NCBI RefSeq assembly: GCF_003236295.1
Contig: NZ_POTW01000047.1
Location: 1 to 50,052, forward strand
Reading direction: 5' to 3'
Origin: Jiangella anatolica
GTDB lineage: Bacteria > Actinomycetota > Actinomycetes > Jiangellales > Jiangellaceae
Length of the DNA: 50,052 nucleotides
Below are positions 1-50,052 of this stretch, piece after piece. The notes under the pieces were generated by a model. That model had not been told where the DNA came from and searched no databases. It saw only the letters and a list, made by a program, of their open reading frames with translations. Positions within the stretch are counted from its first letter, which is position 1. Each line of letters opens with the position of its first letter. The position numbers and the translations under genes were made by a program.

Positions 1-145
1 GGGTGGGACGTTCGAGCGACATCGAGTCCTCCATCGAAGGCATTCCAGCTCGCCCGACGTTAGTCCATCGACTGAACCATGTGACTTGCGATGTGAACGA
101 TTGGCATCAATGGGGCTACGCCTCTTGGCCAGGGGCGGTGCGAGA

Positions 146-1861
146 GTGCAAGATTCGCCAGTGGAAACCGCTGAGGTGAGCATCCATGGTGCTCTCGCCG
201 CTCTTCGCGGCCGGCTCTCCGGCGTGCAGTACCCGCTGGAGGTCAGCGACGCGGAAGACGCCCGCACGACGCGACGCGATCTGCTCGCCCAGCTCGACGA
301 CTACATCCTGCCGCGCCTGGACCAACTGGACGCGCCGCTGCTCGCCGTCGTCGGCGGCTCGACCGGCGCGGGCAAGTCGACGCTGGTGAACTCGCTGGTC
401 CGGCGCAAGGTCAGCGACGCCGGCGTGCTGCGGCCCACGACCCGCTCGCCGGTCCTCGTCCACCACCCCGACGACATCGGCTGGTTCGACGAGCTGCGGG
501 TGCTGCCTGACCTGCCGCGGGTCGCGATCCACGACCAGGCCGGCGGCGCGCTGCGGCTGGTCGCCGACGACGGGCTGCCGGCCGGCGTGGCCATCCTCGA
601 CGCGCCCGACGTCGACTCCGTCGTGACGGAGAACCGGACGCTGGCCGCGCAGCTGCTCGCCGCCGCGGACCTGTGGCTGTTCGTGACGACCGCGGCGCGC
701 TACTCCGACGCCGTCCCGTGGGACTTCCTGCGCGCCGCCGCCGAGCGGCAGGCCGCCGTCGCCGTCGTCCTCGACCGGGTCGCACCCGAGTCCGTCAGCG
801 AGGTCCGCGCCCACCTCGCATCGATGCTGGCCGAGCACGGCCTGGCCGACGCGCCCCTGCTGGTCGTGGAGGAGACCGCGCCGGACGACTCCGGCCTGCT
901 GCCCGAGGAGGCGGTCGCGTCGGTGCGGGCGTGGCTGGACGGGCTGGCCGCGGACGAGTCGGCGCGCAACGAGATCGTCCGGCGGACGCTCGACGGCGCG
1001 ATCGGCGGCGCGCTGCGCCGGCTGCCGAAGCTCGCCGACGCGGCCGACAACCAGGTGGCGACGCTGACCCGGCTGCGCGACGAGATCGCCCACGTCTACG
1101 GCAAGACGGCCAAGCGGATCGACGCCGCGTCCGCCGACGGCTCGATGCTGCGCGGCGAGGTGCTGGCCCGCTGGCAGGACTTCGTCGGGACCGGCGACTT
1201 CATGCGGTCGCTCGAGGCGAAGGTCGGCCGGCTGCGCGACAAGGTGACGGCGTTCCTGCGGGGCCGCCCGCAGCCCGCCGCCGCCGTCGAGGAGGCGATC
1301 GAGAGCGGCGTCGCCGCGATGATCGTCGAAGAGGCCAACCGGGCCGCCGAGAAGGCCGATGGCAAGTGGCGCGACTCCGCCGCCGGGCGGGCCCTGCTGG
1401 CCGGCGACGACCTCTCCCGCACCGCCGCCGACCTGCCCACGCGCAGCGCCGCGACCGTCCGCGAGTGGCAGGACGCGGTGCTGGAGATGGTCCGGGCCGA
1501 GGGCGCGGACAAACGGTTCAACGCCCGGCTGCTGTCGTTCGGCGTCAACGGGCTCGGGCTCGCGCTGATGATCGTCGTGTTCGCGTCGACGGCCGGGCTG
1601 ACCGGCGCCGAGGTCGGCGTGGCCGGCGGGACCGCCGTCGTCGGGCAGAAGCTGCTCGAGGCGTTCTTCGGCGACGAGGCCGTGCGGCGGCTGACCGCCC
1701 GGGCCCGCGCCGACCTGTCGCAACGGGTCGAGGAGCTGCTGCGGACCGAGTCCGCGCGGTTCACCGACCGGCTCGGGGGACTACCTGTCGAGGCGGGCGC
1801 GGGCGATGCGCTGCGGGCCGCTCTCGTCACCGTCGAGCAGGCCCGGGAGGACGCCGCATGA
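146..1861 (+). CDS. Dynamin-like membrane GTPase, first of a pair
   Basis: This is a large GTPase-type P-loop protein of about 571 aa. A Walker A/G1 motif (GGSTGAGKST) lies near residues 70-80, after a short helical N-terminus. A long alpha-helical region follows, then a hydrophobic hairpin near residues 460-510 (LALMIVVFASTAGL and VGVAGGTAVV), then a charged helical tail. P-loop, helical stalk and late paired membrane segment together resemble bacterial dynamin-like proteins, which remodel membranes; Streptomyces DynA/DynB, which stabilise FtsZ rings, are a known example of such a pair. The next gene encodes a second GTPase and overlaps by ATGA, so the two are translationally coupled and probably act as a heteromer. 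I prefer the GTG at 146 because GGGGCGG lies about 8 nt upstream; TTG 86, ATG 110 and GTG 176 are possible. The family assignment is inferred from architecture; the exact role is unknown. Confidence 0.8.
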   Translation: MQDSPVETAEVSIHGALAALRGRLSGVQYPLEVSDAEDARTTRRDLLAQLDDYILPRLDQLDAPLLAVVGGSTGAGKSTLVNSLVRRKVSDAGVLRPTTRSPVLVHHPDDIGWFDELRVLPDLPRVAIHDQAGGALRLVADDGLPAGVAILDAPDVDSVVTENRTLAAQLLAAADLWLFVTTAARYSDAVPWDFLRAAAERQAAVAVVLDRVAPESVSEVRAHLASMLAEHGLADAPLLVVEETAPDDSGLLPEEAVASVRAWLDGLAADESARNEIVRRTLDGAIGGALRRLPKLADAADNQVATLTRLRDEIAHVYGKTAKRIDAASADGSMLRGEVLARWQDFVGTGDFMRSLEAKVGRLRDKVTAFLRGRPQPAAAVEEAIESGVAAMIVEEANRAAEKADGKWRDSAAGRALLAGDDLSRTAADLPTRSAATVREWQDAVLEMVRAEGADKRFNARLLSFGVNGLGLALMIVVFASTAGLTGAEVGVAGGTAVVGQKLLEAFFGDEAVRRLTARARADLSQRVEELLRTESARFTDRLGGLPVEAGAGDALRAALVTVEQAREDAA

Positions 1862-3501
1862 GGAGGTGGCCCCGCCGCGACCGCGTCACGCTGCCGGAAC
1901 GGGTGACCGCGCTGCAGGAGGCGGTCGCGGCCGGCGGCAAGCGGCTGCCACCGGACCTCGCTGAGACGGTTCAGGTGGTGGTCGACCGCGCCGGCGAGCG
2001 TCGCCAGTTGTCGGTCGAGCACACGGTCGTCGCCCTGGCGGGCGCGACCGGCAGCGGGAAGTCGACGCTGTTCAACCGGATCGCAGGCATGGAGGTCTCC
2101 GTCGTCGGCGTCCGCCGCCCGACGACGTCGGATCCGCTGGCCATCGTGTGGGGCACGCAGGGGGTGATCCCGCTGCTGGACTGGCTCGGCGTGCCGCCGC
2201 GGCACCGGGTGGCCCGCGAGAGCGTGCTGGACTCCGGTGCGGGCGACGACCTCGACGGGCTGGTGCTGCTGGATCTCCCGGACCACGACTCCACCCAGAA
2301 GGCGCACCGCGACACCGTCGACCGTCTCGTCGAGATGGTCGATCTGTTCGTCTGGATCCTCGACCCGCAGAAGTACGCCGACGCCGCGCTGCACGAGCGG
2401 TACCTGCGGCCGCTGGCGTCGCACCAGGGCGTCACGGTCATCGTGCTCAACCAGATCGATCGGCTCTCCCGCGCCGACGTCGTCGAGTGCGTCACCGACC
2501 TGCGCGGGCTGCTGGACAAGGACGGGCTGGACGAGGTCCCGGTGGTCGCGCTCTCGGCGGCGACGGGCGACGGCGTCGACGTGCTGGTCGACCTGATCCG
2601 GACCGCCGTGACCAAGCGCCGCGCCGTCGACGAGCGGATCGAGGCCGACATCAGGATGACGGCCGAGCTGGTCGCGACCGCGGTCGGCTCCGGTTCGCCG
2701 GGGACGGTGGGCGACGCGGAGCGGCGGCGGCTGGCGTCGGCCGTCGTCGAGGCGTCCGGTGCGGACGTGGTCGCCGAGGCGGCGGGTCGGTCGTATCTGC
2801 AGCGGGCTCGGGCGGCGACCGGGTGGCCGATCACCCGCTGGCTGGGCCGGTTTCGACGCGCTCCGCTGGCGAAGCTGGGCGTCCGGGTCCGGTCGTCGGT
2901 GCTGACTTCTGGCGCGCCGGGAGACTCGGGCGGGCGGATCTCGTTGCCCGCGCCGACGCCGGTGCAGCGGTCCCGGTCCGACGCCGCCGTGCGCGAGTAC
3001 GGCGACGCGGCAGCCGGAACCCTGCCGCCGTCGTGGCGCGACGCCGTCCGCTCCGCCGCCGCGTCGGCCGGGAAGCGGCTGCCCGACGAGCTGGACCGGC
3101 GGGTCGCGGGGACCGACTTCGGCATCGCGTCGCGGCCGCGCTGGTGGCGGCTGTTCAACGCGCTGCAGTGGCTGGCGCTGCTGACGGCGGCCGCCGGGGT
3201 GCTGTGGCTGCTCGCACTGGCGGGCACGTCGTTCCTCCGCTTCGACGTCGCTGAGCCGTCGGTCGGCGGAGTTCCGGTGCCGACGGTGCTGCTGGCCGGT
3301 GGGTTGGTGCTGGGCGTGCTGCTCGGGTTGCTGGGGCTGGTGGCCGCGCGGCGCGGCAGCCGGCGCCAGGAGGCCCGCGTCCGCCGTCAGCTCCATGACC
3401 TCGTCGACGGCGTCGCCGCGGAGGTCGTCGTCCAGCCGATCGACGTCGAGGTCGGCCGGTACCGCGATTTCACGTCCGCGTTGGAGCGGGCCCGCGCCTG
3501 A
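1858..3501 (+). CDS. Dynamin-like membrane GTPase, second of a pair
   Basis: This 547-aa P-loop GTPase starts at an ATG inside the stop of the preceding gene (ATGA at 1858-1861). Visible motifs are G1 GATGSGKST (residues 62-70), a switch-I-like RRPTTSDP threonine region, G3 LDLPDHDS (about 138-145) and a G4-like NQID (about 198) in place of the canonical NKxD. Two hydrophobic segments near residues 434-458 and 471-497 form a C-terminal membrane hairpin, followed by a basic stretch and a short tail. The protein resembles its neighbour in layout but is diverged in sequence, as expected for asymmetric dynamin-like partners. Glutamine at the second G4 position may reduce guanine specificity; this is inferred from the motif only. 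Expression is presumably coupled to the first gene. Confidence 0.8.
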   Translation: MRRWPRRDRVTLPERVTALQEAVAAGGKRLPPDLAETVQVVVDRAGERRQLSVEHTVVALAGATGSGKSTLFNRIAGMEVSVVGVRRPTTSDPLAIVWGTQGVIPLLDWLGVPPRHRVARESVLDSGAGDDLDGLVLLDLPDHDSTQKAHRDTVDRLVEMVDLFVWILDPQKYADAALHERYLRPLASHQGVTVIVLNQIDRLSRADVVECVTDLRGLLDKDGLDEVPVVALSAATGDGVDVLVDLIRTAVTKRRAVDERIEADIRMTAELVATAVGSGSPGTVGDAERRRLASAVVEASGADVVAEAAGRSYLQRARAATGWPITRWLGRFRRAPLAKLGVRVRSSVLTSGAPGDSGGRISLPAPTPVQRSRSDAAVREYGDAAAGTLPPSWRDAVRSAAASAGKRLPDELDRRVAGTDFGIASRPRWWRLFNALQWLALLTAAAGVLWLLALAGTSFLRFDVAEPSVGGVPVPTVLLAGGLVLGVLLGLLGLVAARRGSRRQEARVRRQLHDLVDGVAAEVVVQPIDVEVGRYRDFTSALERARA

Positions 3502-3508
3502 CAGGTTT

Positions 3509-3514
3509 TAGAGT
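3509..3514 (+). promoter_or_regulatory. -10 box of probable leaderless promoter (epoxide hydrolase)
   Basis: TAGAGT fits TANNNT and ends 7 nt before the GTG at 3522. There is no Shine-Dalgarno sequence in between, so the transcript probably starts at or within a base of the start codon. The box lies just after the stop of the GTPase operon, giving the epoxide hydrolase its own promoter. Confidence 0.5.
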
Positions 3515-3521
3515 CGGCGGG

Positions 3522-4670
3522 GTGGAGCCGTTCCGCATCGACGTGCCCGAGTCCCAGCTCGACGACCTGCGGGCGCGGCTGCGCGCGACCCGCTGGCCGG
3601 AGCCTGCCACCGTCGCGGACTGGTCGCAGGGGGTGCCGCTGGAGTGGCTGCGCTCGCTGTGCTCGTACTGGGCGACGGGTTACGACTGGCGGCGGGTGGA
3701 GGGGTGGCTGAACGGGCTGCCGCAGTTCCGGACCGTGATCGACGGGCTCGGGTTCCATCTGCTGCACGTCCGCTCGCCGCACGACGACGCGCTCCCACTG
3801 GTGCTGACGCACGGCTGGCCCGGGTCGGTGCTGGAGTTCCGCAAGGTGATCGGGCCGCTCACCGATCCGGTGGCGTACGGGGGTCGTGCGTCTGATGCGT
3901 TTCATGTGGTGGTGCCGTCGCTGCCCGGTTATGGGTTCAGCGACAAGCCCGCGTCCGTCGGCTGGGGCGTCGAGCGGATCGCCGCCGCGTGGGCGACGCT
4001 GATGTCGCGGCTCGGGTATGAGCGGTACGGCGCCGTCGGGAGCGACTGGGGCACGACGGTGTCGACGTTGCTGGGGGTCGCTTCGGCGGACCGGATCGCC
4101 GGGATCCATCTGATGCCGCCGCTGGCCCCGCCCGACCCGGCGACGTTCGGCGACCTCACCGAGGCGGAGGAGTCGGCGCTGGCCGCGTTGCGGGAGGCGT
4201 CGGAGTGGGGGTCGGGGTACTCGCGGCAGCAGGCGACCCGGCCGCAGACCGTCGGGTATGGGCTGGTCGACTCGCCGGTGGGGCTGTGCGCGTGGATCGC
4301 GGAGAAGTACTGGTTCTGGACCGACCACCCCGGTTCGCTCTCGACCGTCGTGAGCCGGGACGAGCTCCTGGACACGGTGATGCTGTACTGGCTGCCCGCC
4401 GCCGGTGCGTCGGCGGCGCGACTGTACTGGGAGAGCATCCGCCAGGTCGACGAGTGGATCGCGGGCCGCGTGGGCGACGCCGTCGACGTGCCGACCGGGT
4501 GCACAGTGTTCCCGAAGGAGCTGCAGCGGCCGTCGCGGCGATGGGCCGAGCGGCGGTTCACGAACATCGTCCACTGGAGCGAGCCCGCCCGGGGTGGGCA
4601 TTTTGCCGCTCTGGAGCAGCCGGAGATCGTCGTGGACGAGATCAGGACGTTCTTCCGCCTGGTCCGCTGA
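3522..4670 (+). CDS. Epoxide hydrolase (EHN / alpha-beta hydrolase family)
   Basis: This 382-aa protein hydrolyses epoxides to diols, judged by family. The N-terminal epoxide hydrolase domain (residues 1-105) opens with PFRIDVPESQLDDLRARL and is followed by an alpha/beta-hydrolase core. Visible active-site elements are the oxyanion-hole motif HGWPGS (97-102), nucleophile Asp175 in GSDWGTT, and the C-terminal catalytic His in GGHFAALEQPE (about residue 357). Length matches the family. There is no signal peptide, so it is cytoplasmic. The GTG start is set by a TANNNT box 7 nt upstream, consistent with leaderless transcription. It stands alone and is probably a detoxification or catabolic enzyme; its substrate cannot be read from sequence. 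Confidence 0.9.
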   Translation: MEPFRIDVPESQLDDLRARLRATRWPEPATVADWSQGVPLEWLRSLCSYWATGYDWRRVEGWLNGLPQFRTVIDGLGFHLLHVRSPHDDALPLVLTHGWPGSVLEFRKVIGPLTDPVAYGGRASDAFHVVVPSLPGYGFSDKPASVGWGVERIAAAWATLMSRLGYERYGAVGSDWGTTVSTLLGVASADRIAGIHLMPPLAPPDPATFGDLTEAEESALAALREASEWGSGYSRQQATRPQTVGYGLVDSPVGLCAWIAEKYWFWTDHPGSLSTVVSRDELLDTVMLYWLPAAGASAARLYWESIRQVDEWIAGRVGDAVDVPTGCTVFPKELQRPSRRWAERRFTNIVHWSEPARGGHFAALEQPEIVVDEIRTFFRLVR

Positions 4671-4803
4671 CGGCTTCGGCCGGCCGGCTGCTCGACGGGG
4701 TTCCGCGGCGTGTGTGCTGTTGTCGGGCCCTGGGGGCGCCGGCCGAGCCGCACGGTCCTCCATGGCTCCGGTTCGGCAGGCCGCGGGCGGTCGTGGGCGC
4801 CGC

Positions 4804-4870
4804 GCGGCCGTGGGGCCCGTGCGGCCGTGGGGCCCGTGCGGCCGTGGACTGCACGGCCGTGGACTGCGCG
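4804..4870. repeat. Short GC-rich tandem repeat (15-17 bp period)
   Basis: GCGGCCGTGG recurs at 4804, 4821 and 4838 (17-bp period), with a shorter-spaced copy near 4853 and decaying copies beyond. It occupies the 454-bp gap between the epoxide hydrolase stop and ssb. I see no supported gene in this gap. Confidence 0.7.
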
Positions 4871-4911
4871 GTCGTGGGCCTCGCGCGGTCGTGGACCCCG
4901 CGCAGTCCACG
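4858..4911. terminator. Strong GC hairpin downstream of the epoxide hydrolase
   Basis: CGTGGACTGCGCGG (4858-4871) pairs perfectly with CCGCGCAGTCCACG (4898-4911), a 14-bp stem with a 26-nt loop. There is no T-tract, which is common for terminators in very high-GC actinobacteria. It would separate epoxide hydrolase transcription from ssb. Confidence 0.5.
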
Positions 4912-4999
4912 TGACCAGCCTCGGCCTCCCGCTGCGGCGGTACCGGCGGCGGTGCCGGTCCGTCCGTTCTTCCCCTCGGCCCGCGGGTTCGGGGCGCCG

Positions 5000-5037
5000 C
5001 TGTCCACAGGCCCCATGAGCTCGCCGAGTTGTCCACA
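5000..5037 (+). promoter_or_regulatory. Two DnaA-box-like 9-mers upstream of ssb
   Basis: CTGTCCACA (5000-5008) and TTGTCCACA (5029-5037) lie in direct orientation 29 bp apart. The second matches the high-GC actinobacterial DnaA-box consensus exactly and the first differs at one base. They sit about 90-125 bp before the ssb start. Two boxes are far too few for an origin; a DnaA-responsive ssb promoter is possible, as is chance. Confidence 0.35.
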
Positions 5038-5124
5038 ATTCGCCGAACCGGCCTTTCGATCGGACGCTCCGGCCGGAAGTCTCGTGATCATCAACCGCAT
5101 CGGTACGAGCACAGGAGACGTCAC

Positions 5125-6309
5125 ATGAGCGAGGTCATGATCACAGTCGTCGGGAACGTCGCGACCGAACCACGGATGGACGAGACGAAGAAGGGCGAGC
5201 GGTTCGCCAGCTTCCGGCTGGCCTGCAACAGCCAGCGGTACGACTCACGGACGCGCACCTGGGTCGACGACGACGCGTCCTACTACACGGTCTACTGCTG
5301 GCGGGCGCCGCTGGCCGACAACATCAAGACGTCGCTGCACAAGGGCGATCCGGTCCTTGTGTACGGCCGGCTGAAGAATCGGGAGTGGCGCGACGACAAC
5401 AACGCGATGCGGGTGTCGCCGGAGATCACCGCACGCAGCCTCGGTCACGACCTCTACCGCGGCATCTCCCTGTTCACCAAGGTCAGCCGGCAGCCGATCC
5501 TCCCCGAGGACGACGACGCGGTCGACTCCGTCCGGGCGGCCTACCTCGCCCAGGAGCAGGGTGTCGATCGGCGGACCGGTGAGATCCTGGCCGGTCAACG
5601 CCGGGCCGGGATCCAGCCCGCGCCAGGATGGCCACCCGACGGTGCGCGTCCGATGGACGGCGCCAGATCGATGGACGCCGGTCGGCCCGTGGCCGGAGTC
5701 CGGCAGTTGGCCAGCGCTCCATCCATGGACACGACACCGCCCGAGCTCCGCACCCGGCCCACCGGCGTCATGGTCCTCGACGCCACTCGCCCCGGCGAGA
5801 CCACACGTCCCGCGGACACCGCGCGATCGACGGACGCCCGGCGGCCGATGGATGCCGGGCGGCCGGTGGCCGGCGCGCCGCGGATGATGGATGGACGGCC
5901 CGTGGCGAATGTGCCGCCTGTGGACGGTTACTCCAATGGCGACCGGCCGGCGAACAGCGCTCCTGCCCAGGTCGGCGATCGGCTCACCGCTGGTGATCGC
6001 ATGACTGCCGACGACCGCATGATGGGCGGGAACCGGTCGTCGGGCCCAGACCCGGCGAATGACGGCGACCGCGCGACGGGCGAGGCCCGGTCGGCAACTG
6101 TCCCCGCGCCGGCAACGGCGGCGAACGCCGAGACAACGACAGCCGGCGCGGAGACGCCCCTGGAAGGTGCTGGGGCACCCGCGAAGCAGGCGTCGCCGCC
6201 GAGGGCGAAGACCGCCCAGCCCAAGGGCGACGGCGCACGCCCCGACGGGACCTTGCCGCCGCGTTCGACTGGTCGTGCCGGGCGCGAGAAGGCCGGCGTG
6301 AGCGGCTGA
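5125..6309 (+). CDS. ssb: Single-stranded DNA-binding protein paralogue with long low-complexity tail
   Basis: Residues 1-110 form an SSB OB fold (MITVVGNVATEPRMDE, FRLACNSQRYD, YYTVYCWR, DPVLVYGRL) that binds single-stranded DNA. The ATG at 5125 has AGGAGA 6 nt upstream. At 394 aa it is about twice the usual length. Residues 150-394 are low complexity, rich in Arg, Asp, Met, Pro and Ala, with degenerate PMDAGRPVAG-like repeats and a run of DRM/DRL units. The protein ends in GVSG, not the acidic DDDIPF-type tip that recruits SSB partners. Position just before ettA matches the conserved actinobacterial ssb-paralogue/ettA neighbourhood (M. tuberculosis Rv2478c/Rv2477c), so this is probably the accessory SSB (SsbB-like), not the essential one. 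The stop lies inside the first unit of a 95-bp tandem repeat. Confidence 0.88.
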   Translation: MSEVMITVVGNVATEPRMDETKKGERFASFRLACNSQRYDSRTRTWVDDDASYYTVYCWRAPLADNIKTSLHKGDPVLVYGRLKNREWRDDNNAMRVSPEITARSLGHDLYRGISLFTKVSRQPILPEDDDAVDSVRAAYLAQEQGVDRRTGEILAGQRRAGIQPAPGWPPDGARPMDGARSMDAGRPVAGVRQLASAPSMDTTPPELRTRPTGVMVLDATRPGETTRPADTARSTDARRPMDAGRPVAGAPRMMDGRPVANVPPVDGYSNGDRPANSAPAQVGDRLTAGDRMTADDRMMGGNRSSGPDPANDGDRATGEARSATVPAPATAANAETTTAGAETPLEGAGAPAKQASPPRAKTAQPKGDGARPDGTLPPRSTGRAGREKAGVSG

Positions 6310-6627
6310 CCCGGCTCTGCAGGGCGGGCTCGCGGCCTGACGGGACGTCGCCGCCGCGTTCGACTGGTCGTGCCGGGCGCGAGAAGGCCGGCGTGGGCGG
6401 CTGACCCGGCTCTGCAGGGCGGGCTCGCGGCCTGACGGGACGTCGCCGCCGCGTTCGACTGGTCGTGCCGGGCGCGAGAAGGCCGGCGTGGGCGGCTGAC
6501 CCCGGCCCCGCGGCGCCCGCGCACAGCCTGAGGGGACCTCGCCGCCCCGCTCGACCGGTCGCGCCAGGCGCGAGAGGCCGACGTCGGTGGCTGACCCGAC
6601 TCCGCGCCGCCGGCCGTCGGTGGCCCA
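6247..6627. repeat. 95-bp tandem repeat, about four copies, spanning the ssb stop
   Basis: Units begin GGGACNTNGCCGCC at 6247, 6342, 6437 and 6533, giving periods of 95, 95 and 96. Copies 1-3 are nearly identical over most of their length; the second half of copy 3 and copy 4 diverge. Copy 1 encodes the last residues of Ssb and its stop. Because 95 is not a multiple of 3, each added or lost unit changes the downstream frame, but the stop within copy 1 protects the protein. No spacer/repeat alternation is present, so it is not CRISPR. Confidence 0.9.
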
Positions 6628-7049
6628 CCACGGACCCCCCGATCCGTGTCCTCACCCGACGACCGGCGGCGCGGTCCCGGTCTGGCCGACCGGCGCCAGA
6701 TCCCTCGCCGCGGAGCCCGTGCCGCGCTCCGCGGCGAGGTCGGCGGGCGAGGTCGCCGTGCGAGCCTGCCTGTGACGGCAAATCGCGGGACGCCGGGACG
6801 CCGGAGCACCCACCGTCGCCGACGCTTCTGCCGCAGCCGCCGGCTACCACCGATCCGCAGCCCGACAGGAAGGGAGGACGGACCCACCCACCACTCACGA
6901 CTCCAGAAGCCTGATGACCAGCGCGAACCGTCGCCACAAGCCACGTCACGGCCGGGACCGTCCGGCATCGATGAGCCGAGTCGGCCGCGACGGCAGCCCG
7001 GGTCGTGCTCAGAGAGGGGACGCGGTCGTCTCGGGAGGGAGTGAGGCCG
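6628..7049. other. Non-coding stretch between the repeat array and ettA
   Basis: I see no supported gene here on either strand: open frames are arginine/proline-rich GC artefacts without ribosome sites. The only clear structure is the hairpin at 6704-6738. Confidence 0.5.
6704..6738. terminator. GC hairpin between ssb and ettA
   Basis: CTCGCCGCGGAG (6704-6715) and CTCCGCGGCGAG (6727-6738) form a perfect 12-bp stem with an 11-nt loop. There is no T-run. It is a plausible terminator for ssb transcription. Confidence 0.45.
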
Positions 7050-7055
7050 TACTCT
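7050..7055 (+). promoter_or_regulatory. Probable -10 box for ettA
   Basis: TACTCT fits TANNNT and ends 10 nt before the ettA ATG. No Shine-Dalgarno sequence lies in the last 15 nt, so a very short leader or a leaderless mRNA is likely. Confidence 0.4.
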
Positions 7056-7065
7056 TGGACTCGTT

Positions 7066-8742
7066 ATGGCGGACTTCATTTACTCCATGCGTAAGGCGCG
7101 CAAAGCGCACGGTGACAAGGTCATCCTCGACGACGTCACGCTGTATTTCCTGCCGGGTGCGAAGATCGGCGTCGTCGGGCCCAACGGCGCCGGCAAGTCG
7201 AGCATCCTCAAGATCATGGCGGGGCTCGACCAGCCGTCGAACGGTGACGCCCAGTTGGCGCCCGGTGCGACGGTCGGTTACCTCGCGCAGGAGCCGGCGC
7301 TCAACGAGGACAAGACCGTGCTCGGCAACGTCCAGGAGGGCGTCGCCGAGACTCTCGAGCTGCTCAACCGGTTCAACGAGATCACCGAGAAGATGGCCGT
7401 CGACTACTCCGACGAGCTGCTCGACGAGATGGGCAAGCTGCAGGAGCAGCTCGACCATCGCAACGCGTGGGAGCTGGACTCCCAGCTCGAGCAGGCCATG
7501 GACGCGCTGCGCTGCCCGCCGCCGGACGCCGACGTGTCGGTGCTGTCCGGTGGTGAGCGCCGCCGGGTGGCGCTGTGCAAGCTGCTGCTGCAGCAGCCCG
7601 ACCTGCTGCTGCTCGACGAGCCGACGAACCATCTCGACGCCGAGAGCGTGCTGTGGCTGGAGCAGCACCTGGAGAAGTACCCCGGCGCGGTCATCGCCGT
7701 GACGCACGACCGGTACTTCCTCGACCACGTCGCTCAGTGGATCGCCGAGGTCGACCGCGGCCGCGTCCACGGCTACGAGGGCAACTACACGACCTACCTG
7801 GAGACGAAGGAAGCCCGCCTCAAGGTCGAGGGCCAGAAGGACGCCAAGCGGCAGCGCCGGCTGCGCGAAGAGCTGGAGTGGGTCCGCTCCAACGCCAAGG
7901 GCCGGCAGACCAAGCAGCGCGCCCGTCTCGACCGCTACGAGGAGATGGCGGCCGAGGCCGAGAAGACCCGCAAGCTCGACTTCGAGGAGATCCAGATCCC
8001 GCCGGGTCCGCGGCTGGGCAACCTCGTCGTCGAGGCGAACAAGGTCACGAAGGGCTTCGGCGACCGCACGCTGATGCGCGACCTGTCGTTCTCGCTGCCG
8101 CGCAACGGCATCGTCGGCGTCATCGGCCCGAACGGCGTCGGTAAGACGACGCTGTTCAAGATGATCGTCGGCCAGGAGCAGCCGGACGCGGGCGAATTCC
8201 GCATCGGCGACACGGTCCGGCTGTCCTATGTCGACCAGTCGCGCGGGGGCATCGACCCGAAGAAGAACGTGTGGCAGGTCGTGTCCGACGAGCTCGACCA
8301 CATCAAGGTCGGCCAGGTCGAGATGCCGAGCCGCGCGTACGTGTCCGCGTTCGGCTTCAAGGGACCGGACCAGCAGAAGCCGGCCGGCGTGCTGTCCGGC
8401 GGTGAGCGCAACCGCCTGAACCTGGCGCTGACGCTCAAGCAGGGCGGCAACCTGATCCTTCTCGACGAGCCGACCAACGACCTCGACGTCGAGACACTGC
8501 AGTCGCTGGAGAACGCCCTCTTGGAGTTCCCGGGCTGTGCGGTCATCACGTCGCACGACCGGTGGTTCCTGGACCGCGTCGCCACCCACATCCTCGCGTG
8601 GGAGGGCGACGACGAGGACCCGGCGAAGTGGTTCTGGTTCGAGGGCAACTTCGAGAGCTACGAGAAGAACAAGATCGAGCGGCTCGGCGCCGACGCCGCG
8701 CGGCCGCACCGGGTCACCTACCGCAAGCTCAACCGCGACTAG
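7066..8742 (+). CDS. ettA: Energy-dependent translational throttle protein EttA (ABC-F)
   Basis: EttA is a cytosolic ABC-F ATPase that binds the ribosomal E site and gates entry into elongation according to energy charge. This 558-aa protein has both ABC domains intact. Domain 1 shows Walker A GPNGAGKSS, signature LSGGERRRVALC and Walker B LLLLDEPTNHLD. The linker region (about residues 240-310) is rich in Arg, Lys and Glu, as in the PtIM interaction motif. Domain 2 shows GPNGVGKTT, LSGGERNRLNLAL and LILLDEPTNDLD. There are no membrane segments. Length agrees with E. coli EttA (555 aa). Two thioesterase genes and an unknown gene follow with 10-bp spacing or 4-bp overlaps, suggesting one transcript. 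Confidence 0.96.
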   Translation: MADFIYSMRKARKAHGDKVILDDVTLYFLPGAKIGVVGPNGAGKSSILKIMAGLDQPSNGDAQLAPGATVGYLAQEPALNEDKTVLGNVQEGVAETLELLNRFNEITEKMAVDYSDELLDEMGKLQEQLDHRNAWELDSQLEQAMDALRCPPPDADVSVLSGGERRRVALCKLLLQQPDLLLLDEPTNHLDAESVLWLEQHLEKYPGAVIAVTHDRYFLDHVAQWIAEVDRGRVHGYEGNYTTYLETKEARLKVEGQKDAKRQRRLREELEWVRSNAKGRQTKQRARLDRYEEMAAEAEKTRKLDFEEIQIPPGPRLGNLVVEANKVTKGFGDRTLMRDLSFSLPRNGIVGVIGPNGVGKTTLFKMIVGQEQPDAGEFRIGDTVRLSYVDQSRGGIDPKKNVWQVVSDELDHIKVGQVEMPSRAYVSAFGFKGPDQQKPAGVLSGGERNRLNLALTLKQGGNLILLDEPTNDLDVETLQSLENALLEFPGCAVITSHDRWFLDRVATHILAWEGDDEDPAKWFWFEGNFESYEKNKIERLGADAARPHRVTYRKLNRD

Positions 8743-8752
8743 GGGCCCCGGC

Positions 8753-9205
8753 GTGCCGCGCCACGTGACACACGTGCCCCTGCGCTGGGCCGACATGGAC
8801 GCCTACGGTCATGTCAACAACGTCGTCTACCTGCGCTACCTGCAGGAGGCACGCGTCGACATGCTGTTCATCCACGCCCCGAAGCAGGGCGCGGAACAGC
8901 TCGCCGAAGGCGTCGTCGTGGCGCGGCACGAGATCAGCTACCACGCGCCGCTGCACTATCGGGCCGAGCCGGTCCGGGTCGAGACGTGGGTCCGCCGCGT
9001 CGGCAACTCGTCCTTCGACCTGGGCTACGAGGTGCTCGACGTCGACGGCGACGGCGGCCGGACGGTGTACGCGGTCGCGTCGACGGTGCTGGTGCCGTAC
9101 GACCTCGAGGACGCGCACCCGCGCCGGGTCGCGCACGAGGAGCGCCTGGTGCTCGAGTCGTTCCTGGAGCTCGACGGCCCCGAGCCGGGGAAGGCGGCCG
9201 CGTGA
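8753..9205 (+). CDS. Acyl-CoA thioesterase, hot-dog fold (4HBT type), copy 1
   Basis: This 150-aa single hot-dog domain protein has the 4-hydroxybenzoyl-CoA thioesterase motif RWADMDAYGHVNN. Asp16 is the likely catalytic residue and the long HVNNVVYLRYLQEARVDML helix follows. The family hydrolyses acyl-CoA thioesters in the cytoplasm. The GTG at 8753 lies 10 bp after the ettA stop and gives a protein starting just before the first strand; longer upstream starts would lie inside ettA. The next gene is a paralogue with a 4-bp overlap, so the two may form a heteromer or divide substrates. Confidence 0.9.
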   Translation: MPRHVTHVPLRWADMDAYGHVNNVVYLRYLQEARVDMLFIHAPKQGAEQLAEGVVVARHEISYHAPLHYRAEPVRVETWVRRVGNSSFDLGYEVLDVDGDGGRTVYAVASTVLVPYDLEDAHPRRVAHEERLVLESFLELDGPEPGKAAA

Positions 9206-9606
9206 GGCACGTCTACGAGTGCTCCGTCCGGTTCGATGACCTCGACGCGTTCGGGCACGTCAACAACGTGACGTTCGCCGAGTACCTGCAGGAGGCGCGG
9301 GTCGACTTCGCGCACCGGCAGCTCACCTCGACGGGCAACGCGCCGCACGAGGGCTCCGTCGTCGTGCACCAGAGCATCGACTACCTGGCGCCGGTACCAT
9401 TCCGCACCGATCCCCTGCAGGTCGAGGTGTGGGTCACGCGCATCGGCACCACGTCGTTCGAGGTCGGCTACGAGGTCCGGGACGAGTCGACGCTGTTCGC
9501 GCGGGCCACCGGCGTGCTGGTCGCGTTCGACGTCCGCGCCAACACGCCGCGTCCGGTCAGCCCGGCCGAGCGCGAGGTCCTCGAGCGCTACCTCGAGGCG
9601 TCGTGA
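9202..9606 (+). CDS. Acyl-CoA thioesterase, hot-dog fold (4HBT type), copy 2
   Basis: This 134-aa hot-dog protein is a paralogue of the preceding gene. It carries RFDDLDAFGHVNN, with Asp15 as the likely catalytic residue, followed by FAEYLQEARVDF. GTG at 9202 overlaps the upstream stop (GTGA), showing translational coupling. Cytoplasmic; substrate unknown. The pair probably arose by tandem duplication: helix and strand motifs align throughout (HVNNV, YLQEARVD, GYEV). Confidence 0.9.
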   Translation: MRHVYECSVRFDDLDAFGHVNNVTFAEYLQEARVDFAHRQLTSTGNAPHEGSVVVHQSIDYLAPVPFRTDPLQVEVWVTRIGTTSFEVGYEVRDESTLFARATGVLVAFDVRANTPRPVSPAEREVLERYLEAS

Positions 9607-10247
9607 CGTCGTTCGTCCCGGCCCACCCGGCCGCCGCGGCCGACCTCGCGACGTTCGCCCGCCGGGTGGCCAAGTACGAGCCCGACTCCGTGCTGCGCAT
9701 CGTCGCCCACGGGACCGTCGCCGGCTGCTTCGCCGAGACCCCGTTCGACGCGCTCGCGCTGCGCGCCGTCGGGCTGGCCGAGCCCGCCGAGCTCGACGTC
9801 GTCGTCGAGGCCGGCAACCTCGCCGCGCGGGCGGTCGGCTCCGCCGGGCGGTTCGAGCTGCCGCCGGCGCTGCCCGCGCTGCGCTGGGCCAGCAGCCTGC
9901 CGCCGCGCTCCGGCTGGACCGAGCTCGCCCGGCTCCCGCTGACCGCCGTCGTCGCCGATGTCGAGCGCGGGGTCGAGGAGTTCCGCACCCGCGCGGCCGG
10001 GGTCGCCGACGGGAAGTCGCTGCGGGCCGGCCGGGCGGCGCTGGAGGGGCTCGCGACCGAGATCTGGGACCGCGAGCTGGCCGCCGGCATCCCGCTGCGG
10101 CTCGCGCACGCCGCCTCGTCCTACGGCTTCCTCAGCGGCGCCGACGACGCCGAGGTCGCGCTGCGCTCGGTCGGGCCGTGGTGGCGGCTGGACGCGCCCA
10201 ACGGCTCCGTCCTCGCGCGCTCCGGCCTCGCCCTGTTCGCCCTCTGA
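9603..10247 (+). CDS. Conserved actinobacterial protein of unknown function
   Basis: This 214-aa protein starts at GTG 9603, overlapping the previous stop (GTGA). It is Ala/Leu/Arg-rich, with no signal peptide, membrane segment, or recognisable catalytic motif. The first half reads as mixed alpha/beta (VLRIVAHGTVAGCF, ALRAVGLAEPAELDVVV); the second is helical and ends WWRLDAPNGSVLARSGLALFAL. It is the last member of the ettA-thioesterase run, followed by a perfect inverted repeat. The tight coupling suggests a functional link to the thioesterases or to translation control, but I cannot assign a function. Confidence 0.75.
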   Translation: MTSFVPAHPAAAADLATFARRVAKYEPDSVLRIVAHGTVAGCFAETPFDALALRAVGLAEPAELDVVVEAGNLAARAVGSAGRFELPPALPALRWASSLPPRSGWTELARLPLTAVVADVERGVEEFRTRAAGVADGKSLRAGRAALEGLATEIWDRELAAGIPLRLAHAASSYGFLSGADDAEVALRSVGPWWRLDAPNGSVLARSGLALFAL

Positions 10248-10271
10248 CCGGACGCGGCCCGCACCGCCGCG

Positions 10272-10329
10272 CCCATGATCATCAACCTTTCGGGCTGTCC
10301 TGACGACACAGAAGGTTGATGATCATGGG
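10272..10329. terminator. Perfect 18-bp inverted repeat between convergent genes
   Basis: CCCATGATCATCAACCTT (10272-10289) and AAGGTTGATGATCATGGG (10312-10329) are perfectly complementary with a 22-nt loop. The stem is AT-richer than its surroundings. It lies between two convergent genes, so a bidirectional terminator fits; it also looks like a dispersed palindrome (see findings). Confidence 0.6.
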
Positions 10330-10340
10330 AGCGCGAGCGA

Positions 10341-11981
10341 TCAGACGGCGAGCCAGGCGGCGGTGTCGGCGGGCAGCCGGCCGTCGGCGTCGACGTCGCC
10401 GCTGGCGAGGATCACCTCGCGGTGGGCCGGCAGCTCGGCCGGCGCCGTCCCGAGGTTGACCACGCAGGCGAACGAGCGGCCCCGCTGGAACGCCAGCACG
10501 TCGTCCGACGACGACGGCAGCCAGGCCAGCGGCTCGACCGAGGGGATCGAGCGCCGCAGCCGCAGCGCGGACCGGTACAGCGACAGCGTCGACGCCGGGT
10601 CGGCGGCCTCGGCCTCGACGGAGCGCGAGCCCCAGCCGGCCGGCTGCGGCAGCCACGCGCCGCCCGTGCCGAACCCGTACGACGATCCGGAGACGGTCCA
10701 GGGCAGCGGCACCCGGCACCCGTCGCGGCCACGCTCGGTGTGACCGGACCGTTCCCACACCGGGTCCTGCAGTGACTCCTCCGGCAGATCGAGCACCTCC
10801 GGCAGGCCCAGCTCCTGGCCCTGATACACGTACGCGCCGCCGGGCAGCGCCAGCATCAGCAGCGCCGCCGCCCGGGCCCGCCGCGTCCCCAGTTCGAGGT
10901 CGACGGGGCCGGACGCGCGTCCCGCGTGCCCCGCGCCGGCCGCCGTCACCGTGCGGCCGTAGCGGGTGACGACCCGCTCGACGTCGTGGTTCTCGAGGAC
11001 CCAGGTGGCCGGGGCGCCGACCGAGGCGAGCACCGTCACCGAGTCGTCGATGGAGCGGCGCAGCTCGGCGGCCGTCCAGCCGGACTTGAGGTAGTCGAAG
11101 TTGAACGCGCTGTGCAGCTCGTCGTCGCGCAGATAGCGCGCCAGCCGCTCGGCCGGCTCGACCCACGCCTCGGCGACGTACAGCTTCGGCGGGTCGTAGG
11201 AGTCGGCGACCTCGCGCCAGCCGCGGTAGATGTCGTGCACGCCGTCGCGGTCGAAGAACGGGTGGTCGGCGATCGACGGGCGGTCCAGCAGGCCGGACTT
11301 GTCGTACGGGAGGTCCGGCCCGTCCATGTTCTTGTCCATGCCGTGCGCGACGTCGATGCGGAACCCGTCGACGCCGAGGTCGAACCAGAACCGCAGGATG
11401 TCGAGGAAGTCGGCGCGCACCTCGGCGTTGTTCCAGTCGAAGTCGGGCTGCGACACGTCGAAGATGTGGAAGTACCACTGGCCGAGGGAGCCGTCGGGCT
11501 CGGTGACCCGCTCCCAGGCCGGCCCGCCGAACACGCTGCGCCAGTTGTTCGGCGGCAGCTCACCGGTCTCGCCGCGGCCGTCGCGGAAGACGTACCGGGC
11601 CCGCTCGGGCGAGCCCGGTCCCGCGGCCAGCGCCTCCTTGAACCACCGGTGGTCCCAGGAGCTGTGATTCGGGACGATGTCGAGCAGCACCTTCAGGCCC
11701 AGCCCGTGCGCCTCGTCGAGCAGCGACTTGGCCTGCGTGAGATCGCCGAAGCGCGGATCGATGTCGCGGAAGTCGGCGACGTCGTACCCGCCGTCGTTCA
11801 GCGGCGACGGATACCACGGGTTGATCCACAGCGCGTCGATGCCGAGGTCGCGCAGGTAGGGGAGCCGGTCGCGCAGTCCGGCGACGTCGCCCTCACCGTC
11901 GCCGTTGCCGTCGGCGAAGGACCGGATGTACACCTGGTAGATGACGGCGTCTCTCCACCAGTCACGGGAAGCCTGAGTCAC
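10341..11981 (-). CDS. Alpha-glucosidase, glycoside hydrolase family 13
   Basis: This 546-aa cytoplasmic enzyme hydrolyses terminal alpha-glucosidic bonds of oligosaccharides. GH13 regions are visible: DIVPNHSS (101-108), GFRIDVAH with nucleophile Asp210, VAEAWV with acid/base Glu271, and ENHDVER with transition-state Asp333. The N-terminus WWRDAVIYQVYIRSFADGNGDG is typical of oligo-1,6-glucosidase/alpha-glucosidase members, and a beta-sandwich C-terminal region is present. There is no signal peptide. GTG 11981 is the only start close to the conserved N-terminus. It is a single gene with no sugar transporter alongside. Maltose versus isomaltose preference cannot be read safely. Confidence 0.92.
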   Translation of the reverse strand: MTQASRDWWRDAVIYQVYIRSFADGNGDGEGDVAGLRDRLPYLRDLGIDALWINPWYPSPLNDGGYDVADFRDIDPRFGDLTQAKSLLDEAHGLGLKVLLDIVPNHSSWDHRWFKEALAAGPGSPERARYVFRDGRGETGELPPNNWRSVFGGPAWERVTEPDGSLGQWYFHIFDVSQPDFDWNNAEVRADFLDILRFWFDLGVDGFRIDVAHGMDKNMDGPDLPYDKSGLLDRPSIADHPFFDRDGVHDIYRGWREVADSYDPPKLYVAEAWVEPAERLARYLRDDELHSAFNFDYLKSGWTAAELRRSIDDSVTVLASVGAPATWVLENHDVERVVTRYGRTVTAAGAGHAGRASGPVDLELGTRRARAAALLMLALPGGAYVYQGQELGLPEVLDLPEESLQDPVWERSGHTERGRDGCRVPLPWTVSGSSYGFGTGGAWLPQPAGWGSRSVEAEAADPASTLSLYRSALRLRRSIPSVEPLAWLPSSSDDVLAFQRGRSFACVVNLGTAPAELPAHREVILASGDVDADGRLPADTAAWLAV

Positions 11982-12082
11982 GGGACACCAGCTTAGGACA
12001 TGACGGTAGCGGCGCCAGGTCCGCGGCCGTCGCCCCTGCGTGTGGTGTCATGGCAGTTCGACGACGCCGAGGAGGGTGCACC

Positions 12083-12598
12083 GTGCACGGTCCCGACCTG
12101 CTGATCGACGCGTTCGGCCGGATCCGCGAGCGGGTCCACGCGACCGTAGGCGGGCTGACGCCGAGTCAGCTGGCCCACCGCGTCGACCCGGACGCCAACT
12201 CGATCGCCTGGCTGGTCTGGCACCTGACCCGGATCCAGGACGACCACGTCGCCGAGGTCGCCGGCATCGACCAGGTGTGGTCGTCCGGCGGCTGGGCGGG
12301 CCGGTTCGACCTGCCGTTCCCCGCCGGCGCGACCGGTTACGGGCATACCAGCGCCGACGTCGCCGCGGTGCGGGCCGATCCGGAGCTGCTGATCGGCTAC
12401 CACGACGCGACGCACGAGATCACCGAGGGCTTTCTGCGCGAGCTCGACGACGAGACGCTGGACCGGGTCGTCGACGAGGGCTGGGATCCGCCGGTGACGA
12501 TGGGCGTGCGGCTGGTCAGCGTGATCGGCGACAACTACCAGCACATCGGCCAGGCGGCGTTCGTCCGCGGGATCGTCACCCGGCTCGGCATCGCCTGA
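12083..12598 (+). CDS. DinB-superfamily (DUF664-like) protein
   Basis: This 171-aa four-helix-bundle protein carries the scattered metal-binding histidines of the DinB/DUF664 group: WHLTR (His47), YHDATHE (about His106) and YQHIGQ (His154). Some relatives are mycothiol- or bacillithiol-dependent S-transferases; no substrate can be assigned here. GTG 12083 is chosen because GAGGAGGG lies about 7 nt upstream; the ATG at 12050 has no such site. The 3' end overlaps the convergent MFS gene by 23 bp. Cytoplasmic. Confidence 0.82.
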   Translation: MHGPDLLIDAFGRIRERVHATVGGLTPSQLAHRVDPDANSIAWLVWHLTRIQDDHVAEVAGIDQVWSSGGWAGRFDLPFPAGATGYGHTSADVAAVRADPELLIGYHDATHEITEGFLRELDDETLDRVVDEGWDPPVTMGVRLVSVIGDNYQHIGQAAFVRGIVTRLGIA

Positions 12599-13760
12599 CG
12601 GGCGCCTGCCGGCCGCCGATCGTCCGCACCGCCGGCGGGACCGACAGCGCCAGGACGACGGCGACGGCGGCGACCGCGAGCATCGCGCCGGGCAGGCCCA
12701 CGGCGCCGGCCCACTGCCCGACGTAGACGGGACCGGCGAGGAAGCCGAGATAGGCGACGGTGGTGACGACGCCGGTCGCCCGGCCGCGGTCGGCCTCGTC
12801 CACCCGGCGCGCGACCAGGCCGAAGACGGTCGGTTGGAGCACGGCGGTTCCGGCCGCGGCCAGGCCCAGCCCCGTCACGGCGACCGCCACGTGTCCGGCG
12901 GCGGCGACGATCGCCGTGCCGGCGGCGGCGGTCAGGGCGCCGGCGACCAGCACGACGAGCGCGTGCCGGCCGGTCAGGCCGGCGGTGGCGAACCGCGTCA
13001 GCGCGACGGCGCCGGCGAAGACCGCGGGGCCGGCGGCGGCGAGCGGCGGGCCCGCCGACAGGACGTCACCGAGGTAGACCGCGCTCCAGCTCTGGTGCGC
13101 GTTCTCGACGGCGAACGCCAGCGCCACCAACGTGCCGGCGACGAGCAGCGGCAGCAGCGGCAGTGGTCGCCGGTCGCCCCAGGCGGGCGTGGCGGTGACC
13201 GACCCAGGTCCGCGCGTCCAGGCGGTGGAAGCGGCGAGCGTGATCAGGCCCGCCACGCCACCCGCCGCGGCGGCCAGGACGAACGGCACGACGACGGGTG
13301 CACCGGCGCCGCGGAGGGCGCCGCCGGCGAGGCTGGCCACCACGACGGCGGCGGAGAACACGCCGTGCGCCCGCGCGATCACCGGCCGGCCGGACGCCTG
13401 CTCCGCCGAGGCGGCCGCCGCGTTGTTGGCGACGTCGGCGGCGCCGGACACCGCGCCGAGCAGGGCCAGGCCGGCGGACAGGCCGACGAAGCCGTGGCCG
13501 GTGACGGCGACGACGATCCCCGTCATCCCCAGGCCCACCTGCAGCAGCGCCGTGACCCGATGTCCCCACCGGTCCACCGCCGGCCCGGTGAGCAGCATCG
13601 CGGGCAGCGCTCCGGCGCCGATGAACAGCAGCGCCGTGCCCAGCTGCCCGTGACCGAGCCCGGCCTGCTCGCGGACCGCCGGCAGCAGCGCGCCCCACAC
13701 ACCCCACAGCGCGCCGAAGGCGGCAAACCCGGCATAGGCAGCGCGTGCCGGCGTCGTCAC
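12576..13760 (-). CDS. Major facilitator superfamily transporter
   Basis: This is an integral membrane transporter of about 394 aa with roughly 12 hydrophobic segments (for example AAYAGFAAFGALWGVWGALL, VTGLGLAAAGTAVL) and the loop 2-3 motif GPAVDRWGHRVT, which matches MFS motif A (GxLaDrxGrr). This suggests a drug or metabolite exporter. It is divergent from a CGNR-family regulator across an 88-bp gap with an inverted repeat, so the regulator probably controls it. I chose GTG 13760 because GGGGAGGA lies 3-4 nt upstream; ATG 13796 would add 12 residues. Substrate unknown. Confidence 0.88.
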   Translation of the reverse strand: MTTPARAAYAGFAAFGALWGVWGALLPAVREQAGLGHGQLGTALLFIGAGALPAMLLTGPAVDRWGHRVTALLQVGLGMTGIVVAVTGHGFVGLSAGLALLGAVSGAADVANNAAAASAEQASGRPVIARAHGVFSAAVVVASLAGGALRGAGAPVVVPFVLAAAAGGVAGLITLAASTAWTRGPGSVTATPAWGDRRPLPLLPLLVAGTLVALAFAVENAHQSWSAVYLGDVLSAGPPLAAAGPAVFAGAVALTRFATAGLTGRHALVVLVAGALTAAAGTAIVAAAGHVAVAVTGLGLAAAGTAVLQPTVFGLVARRVDEADRGRATGVVTTVAYLGFLAGPVYVGQWAGAVGLPGAMLAVAAVAVVLALSVPPAVRTIGGRQAPVRRCRAG

Positions 13761-13801
13761 GACTCCTCCCCACACGTGGTCACGGTCGAACGACATACCC
13801 G

Positions 13802-13840
13802 GCGGTGTTACGCTCAAACACAGAAGTAGCCCGTAACCGC
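13802..13840. promoter_or_regulatory. Candidate operator between MFS and CGNR genes
   Basis: GCGGTGTTACG (13802-13812) and CGTAACCGC (13832-13840) form an imperfect inverted repeat with one unpaired base and a 19-nt centre. It lies in the shared divergent promoter region, a suitable place for autoregulation by the CGNR protein. Inference only. Confidence 0.35.
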
Positions 13841-13848
13841 GAAGAGGC

Positions 13849-14463
13849 ATGATGGCGTTCAAGCTGATCGGCGGGCATCCGGCCGTGGACTTCCTCAACA
13901 CGGTCGGCGGGTTCGAGCCCGCCCTGGTGGAACTGCTGCCGAGCTACGCCGACCTGGTCGCCTGGGCCGAGCAGACGGGGCTGATCGGTCCCGAGCAGGC
14001 CGGACGGCTCAGGGCGGCGGCCCGCCAGGAAACGGCCACCCTCGCCCGGGCGCACGAGCTCCGCGCGCACCTCGAGGCGGTGATCCGGGCCGAGCTGGCC
14101 GGGACCGCGCCGGACCGGCACCACCTGGACGCGATCCACGACGCCTACGTCGCCGCGCTCGCCGCGGCGAGGCTCGGCCGCGGGCCGGCGGCCTACGCCT
14201 GGGGCTGGCCGGCGTCGGACGAGCCGGAGAGCGTGCTGTGGCCGATCGCGGACCGGATCGTCGGCCTGCTCGGCTCGGCGGACCTGGCCCGGCTCGCGGA
14301 GTGCTCGACGGCGAACTGCCGGTGGATCTACCTGGACCGGACGAAGAACCACAACCGGCGCTGGTGCAGCGACGACACCTGCGGCGTCAACGCCCGGATG
14401 CGCCGCTACCGGGCCGCCCGGCGGGCCGGCTCCCCGGCCGGCGTGCCTGCCCGCGAGCGGTAG
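13849..14463 (+). CDS. CGNR zinc-finger protein (ABATE domain), putative regulator
   Basis: This protein of about 204 aa has an N-terminal ABATE-type domain (FKLIGGHPAVDFLNTVGG) and a C-terminal CGNR zinc finger. The finger reads CSTANCRWIYLDRTKN, then WCSDDTCGVNARMRRYR: four cysteines with basic flanks. In this family the N-terminal region is thought to sense a ligand and the finger to bind nucleic acid. GAAGAGG lies just upstream; ATG 13852 would give better spacing than ATG 13849. Its divergent neighbour is an MFS exporter, so a sensor-exporter pair is likely. The convergent glbO gene ends 4 bp beyond its stop. Confidence 0.85.
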   Translation: MMAFKLIGGHPAVDFLNTVGGFEPALVELLPSYADLVAWAEQTGLIGPEQAGRLRAAARQETATLARAHELRAHLEAVIRAELAGTAPDRHHLDAIHDAYVAALAAARLGRGPAAYAWGWPASDEPESVLWPIADRIVGLLGSADLARLAECSTANCRWIYLDRTKNHNRRWCSDDTCGVNARMRRYRAARRAGSPAGVPARER

Positions 14464-14467
14464 GCCG

Positions 14468-14857
14468 TCAGTCCTCGAACGTGTTCACCATGGAGTGCGC
14501 CGCCCGCTCCAGGTAGTCCCACAGCGTCTCGCGATACACCGGCGCCAAGTCCAGCTCGTCGACGGCCGTGCGCATGTGCAGCAGCCAGCGGTCTCGCGCC
14601 GCCGGGTTGACCTTGAACGGCGCGTGCCGCATCCGCAGCCGCGGGTGACCGCGCTGGTCGGAGTACGTCGTCGGGCCGCCCCAGTACTGCTCCAGGAACA
14701 GCAGCAGCCGCTCCTCCGCCGGCCCGAGGTCCTCCTCCGGGTACAGCGGCTTCAGCAGCGGGTCGGTGGCGACGCCCTCGTAGAAGCGGTGCACGAGCTT
14801 CGCGAACGTCTCGTGCCCGCCGACGGCGTCGTAGAAGTTGTCCAGGCGGGTGGTCAC
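14468..14857 (-). CDS. glbO: Group II truncated haemoglobin (GlbO-like)
   Basis: This 129-aa haem protein of the group II 2-on-2 globins binds O2 and detoxifies reactive species. Key residues visible are Tyr26 (B10) in HRFYEGV, Tyr39 (CD1) in KPLYPEEDL, proximal His78 (F8) in RMRHAPF, and Trp91 (G8) in RDRWLLHM. The family hallmarks EQYWGGP and [14 protein letters not shown] are intact. GTG 14857 aligns with the M. tuberculosis GlbO N-terminus; GTG 14908 would add 17 unconserved residues. GGAGGG lies almost directly against the GTG, an unusually short spacing. It is divergent from an OsmC-family gene. Confidence 0.93.
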
Positions 14858-14975
14858 CCCTCCATCGTCGCCGCCGGGCCACCCGAGATGCAAAGTGCCC
14901 CTGACCACACGCCGGCGGAGCGGACAGGGAAGGATGGACGGCGGTCACACATACGTCGCATGGGAGGAACAGTTC

Positions 14976-15407
14976 ATGGCAACGACCCGCACCGCCACCA
15001 CGCGCTGGGAAGGCTCGCTGTTCGAGGGCGCCGGCCGCGTCACCCTCGACTCGTCCGGGCTCGGCACCTACGACGTCACGTGGGCCGCGCGCACGGAGGC
15101 GCCGGAGGGCCGGACGTCGCCGGAGGAGCTGATCGCGGCGGCGCACTCGTCCTGCTTCTCGATGGCGTTCTCCAACGGGCTGGCGAAGGCCGGCACGCCG
15201 CCCACCTCGCTGGAGACGTCGGCGGACGTGACGTTCCAGCCGGGCGAGGGCATCACCGGCATCAAGATCACCGTGCGCGGCGTCGTGCCGGGCATCTCCG
15301 CCGAGGACTTCGTCGCCGCGGCTGAGGACGCCAAGGCGAACTGCCCGGTCAGCAAGGCGCTGACCGGCACGACGATCACGCTCGACGCGGCGCTCGCCGA
15401 GGGCTGA
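14976..15407 (+). CDS. OsmC/Ohr-family peroxiredoxin
   Basis: This 143-aa thiol peroxidase reduces organic hydroperoxides in the cytoplasm. Its two reactive cysteines are visible: peroxidatic Cys60 in AAAHSSCFSMAF and resolving Cys123 in AKANCPVSKAL. SPEELIAAAHSSCF is the OsmC signature region, and length is typical. ATG 14976 has GGAGGA 7 nt upstream. Sequence is closer to OsmC than to Ohr. It is divergent from the truncated haemoglobin, forming a small oxidative-stress neighbourhood, and convergent with the mscS-like gene 10 bp downstream. Confidence 0.93.
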   Translation: MATTRTATTRWEGSLFEGAGRVTLDSSGLGTYDVTWAARTEAPEGRTSPEELIAAAHSSCFSMAFSNGLAKAGTPPTSLETSADVTFQPGEGITGIKITVRGVVPGISAEDFVAAAEDAKANCPVSKALTGTTITLDAALAEG

Positions 15408-15416
15408 GCGCGGTCG

Positions 15417-16483
15417 TCAAGGGTTGTCGGACGACGACGGAGGCGGTGGCGGGGCGAACGGCGGCGGCGCCGTGGCCGGCGGCGGATTCACGGCGCCGGC
15501 CGAGCCGCCCGCCCCGCCCGCCGGCGTCTCCGTCGCCACCGGCAGCGCCAGCCGCTCGGCGTCGAACCGTTGCTTGATCCGTTCGCGCAGCTCGCGGGCG
15601 ACGCCCCACTGCTCGAGCGGCTTGGTCTTGATGACCACCCGGATGAGCACGCCGTCCGGGGTGAGGTCCTCGACGCCCCAGACCTCGGGTGGCTCGAGGA
15701 TCAGCTCGCGCCAGTGGGGGTCGTCGGCGAGGACGTGCACGATCTCTTCGAGCAGCCGGCGGGCCCGGGTGACGTCGGCGTCGGCCGGGACGTTCACGTC
15801 GAGCAGCGCCCGTGACCAGCCGTAGGACGAGTTGCCGACCCGGATGACCTCGCCATTGCGGACGTACCAGACGGTGCCGTCGACGGAGCGCAGCCGGGTG
15901 ATGCGCAGGCTGACCGACTCGACGGTGCCGACTGCGTGTCCCATGTCGATGACGTCGCCGACCCCGTACTGGTCCTCGAGCAGCATGGCGGCGCCGCCCA
16001 GGAAGTCCTTGACGAGGTTCTGCGCGCCGAAGCCGAGCGCGACGCCCAGGACGCCCGCGGACGCGAGCACCGGGCCGACGGCGTAGCCGAGCATCTCCAG
16101 CGCCGTGACCACGGCGATGGCGCTGATGACCACCGTCGTGATGCTGCGGAGCACCGAGCCGATGGTCTCGGCCCGCAGCGCCCGCCGCTCGGAGTAGGCG
16201 CCCGCGCCGCCGAACACGATGCGGGCGGCCCGGGCCGATCCGAGGACGGCTTTGGGCGGCTCCTTCTCGACGGTGCGCCGGACCATGCGGTTGATGAACT
16301 TGTGCGCGAGATAGCGGGCGACGACGGCGAAGAGGATGAGCCCGACGAGGCGCAGCGGCACGTCGAGCAGCACGTCGCGCCACCACTCGGCGGAGTACTG
16401 CTCGGCTTCGGTGATGTCGGGCGACGCGATGACGCCGGCCGCGCCGACGGCACCGGTGGCCGCGAGGAGGCCGACCATCGGGA

Positions 16484-16487
<4 letters not shown>
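15417..16487 (-). CDS. MscS-family mechanosensitive channel
   Basis: This 356-aa inner-membrane channel opens under membrane tension. Three hydrophobic segments are visible: one at the N-terminus, LRLVGLILFAVVARYLA, and the pore helix GVLGVALGFGAQNLVKDFLGG with the Gly/Ala pattern of MscS TM3. The beta domain (DQYGVGDVIDMGHAVGTVESV) and an alpha/beta C-terminal vestibule follow. The tail is Pro/Gly-rich (about the last 45 residues, PPPATAPPPFAPPPPPSS) and probably disordered. GTG 16487 overlaps the upstream prolyl oligopeptidase stop (GTGA), so the two are co-translated, an unusual pairing. Confidence 0.93.
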
Positions 16488-18595
<2,108 letters not shown>

Positions 18596-18602
18596 GACTC
18601 CG

Positions 18603-18608
18603 ACCTTA
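18603..18608 (-). promoter_or_regulatory. -10 box of probable leaderless promoter (prolyl oligopeptidase)
   Basis: On the minus strand TAAGGT ends 7 nt before GTG 18595. Its first three bases are the TAA stop codon of the upstream GNAT gene, so promoter and stop share sequence. Confidence 0.5.
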
Positions 18609-19232
18609 CTGACCCCCTCGGACCGGATCGCGCCACATCGCCGTCAGCGTAGGCCCGTCCGGTAGGACGATCTCCCTGGTCGGGCGGAATCCGTACCGCT
18701 CGTAGATCGGGATGTTCGCGGGGGTTGACGACTCCAGGTACGCCGGCATCCCCTGGGCGTCGGCCCGCGCCAGCCCGTCGCGCAGCAGCGCGCCGCCCAC
18801 ACCCCGTCCGGGCCGCGCCACCCCGAGCGTCTGCAGGTACCAGTGCGGCGGCGACGTGGGATGCGCGTCCTCGATGACGCGGAACGAGCGCAGGGCGCGC
18901 GGCAGCCCGGTCCCGAACGCCCGCAGCAGGTGCCGGCTGTGCCGCAGCGTCGCCCAGAACCCCGGCGGCGGCACGCCCGGCAGCCCCCACAGCGCCGCGC
19001 CGGCGATCTCCCCGTCGACGACGGCGACCCACGAGCCGCGCGGGCTGAGCAGCGTCTCGAAGGCGAACAGTGAGGTCAGCCGCTTGCGGTAGCGCTTGGC
19101 CGACACGATGGAACGCATCATCGGGTCGGCGTCGAACGCCTCGGCCAGCACCCGAGCGACCGTGCCGACGTCCGAGCGCAGCGCCTGCCGGACGACGGGA
19201 CTGGAGGACTGCATCACTTGATCATGCGCCAT
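18606..19232 (-). CDS. GNAT-family N-acetyltransferase
   Basis: This 208-aa acyl-CoA-dependent transferase carries the GNAT motif A region LQTLGVARPGRGVGGALLRDGL (R-x-x-G-x-G CoA pyrophosphate loop) and a motif B-like YLESSTPANIPIYERYGFRP near the C-terminus. The MRSIVSAKRYRKRL region early in the protein is common in actinobacterial acetyltransferases of unknown substrate. ATG 19232 is chosen to include the first strand (VVRQALRSDVGTVARVLAEAF); ATG 19214 is six codons inside. Neither has a Shine-Dalgarno sequence. Cytoplasmic; target unknown. Confidence 0.85.
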   Translation of the reverse strand: MAHDQVMQSSSPVVRQALRSDVGTVARVLAEAFDADPMMRSIVSAKRYRKRLTSLFAFETLLSPRGSWVAVVDGEIAGAALWGLPGVPPPGFWATLRHSRHLLRAFGTGLPRALRSFRVIEDAHPTSPPHWYLQTLGVARPGRGVGGALLRDGLARADAQGMPAYLESSTPANIPIYERYGFRPTREIVLPDGPTLTAMWRDPVRGGQ

Positions 19233-19277
19233 CGTGGCCGCGCGGGTCAGGCATGGCCGGAGACACGGTGGGTTGCG

Positions 19278-19283
19278 TAGGTT
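19278..19283 (+). promoter_or_regulatory. -10 box of leaderless promoter feeding the toxin scar
   Basis: TAGGTT ends 7 nt before ATG 19291, the same layout as intact leaderless genes here. The reading frame from that ATG encodes only 55 aa and overlaps the toxin tail out of frame, so the promoter appears to have lost its original gene body. Confidence 0.4.
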
Positions 19284-19313
19284 CGGGTGCATGACGGCGA
19301 GTGACGACGATGA

Positions 19314-19469
19314 GCTGACGGTGCGCGCGGCAACGGCACGGAGGCGCACGTCTGGAATGCCGTCGTTCAACGAGGGAGGGTCAACATCATCGACCTCCAG
19401 GGGATCGGACCGAGTGGCCCAGCGTCGTTCGACTATTGGACCAGCTTCTACTTTGTAAGGACGAATTGA
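19314..19469 (+). pseudogene. C-terminal remnant of a polymorphic toxin (Tox-PL-like)
   Basis: The frame ending at TGA 19467-19469 encodes about 51 residues, including NGTEAHVWNAVVQ, VNIIDLQGIGPSG and WTSFYFVRTN. This matches the end of papain-fold/glutamine-deamidase (Tox-PL type) toxin domains: a catalytic His before V-x-N, then a strand with an acidic residue before Q, and a terminal LRTN-like sequence. The frame is closed by a stop at 19311-19313, with no start codon, so the N-terminal delivery region and most of the domain are missing. A putative immunity gene starts 1 nt after the stop, the usual toxin-immunity order. Base composition is lower in GC than the neighbours. Recognition is by motif pattern only. 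Confidence 0.55.
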
Positions 19470-19470
19470 C

Positions 19471-19722
19471 GTGGTACTTCAAGACGCGTTTGAGGCAGCG
19501 CAGCGCTTTCTCGATGAGGTGGTTCGCTCGGAAAATCACGCGGAGATCGTCATCGGCACGTGCTCCGAAACCGACGATGGCTGGGCATTTGGTTATAACA
19601 GTCGAGCCTTCATCGAAGATGGAGATATCTCTTCATCCCTGGCTGGGAACGGCCCAGTCATAGTGCCGAAGTCTGGCGCAGCTCCGTACATGGGCTCAGT
19701 GTTCGGAGGCTCGTTCAACTGA
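19471..19722 (+). CDS. YrhB / Imm35-type immunity protein
   Basis: This 83-aa protein resembles the YrhB/immunity protein 35 family: an N-terminal helix (LQDAFEAAQRFLDEV) then DGWAFGYNSRAFIEDGD and LAGNGPVIVPKSG, followed by a short beta end. Family members are single-domain cytosolic proteins thought to neutralise a cognate polymorphic toxin. GTG 19471 has AAGGA about 9 nt upstream and lies 1 nt after the toxin-tail stop. Codon use is less GC-biased than the neighbours, suggesting transfer. The usual C-terminal strand appears shortened (ends GGSFN), so function may be partial. It is now an orphan immunity gene. Confidence 0.65.
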   Translation: MVLQDAFEAAQRFLDEVVRSENHAEIVIGTCSETDDGWAFGYNSRAFIEDGDISSSLAGNGPVIVPKSGAAPYMGSVFGGSFN

Positions 19723-19897
19723 ACCCTGGCGGTTACCAAAGGCCGCCCTTGTACTGTGGCCTACGCCCGCTCCATTCATTGGTGTGACATGGAGCGGACC
19801 GTCCGAGCCGGGCCCCCGACGTGCCGCCCCGAGGTGCGCGACACCCGGGAGCTGGCCGTGGCCTGAGCCGCTCTCATCACGGGAAGAGAACCGGCCG

Positions 19898-19976
19898 TGC
19901 CCGCGAAACCGGCGGATGCACGCCACAGCGACGGTTCCCGGCCGGCGCCGGTCCGTGTCCGGCGGTTTCGCGGGCA
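19898..19976. repeat. Inverted-repeat element in the 19,723-20,066 gap
   Basis: TGCCCGCGAAACCG (19898-19911) and CGGTTTCGCGGGCA (19963-19976) are perfect 14-bp inverted arms around a 51-nt centre that is itself partly self-complementary (GGCCGGCGCCGG). I see no supported gene in the 344-bp gap. It could be a terminator for the genes on both sides or a small degenerate mobile element. Confidence 0.5.
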
Positions 19977-20066
19977 TCCGCCGGCCGTTGCCGCATCCCT
20001 CTGTGTGACGGGCCCACGGTCACCGTTCAGGGCAGGGTGCCCACCCACGGGAGCAGCAGAAGAGCC

Positions 20067-20864
20067 TCACCTCGACGAGAGCTGCTGGAGCTGCCATTCG
20101 GCGACGGCGGGGAGCCAGTCCTGGCCGTACGTGGCCGCCGGGCCGATGCGGGGGTCGTCGGGGAGGCGGCCGTCGCGCAGGGCCTCGATGTACGCGCGGT
20201 CCAGGGCGATCCGGGCGCGCAGCTCGCCGGCGTCGCCGGGTGACCCGTGCCCGGGCACGACGACCTCGACGTCGCCGGCCACGGCCTCGAGCAGCGCCAG
20301 CCCGGTGAGGTAGTCCCCGATCGGGTCCGCGGCGCCCAGGTCCGGGAACGGGACCAGGATGTCGGACAGCATGTCTCCGGCGACGAGGACGCCGCGCTCC
20401 TCGATCAGCAGCGCCGCATGACCCTGGGCGTGCGCCGGATGCTCGATGATCCGGGCCCGGGGACCGTCCCACGGAAGCTCCGCGGTTCCGGCCGGCAGGC
20501 CGGTGATGAGCCCGAACCCGTCCAGTGGGATGTCGTCGGCGATCTCCGGCGGCAGTCCCTCGGCGACCTCGGCCCGCCAGTCGTCCTTCGCCAGCAGCTC
20601 CCGCAGGAAGGCGGCGCCGCGGGCGGTGCCGTAGCGGGGCGCGTCGCCGAGGGCGGCGTGCCAGAGCACGTGGTCCCAGTCCGGATGCGTCGAGAAGCCC
20701 GCCACCACGGGCCGGGACAGGTCGCCCGCGAGGCAGGCCAGCTCGTCGCCGGTGATGCCCGGGTCGACGAGCAGCACGCCGTCGCGGCCGTGCACGACGA
20801 CGGTGTTGTTCTGGATCAACTCGCTCCGGTGGACCTGCACGCCCTCCGCGACCTGGTTCAGCAT
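20067..20864 (-). CDS. MBL-fold metallo-hydrolase
   Basis: This 265-aa metallo-beta-lactamase-fold protein shows metal-site elements STHPDWDHVLW, HPAHAQGH, VAGDMLSD and VPGHGSPG. The first motif is HxDxDH instead of the classical HxHxDH, so the first metal site lacks one histidine. ATG 20864 is chosen because minus-strand TACGCT ends 7 nt upstream, consistent with leaderless transcription; ATG 20900 would add 12 unconserved residues. It is divergent from the SOS-controlled imuA' gene. Cytoplasmic hydrolase of unknown substrate. Confidence 0.85.
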   Translation of the reverse strand: MLNQVAEGVQVHRSELIQNNTVVVHGRDGVLLVDPGITGDELACLAGDLSRPVVAGFSTHPDWDHVLWHAALGDAPRYGTARGAAFLRELLAKDDWRAEVAEGLPPEIADDIPLDGFGLITGLPAGTAELPWDGPRARIIEHPAHAQGHAALLIEERGVLVAGDMLSDILVPFPDLGAADPIGDYLTGLALLEAVAGDVEVVVPGHGSPGDAGELRARIALDRAYIEALRDGRLPDDPRIGPAATYGQDWLPAVAEWQLQQLSSR

Positions 20865-20871
20865 GTCCGGG

Positions 20872-20877
20872 AGCGTA
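20872..20877 (-). promoter_or_regulatory. -10 box of probable leaderless promoter (MBL hydrolase)
   Basis: On the minus strand TACGCT ends 7 nt before ATG 20864, with no ribosome-binding site between. Confidence 0.45.
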
Positions 20878-20922
20878 GACCCAGTGATTGCGAAATGCAA
20901 GCACTATGTGCGGCCGTCCAGC

Positions 20923-20948
20923 TTGACACCGATCGAACACGTGTTCGA
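20923..20948 (+). promoter_or_regulatory. LexA (SOS) box and -35 of the mutasome operon
   Basis: TCGAACACGTGTTCGA (20933-20948) is a perfect 16-bp palindrome and matches the mycobacterial/actinobacterial LexA consensus TCGAAC-N4-GTTCGA. A consensus -35 TTGACA sits at 20923-20928, so bound LexA would cover the promoter spacer. GTG 20959 of imuA' begins 10 bp after the box. This predicts DNA-damage induction of imuA', imuB and dnaE2. Confidence 0.92.
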
Positions 20949-20958
20949 CGATGGGTGG

Positions 20959-21627
20959 GTGACGGTCCGGGGGCTCGAGCAGGCCGAAGCGGCGCTGGCC
21001 GGAGCGGGTCTGGCCGCTCCGCCGGAGCCGGTCGCGGTGCTGCCCGCCCTGCGCACGCTGCTCGGCGGGCTGCGGCGGGGCCACGCGGTCTCGGTCGACG
21101 CGTCGGGGGTGCTGCCGCTGGCGCTGCTGGCCGGCGCGACGGCGGCGGGGGCGTGGTCGGCGATGGTGGGGTTCTCCGAGTTCGGCGTGCTGGCGGCCGC
21201 TGACCTGGGCGCCGACCTCGGCCGGGTGGTGGTCGTCGAGGACCCGGGATCGCAGTGGTCCGAGGTGGTCGCGGTGCTGCTCACGTCGGTCGAGCTGGTC
21301 CTGGTGCGCCCACCGGCCCCGGTCGGCGGGCAGCTGGCCCGGCGGCTGGTCGCGCTGGCCCGCCGCAACGGCGCGGCGCTGGTCTGCGCCGGCGACTGGG
21401 AGGGCGCGCAGACCCGGCTGCACGTCGCGTCGTCGCTGTGGGTCGGCCCGGACGGCGGCGCGGGTCACCTGCGCGGCCGGCGGGTGCGGGTCGAGGCGTC
21501 CGGACGGGGCGCCGGCGCCCGGCCGCGGTCGGCGTGGCTGTGGCTGCCCGGCCCCGACGGCACCGTGTCCGGCGCCGACCTCGAGGCCATCGAGAGCGCG
21601 CCGGCAGAGCTGGACGTGGCCGGATGA
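20959..21627 (+). CDS. imuA': ImuA'-like mutasome accessory protein
   Basis: This 222-aa protein is the first gene of the imuA'-imuB-dnaE2 cassette. In mycobacteria ImuA' binds ImuB and is needed for DnaE2-dependent damage-induced mutagenesis. Sequence is RecA-core-like but degenerate: LLGGLRRGHAVSVDASGVLPLALLAGA occupies the P-loop position without a GKT, so ATP binding is doubtful. GTG 20959 follows the LexA box; a longer frame would run through the operator. Its stop overlaps the imuB start (ATGA). Cytoplasmic; induced by DNA damage. Confidence 0.85.
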   Translation: MTVRGLEQAEAALAGAGLAAPPEPVAVLPALRTLLGGLRRGHAVSVDASGVLPLALLAGATAAGAWSAMVGFSEFGVLAAADLGADLGRVVVVEDPGSQWSEVVAVLLTSVELVLVRPPAPVGGQLARRLVALARRNGAALVCAGDWEGAQTRLHVASSLWVGPDGGAGHLRGRRVRVEASGRGAGARPRSAWLWLPGPDGTVSGADLEAIESAPAELDVAG

Positions 21628-23219
21628 GCCGCCGTCGCGTCCTCGTCGTGTGGTGCCCGGACTGGCCGGTGGTCGCGGCCCGGGCCGAGGAGCCCGGCCA
21701 CGAGGACACCGCGCCGGTCGCGGTGCTGGCCGCCAACGCCGTCGTCGCCTGCAGCGAGGCGGCCCGGGCCGAGGGCGTCCGCCGCGGGATGCGCCGCCGC
21801 GACGCGCAGTCGCGCTGCCCCGAGCTGGTGCTCGTCGACCACAACCCGGACCGGGACGCGCGGGCGTTCGAGCCGGTCCTGACGGCGGTCGAGCAGCTGC
21901 GGCCGGGGGTCGCGCCGCTGCGGCCCGGCCTGCTGGCGGTGCGCGCGCCGGGCCGGTTCTACGGCGGCGAGGAGGCGGCCGGCGCGCTCATCGCCGAGCA
22001 GCTGGTCCGGGCCGGCGTCTGGGACTGCCGCCTCGGCGTCGCCGACGACCTGTTCACCGCCGAGCAGGCCGCGCGGCGGGCCGGGCCGCAGGAGACCGTC
22101 GTGGTCGAGGTGGGCGGCTCGGCGGCGTTCCTGCGCGACCTGCCGGTCGGCGTCATCGACGACGACGAGGTGGCCGGGCTGCTGCGCCGGCTGGGGCTGC
22201 ACACGCTCGGCGACTTCGCCCGGCTCGAGCCCGACGACGTCCAGGCGCGGTTCGGCGGCTACGGCGCCAAGGTGCACCGGCTGGCCCGCGGCACGGACCC
22301 GTCGCTGCTGGGCGTCCGCACCCCGCCGCCGGAGCTGGAGTGCGAGGTCCGGTTCGAGCCGCCGCTGGACACCGCCGAGGCGGTCGGGTTCAGCGTCCGC
22401 CGCACCGCCGAGCGGTTCGTCGCCCAGCTGGCCGACCGCGGGCTGGTCTGCACCGAAGTGCTGATCGAGGCCGAGTGCGACGACGAGGTCGCGTCCTCGC
22501 GGGTGTGGGCGCACTCGCGCTGGTTCGCCGCCACCGACCTGGTCGACCGCGTGCACTGGCAGCTACGGGGTCAGCTGCGCACCACCACGGGCGTCACCAA
22601 GCCGGTCCAGCTGGTCAGGTTCGTCCCGGACACCGTCGAGCCGGTCGCCGCGCACGCCGCGGGGTTGTGGGGCGGCGGCACCGACGAGCGGGTGGAGCGG
22701 GCGGTCGCCCGGGTGCAGGGGATGCTCGGGCCGCACGCGGTCACCGTCCCGATGGTGCAGGGCGGCCGGTCGCCGGCGGACCGGCAGGCGCTGGTCCCGT
22801 GGGGCGAGCGGCCGGTCGGGCTGCGTCCGGCCGAGCTGCCGTGGCCGGGCAGCCTCCCGCCGCCGGCGCCGGTCCGGGTGTTCGCCCAGCCGCGCCCGGT
22901 GATCGTCGTCGACGAGCGGGGCAAGCTCGTGCTGGTCAGCCAGCGCGGCGTGGTCAGCGCACCGCCGGTCCGGTTCCGCGCGGTCCGGCAGCCGGTCCCC
23001 GCCGGACGGGGTGCGCGGCGGGCCGCGGACGTCCCCGACGGGCTGGGCGACGACTGGCAGCCGGTCGGCGCGTGGGCCGGGCCGTGGCCGGTGGAGGAGC
23101 AGTGGTGGGAGAACCCGGCCAGCTGGGCCGCCCGCTTCCAGATCGTCACCGTCGACGGCCGGGCCTGGCTGATGACCTGCGCCGACGACGGCTGGTGGGC
23201 CGAGGCCGGCTATGACTGA
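21624..23219 (+). CDS. imuB: ImuB, catalytically degenerate Y-family polymerase
   Basis: This 531-aa Y-family polymerase homologue acts as the mutasome hub linking DnaE2 and ImuA' to the sliding clamp. The N-terminus RRVLVVWCPDWPVVAA replaces the DxDxFFA metal-binding strand, and LRPGLLAVRAPGRFYGGEE stands where active enzymes have SxDE. The carboxylates are missing, as in characterised ImuB proteins, so polymerase activity is not expected. Finger, thumb and little-finger regions are recognisable (ARAEGVRRGMRRRDAQ, LGVADDLFTAEQAA, DVQARFGGYGAKVHRLARG). The Pro-rich tail after residue 400 is where a clamp-binding peptide is expected; I see no textbook QLxLF. ATG overlaps the imuA' stop. Confidence 0.92.
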   Translation: MSRRRVLVVWCPDWPVVAARAEEPGHEDTAPVAVLAANAVVACSEAARAEGVRRGMRRRDAQSRCPELVLVDHNPDRDARAFEPVLTAVEQLRPGVAPLRPGLLAVRAPGRFYGGEEAAGALIAEQLVRAGVWDCRLGVADDLFTAEQAARRAGPQETVVVEVGGSAAFLRDLPVGVIDDDEVAGLLRRLGLHTLGDFARLEPDDVQARFGGYGAKVHRLARGTDPSLLGVRTPPPELECEVRFEPPLDTAEAVGFSVRRTAERFVAQLADRGLVCTEVLIEAECDDEVASSRVWAHSRWFAATDLVDRVHWQLRGQLRTTTGVTKPVQLVRFVPDTVEPVAAHAAGLWGGGTDERVERAVARVQGMLGPHAVTVPMVQGGRSPADRQALVPWGERPVGLRPAELPWPGSLPPPAPVRVFAQPRPVIVVDERGKLVLVSQRGVVSAPPVRFRAVRQPVPAGRGARRAADVPDGLGDDWQPVGAWAGPWPVEEQWWENPASWAARFQIVTVDGRAWLMTCADDGWWAEAGYD

Positions 23220-23232
23220 CGGAGCGTGAGCC

Positions 23233-26200
23233 GTGGGCTGGAACAACCCGCCGATGACCTGGAGCGAGCTGGAGCGCCGGCTCTCCGACCGGCCGTCGGT
23301 GCCGCCGGAGGACGGGCCCGGGTCGCGCAAGCGCACGCCGTACCGGCGCAAGGCCCAGGTGGTCCGGCCGGACGAGCCGGTCACGCCGTACGCGGAGCTG
23401 CACGCGCACAGCAACTTCAGCTTCCTCGACGGCGCCAGCGGGCCGGACCGGCTGGTCGAGGCGGCCATCGAGCTGGGGCTGCAGGGGCTGGCGCTGACCG
23501 ACCACGACGGCTTCTACGGCGCGCCGCTGTTCGCCGAGATCGCGCAGAAGTACGCCGAGGCGGAGCTGCGCACCGTCTACGGCGCGGAGCTGTCGCTGGG
23601 CCTGGACGCGCCGCAGAACGGCGTGCCGGACCCGCGCGGGCAGCACCTGCTGGTGCTGGCCAGAGGCGTCGAGGGGTACCACCGGCTGGCCGGCGCGATC
23701 ACCGAGGCGCAGCTGCGCGGCAAGGAGAAGGGCAAGCCGGACTACCGCCTCGACGAGCTGTCCGAGTTCGGGCGCGGGCACTGGCTGGTGCTCACCGGCT
23801 GCCGCAAGGGCGCCGTCCGGTCCGCGCTCGCCACCGCGGGGCCGGCGGCGGCCGCGGCGGAGCTGGACCGGCTGACCGCGCTGTTCGGCCGCGAGCACGT
23901 CGTCGTCGAGCTGTTCGACCACGGCCATCCCAGCGACGACGACGTCAACCGGCTGCTGGCCGGCGTGGCCGCGGACCGCGGGCTGCCCGTCGTCGCCACC
24001 AACAACGTCCACTACGCCGACCCCGAGGAGTACCGGCTGGCCTCGGCGATGGCGGCGATCCGGGCCCGGCGCAGCCTCGCGGAGATGGACGGCTGGCTGC
24101 CGGCGTGGGGCGCGGCGTCGCTGCGGCCGGGCCGGGAGATGGCGGCCCGCTTCGCCGGCTACCCGGGCGCCGTCGCCCGCTCCGTCGAGCTGGCCGGCGA
24201 GCTCGCGTTCGACCTGCGCAAGGCCAGCCCGCGACTGCCGAAGGAGCACATCCCCGAGGGCCACACGGCGATGAGCTGGCTGCGGATCCTGGTCGAGCGC
24301 GGCTTCCAGCGGTACTACCGGGGGGTCAAGCACGAGCAGGCGGCCCGCGAGCGGATCGAGCACGAGCTGAGGATCATCGACCAGAAGGACTTCGCCGGCT
24401 ACTTCGTCATCGTCCACGACATCGTGGGGTTCGCCCGCGACGAGGGCATCCTCTGCCAGGGCCGGGGATCGGCGGCCAGCTCGGCGGTCTGCTACGCGCT
24501 CGGCGTCACCGCGATCGACCCGGTCTTCCACGACCTGCCGTTCGAACGTTTCATCTCCGTCAACCGCGACGAGGAACCCGACATCGACGTCGACTTCGAC
24601 TCCGACCGGCGCGAGGAGGTCATCCAGCAGGTGTACAAGTGGTTCGGCCGCCGCAACGCCGCCCAGGTGGCCAACGTCATCAGCTACCGGCCGAAGATGG
24701 CCGTCCGCGACGCCGCCAAGGCGCTGGGCTACTCGCCGGGACAGCAGGACGCCTGGTCCAAGCAGACCGACAGCTGGAGCGCGGTGGCCGAGGCCGACGG
24801 CGAGCAGCACGACATACCTGGAGCCGTCGTCGACCTCGCCAACCAGCTGATGCGGGCGCCGCGGCACCTGGGCATCCACTCCGGCGGCATGGTCCTGACC
24901 GAGCGGCCGATCGGCCAGGTGTGCCCGATCGAGTGGGCGCGGATGAAGGACCGCACCGTCCTGCAGTGGGACAAGGACGCCTGCGAGTCGATGGGGCTGG
25001 TCAAGTTCGACCTGCTCGGGCTGGGAATGCTGAACGCGATCAACCACGCGTTCGTCATGATCGCCGGGTATCTCGGCGAGGCGTGGGAGCTGCAGAGCGT
25101 GCCCAAGGAGGAGCCGGCCGTCTACGACATGCTCTGCCGGGCCGACTCCATCGGCGTCTTCCAGGTCGAGAGCCGGGCACAGATCGGGACGCTGCCCCGG
25201 CTGCGTCCGCGGGAGTTCTACGACCTCGCCATCGAGATCGCGCTGATCCGCCCCGGCCCGATCCAGGGCGGCGCCGTCCACCCCTACATCCGCCGCGCCA
25301 CGAAGGTGGAGGAGGTCGACTACCCACACCCGGACCTGATCCCGGTGCTGAAGCGGACCCTCGGCGTGCCGCTGTTCCAGGAGCAGCTCATGCAGATGGC
25401 CATCGCGGTCGGCGACTGCACCCCCGACGACGCCGACCTGCTGCGCCGGGCCATGGGCTCCAAGCGCGGCATCGAGCGGATCGAGAGCATCAAGGAGAAG
25501 CTCTACAAGGGCATGGCCAAGCGGGAAATCGTCGGGGAGAAGGCCGACGCGCTCTACACGAAGATCCTCTCGTTCGCGAACTTCGGGTTCGCCGAGAGCC
25601 ATGCGCTGTCCTTCGCCAAGCTCGTCTACGTCAGCTCCTGGCTCAAGCTGCACTACCCGGCGGCGTTCCTGGCCGCGCTGCTGCGGGCCCAGCCGATGGG
25701 GTTCTACTCCGCGCAGTCGCTGGTCCACGACGCCCGGCGGCACGGCGTCACCGTCCTGCGGCCCGACATCGTCACGTCCGGCGCCGTCGCCGGGCTCGAG
25801 CTCGCCGGCGAGCCCGGGGTCACCGGCGACCCCGAGTGCCTGCGCCCGGAGCACGAGCGCACCGAGTGGGTCCCGGGCACGCCGGACCCGACGCCGCTGC
25901 ACCGCCGGGACACCGGGTACGCGGTCCGGATCGGCCTGGACTCCGTCCGCGGCATCGGCAAGGACGTCGCCGAGCGGATCGTCGCGGCCCGCGAGGAGCG
26001 GCCGTTCCGCGACCCGACCGACCTGTCCCGCCGGGCCGGCCTGGACGCCCGTCAGCTGGAGGCGCTGGCCACCGCCGGCGCGTTCGACGGGTTCGGGCTC
26101 AGCCGCCGCGAGGCGCTGTGGAACGCCGGCTACACCGAGTCCGCCGGCCAGCTGGAGGCCGTCACCGCCGCACCCGCGGCGCCGCCGCTGCCCGGGATGA

Positions 26201-26637
26201 GCGACGTCGAGCTGACCCTGGCCGACCTGTGGGCCACGTCGATCTCGCCGGACGGCCACCCGATCGGGCACCTGCGCCCGCTGCTGCGCGGCGAGGGCAT
26301 CCTCTCCGTCGCCGACCTCGCCACCGCCGAGCCGAACCGCCGCGTCACCGTCGCCGGCGTGGTCACGCACCGGCAGCGGCCCGGCACCGCGGGCGGCATC
26401 ACGTTCCTCAACATCGAGGACGAGACCGGCATGCTCAACGTCGTCTGCGGCGGCGGGCTGTGGCAGCGGCACCGGCGGGTCGCCCGCAACGCCGCCTGCA
26501 TGATCGTGCGGGGGATCCTGGAGCGCAAGGACGGCGTCACCAACCTGGTCGCGGACAAGCTGGCCTCGCTCGACGAGCTGCACCCCGAGGCGGCCCGCGC
26601 CCTGCACGCCCGGCACCGCTCCCGCGACTTCCACTGA
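23233..26637 (+). CDS. dnaE2: Error-prone DNA polymerase III alpha, DnaE2
   Basis: This 1134-aa C-family polymerase performs translesion synthesis after damage. An N-terminal PHP domain starts near residue 54 (YAELHAHSNFSFLDGAS, LALTDHDGFYG). Palm and fingers follow: QGRGSAASSAVCYALG and the catalytic aspartates in PDIDVDFDSDRR (about 449-458). Late in the protein lie a helix-hairpin-helix region (VRGIGKDVAERI) and an OB fold (VTVAGVVTHRQR, FLNIEDETGMLNVV). Length fits DnaE2. GTG 23233 is 13 bp after imuB, so the gene shares the LexA-controlled transcript. The convergent MDR gene ends 10 bp beyond its stop. Confidence 0.96.
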   Translation: MGWNNPPMTWSELERRLSDRPSVPPEDGPGSRKRTPYRRKAQVVRPDEPVTPYAELHAHSNFSFLDGASGPDRLVEAAIELGLQGLALTDHDGFYGAPLFAEIAQKYAEAELRTVYGAELSLGLDAPQNGVPDPRGQHLLVLARGVEGYHRLAGAITEAQLRGKEKGKPDYRLDELSEFGRGHWLVLTGCRKGAVRSALATAGPAAAAAELDRLTALFGREHVVVELFDHGHPSDDDVNRLLAGVAADRGLPVVATNNVHYADPEEYRLASAMAAIRARRSLAEMDGWLPAWGAASLRPGREMAARFAGYPGAVARSVELAGELAFDLRKASPRLPKEHIPEGHTAMSWLRILVERGFQRYYRGVKHEQAARERIEHELRIIDQKDFAGYFVIVHDIVGFARDEGILCQGRGSAASSAVCYALGVTAIDPVFHDLPFERFISVNRDEEPDIDVDFDSDRREEVIQQVYKWFGRRNAAQVANVISYRPKMAVRDAAKALGYSPGQQDAWSKQTDSWSAVAEADGEQHDIPGAVVDLANQLMRAPRHLGIHSGGMVLTERPIGQVCPIEWARMKDRTVLQWDKDACESMGLVKFDLLGLGMLNAINHAFVMIAGYLGEAWELQSVPKEEPAVYDMLCRADSIGVFQVESRAQIGTLPRLRPREFYDLAIEIALIRPGPIQGGAVHPYIRRATKVEEVDYPHPDLIPVLKRTLGVPLFQEQLMQMAIAVGDCTPDDADLLRRAMGSKRGIERIESIKEKLYKGMAKREIVGEKADALYTKILSFANFGFAESHALSFAKLVYVSSWLKLHYPAAFLAALLRAQPMGFYSAQSLVHDARRHGVTVLRPDIVTSGAVAGLELAGEPGVTGDPECLRPEHERTEWVPGTPDPTPLHRRDTGYAVRIGLDSVRGIGKDVAERIVAAREERPFRDPTDLSRRAGLDARQLEALATAGAFDGFGLSRREALWNAGYTESAGQLEAVTAAPAAPPLPGMSDVELTLADLWATSISPDGHPIGHLRPLLRGEGILSVADLATAEPNRRVTVAGVVTHRQRPGTAGGITFLNIEDETGMLNVVCGGGLWQRHRRVARNAACMIVRGILERKDGVTNLVADKLASLDELHPEAARALHARHRSRDFH

Positions 26638-26647
26638 CCCCTGGAGC

Positions 26648-27649
26648 TCAGCCGGCGGTCCAGTCGATCAGCACGCCGACGACCGAGCGGTCACCGTCGT
26701 CGAGCCGGGCATACAACTCCGGCAGGTCGCCCGGCGCGATGCGGTCGGTGACGACGGGCGCCAGCGCCAGCCGCCGCCGGGCGACGCGCTCGAGGAGGTA
26801 GCGCAGCGCGCGCTGGACCGACCACCCGTCGCCGGTGTCGTGCGCGTCCCGCCACGGATGGTTGGCGCAACCGACGATGCGGATGCCGTCGTAGTGGAAC
26901 TTCGCCGGGTAGCTCAGCAGCTGCCGATGCAGCGCCGCGCCGGTCTGCGCGTCGGGCAGGTCGCGGTACACGCCGAGCACCGAGATGCGGCTGCCGCGCC
27001 GGCACATGCGGGCCGCGGTGTCGAGCCCGCGCCACGAGCCGCTCGTCTCGACCACCAGATCGATCCCCTCGGGCGAGGCGCGCAACACGCCGGCGGAGAG
27101 CTCCGGGTCGCGCCCGTCCCAGGTGCTCAGACCGAGGCCGGCGGCGAACCGGAGCCGGTCGTCGTCGGCGTCGACGGCGTGCACCCTGGCGCCGCAGGCC
27201 GTCGCCACCAGCGCCGCGCACAGCCCGACGACGCCCAGCCCGACGACGGCGACGTTCTCGCCGGCCGCGTACTCGCCGGCGTGCAGGCAGTAGAGCCCGA
27301 GGCTGGCGAGGTAGCACAGCACCGCGTCGTCGAACGGAGCCTCGTCGGGCACCGGGACGACGCGGTGCGCGGGCACGATCGCCGCGTCGCCGTGCGGCGC
27401 CGCCGCGAAGACCCGATCGCCGCGGCGGAGGGTGGTGACGCCCGCGCCCGTCTCGAGGACCCGGCCGGCCGCGAGGTAGCCGGGGTCGTCCATGAAACCG
27501 GTCGGGCCGGACCGGTACGCGTGCAGCTCGCTACCGGCGCTGACGGCCGTGAGCTCGATGCCGACCAGCACCTCGCCGGCGGCCGGTCGCGGTGTCGCGG
27601 CCTCGTGCAGCTCCAGCCGACGCTCGCCGGTGATCGTCCATCGCCTCAT
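26648..27649 (-). CDS. Medium-chain dehydrogenase/reductase (zinc-ADH superfamily)
   Basis: This 333-aa NAD(P)-dependent oxidoreductase has the MDR GroES-like N-domain (GEVLVGIELTAVSAGSELHAYRSG) and Rossmann motif AVVGLGVVGLCAALVATACG (GxGxxG). At the usual catalytic Cys the sequence is SAGSEL, and the four structural cysteines are absent, placing it in the SAGTE-type branch (BchC-like) rather than classical alcohol dehydrogenases. ATG 27649 fits the conserved RRWTITGERRLEL start. No substrate can be assigned. It is divergent from an alpha/beta hydrolase across 58 bp. Confidence 0.87.
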   Translation of the reverse strand: MRRWTITGERRLELHEAATPRPAAGEVLVGIELTAVSAGSELHAYRSGPTGFMDDPGYLAAGRVLETGAGVTTLRRGDRVFAAAPHGDAAIVPAHRVVPVPDEAPFDDAVLCYLASLGLYCLHAGEYAAGENVAVVGLGVVGLCAALVATACGARVHAVDADDDRLRFAAGLGLSTWDGRDPELSAGVLRASPEGIDLVVETSGSWRGLDTAARMCRRGSRISVLGVYRDLPDAQTGAALHRQLLSYPAKFHYDGIRIVGCANHPWRDAHDTGDGWSVQRALRYLLERVARRRLALAPVVTDRIAPGDLPELYARLDDGDRSVVGVLIDWTAG

Positions 27650-27695
27650 GCGCTGGCAGTCAAGACGGAACACCATTCCATGTCAACGGTGACGG

Positions 27696-27701
27696 TAGCG
27701 T
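27696..27701 (+). promoter_or_regulatory. -10 box of probable leaderless promoter (alpha/beta hydrolase)
   Basis: TAGCGT ends 6 nt before GTG 27708, with no Shine-Dalgarno sequence. Confidence 0.45.
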
Positions 27702-27707
27702 CGGTGC

Positions 27708-28562
27708 GTGCCTGCCTACCGCGCCGCCGACGACACGTCCCTGCACTACGACGAGCTGGCTGGGCCGGTCGCCGCGGGCCCGCCCGTCGTCGTCCTCGCC
27801 GGAGGGGCGGCCCGGCACCCCGCCTACCTGGGCGACCTCGCCGGGCTGGCCGGCCGGCACCCGCTGGTGATCCCGCACCTGCGCGGCGTCGGCGAGTCAC
27901 CCGCGCCGGACGAGCCGGAGGCGGGCTCGTACTGGCGGCAGGCCGGCGACCTCGAGGCGCTGCGCCGGCATCTGGGGCAGGACCGCCTGCTGGTCGCCGG
28001 GCACTCCGCAGGCACCCGGCTCGCCGTCGCGTACGCCGTGCAGTATCCGGCGCACGTCGCGGCGCTCGTGCTGATCACGCCGCCGTCGACCCACCTCGTC
28101 GACGCCGAGCCGGACGCCGAGGCGATCGCCGAGCGGCTCCGTGCGGCGGACCCCGCCGTCGACGACGCCTGGACGGCGCTGCTCGCCGGGCCTGCCGTCC
28201 TCGACGACGAAGGCTTCAATGTCTGGCAGCGGCGGGTCGCGCCGGCCAGCTACGCGCACTGGGGCCCGGCCGAGCGGGAGCACGCCGCCGTCGGCCGCTA
28301 CGACCTGCCCGCCAACCGCGCCTACTTCAGCGTCGACCCGCCCGCCGACCTCGCCGAGCGGCTCGCGTCCGTCACCGCCCCGGTCCTCGTGGTCGCCGGC
28401 GCCGACGACGCGATGACCGGGTTCGCGCCGGTCGCCGCACTGGCCCAGCGGTTCCCGGCCGGGCGGCTGGCCGTCGTCGACGACTGCGGCCACTACCCGT
28501 GGGTCGAACGCCCGACCCCGTTCCGCGCCGCCGTCGACGCCTTCTTGGACGACGTGGTCTAG
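27708..28562 (+). CDS. Alpha/beta hydrolase (proline-iminopeptidase-like)
   Basis: This 284-aa cytoplasmic hydrolase has an alpha/beta fold with nucleophile elbow GHSAGT, acid in VVAGADDAMTGFAP and catalytic His in DDCGHYPWVERP. The RGVGESPAPDEPEAGSYW loop and Trp-rich cap resemble S33 prolyl aminopeptidases and related hydrolases, but the substrate is uncertain. GTG 27708 is 6 nt after a TANNNT box. The convergent small membrane protein gene ends 3 bp past the stop. Confidence 0.87.
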   Translation: MPAYRAADDTSLHYDELAGPVAAGPPVVVLAGGAARHPAYLGDLAGLAGRHPLVIPHLRGVGESPAPDEPEAGSYWRQAGDLEALRRHLGQDRLLVAGHSAGTRLAVAYAVQYPAHVAALVLITPPSTHLVDAEPDAEAIAERLRAADPAVDDAWTALLAGPAVLDDEGFNVWQRRVAPASYAHWGPAEREHAAVGRYDLPANRAYFSVDPPADLAERLASVTAPVLVVAGADDAMTGFAPVAALAQRFPAGRLAVVDDCGHYPWVERPTPFRAAVDAFLDDVV

Positions 28563-28565
28563 CCG

Positions 28566-28886
28566 TCAGCACAGCACCTCGGCGCCCGTGCGGTGCAGGT
28601 AAGCGCAGATCAGGGCGAAATCCCACTCCAGCTGCGCGATCCGTTCGGCGAAGTTCTCCGACGGCCAGTCCGGCGCGTCGAAGCCGAGCTGCTGCTCGAT
28701 CTCGTCCAGCCGTGCCGCGTCGTCGACGGTGCGCCGAGCGATGACGGCGTCGGAGACCGCCTCCAGCTCGCCGACGGTCGCCTCCAGCTCGTCGATCCGC
28801 TCGCCCTGCCGCTGGACGACGACCCCGCCGACGCCCACGACGGCCAGCAGGACGAGGCCCATCGCGATCAGCCCTATCCGGTTCAT
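28566..28886 (-). CDS. Small membrane-anchored coiled-coil protein, unknown
   Basis: This 106-aa protein has one N-terminal membrane helix ([21 protein letters not shown]) and then a heptad-rich coiled coil ([30 protein letters not shown]), ending in a short region with two cysteines. No family is recognised. ATG 28886 places the hydrophobic helix at the very N-terminus; the upstream frame lacks a better start. Topology suggests a cytoplasmic or periplasmic tether. It is divergent from nucS. Confidence 0.65.
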
Positions 28887-28934
28887 GCCTGCCCCCGCAC
28901 CTCGATGTGCGTGTGATGCGCACGCTACGCCGTC

Positions 28935-28940
28935 TAGAGT
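28935..28940 (+). promoter_or_regulatory. -10 box of probable leaderless nucS promoter
   Basis: TAGAGT ends 7 nt before GTG 28948 and no ribosome-binding site is present. Confidence 0.5.
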
Positions 28941-28947
28941 TCGGGCG

Positions 28948-29637
28948 GTGAGGATCGTCATCGCACGCTGCCAGGTCGACTACGCCGGACGGCTGACCGC
29001 CCACCTCCCGCTCGCCACCCGCGTCATCATGGTGAAGGCCGACGGCAGCGTGCTGGTGCACTCCGATGGCGGCTCGTACAAGCCGCTGAACTGGATGAGC
29101 CCGCCCTGCACGCTCACCGTCCGCGACCCGGAGCCGGACGAGGAGGGCCTGGTCGCGGTCTGGACCGTCCAGAACGACAAGACCGACGACCGGCTGGTGA
29201 TCAACCTCCACGAGGTCCTGCACGACTCCAGCCACGACCTCGGCGTCGACCCAGGGCTGGTCAAGGACGGCGTCGAGGCGCACCTGCAGGTGCTGCTGGC
29301 CGAGCAGGTCGAGACGTTCGGCGCCGGCTGGCGGCTGGTGCGCCGCGAGTACCCGACGGCGATCGGCCCGGTCGACCTGCTCTGCCGCGACCACGAGGGC
29401 GTCGCCGTCGCCGTCGAGGTGAAGCGGCGCGGCGAGATCGACGGCGTCGAGCAGCTCACCCGGTACCTCGACCTGCTCAACCGCGACCCGCTGCTGGCGC
29501 CGGTCCGCGGCGTGTTCGCGGCGCAGGAGATCAAGCCGCAGGCCCGCACACTCGCCGTCGACCGCGGCATCCTCTGCGTCACCGTCGACTACGACGCGCT
29601 CCGCGGCGTGGACGACCCCACCTCGCGGCTGTTCTAG
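28948..29637 (+). CDS. nucS: Mismatch-specific endonuclease NucS
   Basis: NucS/EndoMS cuts both strands at mismatches and supports the MutS/L-independent mismatch repair of Actinobacteria. The 229-aa protein has the N-terminal beta domain ([39 protein letters not shown]) and a C-terminal RecB-like nuclease with the PD-(D/E)xK pattern GPVDLLCRD...VAVEVKRRG. The last residues DDPTSRLF resemble the sliding-clamp-binding tail known for NucS. GTG 28948 is 7 nt after TAGAGT. The stop codon TAG doubles as the start of the next gene's TAGGGT box. A truncated copy of its 3' end lies at 30231-30332. Confidence 0.95.
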
Positions 29638-29646
29638 GGTCTGGGC

Positions 29647-29913
29647 ATGACGACGTTCGGTCCACCGGACACGCCTGGCTGGACGCTCGTGGGCGGGCGC
29701 TCGTATGCCGATGCTGTCCCCGACCTGCCGCCGAACGTCTGGGAACTGCGGTGGCAGAGCACTGGTGAGTCGATCCGCGTCACTGACCCGATCTATGGAA
29801 ATCAACGGTCGCTCTCCGTGGTCGAGATCGACACCGACGAGGGTGTGCTCAGGTTCGCCGCCGATGAGGTGTCGAACGGCGTGTTTCTCTTCGCACTCCC
29901 TGGAGTCCGCTGA
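29647..29913 (+). CDS. Small hypothetical protein in the nucS-downstream insert
   Basis: This 88-aa protein has no family I recognise. It is mostly beta by pattern (NVWELRWQSTGESIRV, RSLSVVEIDTDEGVLRFAADE) with no signal peptide. TAGGGT (29635-29640) ends 6 nt before ATG 29647, so it is probably leaderless, and the box uses the nucS stop codon. Its stop overlaps the next start (TGATG). GC content appears clearly lower than in nucS or lpd, consistent with imported DNA. Size and setting resemble immunity or effector-accessory genes, but this is only suggestive. Confidence 0.6.
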   Translation: MTTFGPPDTPGWTLVGGRSYADAVPDLPPNVWELRWQSTGESIRVTDPIYGNQRSLSVVEIDTDEGVLRFAADEVSNGVFLFALPGVR

Positions 29914-30202
29914 TGTCGAACGACGCGGAGGAGGTCGCGGCCATCATCGCCAGCCGTGCGAACGCGGACTTCATCCGCGCCCTGACTTGGTCACCCTGTG
30001 GGCGACGTACTCCGCGGATCAACGCTGGACTCCCGCTGCATACGTGACCGGGACCGAAGCTGGTTGGTACGACGCTGGCTACCAGGACGTTGTTCACCAC
30101 CCCGACGAGGCTGGTGCCGTCGCTGACTTCATTCATCGAACGGCGGCGTACCTCGACGCCAATCGTGTCGAGGTTCCGAAGGAACCTCGCCGTGACCGCT
30201 AG
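29913..30202 (+). pseudogene. Frameshifted small hypothetical gene
   Basis: ATG 29913 (overlapping the previous stop as TGATG) opens a frame reading SNDAEEVAAIIASRANADFI. That frame falls apart near 29985 and ends at TGA about 30046. Another frame takes over at the same point, reading DLVTLWATYSADQRW, AGWYDAGYQDVVHHPDEAG and FIHRTAAYLDANR, and stops at 30202. Adding one base near 29985 (CTGGAC for CTGAC) would join them into about 97 codons. I infer a single-base deletion or a sequencing error. No family recognised. A short perfect hairpin AGGTTCC-GAA-GGAACCT (30171-30187) lies in its 3' end. Confidence 0.6.
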
Positions 30203-30230
30203 TTCCGAAGCGGAGGGTAACGACTGCATG

Positions 30231-30332
30231 GACGGCGTCGAGCAGCTGACCCGGTACCTCGACCTGCTCAACCGCGACCCGCTGCTGGCGCCGGTCCGCG
30301 GCGTCGACGACCCCACCTCGCGGCTGTTCTGA
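30231..30332 (+). pseudogene. Duplicated, internally deleted 3' end of nucS
   Basis: The sequence encodes [19 protein letters not shown] and APVRGV joined directly to DDPTSRLF and a stop. It matches nucS 29440-29514 plus 29611-29634. Exactly 32 codons are missing, between two copies of TCCGCGGCGTG (29504-29514 and 29600-29610), as expected for slippage or recombination at that repeat. Small differences from nucS (CTG for CTC, GTC for GTG, TGA for TAG) suggest two alleles and not a recent exact copy. ATG 30228 could open a 34-residue ORF ending in the clamp-binding-like tail. Confidence 0.85.
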
Positions 30333-30363
30333 ACGTCACGCCGACCGGCGTCCCCGCGACCTC

Positions 30364-30369
30364 TAGGCT
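30364..30369 (+). promoter_or_regulatory. -10 box of probable leaderless lpd promoter
   Basis: TAGGCT ends 7 nt before ATG 30377; no Shine-Dalgarno sequence. Confidence 0.5.
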
Positions 30370-30376
30370 GTCAATC

Positions 30377-31777
30377 ATGAGTGCGCACTTCGATGTCGTC
30401 GTGCTGGGCGCCGGGCCGGGCGGGTACACCGCGGCCGTCCGCGCGGCCCAGCTGGGCAAGTCCGTCGCGGTCGTGGAGTCGAAGTACTGGGGCGGCGTCT
30501 GCCTCAACGTCGGCTGCATCCCGAGCAAGGCGCTGCTGCGCAACGCCGAGCTGGCCCACATCGTCAAGAACGAGGCCGACACGTTCGGCCTGGTCTTCGA
30601 GGGCGAGGTCAAGGCCGACTACTCGAAGGCGTACGAGCGCAGCCGCACCGTGGCCGACGGCCGGGTCAAGGGCGTGCACTATCTGATGAAGAAGAACAAG
30701 ATCACCGAGTTCGACGGCTGGGGCACGTTCACCGACGCGACCACGCTCGACGTCCGGCTGAACGACGGCGGCAGCGAGACGGTGACGTTCGAGCACTGCA
30801 TCGTCGCCGCTGGCGCGACCACCCGGCTGCTGCCCGGCACGTCGCTGAGCGAGCGTGTCGTCACCTACGAGGAGCAGATCCTCCAGAGCGAGCTGCCCGG
30901 CCGCATCGTCATCGCGGGCGCCGGCGCCATCGGCGTCGAGTTCGGCTACGTCATGGCCAACTACGGCGTCCAGGTCACCATCGTCGAGTTCCTCGACCGC
31001 ATGCTGCCGCTGGAGGACCCCGAGGTCTCCAAGGAGCTGGCCCGCCAGTACAAGAAGCTCGGCGTCGACGTGCGCACGTCCACCCGGGTCGACAGCATCG
31101 ACGACTCCGGCGACGTCGTGCGGGTCACCGTCACCTCCGGCGACAAGCAGGAGGTCATCGAGACCGACAAGGTGCTGCAGGCGATCGGCTTCGCCCCGCG
31201 CATCGACGGCTACGGCCTGGACAAGACCGGCGTGCGCACCACCGAGCGCGGCGCCATCGAGGTCGACGAGTACCTGCGCACCAATGTGCCCAGCATCTAC
31301 GCCATCGGCGACGTCACCGGCAAGCTGCTGCTCGCGCACGCCGCCGAGGCGATGGCGACCGTCGCCGCCGAGACCATCGCCGGCGCGGAGACCATGCCGA
31401 TCGACTACGACATGATCCCGCGCGCGACGTACTGCCAGCCGCAGGTGGCCAGCTTCGGCTACACCGAGGAGCAGGCTCGCAAGCTGGGGCACGACGTGAA
31501 GGCCTTCAAGTTCCCGTTCATGGCCAACGGCAAGGCGCACGGCCTCGGCGACCCCGTCGGCTTCGTCAAGATCGTCGCCGACGCCGCGCACAACGAGCTG
31601 CTCGGCGCCCACCTCATCGGCCCGGACGTCACCGAACTGCTGCCCGAGCTGACGCTGGCGCAGCTGTGGGACCTGACGGCGGACGAGGTCGGCCGCAACA
31701 TCCACGCCCACCCGACGCTGTCCGAGGCGGTCAAGGAGGCCATCCACGGCATCTCCGGCCACCCGATCAACATCTGA
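30377..31777 (+). CDS. lpdA: Dihydrolipoamide dehydrogenase (E3)
   Basis: This 466-aa FAD disulfide oxidoreductase reoxidises dihydrolipoamide in pyruvate/2-oxoglutarate dehydrogenase and related complexes. The FAD motif [10 protein letters not shown] (11-20), redox disulfide [13 protein letters not shown] (Cys42/Cys47), NAD motif [17 protein letters not shown], second FAD motif [16 protein letters not shown], and C-terminal His-Glu dyad in [11 protein letters not shown] are all present. Length and motifs agree with mycobacterial Lpd. It is a stand-alone gene, as usual in actinobacteria, where one E3 serves several complexes. ATG 30377 is 7 nt after TAGGCT. Confidence 0.96.
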
Positions 31778-31789
31778 CCGACGGCCGCA

Positions 31790-32359
31790 TCAGTCGTCAT
31801 CGGCGTTCTGGCGGATCTCGTCGGTGACGACGCCGTCGACGCAGCGGAGGCGGACCTCGACCTCGAGCGACTCGCCCTCGAACTTGATCTGCGGGTGGTC
31901 GTCGGACTCGTCGTCGTCGGCGTCGACCTCGTAGCCCTGGGCGGGGACGGCGCCGATGACCCGGACGGTGCCGTCGGGGTTGCACTGCGCGGTCACGGTG
32001 CCGGCGCCGTTGGCGTCGATGACGCGGGGCCGGGCCGGAGGCGTGGTCGCCGGCGGTGTCGTGGGCTGCGGGGCCGGTGACGTGGACGGCGGCGGCGTGG
32101 ACGGCGGCGGCGTGGACGGCGGCGGCGTGGACGGCGGCGGCGTGGACGGCGGCGGCGTTGACGGTGGCGGCGTCGACGGTGGCGCGGGGGAGGCCAGGCG
32201 CTGCTCGACCTCGGCCTGGGTGAGCGGTTCCTGGCTGGAGCCGAAGATGTCGCTGCCGATCACGCCGACCGCGCCCATCCCGACCGCCGTGGCGCCGGCC
32301 GCGGCCGCGAGCCACAGCAGCACCCCGGTTCCGACGCGCACCGCCCGAGTCCTGACCAC
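31790..32359 (-). CDS. Pro-rich membrane-anchored protein, unknown
   Basis: This 189-aa protein has an N-terminal membrane helix (VLLWLAAAAGATAVGMGAVG), a linker with seven PPPST-type repeats (about residues 58-92) and a C-terminal beta domain (GTVTAQCNPDGTVRVIGAVP, LEVEVRLRCVDGVV) with two cysteines and an acidic patch DADDDESDD. The Pro-rich stalk suggests the folded domain sits outside, spanning the cell wall. GTG 32359 is used. It is divergent from a response regulator; the shared intergenic region contains a direct-repeat operator, so it may be controlled by that system. Function unknown. Confidence 0.75.
   Translation of the reverse strand: MVRTRAVRVGTGVLLWLAAAAGATAVGMGAVGVIGSDIFGSSQEPLTQAEVEQRLASPAPPSTPPPSTPPPSTPPPSTPPPSTPPPSTPPPSTSPAPQPTTPPATTPPARPRVIDANGAGTVTAQCNPDGTVRVIGAVPAQGYEVDADDDESDDHPQIKFEGESLEVEVRLRCVDGVVTDEIRQNADDD
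32081..32185. repeat. 15-bp tandem repeat encoding PPPST units
   Basis: The unit CGTGGACGGCGGCGG recurs seven times, with some diverged copies (GTTGACGGTGG, GTCGACGGTGG) at one end. It is in frame (15 bp), so copy number changes alter only stalk length. Confidence 0.9.
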
Positions 32360-32382
32360 GCACCCACTATGCCCGCCGCCCG

Positions 32383-32424
32383 GGTTAAGGGACGCCTAAG
32401 GCGACCTCAACGGACGCCTTGAGG
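32383..32424. promoter_or_regulatory. Direct-repeat operator upstream of the response regulator
   Basis: Site 1 is GGTTAA-GGGACGC-CTAAG (32383-32400). Site 2 (32405-32424) is a diverged copy, CCTCAA-CGGACGC-CTTGAGG, starting 22 bp later, two helical turns on. Such phased half-sites are typical for OmpR-family regulators. The site lies 27-50 bp upstream of the -10 box of the regulator gene. Site 1 recurs, inverted, before the PepSY gene. Confidence 0.5.
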
Positions 32425-32450
32425 GCCGGACCAAGGGCAGCCACGTGCCC

Positions 32451-32456
32451 TAGGGT
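32451..32456 (+). promoter_or_regulatory. -10 box of probable leaderless promoter (response regulator)
   Basis: TAGGGT ends 7 nt before ATG 32464 with no ribosome-binding site. Confidence 0.5.
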
Positions 32457-32463
32457 CGTCGCC

Positions 32464-33147
32464 ATGGCTCAGGTACTCGTCGTCGAGGACGATGCGACGA
32501 TCCGGTCCGCGCTGATCCGCGGGCTGACCGAGCGCGGCCACGCGGTCCGGTCCGCGCCGACGGCGATGGCGGGGCTGGAGCAGGCCGTCGGCGACCGGCC
32601 GGACGTCGTCGTGCTGGATCTGGGGTTGCCGGACCTCGACGGCACCGCGATGCTGCGGATGCTCCGCGGTGTCAGCGACGTCCCCGTCATTGTCGCGACG
32701 GCGCGCGACGACGAGCGCGAGGTGGTCGCCGTCCTCGACGCGGGGGCGGACGACTACGTGACCAAGCCGTTCGGCGTCGCCCAGCTCGACGCCCGCATCC
32801 GCGCCGTGCTGCGCCGCGGCGGCGAGGAGCAGCGCGATCAGGCGGTCACCGTCGGCGGGCTGAGCGTCGACCCGCGCAGCCGCGAGGCCAGCCTCGACGG
32901 CGCCAAGCTGGAGCTCACGCCGCGCGAGTTCGACCTGCTCCACTACCTGGCCGCGCGGGCCGGCGAGGTCGTCGGCAAGCGCGAACTGCTGACGGAGGTC
33001 TGGCAGCTCCCGTACGGCGGCGCGGACAAGACCGTCGACGTGCACCTGTCGTGGCTGCGCCGCAAGCTCGGCGAGACCGCCCAGGAGCCCCGCTACCTGC
33101 ACGCGGTCCGCGGCGTCGGCGTCCGGCTGGCCGCGCCGGAGGAGTGA
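32464..33147 (+). CDS. OmpR-family response regulator
   Basis: This 227-aa transcription factor has a receiver domain (residues 1-120) with acidic pocket Asp9/Asp10, phospho-acceptor Asp52 in VVLDLGLPDLDG and Lys in DYVTKPFG, and a C-terminal winged helix with LTPREFDLLHYLAAR and KTVDVHLSWLRRKLGE. ATG 32464 is 7 nt after TAGGGT. The sensor kinase gene follows after 4 bp, with its ribosome site inside this gene's end. A repeated motif in its own promoter suggests autoregulation. Predicted targets are itself and the PepSY gene at 36202. Confidence 0.94.
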   Translation: MAQVLVVEDDATIRSALIRGLTERGHAVRSAPTAMAGLEQAVGDRPDVVVLDLGLPDLDGTAMLRMLRGVSDVPVIVATARDDEREVVAVLDAGADDYVTKPFGVAQLDARIRAVLRRGGEEQRDQAVTVGGLSVDPRSREASLDGAKLELTPREFDLLHYLAARAGEVVGKRELLTEVWQLPYGGADKTVDVHLSWLRRKLGETAQEPRYLHAVRGVGVRLAAPEE

Positions 33148-33151
33148 CGGG

Positions 33152-34435
33152 GTGCGCCGCCGGCTGCTCGTGCTCGTCGCCGCCACCACGACGCTGGTGC
33201 TGGTCGCGTTCCTCGTCCCGCTCGCGCTGCTGGTCCGCGACGTCGCCGCCGACCGCGCCGTGCAGGCGGCCACCGTCGAGGCGCAGGCGCTGACGTCGCT
33301 GGTCGCGACCGCCGACGCGCCGTCGCTGGCGCTCACCGTCGAGCACTTCGACGCGACGTCCCGGTTCGACGTGACGGTGTTCCTGCCCGGCGGCGAGCGG
33401 CTGGGCGCCGAGGCGGACCGGACGCCGCTGGTCGAGCTGGGCGAACGCGGGTCCAGCGCGTCGGCCGAGGCCGACGGCGGCCGCGAGATCGTGTTCGCCG
33501 TCGGCGGGCCGGACAGCAGCGCCGGCGTCATCCGCACCTTCGTCCCGGACGCCGAGCTGCGCCAGGGCGTCGCACGCGCCTGGCTGGCGCTGGCCGGGCT
33601 GGGGATCGCGTTGCTGCTGGTCGGGCTGCTGGTCGCGGACCGGCTCGGCCGGCGGCTGGTGCGCGGCGCGACGGATCTGGCGGCGGTGTCGCACCGGCTC
33701 GGCCGCGGCGAGCTGGACGCGCGCGCCGACCCGTCCGCGCCGAGCGAGCTGGGCGTCGTCGCGACGGCGCTGAACCGGCTGGCCGGCCGGATCACCGACC
33801 TGCTGCGCGAGGAGCGCGAGACCATCGCCGACCTCTCGCACCGCGTCCGCACCCCGCTGACGACCTTGCGGATGGACGCCGAGGCGCTGCCCGCCGGCGA
33901 GCAGAGCGAGCGCATCGTCGCCGACGTCGACGCCGTCGATCGGGCCGTCACCGACGTCATCGGGCAGGCCCGCCGGCGCGGCACGGCACCGGCCGGTGCG
34001 ACGACGGACGCGGCCGACGTGGTGCGCGAGCGGGCCGCGTTCTGGGCGGTGCTGGCCGAGGACACCGACCGGGAGCTGACGGTGGACGTCGCGGCCGGGC
34101 CGCTGCCGGTCGCGCTGGCCCGCGGCGACCTGGAGGCGTGCGTCGACGCGCTGCTCGGCAACGTCTTCGCGCACACCCCTCACGGTACGGCGTTCACGGT
34201 GCGGCTGGAGACGCGCGAGGGCGGCGGCGCCCGGCTGGTCGTCGCCGACGAGGGGCCCGGGCTGCCGTCGGGGCAGACCACCGGCGTGCTGCGCCGGGGC
34301 GTCAGCGGGTCCGGGTCGAGCGGCCTGGGGCTCGACATCGTCCGGCGGACGGCGGAGCAGTCCGGCGGCGGCGTCCGGCTGGACAGCCCGGCCGGCGGCG
34401 GGCTCACCGTCGTCGTCGAGCTCGGCGCCGGTTGA
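33152..34435 (+). CDS. Sensor histidine kinase
   Basis: This 427-aa membrane kinase has TM1 near residues 5-30 (LLVLVAATTTLVLVAFLVPLA), an extracytoplasmic sensor region of about 115 residues, TM2 near 147-167 (LAGLGIALLLVGLLVADRLG), HAMP, a HisKA box with phospho-His230 in LSHRVRTPLTTLRMD, and an ATPase domain with N box ALLGNVFAHTPHG, G1 DEGPGLP and G2 GSSGLGLDIV. The domain set is complete. GTG 33152 follows GGAGGAG, which overlaps the end of the response regulator gene, so the two are coupled. The signal is unknown; a cell-envelope or metal cue is plausible given the Asp/His-rich PepSY protein in the predicted regulon. Confidence 0.93.
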   Translation: MRRRLLVLVAATTTLVLVAFLVPLALLVRDVAADRAVQAATVEAQALTSLVATADAPSLALTVEHFDATSRFDVTVFLPGGERLGAEADRTPLVELGERGSSASAEADGGREIVFAVGGPDSSAGVIRTFVPDAELRQGVARAWLALAGLGIALLLVGLLVADRLGRRLVRGATDLAAVSHRLGRGELDARADPSAPSELGVVATALNRLAGRITDLLREERETIADLSHRVRTPLTTLRMDAEALPAGEQSERIVADVDAVDRAVTDVIGQARRRGTAPAGATTDAADVVRERAAFWAVLAEDTDRELTVDVAAGPLPVALARGDLEACVDALLGNVFAHTPHGTAFTVRLETREGGGARLVVADEGPGLPSGQTTGVLRRGVSGSGSSGLGLDIVRRTAEQSGGGVRLDSPAGGGLTVVVELGAG

Positions 34436-34449
34436 CCACAGAGCGAGGT

Positions 34450-36062
34450 TCAGTGTGGCGGCGGGTCCGGTGTGGCGCCCGGCCGGATCGAGTCGGGTGG
34501 CCGAACGTAATGGTGGCCGGTGGGGCTGCGCCAGTGGGTGCTGCCGTCGGGTTGTCGTTCGACGTCCCATCCGCCGTGGTGTTTCAGCAGGTGGTGGGTT
34601 TCGCACAGGGCGTGGCAGCCGGCCGGGCAGGTCGAGCCGCCCGCGGCGAACGGCACGATGTGGTCGATGTCGGCGCTCCGGGCCAGTCGGTGGCACCCCG
34701 GCATCCTGCAGGTGCGATCCCGGGCGACGATGAACTCGGCCAACGCCTTGCTCGGCCGGTATCTCGTGCGGCCCAGATCGAGCAGCTGCCCGGTGCCGGG
34801 GTCGGTCGAGAGCCAGGTCCAGACGCCCTCGGCCGCCAGTGCCCTGGCAACATGGGCGGGAACGGGTCCGTACCCCTCGAGGTCGCCGGGCTGGTCGGCC
34901 AGCCCGGCCAACGACTCGAACGGGATGGTCACGTGGACGCTGACCGGCCGCGGCGATCGACGGGCGGCGCCCGGCCCGCTGCGCGGCCGGTGATCAGCAG
35001 CCTCGCCAGTGACGGTTGCGCGCGTGACGGTCGTATCCGTGGCGGCTTCGCCGGTGGTGGTGGCGGTGTCGGCGCACCTGGTCAGTGCGGCCCAGCCCAG
35101 CTCGGCCAGCGCGTCCTCGCGGCGCTGGTCCACGGTCCGCATCGGTGCACCGGCGGCGACGTCGGCACGCTTGGCATCCGCGGCCGCACTGGTGAGGGCG
35201 GTGTTCAGGGCGGTGGCGTCGTCGGCCGATAGCAGCGCCTCCAGGAACGCCATCCCATCCGAGGCCGGCATGACCGCGACATACCGGCCATCCCGCGCGG
35301 CGCGGGCGCGTTCTGCCGTCTCCATCGGCGCCAGTTCGTGCAACAGCCGCTTCACCAGCCTCCGCAACGCGACGGAGTCCAGGAACGGCGCCTTCGGCAG
35401 CGCCGCCGCCTCCACCCGCGCACGCACCGCCGCTTGCTGCCCGCCCAGCTCGTCGGTGACCACCCGGGCGCGGCGCACATCGATCAGTCCGGCCGACAGC
35501 GCCGCGTGCGTGTCGGGGAAGTCCGCCACCAGCTGCACCGCGTGCCCGACCTGGTTCTCCGCCTGCTTCGTCGACAGCTGAGTCCGCGCGGCGACCTCCG
35601 CCGCCGTGTTCGTGACCGGGTTGACCGAGCGGTACCCGGTATCGTTCGGCGCCATCACCGCGCGCGACGCCAGCTCGGCCAACGCCGCGGCCTGGCCGGC
35701 GGCCACCCAGGCGGCCAGCCGCCCCCACCCGTCACCCGCGCCCGCCACAGCCGCAGCCGCAGCCGCGCGGGCGGGTACCCGGCCACCGCCTCGACGACGT
35801 CGTAGGCGTCGGCGGCGGCCGGGTCGCGCCGGGCCAGCAGCGCGGCCAGCTCCGGACCCGCCGGCATCCGCCCGGCATCGCTGAGCGTGGGGCCGGGCTC
35901 GCCGGTGCACAGCTCGCGCAGCAGCGCGGCGTCGATCGCGGCGACCGGGTCGCACTGCTCCGGCCAGACCCACTCATCGCGGTTCGGATGCCACCCGGCA
36001 TCGTCCGGCATCGCCGGGTCAGAACCCGGCGGCGCCGCAGTCAGTGTGGCTTCTTCGAACAT
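34450..36062 (-). pseudogene. Frameshifted DUF222 / HNH endonuclease (13E12-type)
   Basis: The protein starts at ATG 36062 (FEEATLTAAPPGSDPAMP) and reads to PAAADAYDVVEAVAGY near 35774. DUF222 then continues in another frame from about 35720 (GRLAAWVAAGQAAALAEL) to the HNH domain CRMPGCHRLARSADIDHIVP...CETHHLLKHHGGW. The halves together give a normal-length protein of roughly 537 aa. The switch lies in a GCGGCT-type simple repeat (35720-35775). Either a real one-base indel or a sequencing error explains it; both halves are otherwise well conserved, so the lesion is recent or artefactual. TACTGT ends 7 nt before ATG 36062. These genes occur in many dispersed copies in Actinobacteria; their role is unclear. 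Confidence 0.8.
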
Positions 36063-36069
36063 GCGCACC

Positions 36070-36075
36070 ACAGTA
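36070..36075 (-). promoter_or_regulatory. -10 box of probable leaderless promoter (DUF222/HNH gene)
   Basis: On the minus strand TACTGT ends 7 nt before ATG 36062, fixing that start over the two GTGs just upstream. Confidence 0.45.
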
Positions 36076-36112
36076 CCCGCCCCGCCGGCAAGATCAACTC
36101 GGCGGCCATCGG

Positions 36113-36130
36113 CTTAGTCCCGCGTTAACC
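36113..36130 (-). promoter_or_regulatory. Second copy of the response-regulator motif, before the PepSY gene
   Basis: Read on the minus strand the site is GGTTAA-CGCGGGA-CTAAG, with the same two conserved blocks and 7-nt spacing as 32383-32400. It lies 72 bp before the PepSY start. A weak -10 (TAGGGC, 36148) follows 17 nt after the site, so it would overlap the -35. Confidence 0.5.
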
Positions 36131-36201
36131 GTCGCCCAGCGCGGCGCTAGGGCGGCCGGCGGGAACGTGGTGGCATCGCACCGAAACGGAAGGACGCCAT
36201 C

Positions 36202-36729
36202 ATGAACCGCAACCGACTCGTCTCCGCCGCCGCTGCCGCGGCCGCCCTGCTGATCACCGGCGGCGTCGCCTACGCCGTCAGCACCGACGACGGCGACAAC
36301 CGGCCGCGCTCGTCGGTCACCGCCGACGACAGCCCGTCGGCGACGCCCGACGACACCCCGTCGGCGACGCCCGACGACACCCCGTCGGCGCTGCCGTCGC
36401 CGGACGACTCGCCCACCAGCGCGCCCGCCGCACCGAGCGGCGACGAGATGGGCAGCGGCGAGGCCGAGGAGATCGCGCTCGCCCACGTCGGCGGCGGCAC
36501 CGTCACCGAGGTCGAGCGCGAGTGGGAGCACGGCCGGCTGGAGTGGAAGGTCGAGATCCACCGCGACGGCGTCGAGCACGACGTCCGGGTGGACGCGCTC
36601 TCCGGTGACATCACCCGCGTCGACGTCGACGACGACCGCGACGACGACGACAAGCACGACGACGACCGTGACGACAACAGCGGCCACGGCTCCGACGACG
36701 ACCACCACGACGACCATGACGATGACTGA
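36202..36729 (+). CDS. Secreted PepSY-domain protein with Asp/His-rich tail
   Basis: This 175-aa exported protein has an N-terminal signal segment (LVSAAAAAAALLITGGVAYA), a Pro/Thr/Asp-rich linker with TPDDTPSA repeats, a PepSY domain (about residues 90-135: EEIALAHVGGGTVTEVERE, WKVEIHRDGVEHDVRVD) and a C-terminal tail of about 35 residues made almost only of Asp and His. PepSY domains are thought to inhibit peptidases or act as sensors; the tail looks metal-binding or strongly acidic. ATG 36202 has GGAAGG about 8 nt upstream. The promoter carries the same 18-bp motif as the response regulator gene. Confidence 0.85.
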   Translation: MNRNRLVSAAAAAAALLITGGVAYAVSTDDGDNRPRSSVTADDSPSATPDDTPSATPDDTPSALPSPDDSPTSAPAAPSGDEMGSGEAEEIALAHVGGGTVTEVEREWEHGRLEWKVEIHRDGVEHDVRVDALSGDITRVDVDDDRDDDDKHDDDRDDNSGHGSDDDHHDDHDDD

Positions 36730-36790
36730 CATAGTGAGCCCATGCTCGTGCGTCTGTGAGTGAGGAAGCAGCGCCGACGAGAGGGACGAA

Positions 36791-37315
36791 GTGGATTCTC
36801 GAGCCGAGAGCGAGTTTCGGGAGTTCGTGGAGTCCCGCTCGTTGGCGCTGCGGCGTACCGCCTACGCGCTGACCGGCGACCCGCACCTGGCTGAGGACCT
36901 CGTCCAGGGGGCGCTGGTCAAGCTGGTCCGCCGCTGGCACAAGGTCGACAACCCCGAGGCCTACGTCCGCCGCACGATCTATCACGACCACGCCAGCCGC
37001 TGGCGTCGCCGGAAGGTCGTCCGCGAGGACACGGTCGCCGTCCCGCCGGAGCGTTCCGTCCGCGACGGCGTCGGCCAGGTCGACGACCGGCTCGACCTGC
37101 GCCGGGCGCTGCTCCGGCTGACGGCCCGGCAGCGCGCCGTCCTGGTGCTCCGGTTCTACGAGGACCTGCCCGAGCGTGAGGTGGCCGAGATCATGGGCTG
37201 CTCCGTCGGCACGGTGCGCAGCCAGACCGCCCGGGCGTTGGCCCGGGTTCGCGTGCTCGCTCCGGAGCTCGCCGCCGGCGCGGCTCTGCCCACTCCTGAG
37301 GAGGCATCAGCATGA
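36791..37315 (+). CDS. SigE-family ECF RNA polymerase sigma factor
   Basis: This 174-aa sigma-70 family protein lacks regions 1 and 3. Sigma-2 reads FREFVESRSLALRRTAYALTGDPHLAEDLVQGALVKL (a SigE-family hallmark start) and sigma-4 reads LTARQRAVLVLRFYEDLPEREVAEIMGCSVGTVRSQTARAL with an intact helix-turn-helix. It directs RNA polymerase to a specific promoter set. GTG 36791 has GAGGGA about 5 nt upstream. The stop overlaps the next gene's start (ATGA), so the downstream membrane-anchored protein is co-produced and may serve as its anti-sigma or effector. No zinc-binding HxxxCxxC anti-sigma motif is seen nearby. Confidence 0.93.
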   Translation: MDSRAESEFREFVESRSLALRRTAYALTGDPHLAEDLVQGALVKLVRRWHKVDNPEAYVRRTIYHDHASRWRRRKVVREDTVAVPPERSVRDGVGQVDDRLDLRRALLRLTARQRAVLVLRFYEDLPEREVAEIMGCSVGTVRSQTARALARVRVLAPELAAGAALPTPEEASA

Positions 37316-38628
37316 CGCTCGAAGACCAGGTGCGCGACGCGCTGGACGACCTCGCGCTGCGCGTTCCGCCCCGGGCCGGCCTGGCCGACGCGGTGCTCCG
37401 TGAGGCGCGCCGGCGCCGCGCGAAGGTCCGGCTCGCGACCGCCGGCGGCACCCTCGTCGCCGTCGCGGCCGGTACGGCGTTCGTCGTCGCCGACCCGCTC
37501 GGAAGCGGTGGCCCCGACCTCGGCACTGTGGGCCCGGCCGCGGGCCCGGAGGCGGACGGGGCGCCCGACGAGGCGCCCGACCAGGGACCCGCCGGCCCGG
37601 CCACCGTCACCCTCGACACCGGCGGGCTGGCCGAGGGCGCTCGGCCGGACGTGCCCTGGTATGCCGACGGCGCGCTGCACAGCGGCGACACCGAGGTCCC
37701 GTTCGACGGCGACTTCAGCGGGTTCCGCGCGCTGTCCCAGGTCGCCGGCGGCTTCGTGGTGCTGTTCGTCGAGTCCGGCATCGACAACACCGACGGCAAC
37801 CAACTCGCCCTCATCTCGGGCGACGGGCAGCGGACCGTCCTGGACGAGGGCGCCATCTACGACGTCGCCGTCTCCGGTGACGGCACCCTGATCGCCTGGG
37901 GGGCACACGACTGGTCCACCCACGGGCCCGGCGACGGCCCGGGGCGCACGCTGCTCCGCGTGGCCGACGCGCGGACGGGCGACATCGTGTACGAGCGCGA
38001 GCAGACGGGCGCCGACGGCTCCGTCGGCGTGGCCAAGGGCTTCCTCGGCGACGGCCGGGTCGTGCTGGACAGGGCGACGAACGCGCCGGGCGGCATCCTT
38101 CTCTGGGACCCGGCCGCCGGCACCGTCACCCCGTGGACCGACTACGGGTTCACCACCTCGGTCGCGCCCAGCGGCGACCTGGCCGTCCTGACGCCGCCGA
38201 ACGAGGCCGCGGACACCACGCCTGGCGTCGTCGACACCGTCACCGGCGAGACGCTCTGGACCATGCCGCCGGACCACTTCGCCGGCCCCCAGGCCTTCTC
38301 GCCGGACGGACGGCACCTCGCCCTCATCGCAGCGCCGGGTCTGCCCAGCGCCGAGGAGTTCGAGGAGGCGGCGAGGACCGCCGCGGAGGTCGAGGAGCAG
38401 CTGGACGTGCCGCGCTCGATCGTCGTGCTCGACGCTCGATCCGGCGAGCCGGTGCTCACCGTGGCGGACACCGGGCCTGGCAACATCACGTGGGAGAGCG
38501 ACGACAGCTTCGTGTTCGACGTCTGGGACGAGGCCACCGCCGACCACAGCGTGGTGCGCTGCTCGCTCGACGGACGCTGCGAGCTGGCCGCGCCGACGGG
38601 CCGGATCGTCTGGCACGAGACCCTCTGA
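37312..38628 (+). CDS. Membrane-anchored beta-propeller-like protein coupled to the ECF sigma factor
   Basis: This 438-aa protein has a cytoplasmic N-terminus of about 45 residues (EDQVRDALDDLALRVPPRAGLADAVLREARRRR), one membrane helix (ATAGGTLVAVAAGTAFVVA) and a large extracytoplasmic region of repeated beta units (GDGTLIAWGAHD, SGDLAVLTPP, SPDGRHLALIA), like a TolB/WD40 propeller. Single-pass topology, a helical cytoplasmic head and ATGA overlap with the sigma gene fit a non-classical anti-sigma/sensor role, by inference. GAGGAGG lies 8-9 nt before ATG 37312. No enzymatic motif is visible. Confidence 0.78.
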   Translation: MTLEDQVRDALDDLALRVPPRAGLADAVLREARRRRAKVRLATAGGTLVAVAAGTAFVVADPLGSGGPDLGTVGPAAGPEADGAPDEAPDQGPAGPATVTLDTGGLAEGARPDVPWYADGALHSGDTEVPFDGDFSGFRALSQVAGGFVVLFVESGIDNTDGNQLALISGDGQRTVLDEGAIYDVAVSGDGTLIAWGAHDWSTHGPGDGPGRTLLRVADARTGDIVYEREQTGADGSVGVAKGFLGDGRVVLDRATNAPGGILLWDPAAGTVTPWTDYGFTTSVAPSGDLAVLTPPNEAADTTPGVVDTVTGETLWTMPPDHFAGPQAFSPDGRHLALIAAPGLPSAEEFEEAARTAAEVEEQLDVPRSIVVLDARSGEPVLTVADTGPGNITWESDDSFVFDVWDEATADHSVVRCSLDGRCELAAPTGRIVWHETL

Positions 38629-38650
38629 CCGGCCCCGGCGCCGGGGCCCG

Positions 38651-39526
38651 TCAGAAGACGGGCTTGCCGCCGGTCACGCCGAGGACGGTGCCGGACACGT
38701 AGCTCGCGTCGCGCGGCGAGGCGAGGAACACGAACGCCGGCGCCACCTCGGCGGGCTGGCCGGCTCGGCCCAGCGGGGTGTCCTGGCCGAACTTCTCGAC
38801 CTTCTCCGGCGGCTGGGTGGCCGGCTGCAGCGGCGTCCAGACCGGCCCGGGCGCGACCGCGTTGACGCGGATGCCGCGCGGCCCGAGCTCGGCCGCCAGG
38901 TTCACCGTCGCGTTGTTGATCGCGGCCTTCGTCGCGGCGTAGTCCAGCAGCGACACCGACGGGTCGTAGGCCTGGATCGAGGAGTTGTTGATGATCGAGC
39001 CGCCGGGCTTGAGGTGCTTCACGGCCTGCTGGGTCAGCCAGAACAGCGCGTAGAGGTTGGTCTTGATGACGCGGTCCAGCCGGTCCGGCTCGATGCTGTC
39101 GATGCCGCCGCCACGGGCCATCTGGTAGCCGGCGTTGTTCACCAGCACGTCCAGCCCGCCGAGCTCGGCCACCGCGTGGGTCACGACCTCGACGCAGGCC
39201 TCGTGGGTGCGCAGGTCGGCGGCGTAGGCATAGCCGTCGCGGCCGGCCGAACGCACCAGCGCCAGCGTCTCGTCGGCGTCGGCCTGCTCCTCGGGCAGGT
39301 AGGTGATCGCGACGTCGGCGCCCTCGCGGGCGAACGCGATCGCGACGGCGCGGCCGATGCCGGAGTCGCCGCCGGTGATCAGCGTGCGCAGGCCGGTCAG
39401 CTTGCCCGAGCCCCGGTAGCTCTCCTCGCCGTGGTCCGGGACGGGTGTCATCGCGGCGGTCGAGCCGGGCGGCTGTTGCTGCTGGGCCGGGAACTCGCGT
39501 GGCCGGGCGGTCTGATCGGTGGTCAT
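38651..39526 (-). CDS. Short-chain dehydrogenase/reductase (YghA/YhxC-like)
   Basis: This 291-aa NAD(P)-dependent oxidoreductase is a classical SDR with an N-terminal extension of about 45 residues. The cofactor motif is TGGDSGIGRAVA, the structural motif VNNAG, and the catalytic residues Ser in NNSSIQAY and YAATK (YxxxK). The extension (REFPAQQQQPPGS) and GSGKLTGLRTLITGGDSGIG are typical of the YghA/GSP39 group, often general-stress proteins. Substrate unknown. It lies 38 bp after the deazaflavin-dependent gene and could share its transcript. Confidence 0.92.
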   Translation of the reverse strand: MTTDQTARPREFPAQQQQPPGSTAAMTPVPDHGEESYRGSGKLTGLRTLITGGDSGIGRAVAIAFAREGADVAITYLPEEQADADETLALVRSAGRDGYAYAADLRTHEACVEVVTHAVAELGGLDVLVNNAGYQMARGGGIDSIEPDRLDRVIKTNLYALFWLTQQAVKHLKPGGSIINNSSIQAYDPSVSLLDYAATKAAINNATVNLAAELGPRGIRVNAVAPGPVWTPLQPATQPPEKVEKFGQDTPLGRAGQPAEVAPAFVFLASPRDASYVSGTVLGVTGGKPVF

Positions 39527-39564
39527 GACCGGTCACTACCCGCCCGGCCCCGGGCGAAACGGCG

Positions 39565-40005
39565 TCAGTCGGTGAGGCGGGTCAGCACGAAAACCGCGAT
39601 CACCCGGCTGGTCCTGGTCTGGTAGTTGGCGTAGTCGGGCCAGACGGCGACGGCGCGCTCCCACCACAGGTCGCGCTCGGCGCCGGTGACCTCGCGGGCG
39701 AGGTAGTCGTGCTTCTGGTCGCCGTCCTGCAGCTCGACGTGCGGGTTGGCGACGAGGTTGTGATACCAGACGGGCGGACGCGCCGCGCCGCCGTCCGAGG
39801 CGACGACGGCGTACTCCCCGTCGTGCTCGACCCGCATGAGCGGGGTCTTGCGCAGCTTGCCGGTCTTGGCGCCGACGGACGTGAGGACGATCACGGGCTT
39901 GCCGCGCAGCGTGGTCGCGGCGGTGCCGCCGGACTCCTCGTACTTCTCCGCCTGCTTGCGGGCCCAGTCAGACGGGCTCGGTGCGTAGTCTCCGTTGAGG
40001 GGCAT
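39565..40005 (-). CDS. Deazaflavin (F420)-dependent nitroreductase family protein
   Basis: This 146-aa split-beta-barrel protein belongs to the DDN family, which uses coenzyme F420 in actinobacteria. The signature region [34 protein letters not shown] and [19 protein letters not shown] are well preserved. Family members reduce quinones or nitro-compounds. ATG 40005 lies 38 bp inside the permease gene's 3' end, giving strong overlap and likely co-transcription with the iron-uptake operon; a longer start would run further into the permease. A metabolic link to siderophore use is not evident. Confidence 0.88.
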
Positions 40006-42076
40006 GTCGACGCCAACCCAGCAGGCGCGGGGCGGTATTCCCCCGCACCCGCGACCGGTACAGCAGCCAGACGAAGTACGGCGCACCGACGATCGCGGTG
40101 ACCAGCCCGGCCGGCAGCTGGGCCGGCGCGATCACCGTCCGGCCCAGGGCGTCGGCCAGGCAGACCAGCGAGGCGCCGAGCAGCGCGGCCACCGGCAGCA
40201 TCCGCCCGTGCCGCCGTCCGACCAGCGCCCGGGCGGCGTGCGGCGCCACCAGCCCGACGAACCCGATGACGCCGACGCCGGCGACGGCCGCGCCGGTCAG
40301 CGCGACGGCGCCGGCCAGCAGCGCCAGCCGGGCCTTCGGCACGTGCACGCCGAGGATCCGCGGCGTGTGATCGTCGACGGAGAGCAGGTCCAGCGTGTGC
40401 CGCATGCCGTAGAGCAGCGGGACCACCGCGGCGACGGCCAGCGCCATCGGCACCAGGTGCTCGAACGAGCGGCCGTACGTCGACCCGGCCAGCCAGGTCA
40501 GCGCCTTGGTCTCGTTCCACGGGTCGGTGAGCGTGATCATCACGACGATCAGCGACTGCGCGCCCGCCGACACCGCGACGCCGATCAGCACCAGCCGGTC
40601 GCTGGCGAAGCCGCCGCGGGCGGCGAGCGCGAACACCAGCGCCGCGGCCAGGGCGGCGCCGAGCCCGGCCGCGCCGGCCAGCGCCCAGAAGCTCGCGAGC
40701 GGCACCAGCGTGATCATCAGGACCGCGCCGGCTCCGGCGCCGCCGGCCACGCCGATGATGCCGGGCTCGGCCAGCGGGTTGCGGGCGACCGCCTGGATGA
40801 TCGCGCCGGCCAGCGCCAGCGCGGCGCCGGCCAGCAGCCCGGCGGCGACGCGGGGAAGGCGGGTGTCCATGACGGTGCTGACGATCGGCCCGGCCTGGCC
40901 GGACAGCCAGTTGACGACGTCGCCGAGCAGCAGGACGGAGTCGCCGAGCAGGGTGCCGCCGGCCGCGACCGCCACCGTCACCACGATCATCGTGGTCAGC
41001 ACGGCGGCGAACCGCCGCCGCGTCACGCCGCCGCGCACCCCCGCGGCCGGCGGCTCGCCGACGGTGTCGGACATGCGCATGCGCCGGGCCAGCGCGATGA
41101 GGAAGATCGCGCCGAGGATGGTCGTGACGACGCCGGTCGGCACCTCCAGCGCGCCCTGCGAGCCGATCGCCGCCCGCAGCCCGACGTCGGCCGCGAGCAG
41201 CATGAGCACGCCGGTCGCGGCCGACATCGGCAGCAGGACGGCGTGCCGGTGCAGCCCCGGCACCACGGGCGTCGCCAGCCGCACGATGGCCGGCGCGGCC
41301 AGGCCGACGAAGCCGATCGGGCCGGCCAGCGTGACGGCGCAGGCGGACAGCATGACGGCGAGCACGATCGAGCCCGCGCGGACCCGGCGCACGTTGACGC
41401 CGAGCATGCGGGCGTGGTCGTCGCCGACGAAGAGCAGGTCCAGCTTGCGGCCGAGCAGCAGCAGGCCGGCCAGCACGACGACGACCACCGGTGCGATCGT
41501 GCGGACGCCGCCGAGGCCGTTCTGCCCGAGCGACCCCTCGCCCCAGGCGAACAGGCCGCGCGTCTCCTCGGAGAACAGGATGACCAGCGCGCTGGTCAGC
41601 GACTGGAGCGCCAGCGCGATGGCGGTGCCGGCCAGCACCAGCCGGACCGCGCCGGTGCCGCCGAGCCCGGACAGCGCCAGCACCAGCGCCGCCGCGCCGA
41701 GCCCGCCCAGGAACGCCAGGCCGGCACCGCCCAGCAGCGGCAGCGTGAAGCCCGCCGTCGCCGCCGTCACCAGCATCAGGTGCGCGCCGGCGTTGACGGC
41801 CAGCGTGTCCGGCGAGGCCATGACGTTGCGCGACACCGACTGCATGACCGCGCCGGCCGCGCCGAGCGCGACGCCGACGACGATCGCCGCCAGCAGCCGC
41901 GGCAGCCGCGAGGCCAGCACGATCGCGCCGGCGTCGTCCGTGCCCTGTCCGGTCGCCCAGCGCAGCACCTCGCCGGCGCCGACCTGCGCGGTGCCCTGCA
42001 TGAGGTGGACGACCGCCAGGCCCGCGATGAGCACCGCGAGTCCGGCGGCGACCAGCCCCAGGCGGCCGGACCTCAC
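39968..42076 (-). CDS. FecCD-family siderophore ABC permease, two modules fused
   Basis: This 702-aa integral membrane protein contains two complete FecCD permease modules in tandem, as in FhuB, so one chain could supply the whole transmembrane channel. Each half has about ten hydrophobic segments and the family motifs ([18 protein letters not shown] and [37 protein letters not shown] and [14 protein letters not shown]). It imports ferric siderophores. GTG 42076 is 13 bp after the binding-protein stop. Control by the iron box ahead of the first gene is expected. Confidence 0.95.
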
Positions 42077-42089
42077 CAGACGGTCCGTC

Positions 42090-43109
42090 TCAGCCGAGCG
42101 CGTCGACGGCGGCGTCGACGTACTGCATCATCGACGTCGGGCCGCCGAACATCCACAGCGAGTCGGGCAGCCGGGCGACGTTGCCGGACTGCACGAACGG
42201 CAGCGACTCCCAGATCGCGTTGCCGGCCAGGTTGTCGGCGAAGGCGTCGCCGCCGTCGTTGTCGTTGGCCATGTACCAGAAGCGCGTCTCGGCCGGCAGC
42301 GCCGTCAGTCCCTCGACGTCGGTCTGGGCCAGGCCGTACACCGGGTCGCCCTCGAGCTGCCACGGGTTCTCCAGGCCGATCTCCTCGAACACGTCGGAGA
42401 CCAGCGAGCCCGGCGCGAAAGGACGGATGCTGACGCTGCCGGCGTCGACCCAGCCGTCGGCGAACGCGACCGGGCTGCCGGCGGCGCCGGCCTCCTCGAC
42501 CGCCGCCCGGCCCTCCTCGATCTTCTCGTCGAACTGGTCGCGCAGGCCCTCGGCGCGGTCCTCGGTGCCGGTCAGCTCGGCGATGAGGTCGAGGTTGGCG
42601 AACATCTGCCCGATGTTGTCCTGCACGTCGCCGCCCGGCATGACGACGACCGGCGTCGTGGCCTCGACCTGCTCGATCGCGCCCTCGATCAGGCTGTCGG
42701 TGACGATGACGAGGTCGACGTCGAGGGTGGCGAGGGTGTCCATGCTCGGCTCGCCGCGGGTGCCGATGTCGGTGACGGTGTCGTCGAGCGGCGCGCCGCT
42801 GACCCAGTTCTCGTAGCCCTGGATGTCGGACACGCCGACCGGCATGACGCCGAGCGAGACGAGGTTCTCGACGGCGTTCCACTCGGTGGCCGCCACCCGC
42901 ACCGCGGGCTCCTCCAGCGTGACCTCCACGCCGCGGGCGTCGGTGACGGTGATCGGCCCGCCGGCGTCGCCGGAGCCGCCGGCGTCCTCGGAGTCGCCGG
43001 TCGAGGCCGCCTCCGTCGGGTCGTCGGACGCGTCCTCCGTCGTGCCGCAGGCGGTGGCGAGCAGCACGAACGCGACGGACAGGCCCGCGAGGGCGCGCGC
43101 TCTTCTCAT
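42090..43109 (-). CDS. Siderophore-binding lipoprotein (FepB/FhuD class)
   Basis: This 339-aa substrate-binding protein of the iron-complex ABC importer begins with a lipoprotein signal (RALAGLSVAFVLLATACG), whose Cys would be lipidated, and an acidic Ser/Asp-rich linker. The periplasmic-binding fold has the typical VAATEWNAVENLVSLGVMPVGV first module and LDVDLVIVTDSLIEGAIEQVE. ATG 43109 is chosen because the signal peptide starts there; the longer frame adds 38 Pro-rich residues. It lies 34 bp after the ATPase gene. Ligand specificity (ferric siderophore) is inferred from the operon. Confidence 0.93.
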   Translation of the reverse strand: MRRARALAGLSVAFVLLATACGTTEDASDDPTEAASTGDSEDAGGSGDAGGPITVTDARGVEVTLEEPAVRVAATEWNAVENLVSLGVMPVGVSDIQGYENWVSGAPLDDTVTDIGTRGEPSMDTLATLDVDLVIVTDSLIEGAIEQVEATTPVVVMPGGDVQDNIGQMFANLDLIAELTGTEDRAEGLRDQFDEKIEEGRAAVEEAGAAGSPVAFADGWVDAGSVSIRPFAPGSLVSDVFEEIGLENPWQLEGDPVYGLAQTDVEGLTALPAETRFWYMANDNDGGDAFADNLAGNAIWESLPFVQSGNVARLPDSLWMFGGPTSMMQYVDAAVDALG

Positions 43110-43143
43110 GATGATGTACCTCGTGATCGGTGTGGGAACGGGA

Positions 43144-43980
43144 TCAGGCGGTCGCGCGCGACCGGACGTCGTTGTGCCGGCCGACGGCGCGGGTGGAGAT
43201 GCGCCCGTCGACGGGGTCGACATGGACGTCGACGCGGATGCCGTAGGCGCGGGTCAGGTTCTCGGTGGTGAGCACCTCGTGCGGCGGGCCGTCCGCGGTG
43301 ACCGTCCCGCCCTCGAGCAGCAGCACGCGGTCGGCGACGGCGGCCGCCTGGTCGAGGTCGTGCAGCACGAGGCCGACGCCGATGCCGTGGTCGTCGGCCA
43401 GTTCGCGCACGACGTCGAGGATCTCGATCTGGTAGCGCAGGTCGAGGAACGTGGTCGGCTCGTCCAGCAGCAGCAGGCCGGTGTCCTGCGCGAGGCAACT
43501 GGCCAGCCACACCCGCTGCGCCTGTCCGCCGGACAGCGCCTGCACCGGCCGGTCGGCCAGCGCCTCGATGCCGGTGAGCGTCATGGCCCGGGCGATGGCC
43601 GCCTCGGCGCCGGGGTCGCGGCCGCTCCAGCGGGCGCGGTGCGGGTGCCGTCCGTACTCGACCAGCTCGCGGACCGAGAGCCCGCCCGGCGTGCTGCGGC
43701 TCTGCGCCAGCAGGGTGACGCGGCGGGCCAGCTCGCGCGGGTCCAGGCTCAGCACGTCGGTGCCGTCGTGGAAGCTGATCTCGCCGGCCTGGGGGAGATG
43801 GAGCCGGGCCAGCGCCCGCAGCAGCGTGGACTTGCCGCTGCCGTTCGGCCCGATGAGCGCCGTGACCACGCCGCACTCCAGCTCGATCGAGGCCGCCCGC
43901 ACGACGACGTCGCGCCCGTACGCGAGGTCGACCCCGCGCGCAGCGAGCCCGTCGACGGGCAGAGGGGGCGAAATGGTCAC
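43144..43980 (-). CDS. Siderophore ABC transporter ATPase (FepC/FhuC class)
   Basis: This 278-aa ATPase energises ferric-siderophore import. Walker A GPNGSGKSTLL, Q-loop TLLAQSRSTPGGLSV, signature LSGGQAQRVWLA, Walker B LLLLDEPTTFLD and the H-loop VLHDLDQAA are all present. I choose GTG 43980, because the frame to 44016 would place the iron box at 43991-44009 inside the coding sequence. It is the first gene of a four-gene run: ATPase, lipoprotein, fused permease, deazaflavin-dependent protein. Iron repression through a DtxR/IdeR protein is predicted. Confidence 0.94.
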   Translation of the reverse strand: MTISPPLPVDGLAARGVDLAYGRDVVVRAASIELECGVVTALIGPNGSGKSTLLRALARLHLPQAGEISFHDGTDVLSLDPRELARRVTLLAQSRSTPGGLSVRELVEYGRHPHRARWSGRDPGAEAAIARAMTLTGIEALADRPVQALSGGQAQRVWLASCLAQDTGLLLLDEPTTFLDLRYQIEILDVVRELADDHGIGVGLVLHDLDQAAAVADRVLLLEGGTVTADGPPHEVLTTENLTRAYGIRVDVHVDPVDGRISTRAVGRHNDVRSRATA

Positions 43981-43990
43981 CGCGCCAACG

Positions 43991-44009
43991 TAAGGTACGC
44001 CTAAGCTAA
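43991..44009 (-). promoter_or_regulatory. DtxR/IdeR iron box
   Basis: On the minus strand the site reads TTAGCTTAGGCGTACCTTA, agreeing at 15 of 19 positions with the DtxR/IdeR consensus TTAGGTTAGGCTAACCTAA. It lies 10 bp before GTG 43980, over the expected transcription start, suiting iron-dependent repression of the siderophore importer. Confidence 0.85.
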
Positions 44010-44065
44010 ATCGCAACCCGCGGCGGTGGCGGATACGTCACGTTCGCGCGTCCCGCCGCGCTGCC

Positions 44066-44071
44066 TAGACT
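44066..44071 (+). promoter_or_regulatory. -10 box of probable leaderless promoter (hydroxyacyl-CoA dehydrogenase)
   Basis: TAGACT ends 6 nt before ATG 44078, with no ribosome-binding site. Confidence 0.5.
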
Positions 44072-44077
44072 CGCCGC

Positions 44078-45637
44078 ATGACTGTGCGGATCGCCAGGGT
44101 GGGCGTCGTCGGGCTGGGGACGATGGGCGCGGGCATCGCGGAGGTGTTCGCGCGGGCCGGCCTCGACGTCGTCGGCGTGGAGCGCGACGACGCGGCGCTC
44201 GCGGCCGGGCGCGGCCACCTCGACGCGTCGACCGGCCGGGCCGTGAAGCGAGGCAAGCTCACGGCCGAGGAGCAGGCGGCGCTGGCCGGCCGGATCGCGT
44301 TCACCACCGATCTCGCCGCGCTGGCCGACGCCGACCTCGTCGTCGAGGCGGTACCGGAGCGGCTGGACCTCAAGCGCGACCTGTTCGGCCGGCTCGACGG
44401 CATCGTCCGGGCCGACGCCGTCCTCGCGACCAACACGTCCTCGCTGTCGGTGACGGAGATCGGCGTCGCGGTGTCGCACCCGGAGCGGGTCGTCGGCATG
44501 CACTTCTTCAACCCGGCGCCGGTGCAAGACCTGATCGAGGTCGTGCGCACGGTGGTGACCGGGCCGGAGGTCGCCGACGCCGTCACCGAGCTCGCGCGGC
44601 GGCTCGGCAAGACGCCGGTGGCCTGTGGCGACCGGGCCGGGTTCGTCACGAACGCGCTGCTGTTCGGGTACCTGAACCGGGCGGCGGCGATGTACGAGAG
44701 CGGGCACGCGTCGCGCGAGGACATCGACGCGGCGACGACGGCGGGGCTGGGCTACCCGATGGGCCCGCTGGCGCTGCTGGACCTGATCGGACTCGACACC
44801 GCGCAGGAGATCCTGGCGACGATGTACCGGCAGGGCCGCAACCGGCTGCACGCGCCGGCCCCCGTCCTGGGCGAGCTCGTGACGCTGGGGTTCCTCGGCC
44901 GCAAGTCCGGTCGCGGCTTCTACGACTACTCGGTGGACGACGGTGTCGGCGCGGGGTCCGCTGTGGTTCCTCCTGATGCCCACCGGGTCCGCCGCGTCGG
45001 ATTCCGCGACCCCGCGTCGGCCGGGACGCTCCCGGACGCGCTGGCCAAGGCCGGCCACGACGTCGTCCTCGACGGGGCCGACGTCGATGTCCTCGTCGCG
45101 CCGGGCGACCCCGAGACGTTCGCCCGGCTCGGCGCCGAGGCCGGTCCCGGCGCCGTGCTGGTGGCCCTCGGCGACGGCCCGGTCGTCGCGGCGGCCGCCG
45201 CCAGCGGCCGGCCCGCGGACGTCGTCGGACTGCACCTGGCCGGGCCGTCCGGCGCCGTCGCCGAGGTCGTCCGCACCGTCGTCTCCGCCCCTGGCGCCGT
45301 GGACACCGTCGCCGGCCTCGCGACCTCCGCCGGGCTGACCACCGTCGTCTGCGCCGACCGCGCCGGGTTCGTCGTCGACGCGCTGCTGGTGCCCTACCTC
45401 AACGACGCCGTCACGATGCTGGAGACCGGGTACGCCTCGGCCGCCGACGTCGACACCGCGATGCGGCTGGGCTGCCGGCTGCCGGCCGGTCCGTTCGAGC
45501 TGCTGGACGGGCTCGGACCGGCCGCCGCGCTGGCGACGCTGGAGCGGCTGCAGGCCGAGGTCCGCGAGCCCGGCCTGGCGCCGTCGCCGCTGCTCAGGCA
45601 GCTGGCGACGACCGGCCTGCGGTTCGCCGACCTCTGA
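44078..45637 (+). CDS. 3-hydroxyacyl-CoA dehydrogenase
   Basis: This 519-aa enzyme oxidises 3-hydroxyacyl-CoA with NAD. The N-terminal Rossmann fold starts GVVGLGTMGAGIAEVFARAG; NTSSLSV, HPERVVGMHFFNPAP (catalytic His-Glu region) and DRAGFVTNALLFGYLNRA with GYPMGPLALLDLIGLD mark the first C-domain. After residue 285 a degenerate second copy follows: a reduced Rossmann-like stretch without GxGxxG, then ADRAGFVVDALLVPYLNDA and GCRLPAGPFELLDGLG. This duplicated C-domain resembles PaaH-type enzymes. ATG is 6 nt after TAGACT. The STAND gene follows after one base. Confidence 0.92.
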   Translation: MTVRIARVGVVGLGTMGAGIAEVFARAGLDVVGVERDDAALAAGRGHLDASTGRAVKRGKLTAEEQAALAGRIAFTTDLAALADADLVVEAVPERLDLKRDLFGRLDGIVRADAVLATNTSSLSVTEIGVAVSHPERVVGMHFFNPAPVQDLIEVVRTVVTGPEVADAVTELARRLGKTPVACGDRAGFVTNALLFGYLNRAAAMYESGHASREDIDAATTAGLGYPMGPLALLDLIGLDTAQEILATMYRQGRNRLHAPAPVLGELVTLGFLGRKSGRGFYDYSVDDGVGAGSAVVPPDAHRVRRVGFRDPASAGTLPDALAKAGHDVVLDGADVDVLVAPGDPETFARLGAEAGPGAVLVALGDGPVVAAAAASGRPADVVGLHLAGPSGAVAEVVRTVVSAPGAVDTVAGLATSAGLTTVVCADRAGFVVDALLVPYLNDAVTMLETGYASAADVDTAMRLGCRLPAGPFELLDGLGPAAALATLERLQAEVREPGLAPSPLLRQLATTGLRFADL

Positions 45638-45638
45638 C

Positions 45639-48293
45639 ATGGGGGAGCGACGCCCGCAGGCGGTCGGCCTGTGGACCCTCGACGACCTGGCGGCGGGGCT
45701 GGCCCGGCTGCGGGTGTGGGCCGGCTCGCCGTCGTTCAGCGAGATCACCCGCCGGGTCGCGGCGCACCGCGTCGCTCGCGGAGTGCGCGGCGGCGCCGCA
45801 CAGCCGGGCCGGGTCACCGTCTACGACGCGTTCCAGCCGGGCCGGCGGCGGGTGGACGCGGAGCTGGTCGGCGACATCGTCGCCGCGCTCGGGCTGTCGG
45901 AGTCCGAGGCGCTGACCTGGCGGCTGGCCGCGGGCCGGGCGATGGGCGCGGTGCCGGAACAGCTCGTGCCGGTCTCCGCGACGGTCGCCGAGCCGGTGCC
46001 GGAGTTCACCGGGCGCGGCCGTGAGCTCGTCGCGATCGCCGACGCCCGGGCCGACGCCGTCACGCTGATCACCGGCATGGCCGGCGTCGGCAAGACCGAG
46101 CTGGCCCTGCGCGCCGCCGCGGTCCTTCGGTCGCGGACCCCGGGCCTCGCGACGCTGTTCGTCGATCTGCGCGGGTTCGAGCCGGACGGTGCGCCGCTCA
46201 CGCCCGGGTCGGTGCTGGTGGCGATGCTGCGGCTGCTGGGCGAGGACGATCCGCGCTGGCGAGCCGACGCCCCAGAGGCGCTGGCTGTGCAGTGCCGGCG
46301 GCGGCTCGCGGACCGGCCGCACCTCGTCGTCCTCGACAACGCCGGGGGCGAGGAGCAGCTGGCGCCGCTGCTCGCGGCCACCACACCGGCCCGGGTCCTC
46401 GTGACCAGCCGGCTCGCGCTGCCCGGCCTGGACGAGGCCGTCCGTGGGCGCGGCGGCCCGCAGCGGATCGGGCTGGAGCCGTTCACCGACGCCGAGTCGC
46501 TGGAGCTGTTCCGGACCATGGCCGGCGCCGAGCGGGTGGACGCCGAGCCGGAGGCCGCGCTCGAGATCGCCCGCGCCGACGGCCGGCTGCCGCTAGCGCT
46601 GGGCATCACGGCCCGGCGGATCGCGGCTCGTCCGGACTGGACCCTGGCCGAGCTCGCCCATCCGCTGCGCAAGCGGCTCGACGGGCTGCGCCTGGAGCCG
46701 GACGTGGACACGTCGCTGGCGCTGTCGTACCGCGGCCTGCCCCGCGACGACCAGCGGTTCGTCCGGCTGCTCCCGCTGCATCCCGGCCAGCACCTGGACG
46801 CGCCGGCCGCCGCGGCGCTGGCCGGCATCGACGTCGAGGCGGCGGCCGACCGGCTGGCGGAGCTCGCCGACCAGCACCTGGTCCGCCGCAGCGCTCCCGG
46901 CACCTTCGGCCTGCATGACCTCGTCCGGGCCCAGCTCGTCGCCGCCTCGCTCGACGAGGACCGGCCGGCGGAGCGGTCGGCGGCCGTCGCGCGGCTCTTC
47001 GACCACTACCGGCTGGCGGTCGCGCGCATGGCGCAGGAGCTGGAGCAGCTGGGCCCGGCGCTGGCCGGGCTGCCGCTGCTCCCGGCCGACCCTCCGGACG
47101 GCGGCCCGCGACCGTCCGCCGTCGCCGCCCCGGCGGACCGGGCGGCGGCGGTCGCCTGGCTGGACGCCAAGGCCGCCGCGCTGGTCGCGCTGATCCAGGA
47201 CGAGTACGCCTCCGAGCACGCCGAGGCGACGGTGGCGCTGGTCCTGCTGCTCACGCCGTACCTGAACCTGCGCACCGACCTGCAAGTGGTGCTCGACCTG
47301 CACCTGCGCGCCCGCGACGCCGCCGAGCGATACGGCGACCCGGTCGTCGTCGCGGCGACCGAGCGGAACATCGGGGGCACCTGGCTGCGGATCGGCGACA
47401 TGGAGGCGGGACGCCGGCACCTCGCGGCGGCGGCCGAGCTGTTCGGCGGCGTCGGCCACGAGCTCGGGCTCGCGCAGGCGCTGAACTCGCTGGCGATCGT
47501 GCACGCCGAGACAGGGGACTTCGCCGCCGCCGTCGAGGGGTTCCGAACGGCGCGCGACATCTACCAGCGGCACGGCGAGGAGCGCCGGGCCCGGATGACG
47601 GCGGACAACCTGGCGGTCACGCAGCAGCACACCGGCCAGCTCGAGGAGGGGCTGGCCCACTTCGAGAAGGAGGTCGCGATCTGCCGGCGCAACGGCGAAC
47701 GCGACCAGGAGGTGATGGTGCTGACCAACGCGGCGGCGTTCTGCCTGCAGCTCGGCCGGTTCGCCGACGCGCGCCACCACTCCGAGCGGGGCGTGGAGCT
47801 GGCCCTGGAGATCGGCGACCGGATGGGCGCGGCCTATCACGGGCACTGCCTGAGCGAGGCGCTGGCCGCGCTGGGCGAGTTCGACGCGGCCGAGCGGCGC
47901 CTGCAGGACGCGCTCGAGCTCGCGCGAGAGCTGGGTGACCGCGGGCTGGAGGCTCGGCTGCACAGCGCCGCCGGCGTGGCCGCTCGCTACCGCGGCGACC
48001 TCGACGAGGCCGAGCGGGCGTTCACCGCCGCCCGTGACCTCGCCGCGGAGCTGTCCGATCCGATCCGCACCGCGGTCGCGGACGAGGGCCTGGCCGCAGT
48101 GCGGTGTGCGCGCGGCGACCGCGAGGGTGCCCGCGAGGTCTGGGCCCGGACCGGTGAGAGCTACCGGTCGGCGTCGGAACCGTCCGCTCGCCGCGTCCTC
48201 GATCATCTGGCGCAGCTCGACGCCGGGGCGGACTGCGGCTGCGCGCGGCCGGACGCGCCACTGGTCGTCGAGCGCGGCCTCACCAGGGTCTGA
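45639..48293 (+). CDS. STAND NTPase with TPR repeats, putative signalling regulator
   Basis: This 884-aa cytoplasmic protein has an N-terminal helical region of about 100 residues resembling a helix-turn-helix (LRVWAGSPSFSEITRRVAAHR, VGDIVAALGLSESEALTW), an NB-ARC-type NTPase with P-loop GMAGVGKTELAL (about 147-154) and Walker B HLVVLDNAGGEEQL, a winged-helix region, and about seven TPR-like repeats (about 560-860: ERNIGGTWLRIGDMEAGRRHLAAA, ADNLAVTQQHTGQLEEGL). This matches the actinobacterial AfsR-like/STAND regulator class without a SARP domain. It starts one base after the dehydrogenase stop, an odd pairing, and is followed 142 bp later by a tiny secreted peptide gene. Ligand unknown. Confidence 0.9.
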   Translation: MGERRPQAVGLWTLDDLAAGLARLRVWAGSPSFSEITRRVAAHRVARGVRGGAAQPGRVTVYDAFQPGRRRVDAELVGDIVAALGLSESEALTWRLAAGRAMGAVPEQLVPVSATVAEPVPEFTGRGRELVAIADARADAVTLITGMAGVGKTELALRAAAVLRSRTPGLATLFVDLRGFEPDGAPLTPGSVLVAMLRLLGEDDPRWRADAPEALAVQCRRRLADRPHLVVLDNAGGEEQLAPLLAATTPARVLVTSRLALPGLDEAVRGRGGPQRIGLEPFTDAESLELFRTMAGAERVDAEPEAALEIARADGRLPLALGITARRIAARPDWTLAELAHPLRKRLDGLRLEPDVDTSLALSYRGLPRDDQRFVRLLPLHPGQHLDAPAAAALAGIDVEAAADRLAELADQHLVRRSAPGTFGLHDLVRAQLVAASLDEDRPAERSAAVARLFDHYRLAVARMAQELEQLGPALAGLPLLPADPPDGGPRPSAVAAPADRAAAVAWLDAKAAALVALIQDEYASEHAEATVALVLLLTPYLNLRTDLQVVLDLHLRARDAAERYGDPVVVAATERNIGGTWLRIGDMEAGRRHLAAAAELFGGVGHELGLAQALNSLAIVHAETGDFAAAVEGFRTARDIYQRHGEERRARMTADNLAVTQQHTGQLEEGLAHFEKEVAICRRNGERDQEVMVLTNAAAFCLQLGRFADARHHSERGVELALEIGDRMGAAYHGHCLSEALAALGEFDAAERRLQDALELARELGDRGLEARLHSAAGVAARYRGDLDEAERAFTAARDLAAELSDPIRTAVADEGLAAVRCARGDREGAREVWARTGESYRSASEPSARRVLDHLAQLDAGADCGCARPDAPLVVERGLTRV

Positions 48294-48435
48294 CCCCGCC
48301 GCCGTTCGGGGTCGTTCGGGAATCGCCCGATCGGCGCCGAACCGGGCGGAGCGGCGCGGCGTCGTCCCTACCGTTGCGATGCCGGCGCCGCCCTGGCACC
48401 GGCGAATCCGCTGTCCGCAGTCGAAGGGGAATGAC

Positions 48436-48609
48436 ATGAAGAAGCGCATGGTGATGACGCTGGCCACGCTCGGCGTCGTGGCCGCGGCCTCGGTGGGCGC
48501 GACGATGCCGGCGAGCGCGTCCAGCTACTCGGGGTACAAGGACGCGCTCGGCTTCACCTACGTGTTCAAGGACGGCCAGCTCTACCTGGTCAGCTACTCG
48601 CCCAACTGA
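48436..48609 (+). CDS. Small secreted peptide, 57 aa, unknown
   Basis: This short gene has a textbook signal peptide: MKKRMVM, hydrophobic TLATLGVVAAASVGATM, then PASASS with cleavage expected after ASA. The mature peptide is about 29 residues, aromatic-rich and uncharged overall (YSGYKDALGFTYVF, YLVSYSPN), with no cysteine. ATG 48436 has AAGGGGA about 6 nt upstream. A 15-bp stem terminator follows 12 bp after the stop, so this is a discrete transcript. It lies just downstream of the STAND/TPR gene. No family recognised; a signalling or surface peptide is possible. Confidence 0.78.
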   Translation: MKKRMVMTLATLGVVAAASVGATMPASASSYSGYKDALGFTYVFKDGQLYLVSYSPN

Positions 48610-48621
48610 CGGGCACATCGA

Positions 48622-48668
48622 TCGACGGGGAGTCGCCGGCGCTCGGGGGATGTGCGACTCCCCGTCGA
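48622..48668. terminator. 15-bp stem-loop after the small peptide gene
   Basis: TCGACGGGGAGTCGC (48622-48636) pairs perfectly with GCGACTCCCCGTCGA (48654-48668) around a 17-nt loop. There is no T-tract. Confidence 0.65.
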
Positions 48669-48711
48669 AGGCTCGGTGAACGACGGGCGACGCATCCTGG
48701 TGCACTCCGGA

Positions 48712-48717
48712 TATTCT
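48712..48717 (+). promoter_or_regulatory. -10 box upstream of the secreted nuclease
   Basis: TATTCT is a good -10 hexamer about 40 bp before ATG 48760, leaving a short leader that contains AGGAGG. No convincing -35 is seen, although TTGACA overlaps the box on its downstream side (48717-48722). Confidence 0.4.
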
Positions 48718-48759
48718 TGACAGTCTTGGTGACACCTGGCCAATCAGGAGGTCACCACC

Positions 48760-49380
48760 ATGCGCCGAGCCGTCCTCACCCTCCTCGCGACCCTCGCCGT
48801 CCTCGTCGGGCTGGTCAGCGCCGCCCACGCCTACCCGCCGGATCCGCCGTCGCCGTCGGAGTCGGCCAGCCAGCTCGCCGATCTCACCGTCGCGCCGCCC
48901 GGCTCCAGCGACGGCTACTCACGTGACCGGTTCCCGCACTGGAGCCCCGCCGAAGGGACCTGCAACACCCGCGAGACGGTGCTGGTCCGCGACGGATCCG
49001 GCGTCATGACCGGCGCCGACTGCTACCCGACCGCGGGCCGGTGGTACAGCGTCTACGACCAGGTCTGGATCGAGGAGCCGGGTGACGTCTCCGTCGACCA
49101 CATGGTGCCGCTGGCCAACGCCTGGCGCTCCGGCGCCAGTTCGTGGACCGAGGACCGGCGCGAGGACTTCGCGAACGACCTCGCTCGCGGCCAGCTGATC
49201 GCCGTCACCGCGTCCAGCAACAGCTCCAAGGGTGACAGCGACCCATCGGAGTGGAAGCCGGCGAACCAGGACTGGTGGTGCTACTACGCCCGGCACTGGA
49301 CCGACGTGAAGTACGACTGGGACCTCACCGTCACCAGCGCGGAGAAGGCGGCATTGCACCAGATGTTGGGCACTTGCTGA
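48760..49380 (+). CDS. Secreted HNH/DUF1524-like nuclease
   Basis: This 206-aa exported protein has a signal peptide (AVLTLLATLAVLVGLVSAAHA) and a C-terminal HNH domain of the GmrSD/DUF1524 type: VSVDHMVPLANAWRSGA (Asp113/His114) and the later TASSNSSKGDSDPSEW with the conserved Asn and Lys-Gly-Asp-xx-Pro. Three of the four cysteines outside the signal (TCNTRE, ADCYP, WWCYY, GTC end) could pair, fitting an extracellular enzyme. AGGAGG lies 8 nt before ATG 48760. Probable roles are extracellular DNA degradation or nutrient scavenging. The next gene's promoter overlaps its stop codon. Confidence 0.9.
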   Translation: MRRAVLTLLATLAVLVGLVSAAHAYPPDPPSPSESASQLADLTVAPPGSSDGYSRDRFPHWSPAEGTCNTRETVLVRDGSGVMTGADCYPTAGRWYSVYDQVWIEEPGDVSVDHMVPLANAWRSGASSWTEDRREDFANDLARGQLIAVTASSNSSKGDSDPSEWKPANQDWWCYYARHWTDVKYDWDLTVTSAEKAALHQMLGTC

Positions 49381-49405
49381 CAATCCGGTCCCGTCACGCT
49401 ATAAA
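49377..49405 (+). promoter_or_regulatory. Sigma-70-type promoter for the Pro/Thr-repeat protein
   Basis: CTGACA (-35, 49377-49382) and TATAAA (-10, 49400-49405) are separated by exactly 17 bp. The -35 overlaps the nuclease stop codon. This is the closest match to a housekeeping promoter that I noticed in the window. Confidence 0.65.
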
Positions 49406-49458
49406 GCTGTGGGCCGCCTCGTCGTCTGCGGCCTCACACCGTTGCGTCGGGGGGCGTC

Positions 49459-50040
49459 GTGCGTGGACTTCGGCTGCTGCCGGCGGGGCTGGCCGCGCTG
49501 CTGCTGACCGTCGCCCCGGCCGAGGCCCAGGCGGCCGGCTGCGGCGGGTTCGGCGACGACCTGACCGGCAGCGACGCGATCAGCGCGTCGCTCTCCGACG
49601 ACGGCACCCGGCTCAGCGTCGGGGTTCGTGACGAGCGCTACTCGATCACAGCGGTGGGGGTGCGCGGCGGGCCCGACCACCGCGTCTACACCGACCCGCC
49701 GTTCACCGGGTTGACGGCGCCGGCCCTGCCCAACGGCCGGGCGCGCGAGATCGCCGACTGGTTCGTCTGCGGCGCCCGCGTCGCCGCAGAGCCGCCATCG
49801 CCGACACCCACGCCCACACCGACGCCCACACCGACGCCGACGCCCACACCGACGCCGACGCCGACTCCCACGCCGACGCCCGCGCCCGCCCCGACGTCGT
49901 TCCCGGTGCCCACCGCGATCCCGGCCGGCGGCTCGGCGGGCGACGACTCCGGTGTCTCGGCGCCGTACGCCATCCTCGTGATCGCCGGCGGGGCGGCCGC
50001 GGCCGGCTGGGCGCTGATCAGGAGCCGGCGTGCCGGCTGA
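49459..50040 (+). CDS. Cell-surface protein with Pro-Thr repeat stalk
   Basis: This 193-aa protein has a signal peptide (LLPAGLAALLLTVAPAEAQA), a folded domain of about 90 residues with two cysteines (GCGGFGD, FVCGAR), a stalk of about 17 Pro-Thr dipeptides (about residues 113-148, coded by 6-bp repeats at about 49797-49890), and a C-terminal membrane helix (YAILVIAGGAAAAGWALI) followed by RSRRAG. The tail looks like a membrane anchor, but no LPXTG sortase motif is seen. GTG 49459 follows a strong promoter. The Pro-Thr stalk would hold the domain away from the membrane. Function unknown. Confidence 0.85.
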   Translation: MRGLRLLPAGLAALLLTVAPAEAQAAGCGGFGDDLTGSDAISASLSDDGTRLSVGVRDERYSITAVGVRGGPDHRVYTDPPFTGLTAPALPNGRAREIADWFVCGARVAAEPPSPTPTPTPTPTPTPTPTPTPTPTPTPTPAPAPTSFPVPTAIPAGGSAGDDSGVSAPYAILVIAGGAAAAGWALIRSRRAG

Positions 50041-50052
50041 CCCGCCGCCTCC

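What the first reader, a model, noticed from the sequence alone, without database searches (positions are those of the whole stretch)
45639..48668. STAND/TPR regulator paired with a tiny exported peptide gene
An 884-aa NB-ARC/TPR protein is followed within 142 bp by a self-contained gene for a 57-aa pre-peptide with a clean signal sequence and its own 15-bp stem terminator. Regulator-peptide pairs with TPR receptors (RRNPP systems) are known mainly in Firmicutes; a STAND-type receptor with an uncharged aromatic 29-residue peptide would be a different design. Adjacency is seen; the signalling link is inferred.
Basis: partly seen in the sequence, partly recalled or inferred. Interest (0 to 1): 0.62.

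Follow-up and report, generated by a model that had tools for sequence, protein, structure and literature searches.

The report
Regulator cassette controlling tiny exported peptide
In an actinomycete, a large ATP-dependent sensor protein sits, as a small inserted two-gene cassette, beside a gene for a tiny exported peptide, and a DNA switch in front of that gene recurs at related cassettes with different peptides, which suggests that the sensor controls release of the peptide.

Summary
In detail: 884-aa NB-ARC/TPR protein (45639-48293), 142-bp gap, 57-aa Sec-type pre-peptide (48436-48609), perfect 15-bp stem. The window peptide has no detectable relative. The pair is still more than adjacency. 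(1) NTPase, peptide and stem form one ~3.03-kb insert between genes that are direct neighbours in 7 of 11 other genus genomes. (2) A paralogue (70%), a G008 homologue (68%) and a 37%-identical NTPase of another lineage each lie next to another tiny exported peptide; two more NTPases have one within ~620 bp; 13 of 19 have none. (3) GTTCGGGGTCGTTCGG, a direct repeat, lies 82-116 nt before three of the peptide genes and nowhere else exactly in 12 genomes; variants precede two others, against 0 of 212 control regions; the sixth lacks it. The NTPase has an XRE-like N-terminal fold and an AfsR-like NOD-TPR. Best reading: a STAND regulator dedicated to one exported-peptide gene, AfsR-to-afsS in logic, plcR-papR in layout. 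Peptide signalling back to the NTPase is possible but unshown.

The parts
45638..48668 (+). inserted two-gene cassette (NTPase + operator + exported peptide + stem), about 3.03 kb
   Evidence: flanking genes are direct neighbours in 7 of 11 other genus genomes; likeness to the empty site ends at the 3HCDH stop (45637) and resumes about where the stem ends
45639..48293 (+). 884-aa STAND regulator (XRE-like HTH, NB-ARC/NOD, winged region, TPR)
45678..45941 (+). N-terminal helical domain, residues 14-101, XRE/lambda-repressor-like
   Evidence: AF2 pLDDT 87.8; top rows mostly XRE proteins, HipB 4z5h Z 7.0, 67 aligned, rmsd 2.0; no Pfam or PDB sequence match
46059..46613 (+). NB-ARC domain, residues 141-325 (P-loop GMAGVGKT)
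   Evidence: PF00931; profile match to AfsR 8k60 E 2e-135
47139..48221 (+). TPR superhelix, residues 501-861
48304..48319 (+). operator GTTCGGGGTCGTTCGG (7-mer direct repeat, 10-bp period)
   Evidence: exact copies only here, at G000 C122:22103-22118 and at G008 C1:2076660-2076675 in 12 genomes; two exact and no one-mismatch site in the own genome
48327..48342 (-). possible second, inverted operator-like site (3 mismatches)
   Evidence: weak
48369..48374 (+). possible -10 element TACCGT (only TANNNT in the gap)
   Evidence: 49 bp from the operator, 39 bp at C122 and G008; low information
48423..48429 (+). ribosome-binding site GAAGGGG
   Evidence: read directly
48436..48609 (+). 57-aa exported pre-peptide gene (signal 48436-48519; mature 29 aa 48520-48606)
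   Evidence: cleavage site by reading
48622..48668 (+). 15-bp perfect stem with 17-nt loop, probable U-less terminator, at the right end of the insert
44078..45637 (+). left flank: 3-hydroxyacyl-CoA dehydrogenase (3HCDH), stop 1 nt before the NTPase ATG
48760..49380 (+). right flank: exported GmrSD_C-domain protein, conserved in the genus

Best explanation
The NTPase is an AfsR-like STAND transcription regulator whose SARP head is replaced by an XRE-type DNA-binding domain. It is dedicated to one target, the neighbouring gene for a tiny Sec-exported peptide. Steps: (a) an unknown cue binds the TPR part and, with ATP, lets the NOD oligomerise (inferred from AfsR, MalT and NLR biology); (b) the HTH binds the direct repeat GNYCGG-N4-GTYCGG about 80-115 nt before the peptide start (site shown by comparison; binding inferred); (c) from there, upstream of the likely -35/-10, it most likely activates the peptide promoter (inferred from position; repression not excluded); (d) the peptide is exported, cleaved and acts outside, more likely as an effector than as the NTPase's own ligand. 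The unit moves as a cassette, and the peptide can be replaced by an unrelated one while NTPase and operator stay.
For: Joint insert and empty sites. C122 and G008 share one block, at 80% nt identity, that runs from the end of the peptide gene to the end of the NTPase. Type-2 peptide at E<1e-30 in 3 of 393 class genomes, each beside an NTPase of this family: divergent at C122 and G008, 139 bp downstream on the same strand in G001. G001's NTPase belongs to another supported lineage. Clean exported peptides also near the NTPases of G003 and G020. Operator: exact 16-mer 3 times in 12 genomes, all at these loci and in the same sense relative to the peptide gene although the NTPase lies on the other side in two; G003 GTCCGGGATCGTCCGG (3 mismatches) and G001 GATCGGATCCGTCCGG, both 103 nt before their peptide ATG; 0 of 212 control upstream stretches have such a site on the sense strand. 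The type-2-like peptide of G017, with no such NTPase among the ORFs listed beside it, lacks the site. HTH residues 37-105 are 0.81 identical between window and C122, in line with an identical operator. XRE-like fold; AfsR NOD-TPR.
Against: No expression, binding or peptidomic data. The window peptide has no relative in anything searched, so its role rests on position and operator. The operator pattern was generalised after seeing the sites; only G003's 3-mismatch site is near to an independent test, and it was noticed after a repeat scan. G020's peptide has no operator (best 6 mismatches). Nine one-mismatch sites elsewhere in the genus were not examined. 13 of 19 NTPases have no such peptide in about 1.5 kb; most of these have no site either, but G021 has two sites and no peptide; a site is expected by chance about 0.2 times per 5.5-kb locus at the rate. 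G003's peptide is about 615 bp from its NTPase behind another gene that reads as exported. XRE Z-scores are modest and Foldseek's best E-value was 1.7. Peptide dN/dS is 0.20 for C122-G008 but 1.15 for C122-G001, on few sites. The G008 NTPase frame is shifted within the HTH part. The exact type-2 search scored at most 16 candidates per genome, so copies without an NTPase may have been missed.
Confidence: 0.7

Rival explanations
1. RRNPP-like cell-to-cell signalling (a sub-reading of the regulation model): the exported peptide, or a processed fragment, re-enters the cell, binds the TPR groove and switches the NTPase, which in turn controls the peptide gene (feedback, as plcR-papR).
For: HTH plus TPR regulator with a Sec-type peptide gene 139-142 bp downstream in two cases, the layout described for Bacillales systems (PMC9765709 passages). 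The TPR model matches NprR (5dbk Z 26.3, 352 aligned, rmsd 5.0) and Rap. The TPR stretch 601-700 is the domain stretch (spacer aside) most diverged between window and C122, whose peptides differ (0.56 against 0.72 for C122-G008).
Against: LGN, whose function is unrelated, scores as high. The mature parts are long (29-34 aa), with two Cys in type 2. No importer or protease was examined. Unrelated peptides beside 70%-identical NTPases are awkward for a ligand. Of six arrangements three are divergent and one convergent at a distance.
Confidence: 0.2
2. Effector reading (the other sub-reading): the peptide is an antimicrobial, inhibitor or surface peptide whose release is switched by an NTPase that senses something else.
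For: The same NTPase type and operator go with unrelated peptides, as expected of interchangeable cargo; a type-2-like peptide exists without such an NTPase next to an FtsK/SpoIIIE-family ATPase gene in G017; type-2 peptides keep two Cys.
Against: No activity known, no immunity gene recognised, no Pfam match above cut-off.
Confidence: 0.5
3. Coincidental neighbours: the peptide gene is an unrelated small secreted-protein gene caught next to a common NB-ARC/TPR gene.
For: The window peptide is an orphan; 13 of 19 NTPase matches have no such peptide near.
Against: Joint insertion, repeated adjacency in two lineages, shared operator.
Confidence: 0.07

Closest known systems
AfsR-AfsS of Streptomyces (SARP-NOD-TPR activator and its small target)
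   Same: NOD-TPR body (profile E 2e-135 to 8k60, 3e-134 to 8jke); binds paired direct repeats to activate a very small gene (PMC10936776 and PMC4415409, passages seen); AfsS has 63 aa (PMC2267785, one passage). That afsS lies next to afsR is recalled.
   Different: SARP head replaced by an XRE-like domain; repeats 10 bp apart rather than 11; site well upstream rather than over the -35; target product exported, whereas AfsS is described as sigma-like.
RRNPP(A) systems, plcR-papR and nprR-nprX in particular
   Same: HTH + TPR regulator; Sec-type propeptide immediately downstream in the window and G001.
   Different: NOD between HTH and TPR, actinomycete host, long mature peptides, divergent arrangement in three of six cases, ligand role untested. 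A passage of PMC10075063 says that actinomycete quorum signals are typically small molecules.
HaaT / FxSxx-COOH TPR proteins of actinomycete RiPP systems
   Same: HaaT is the best NCBIfam name for the NTPase, FxSxx the third.
   Different: Scores far below cut-off (246.6 of 1125; 74.5 of 300); the pre-peptide here has a Sec signal; the insert holds no further gene.

Membership tests
RRNPP(A) | N-terminal HTH of XRE type | tested here: met
   fold match to HipB, C.Esp1396I, CI, Z 6.5-7.0; modest scores
RRNPP(A) | TPR superhelix | tested here: met
   Rap/NprR Z 22-26, but LGN 24-30
RRNPP(A) | HTH-TPR architecture without a NOD | tested here: not met
   NB-ARC at residues 141-325; CED-4-like NOD in the model, Z 28
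RRNPP(A) | adjacent Sec-exported propeptide | tested here: met
   signal peptide by reading and hydropathy
RRNPP(A) | re-imported mature peptide binds the receptor | not testable with these tools
   needs peptidomics, binding and reporter assays
AfsR / large SARP | NOD-TPR body | tested here: met
   profile positions 93-785
AfsR / large SARP | N-terminal SARP (OmpR-like + BTAD) domain | tested here: not met
   the AfsR match starts at AfsR residue 275; no Pfam match in residues 1-113; XRE-like fold
AfsR (NCBIfam NF053617) | score above curated cut-off | tested here: not met
   207.1 against 1430
HaaT (NCBIfam NF041717) | score above curated cut-off | tested here: not met
   246.6 against 1125

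The most novel reading that the evidence does not exclude
A peptide quorum-sensing family of Actinobacteria built on STAND NTPases: mobile cassettes of an XRE-NOD-TPR receptor, its own operator and an exchangeable exported pheromone, the NLR-like counterpart of PlcR-PapR.
Probability: 0.18. Interest if true: 0.85.

Novelty: new variant of a known kind. Interest (0 to 1): 0.62.

Why it matters
Proteins of this kind seem to be numerous in actinomycetes (a loose first look listed 42-70 unverified candidate places for this query in each of 12 genus genomes), and to my knowledge most have no known ligand or target. Here an operator can be read off by comparison and points to one very small exported product. 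That gives a testable input-output pair for a bacterial STAND regulator and a way to look for more peptides (near GNYCGG-N4-GTYCGG), and bears on whether actinomycetes use genetically encoded peptide signals.

Tried and rejected
Rejected: weak peptide hits in G019 and G039; G019's lies inside a gene that reads as a large ATPase, G039's was not opened. Type-2 hit in a viral contig: a chance stretch of a phage-like contig. The 5-row peptide profile matches 132 of 393 genomes at E <= 0.01; of the 17 loci opened beyond its own rows most read as Rpf-type transglycosylases (one confirmed by Pfam); the resemblance is left unexplained. Homology of the window peptide to the others: no better than shuffles; G003's peptide is near to type 2 (2 to 22 of 1000 shuffles reach the score) and to G020's (1 of 1000). 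Three ORFs that passed the first filter beside NTPases (L110, L113, L115) and one that passed the second (L110/L119, 52 aa) have no convincing signal peptide by eye. A stricter overlap filter kept the window and C122 peptides, dropped those of G008 and G001 and never held G003's (GC3 0.77); it passed 9 ORFs in 320 kb of background. Distant NTPase relatives L040-L059: the first filter passed one 48-aa ORF near L046's NTPase and a 116-aa lipoprotein-like ORF near L049's that could be exported; other passes unconvincing; L056 and L057 gave no NTPase ORF. Promoter and terminator scan: nothing. GC3 = 100% is not discriminating. Literature: listings showed no paper on such a pairing. Defence library: weak generic matches only.
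Full report
What is there. The window is one whole contig (G000:C198) of a 7.0-Mb assembly. The NTPase (45639-48293, 884 aa), the 142-bp gap, the 57-aa pre-peptide (48436-48609) and the 15-bp stem (48622-48668) are as described. The mature peptide has four charged residues and is net neutral.

The NTPase. Pfam gives NB-ARC and TPR. A 16-row profile finds AfsR as best solved relative (8k60, E 2e-135), over the NOD-TPR part only. The AlphaFold model (pLDDT 86.1) has a helical N-terminal domain; folded alone (pLDDT 87.8) it matches mostly XRE proteins: HipB Z 7.0, C.Esp1396I 6.6, TP901-1 CI 6.5 (the top row, Z 7.1, is a modelled protein of another name). Those scores are modest, and Foldseek itself gave no E-value below 1.7. 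The TPR part matches LGN, Rap, NprR and MalT at Z of about 22-30, which does not tell TPR proteins apart.

An insert. In 7 of 11 other genus genomes (G001, G004, G007, G008, G009, G010, G011) the 3-hydroxyacyl-CoA dehydrogenase and the exported GmrSD_C protein are direct neighbours. In G003 and G005 the gap is also too short for the cassette, in G006 they lie about 12 kb apart, and in G002 the dehydrogenase is cut by a contig end and the GmrSD_C protein was not found. Likeness to the empty site stops at the dehydrogenase stop codon and resumes about where the stem ends. NTPase, peptide and stem are thus one insert of about 3.03 kb.

The peptide. No relative at E <= 1e-3 in 392 other class genomes, a sample drawn from a larger group; two weak hits at E 0.002-0.005 among 59 relatives, of which the one opened is inside another gene; none confirmed among 593 pattern hits in genome contigs; none in plasmids or phages at E <= 0.1.

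Related NTPases have other tiny exported peptides. A paralogue in the same genome (C122, 70%) and one in G008 (68%) have a divergent 61-62-aa pre-peptide immediately upstream (...CVGHDYF.IDTETGGYGWWYNS.RCDYWP); G001's NTPase (37%) has a member of the same peptide family 139 bp downstream on the same strand. A profile of these three finds them, and nothing else below E 1e-4, in 393 class genomes, with at most 16 candidates scored per genome. All three are NTPase neighbours. The tree puts window, C122 and G008 in one clade (100/100) and G001 in another lineage with G003, G017, G020 and G021, so the association spans two lineages or has survived a partner change. Two more turned up: G003's NTPase has a two-Cys exported peptide about 615 bp away, convergent, behind a gene that reads as exported, and G020's second NTPase has a 66-aa exported peptide 357 bp upstream, divergent. 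Of 19 NTPase matches, 4 have such a peptide within 142 bp, 2 more within about 620 bp, and 13 none in the flanks held, which are about 1.5 kb and shorter where contigs end. The same detector on 320 kb of genus background passes 7 ORFs, none a clean exported peptide by eye; an earlier, laxer one passes 20 in 370 kb, of which only the window's is clean by eye. G017 has a type-2-like peptide with no such NTPase among the ORFs listed beside it; its large neighbour is an FtsK/SpoIIIE-family ATPase.

The cassette moves. C122 and G008 share one block at 80% identity that runs, to within a few bases, from the end of the peptide gene to the end of the NTPase. The flanks are otherwise unlike, apart from a 135-bp piece at 70%: in G008 that piece lies directly beside the cassette and is part of a 171-bp element with inverted-repeat ends; its partner in C122 lies about 3.5 kb off. 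The window shares with them only the NTPase ORF (76-77% nt) and the operator.

The operator. GTTCGGGGTCGTTCGG, two 7-mers 10 bp apart (the second has one change at its last base in C122), lies 116, 90 and 82 nt before the peptide start in window, C122 and G008, in the same sense relative to the peptide although the NTPase lies on the other side in two of them. In 12 genus genomes it occurs exactly three times, all here; at up to one mismatch there are 12 sites in all against 2 for the reversed control pattern, and the nine others were not examined. The own genome has two exact sites, none at one mismatch and ten at two, against 3 for the control. A dinucleotide model expects 0.014 exact sites per genome, a third-order model 0.023. 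G003's peptide has GTCCGGGATCGTCCGG and G001's GATCGGATCCGTCCGG, each 103 nt upstream. In 212 real upstream stretches the consensus does not occur on either strand; none comes within 3 mismatches of the window site on the sense strand and 2 do on either strand. The consensus was drawn after seeing the sites, so G003's closeness to the window site is the nearest to an independent test; a period-10 repeat alone is weak evidence (chance 0.03 per 140 bp; 6 of 213 real upstream stretches). G017's peptide lacks the site, and so does G020's, which does have an NTPase neighbour (best 6 mismatches): that is against a simple rule. G021's NTPase has two sites, one just behind its stop and before a second NTPase gene, but no peptide. 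At the rate a 5.5-kb locus holds about 0.2 sites by chance. In window, C122 and G008 the only TANNNT lies 49, 39 and 39 bp after the operator, one helical turn apart, which would centre the operator near -60/-70, where class I activators bind (CAP at -61.5 is mentioned in PMC10936776); this rests on a low-information motif, and G001 has none.

Mechanism. HTH residues 37-105 are as well kept between window and C122 (0.81) as between C122 and G008 (0.80), while TPR residues 601-700 are 0.56 against 0.72. That fits constant DNA reading and changing sensing, but is only directional. AfsR is the experimental precedent: paired direct repeats in the promoter of a very small target gene (PMC10936776 and PMC4415409, passages seen). 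The layout in window and G001 is that of Bacillales RRNPPA systems, pheromone gene immediately downstream and Sec-exported (PMC9765709, passages seen). Membership in either family fails on a tested feature. I commit to regulation of the peptide gene by the NTPase (0.7) and leave effector against signal open, favouring effector because unrelated peptides occupy the same place beside closely related regulators.

Novelty. The listings of the paper searches showed nothing describing such a pairing; the library lacks most subscription papers. I rate it a new variant of a known kind.

Noticed in passing
48760-49380 (+): Exported GmrSD_C-domain protein; matches at E <= 1e-20 in 14 of 21 other family genomes (one partial), so probably core in the genus.
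   Followed up: partly
49459-50040 (+): Exported protein with a Thr-Pro repeat linker and a C-terminal hydrophobic segment; by reading, a similar gene stands beside the nuclease-like gene in G007, G009 and G001.
   Followed up: no
L169 4482-9865 (G021 C7) and L168 3962-9398 (G020 C7): Tandem pairs of related NTPases; in G021 an operator-like GTCCGGAGTCGTCCGG lies between the two genes.
   Followed up: partly
L168 9756-9956 (+): 66-aa exported peptide divergent from G020's second NTPase, without the operator; distantly like G003's peptide.
   Followed up: partly
L110 4249-4524 of the reversed locus, minus strand: WXG100-like gene (PF06013 E 0.002, below cut-off) beside a G020 NTPase; CGGAAACTTCCG-like palindromes stand near NTPases of G017 and G021.
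   Followed up: no
L086 6682-6891 (+): Type-2-like exported peptide of G017 next to an FtsK/SpoIIIE-family ATPase gene that may belong to a type VII secretion locus.
   Followed up: partly
L009 896-1066: 171-bp element with inverted-repeat ends (CCTAGGGTGTGTCTCCC) directly beside the G008 cassette; a 70% partial copy lies near the C122 cassette. A possible clue to how cassettes move.
   Followed up: partly
L009 about 1410-1570: G008's NTPase gene changes frame within the HTH-coding part (sequencing error or decay).
   Followed up: no
type-2 peptides against Rpf-type proteins, L132-L155: The widened peptide profile picks up Rpf transglycosylases with similar Cys/Gly/Tyr spacing (E down to 4e-8); unexplained.
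   Followed up: partly
G004 C4:2620787, G009 C3:206313, G009 C8:323651, G010 C1:5071245: One-mismatch operator GTGCGGGGTCGTTCGG recurs in three genomes away from these NTPases; targets not examined.
   Followed up: no
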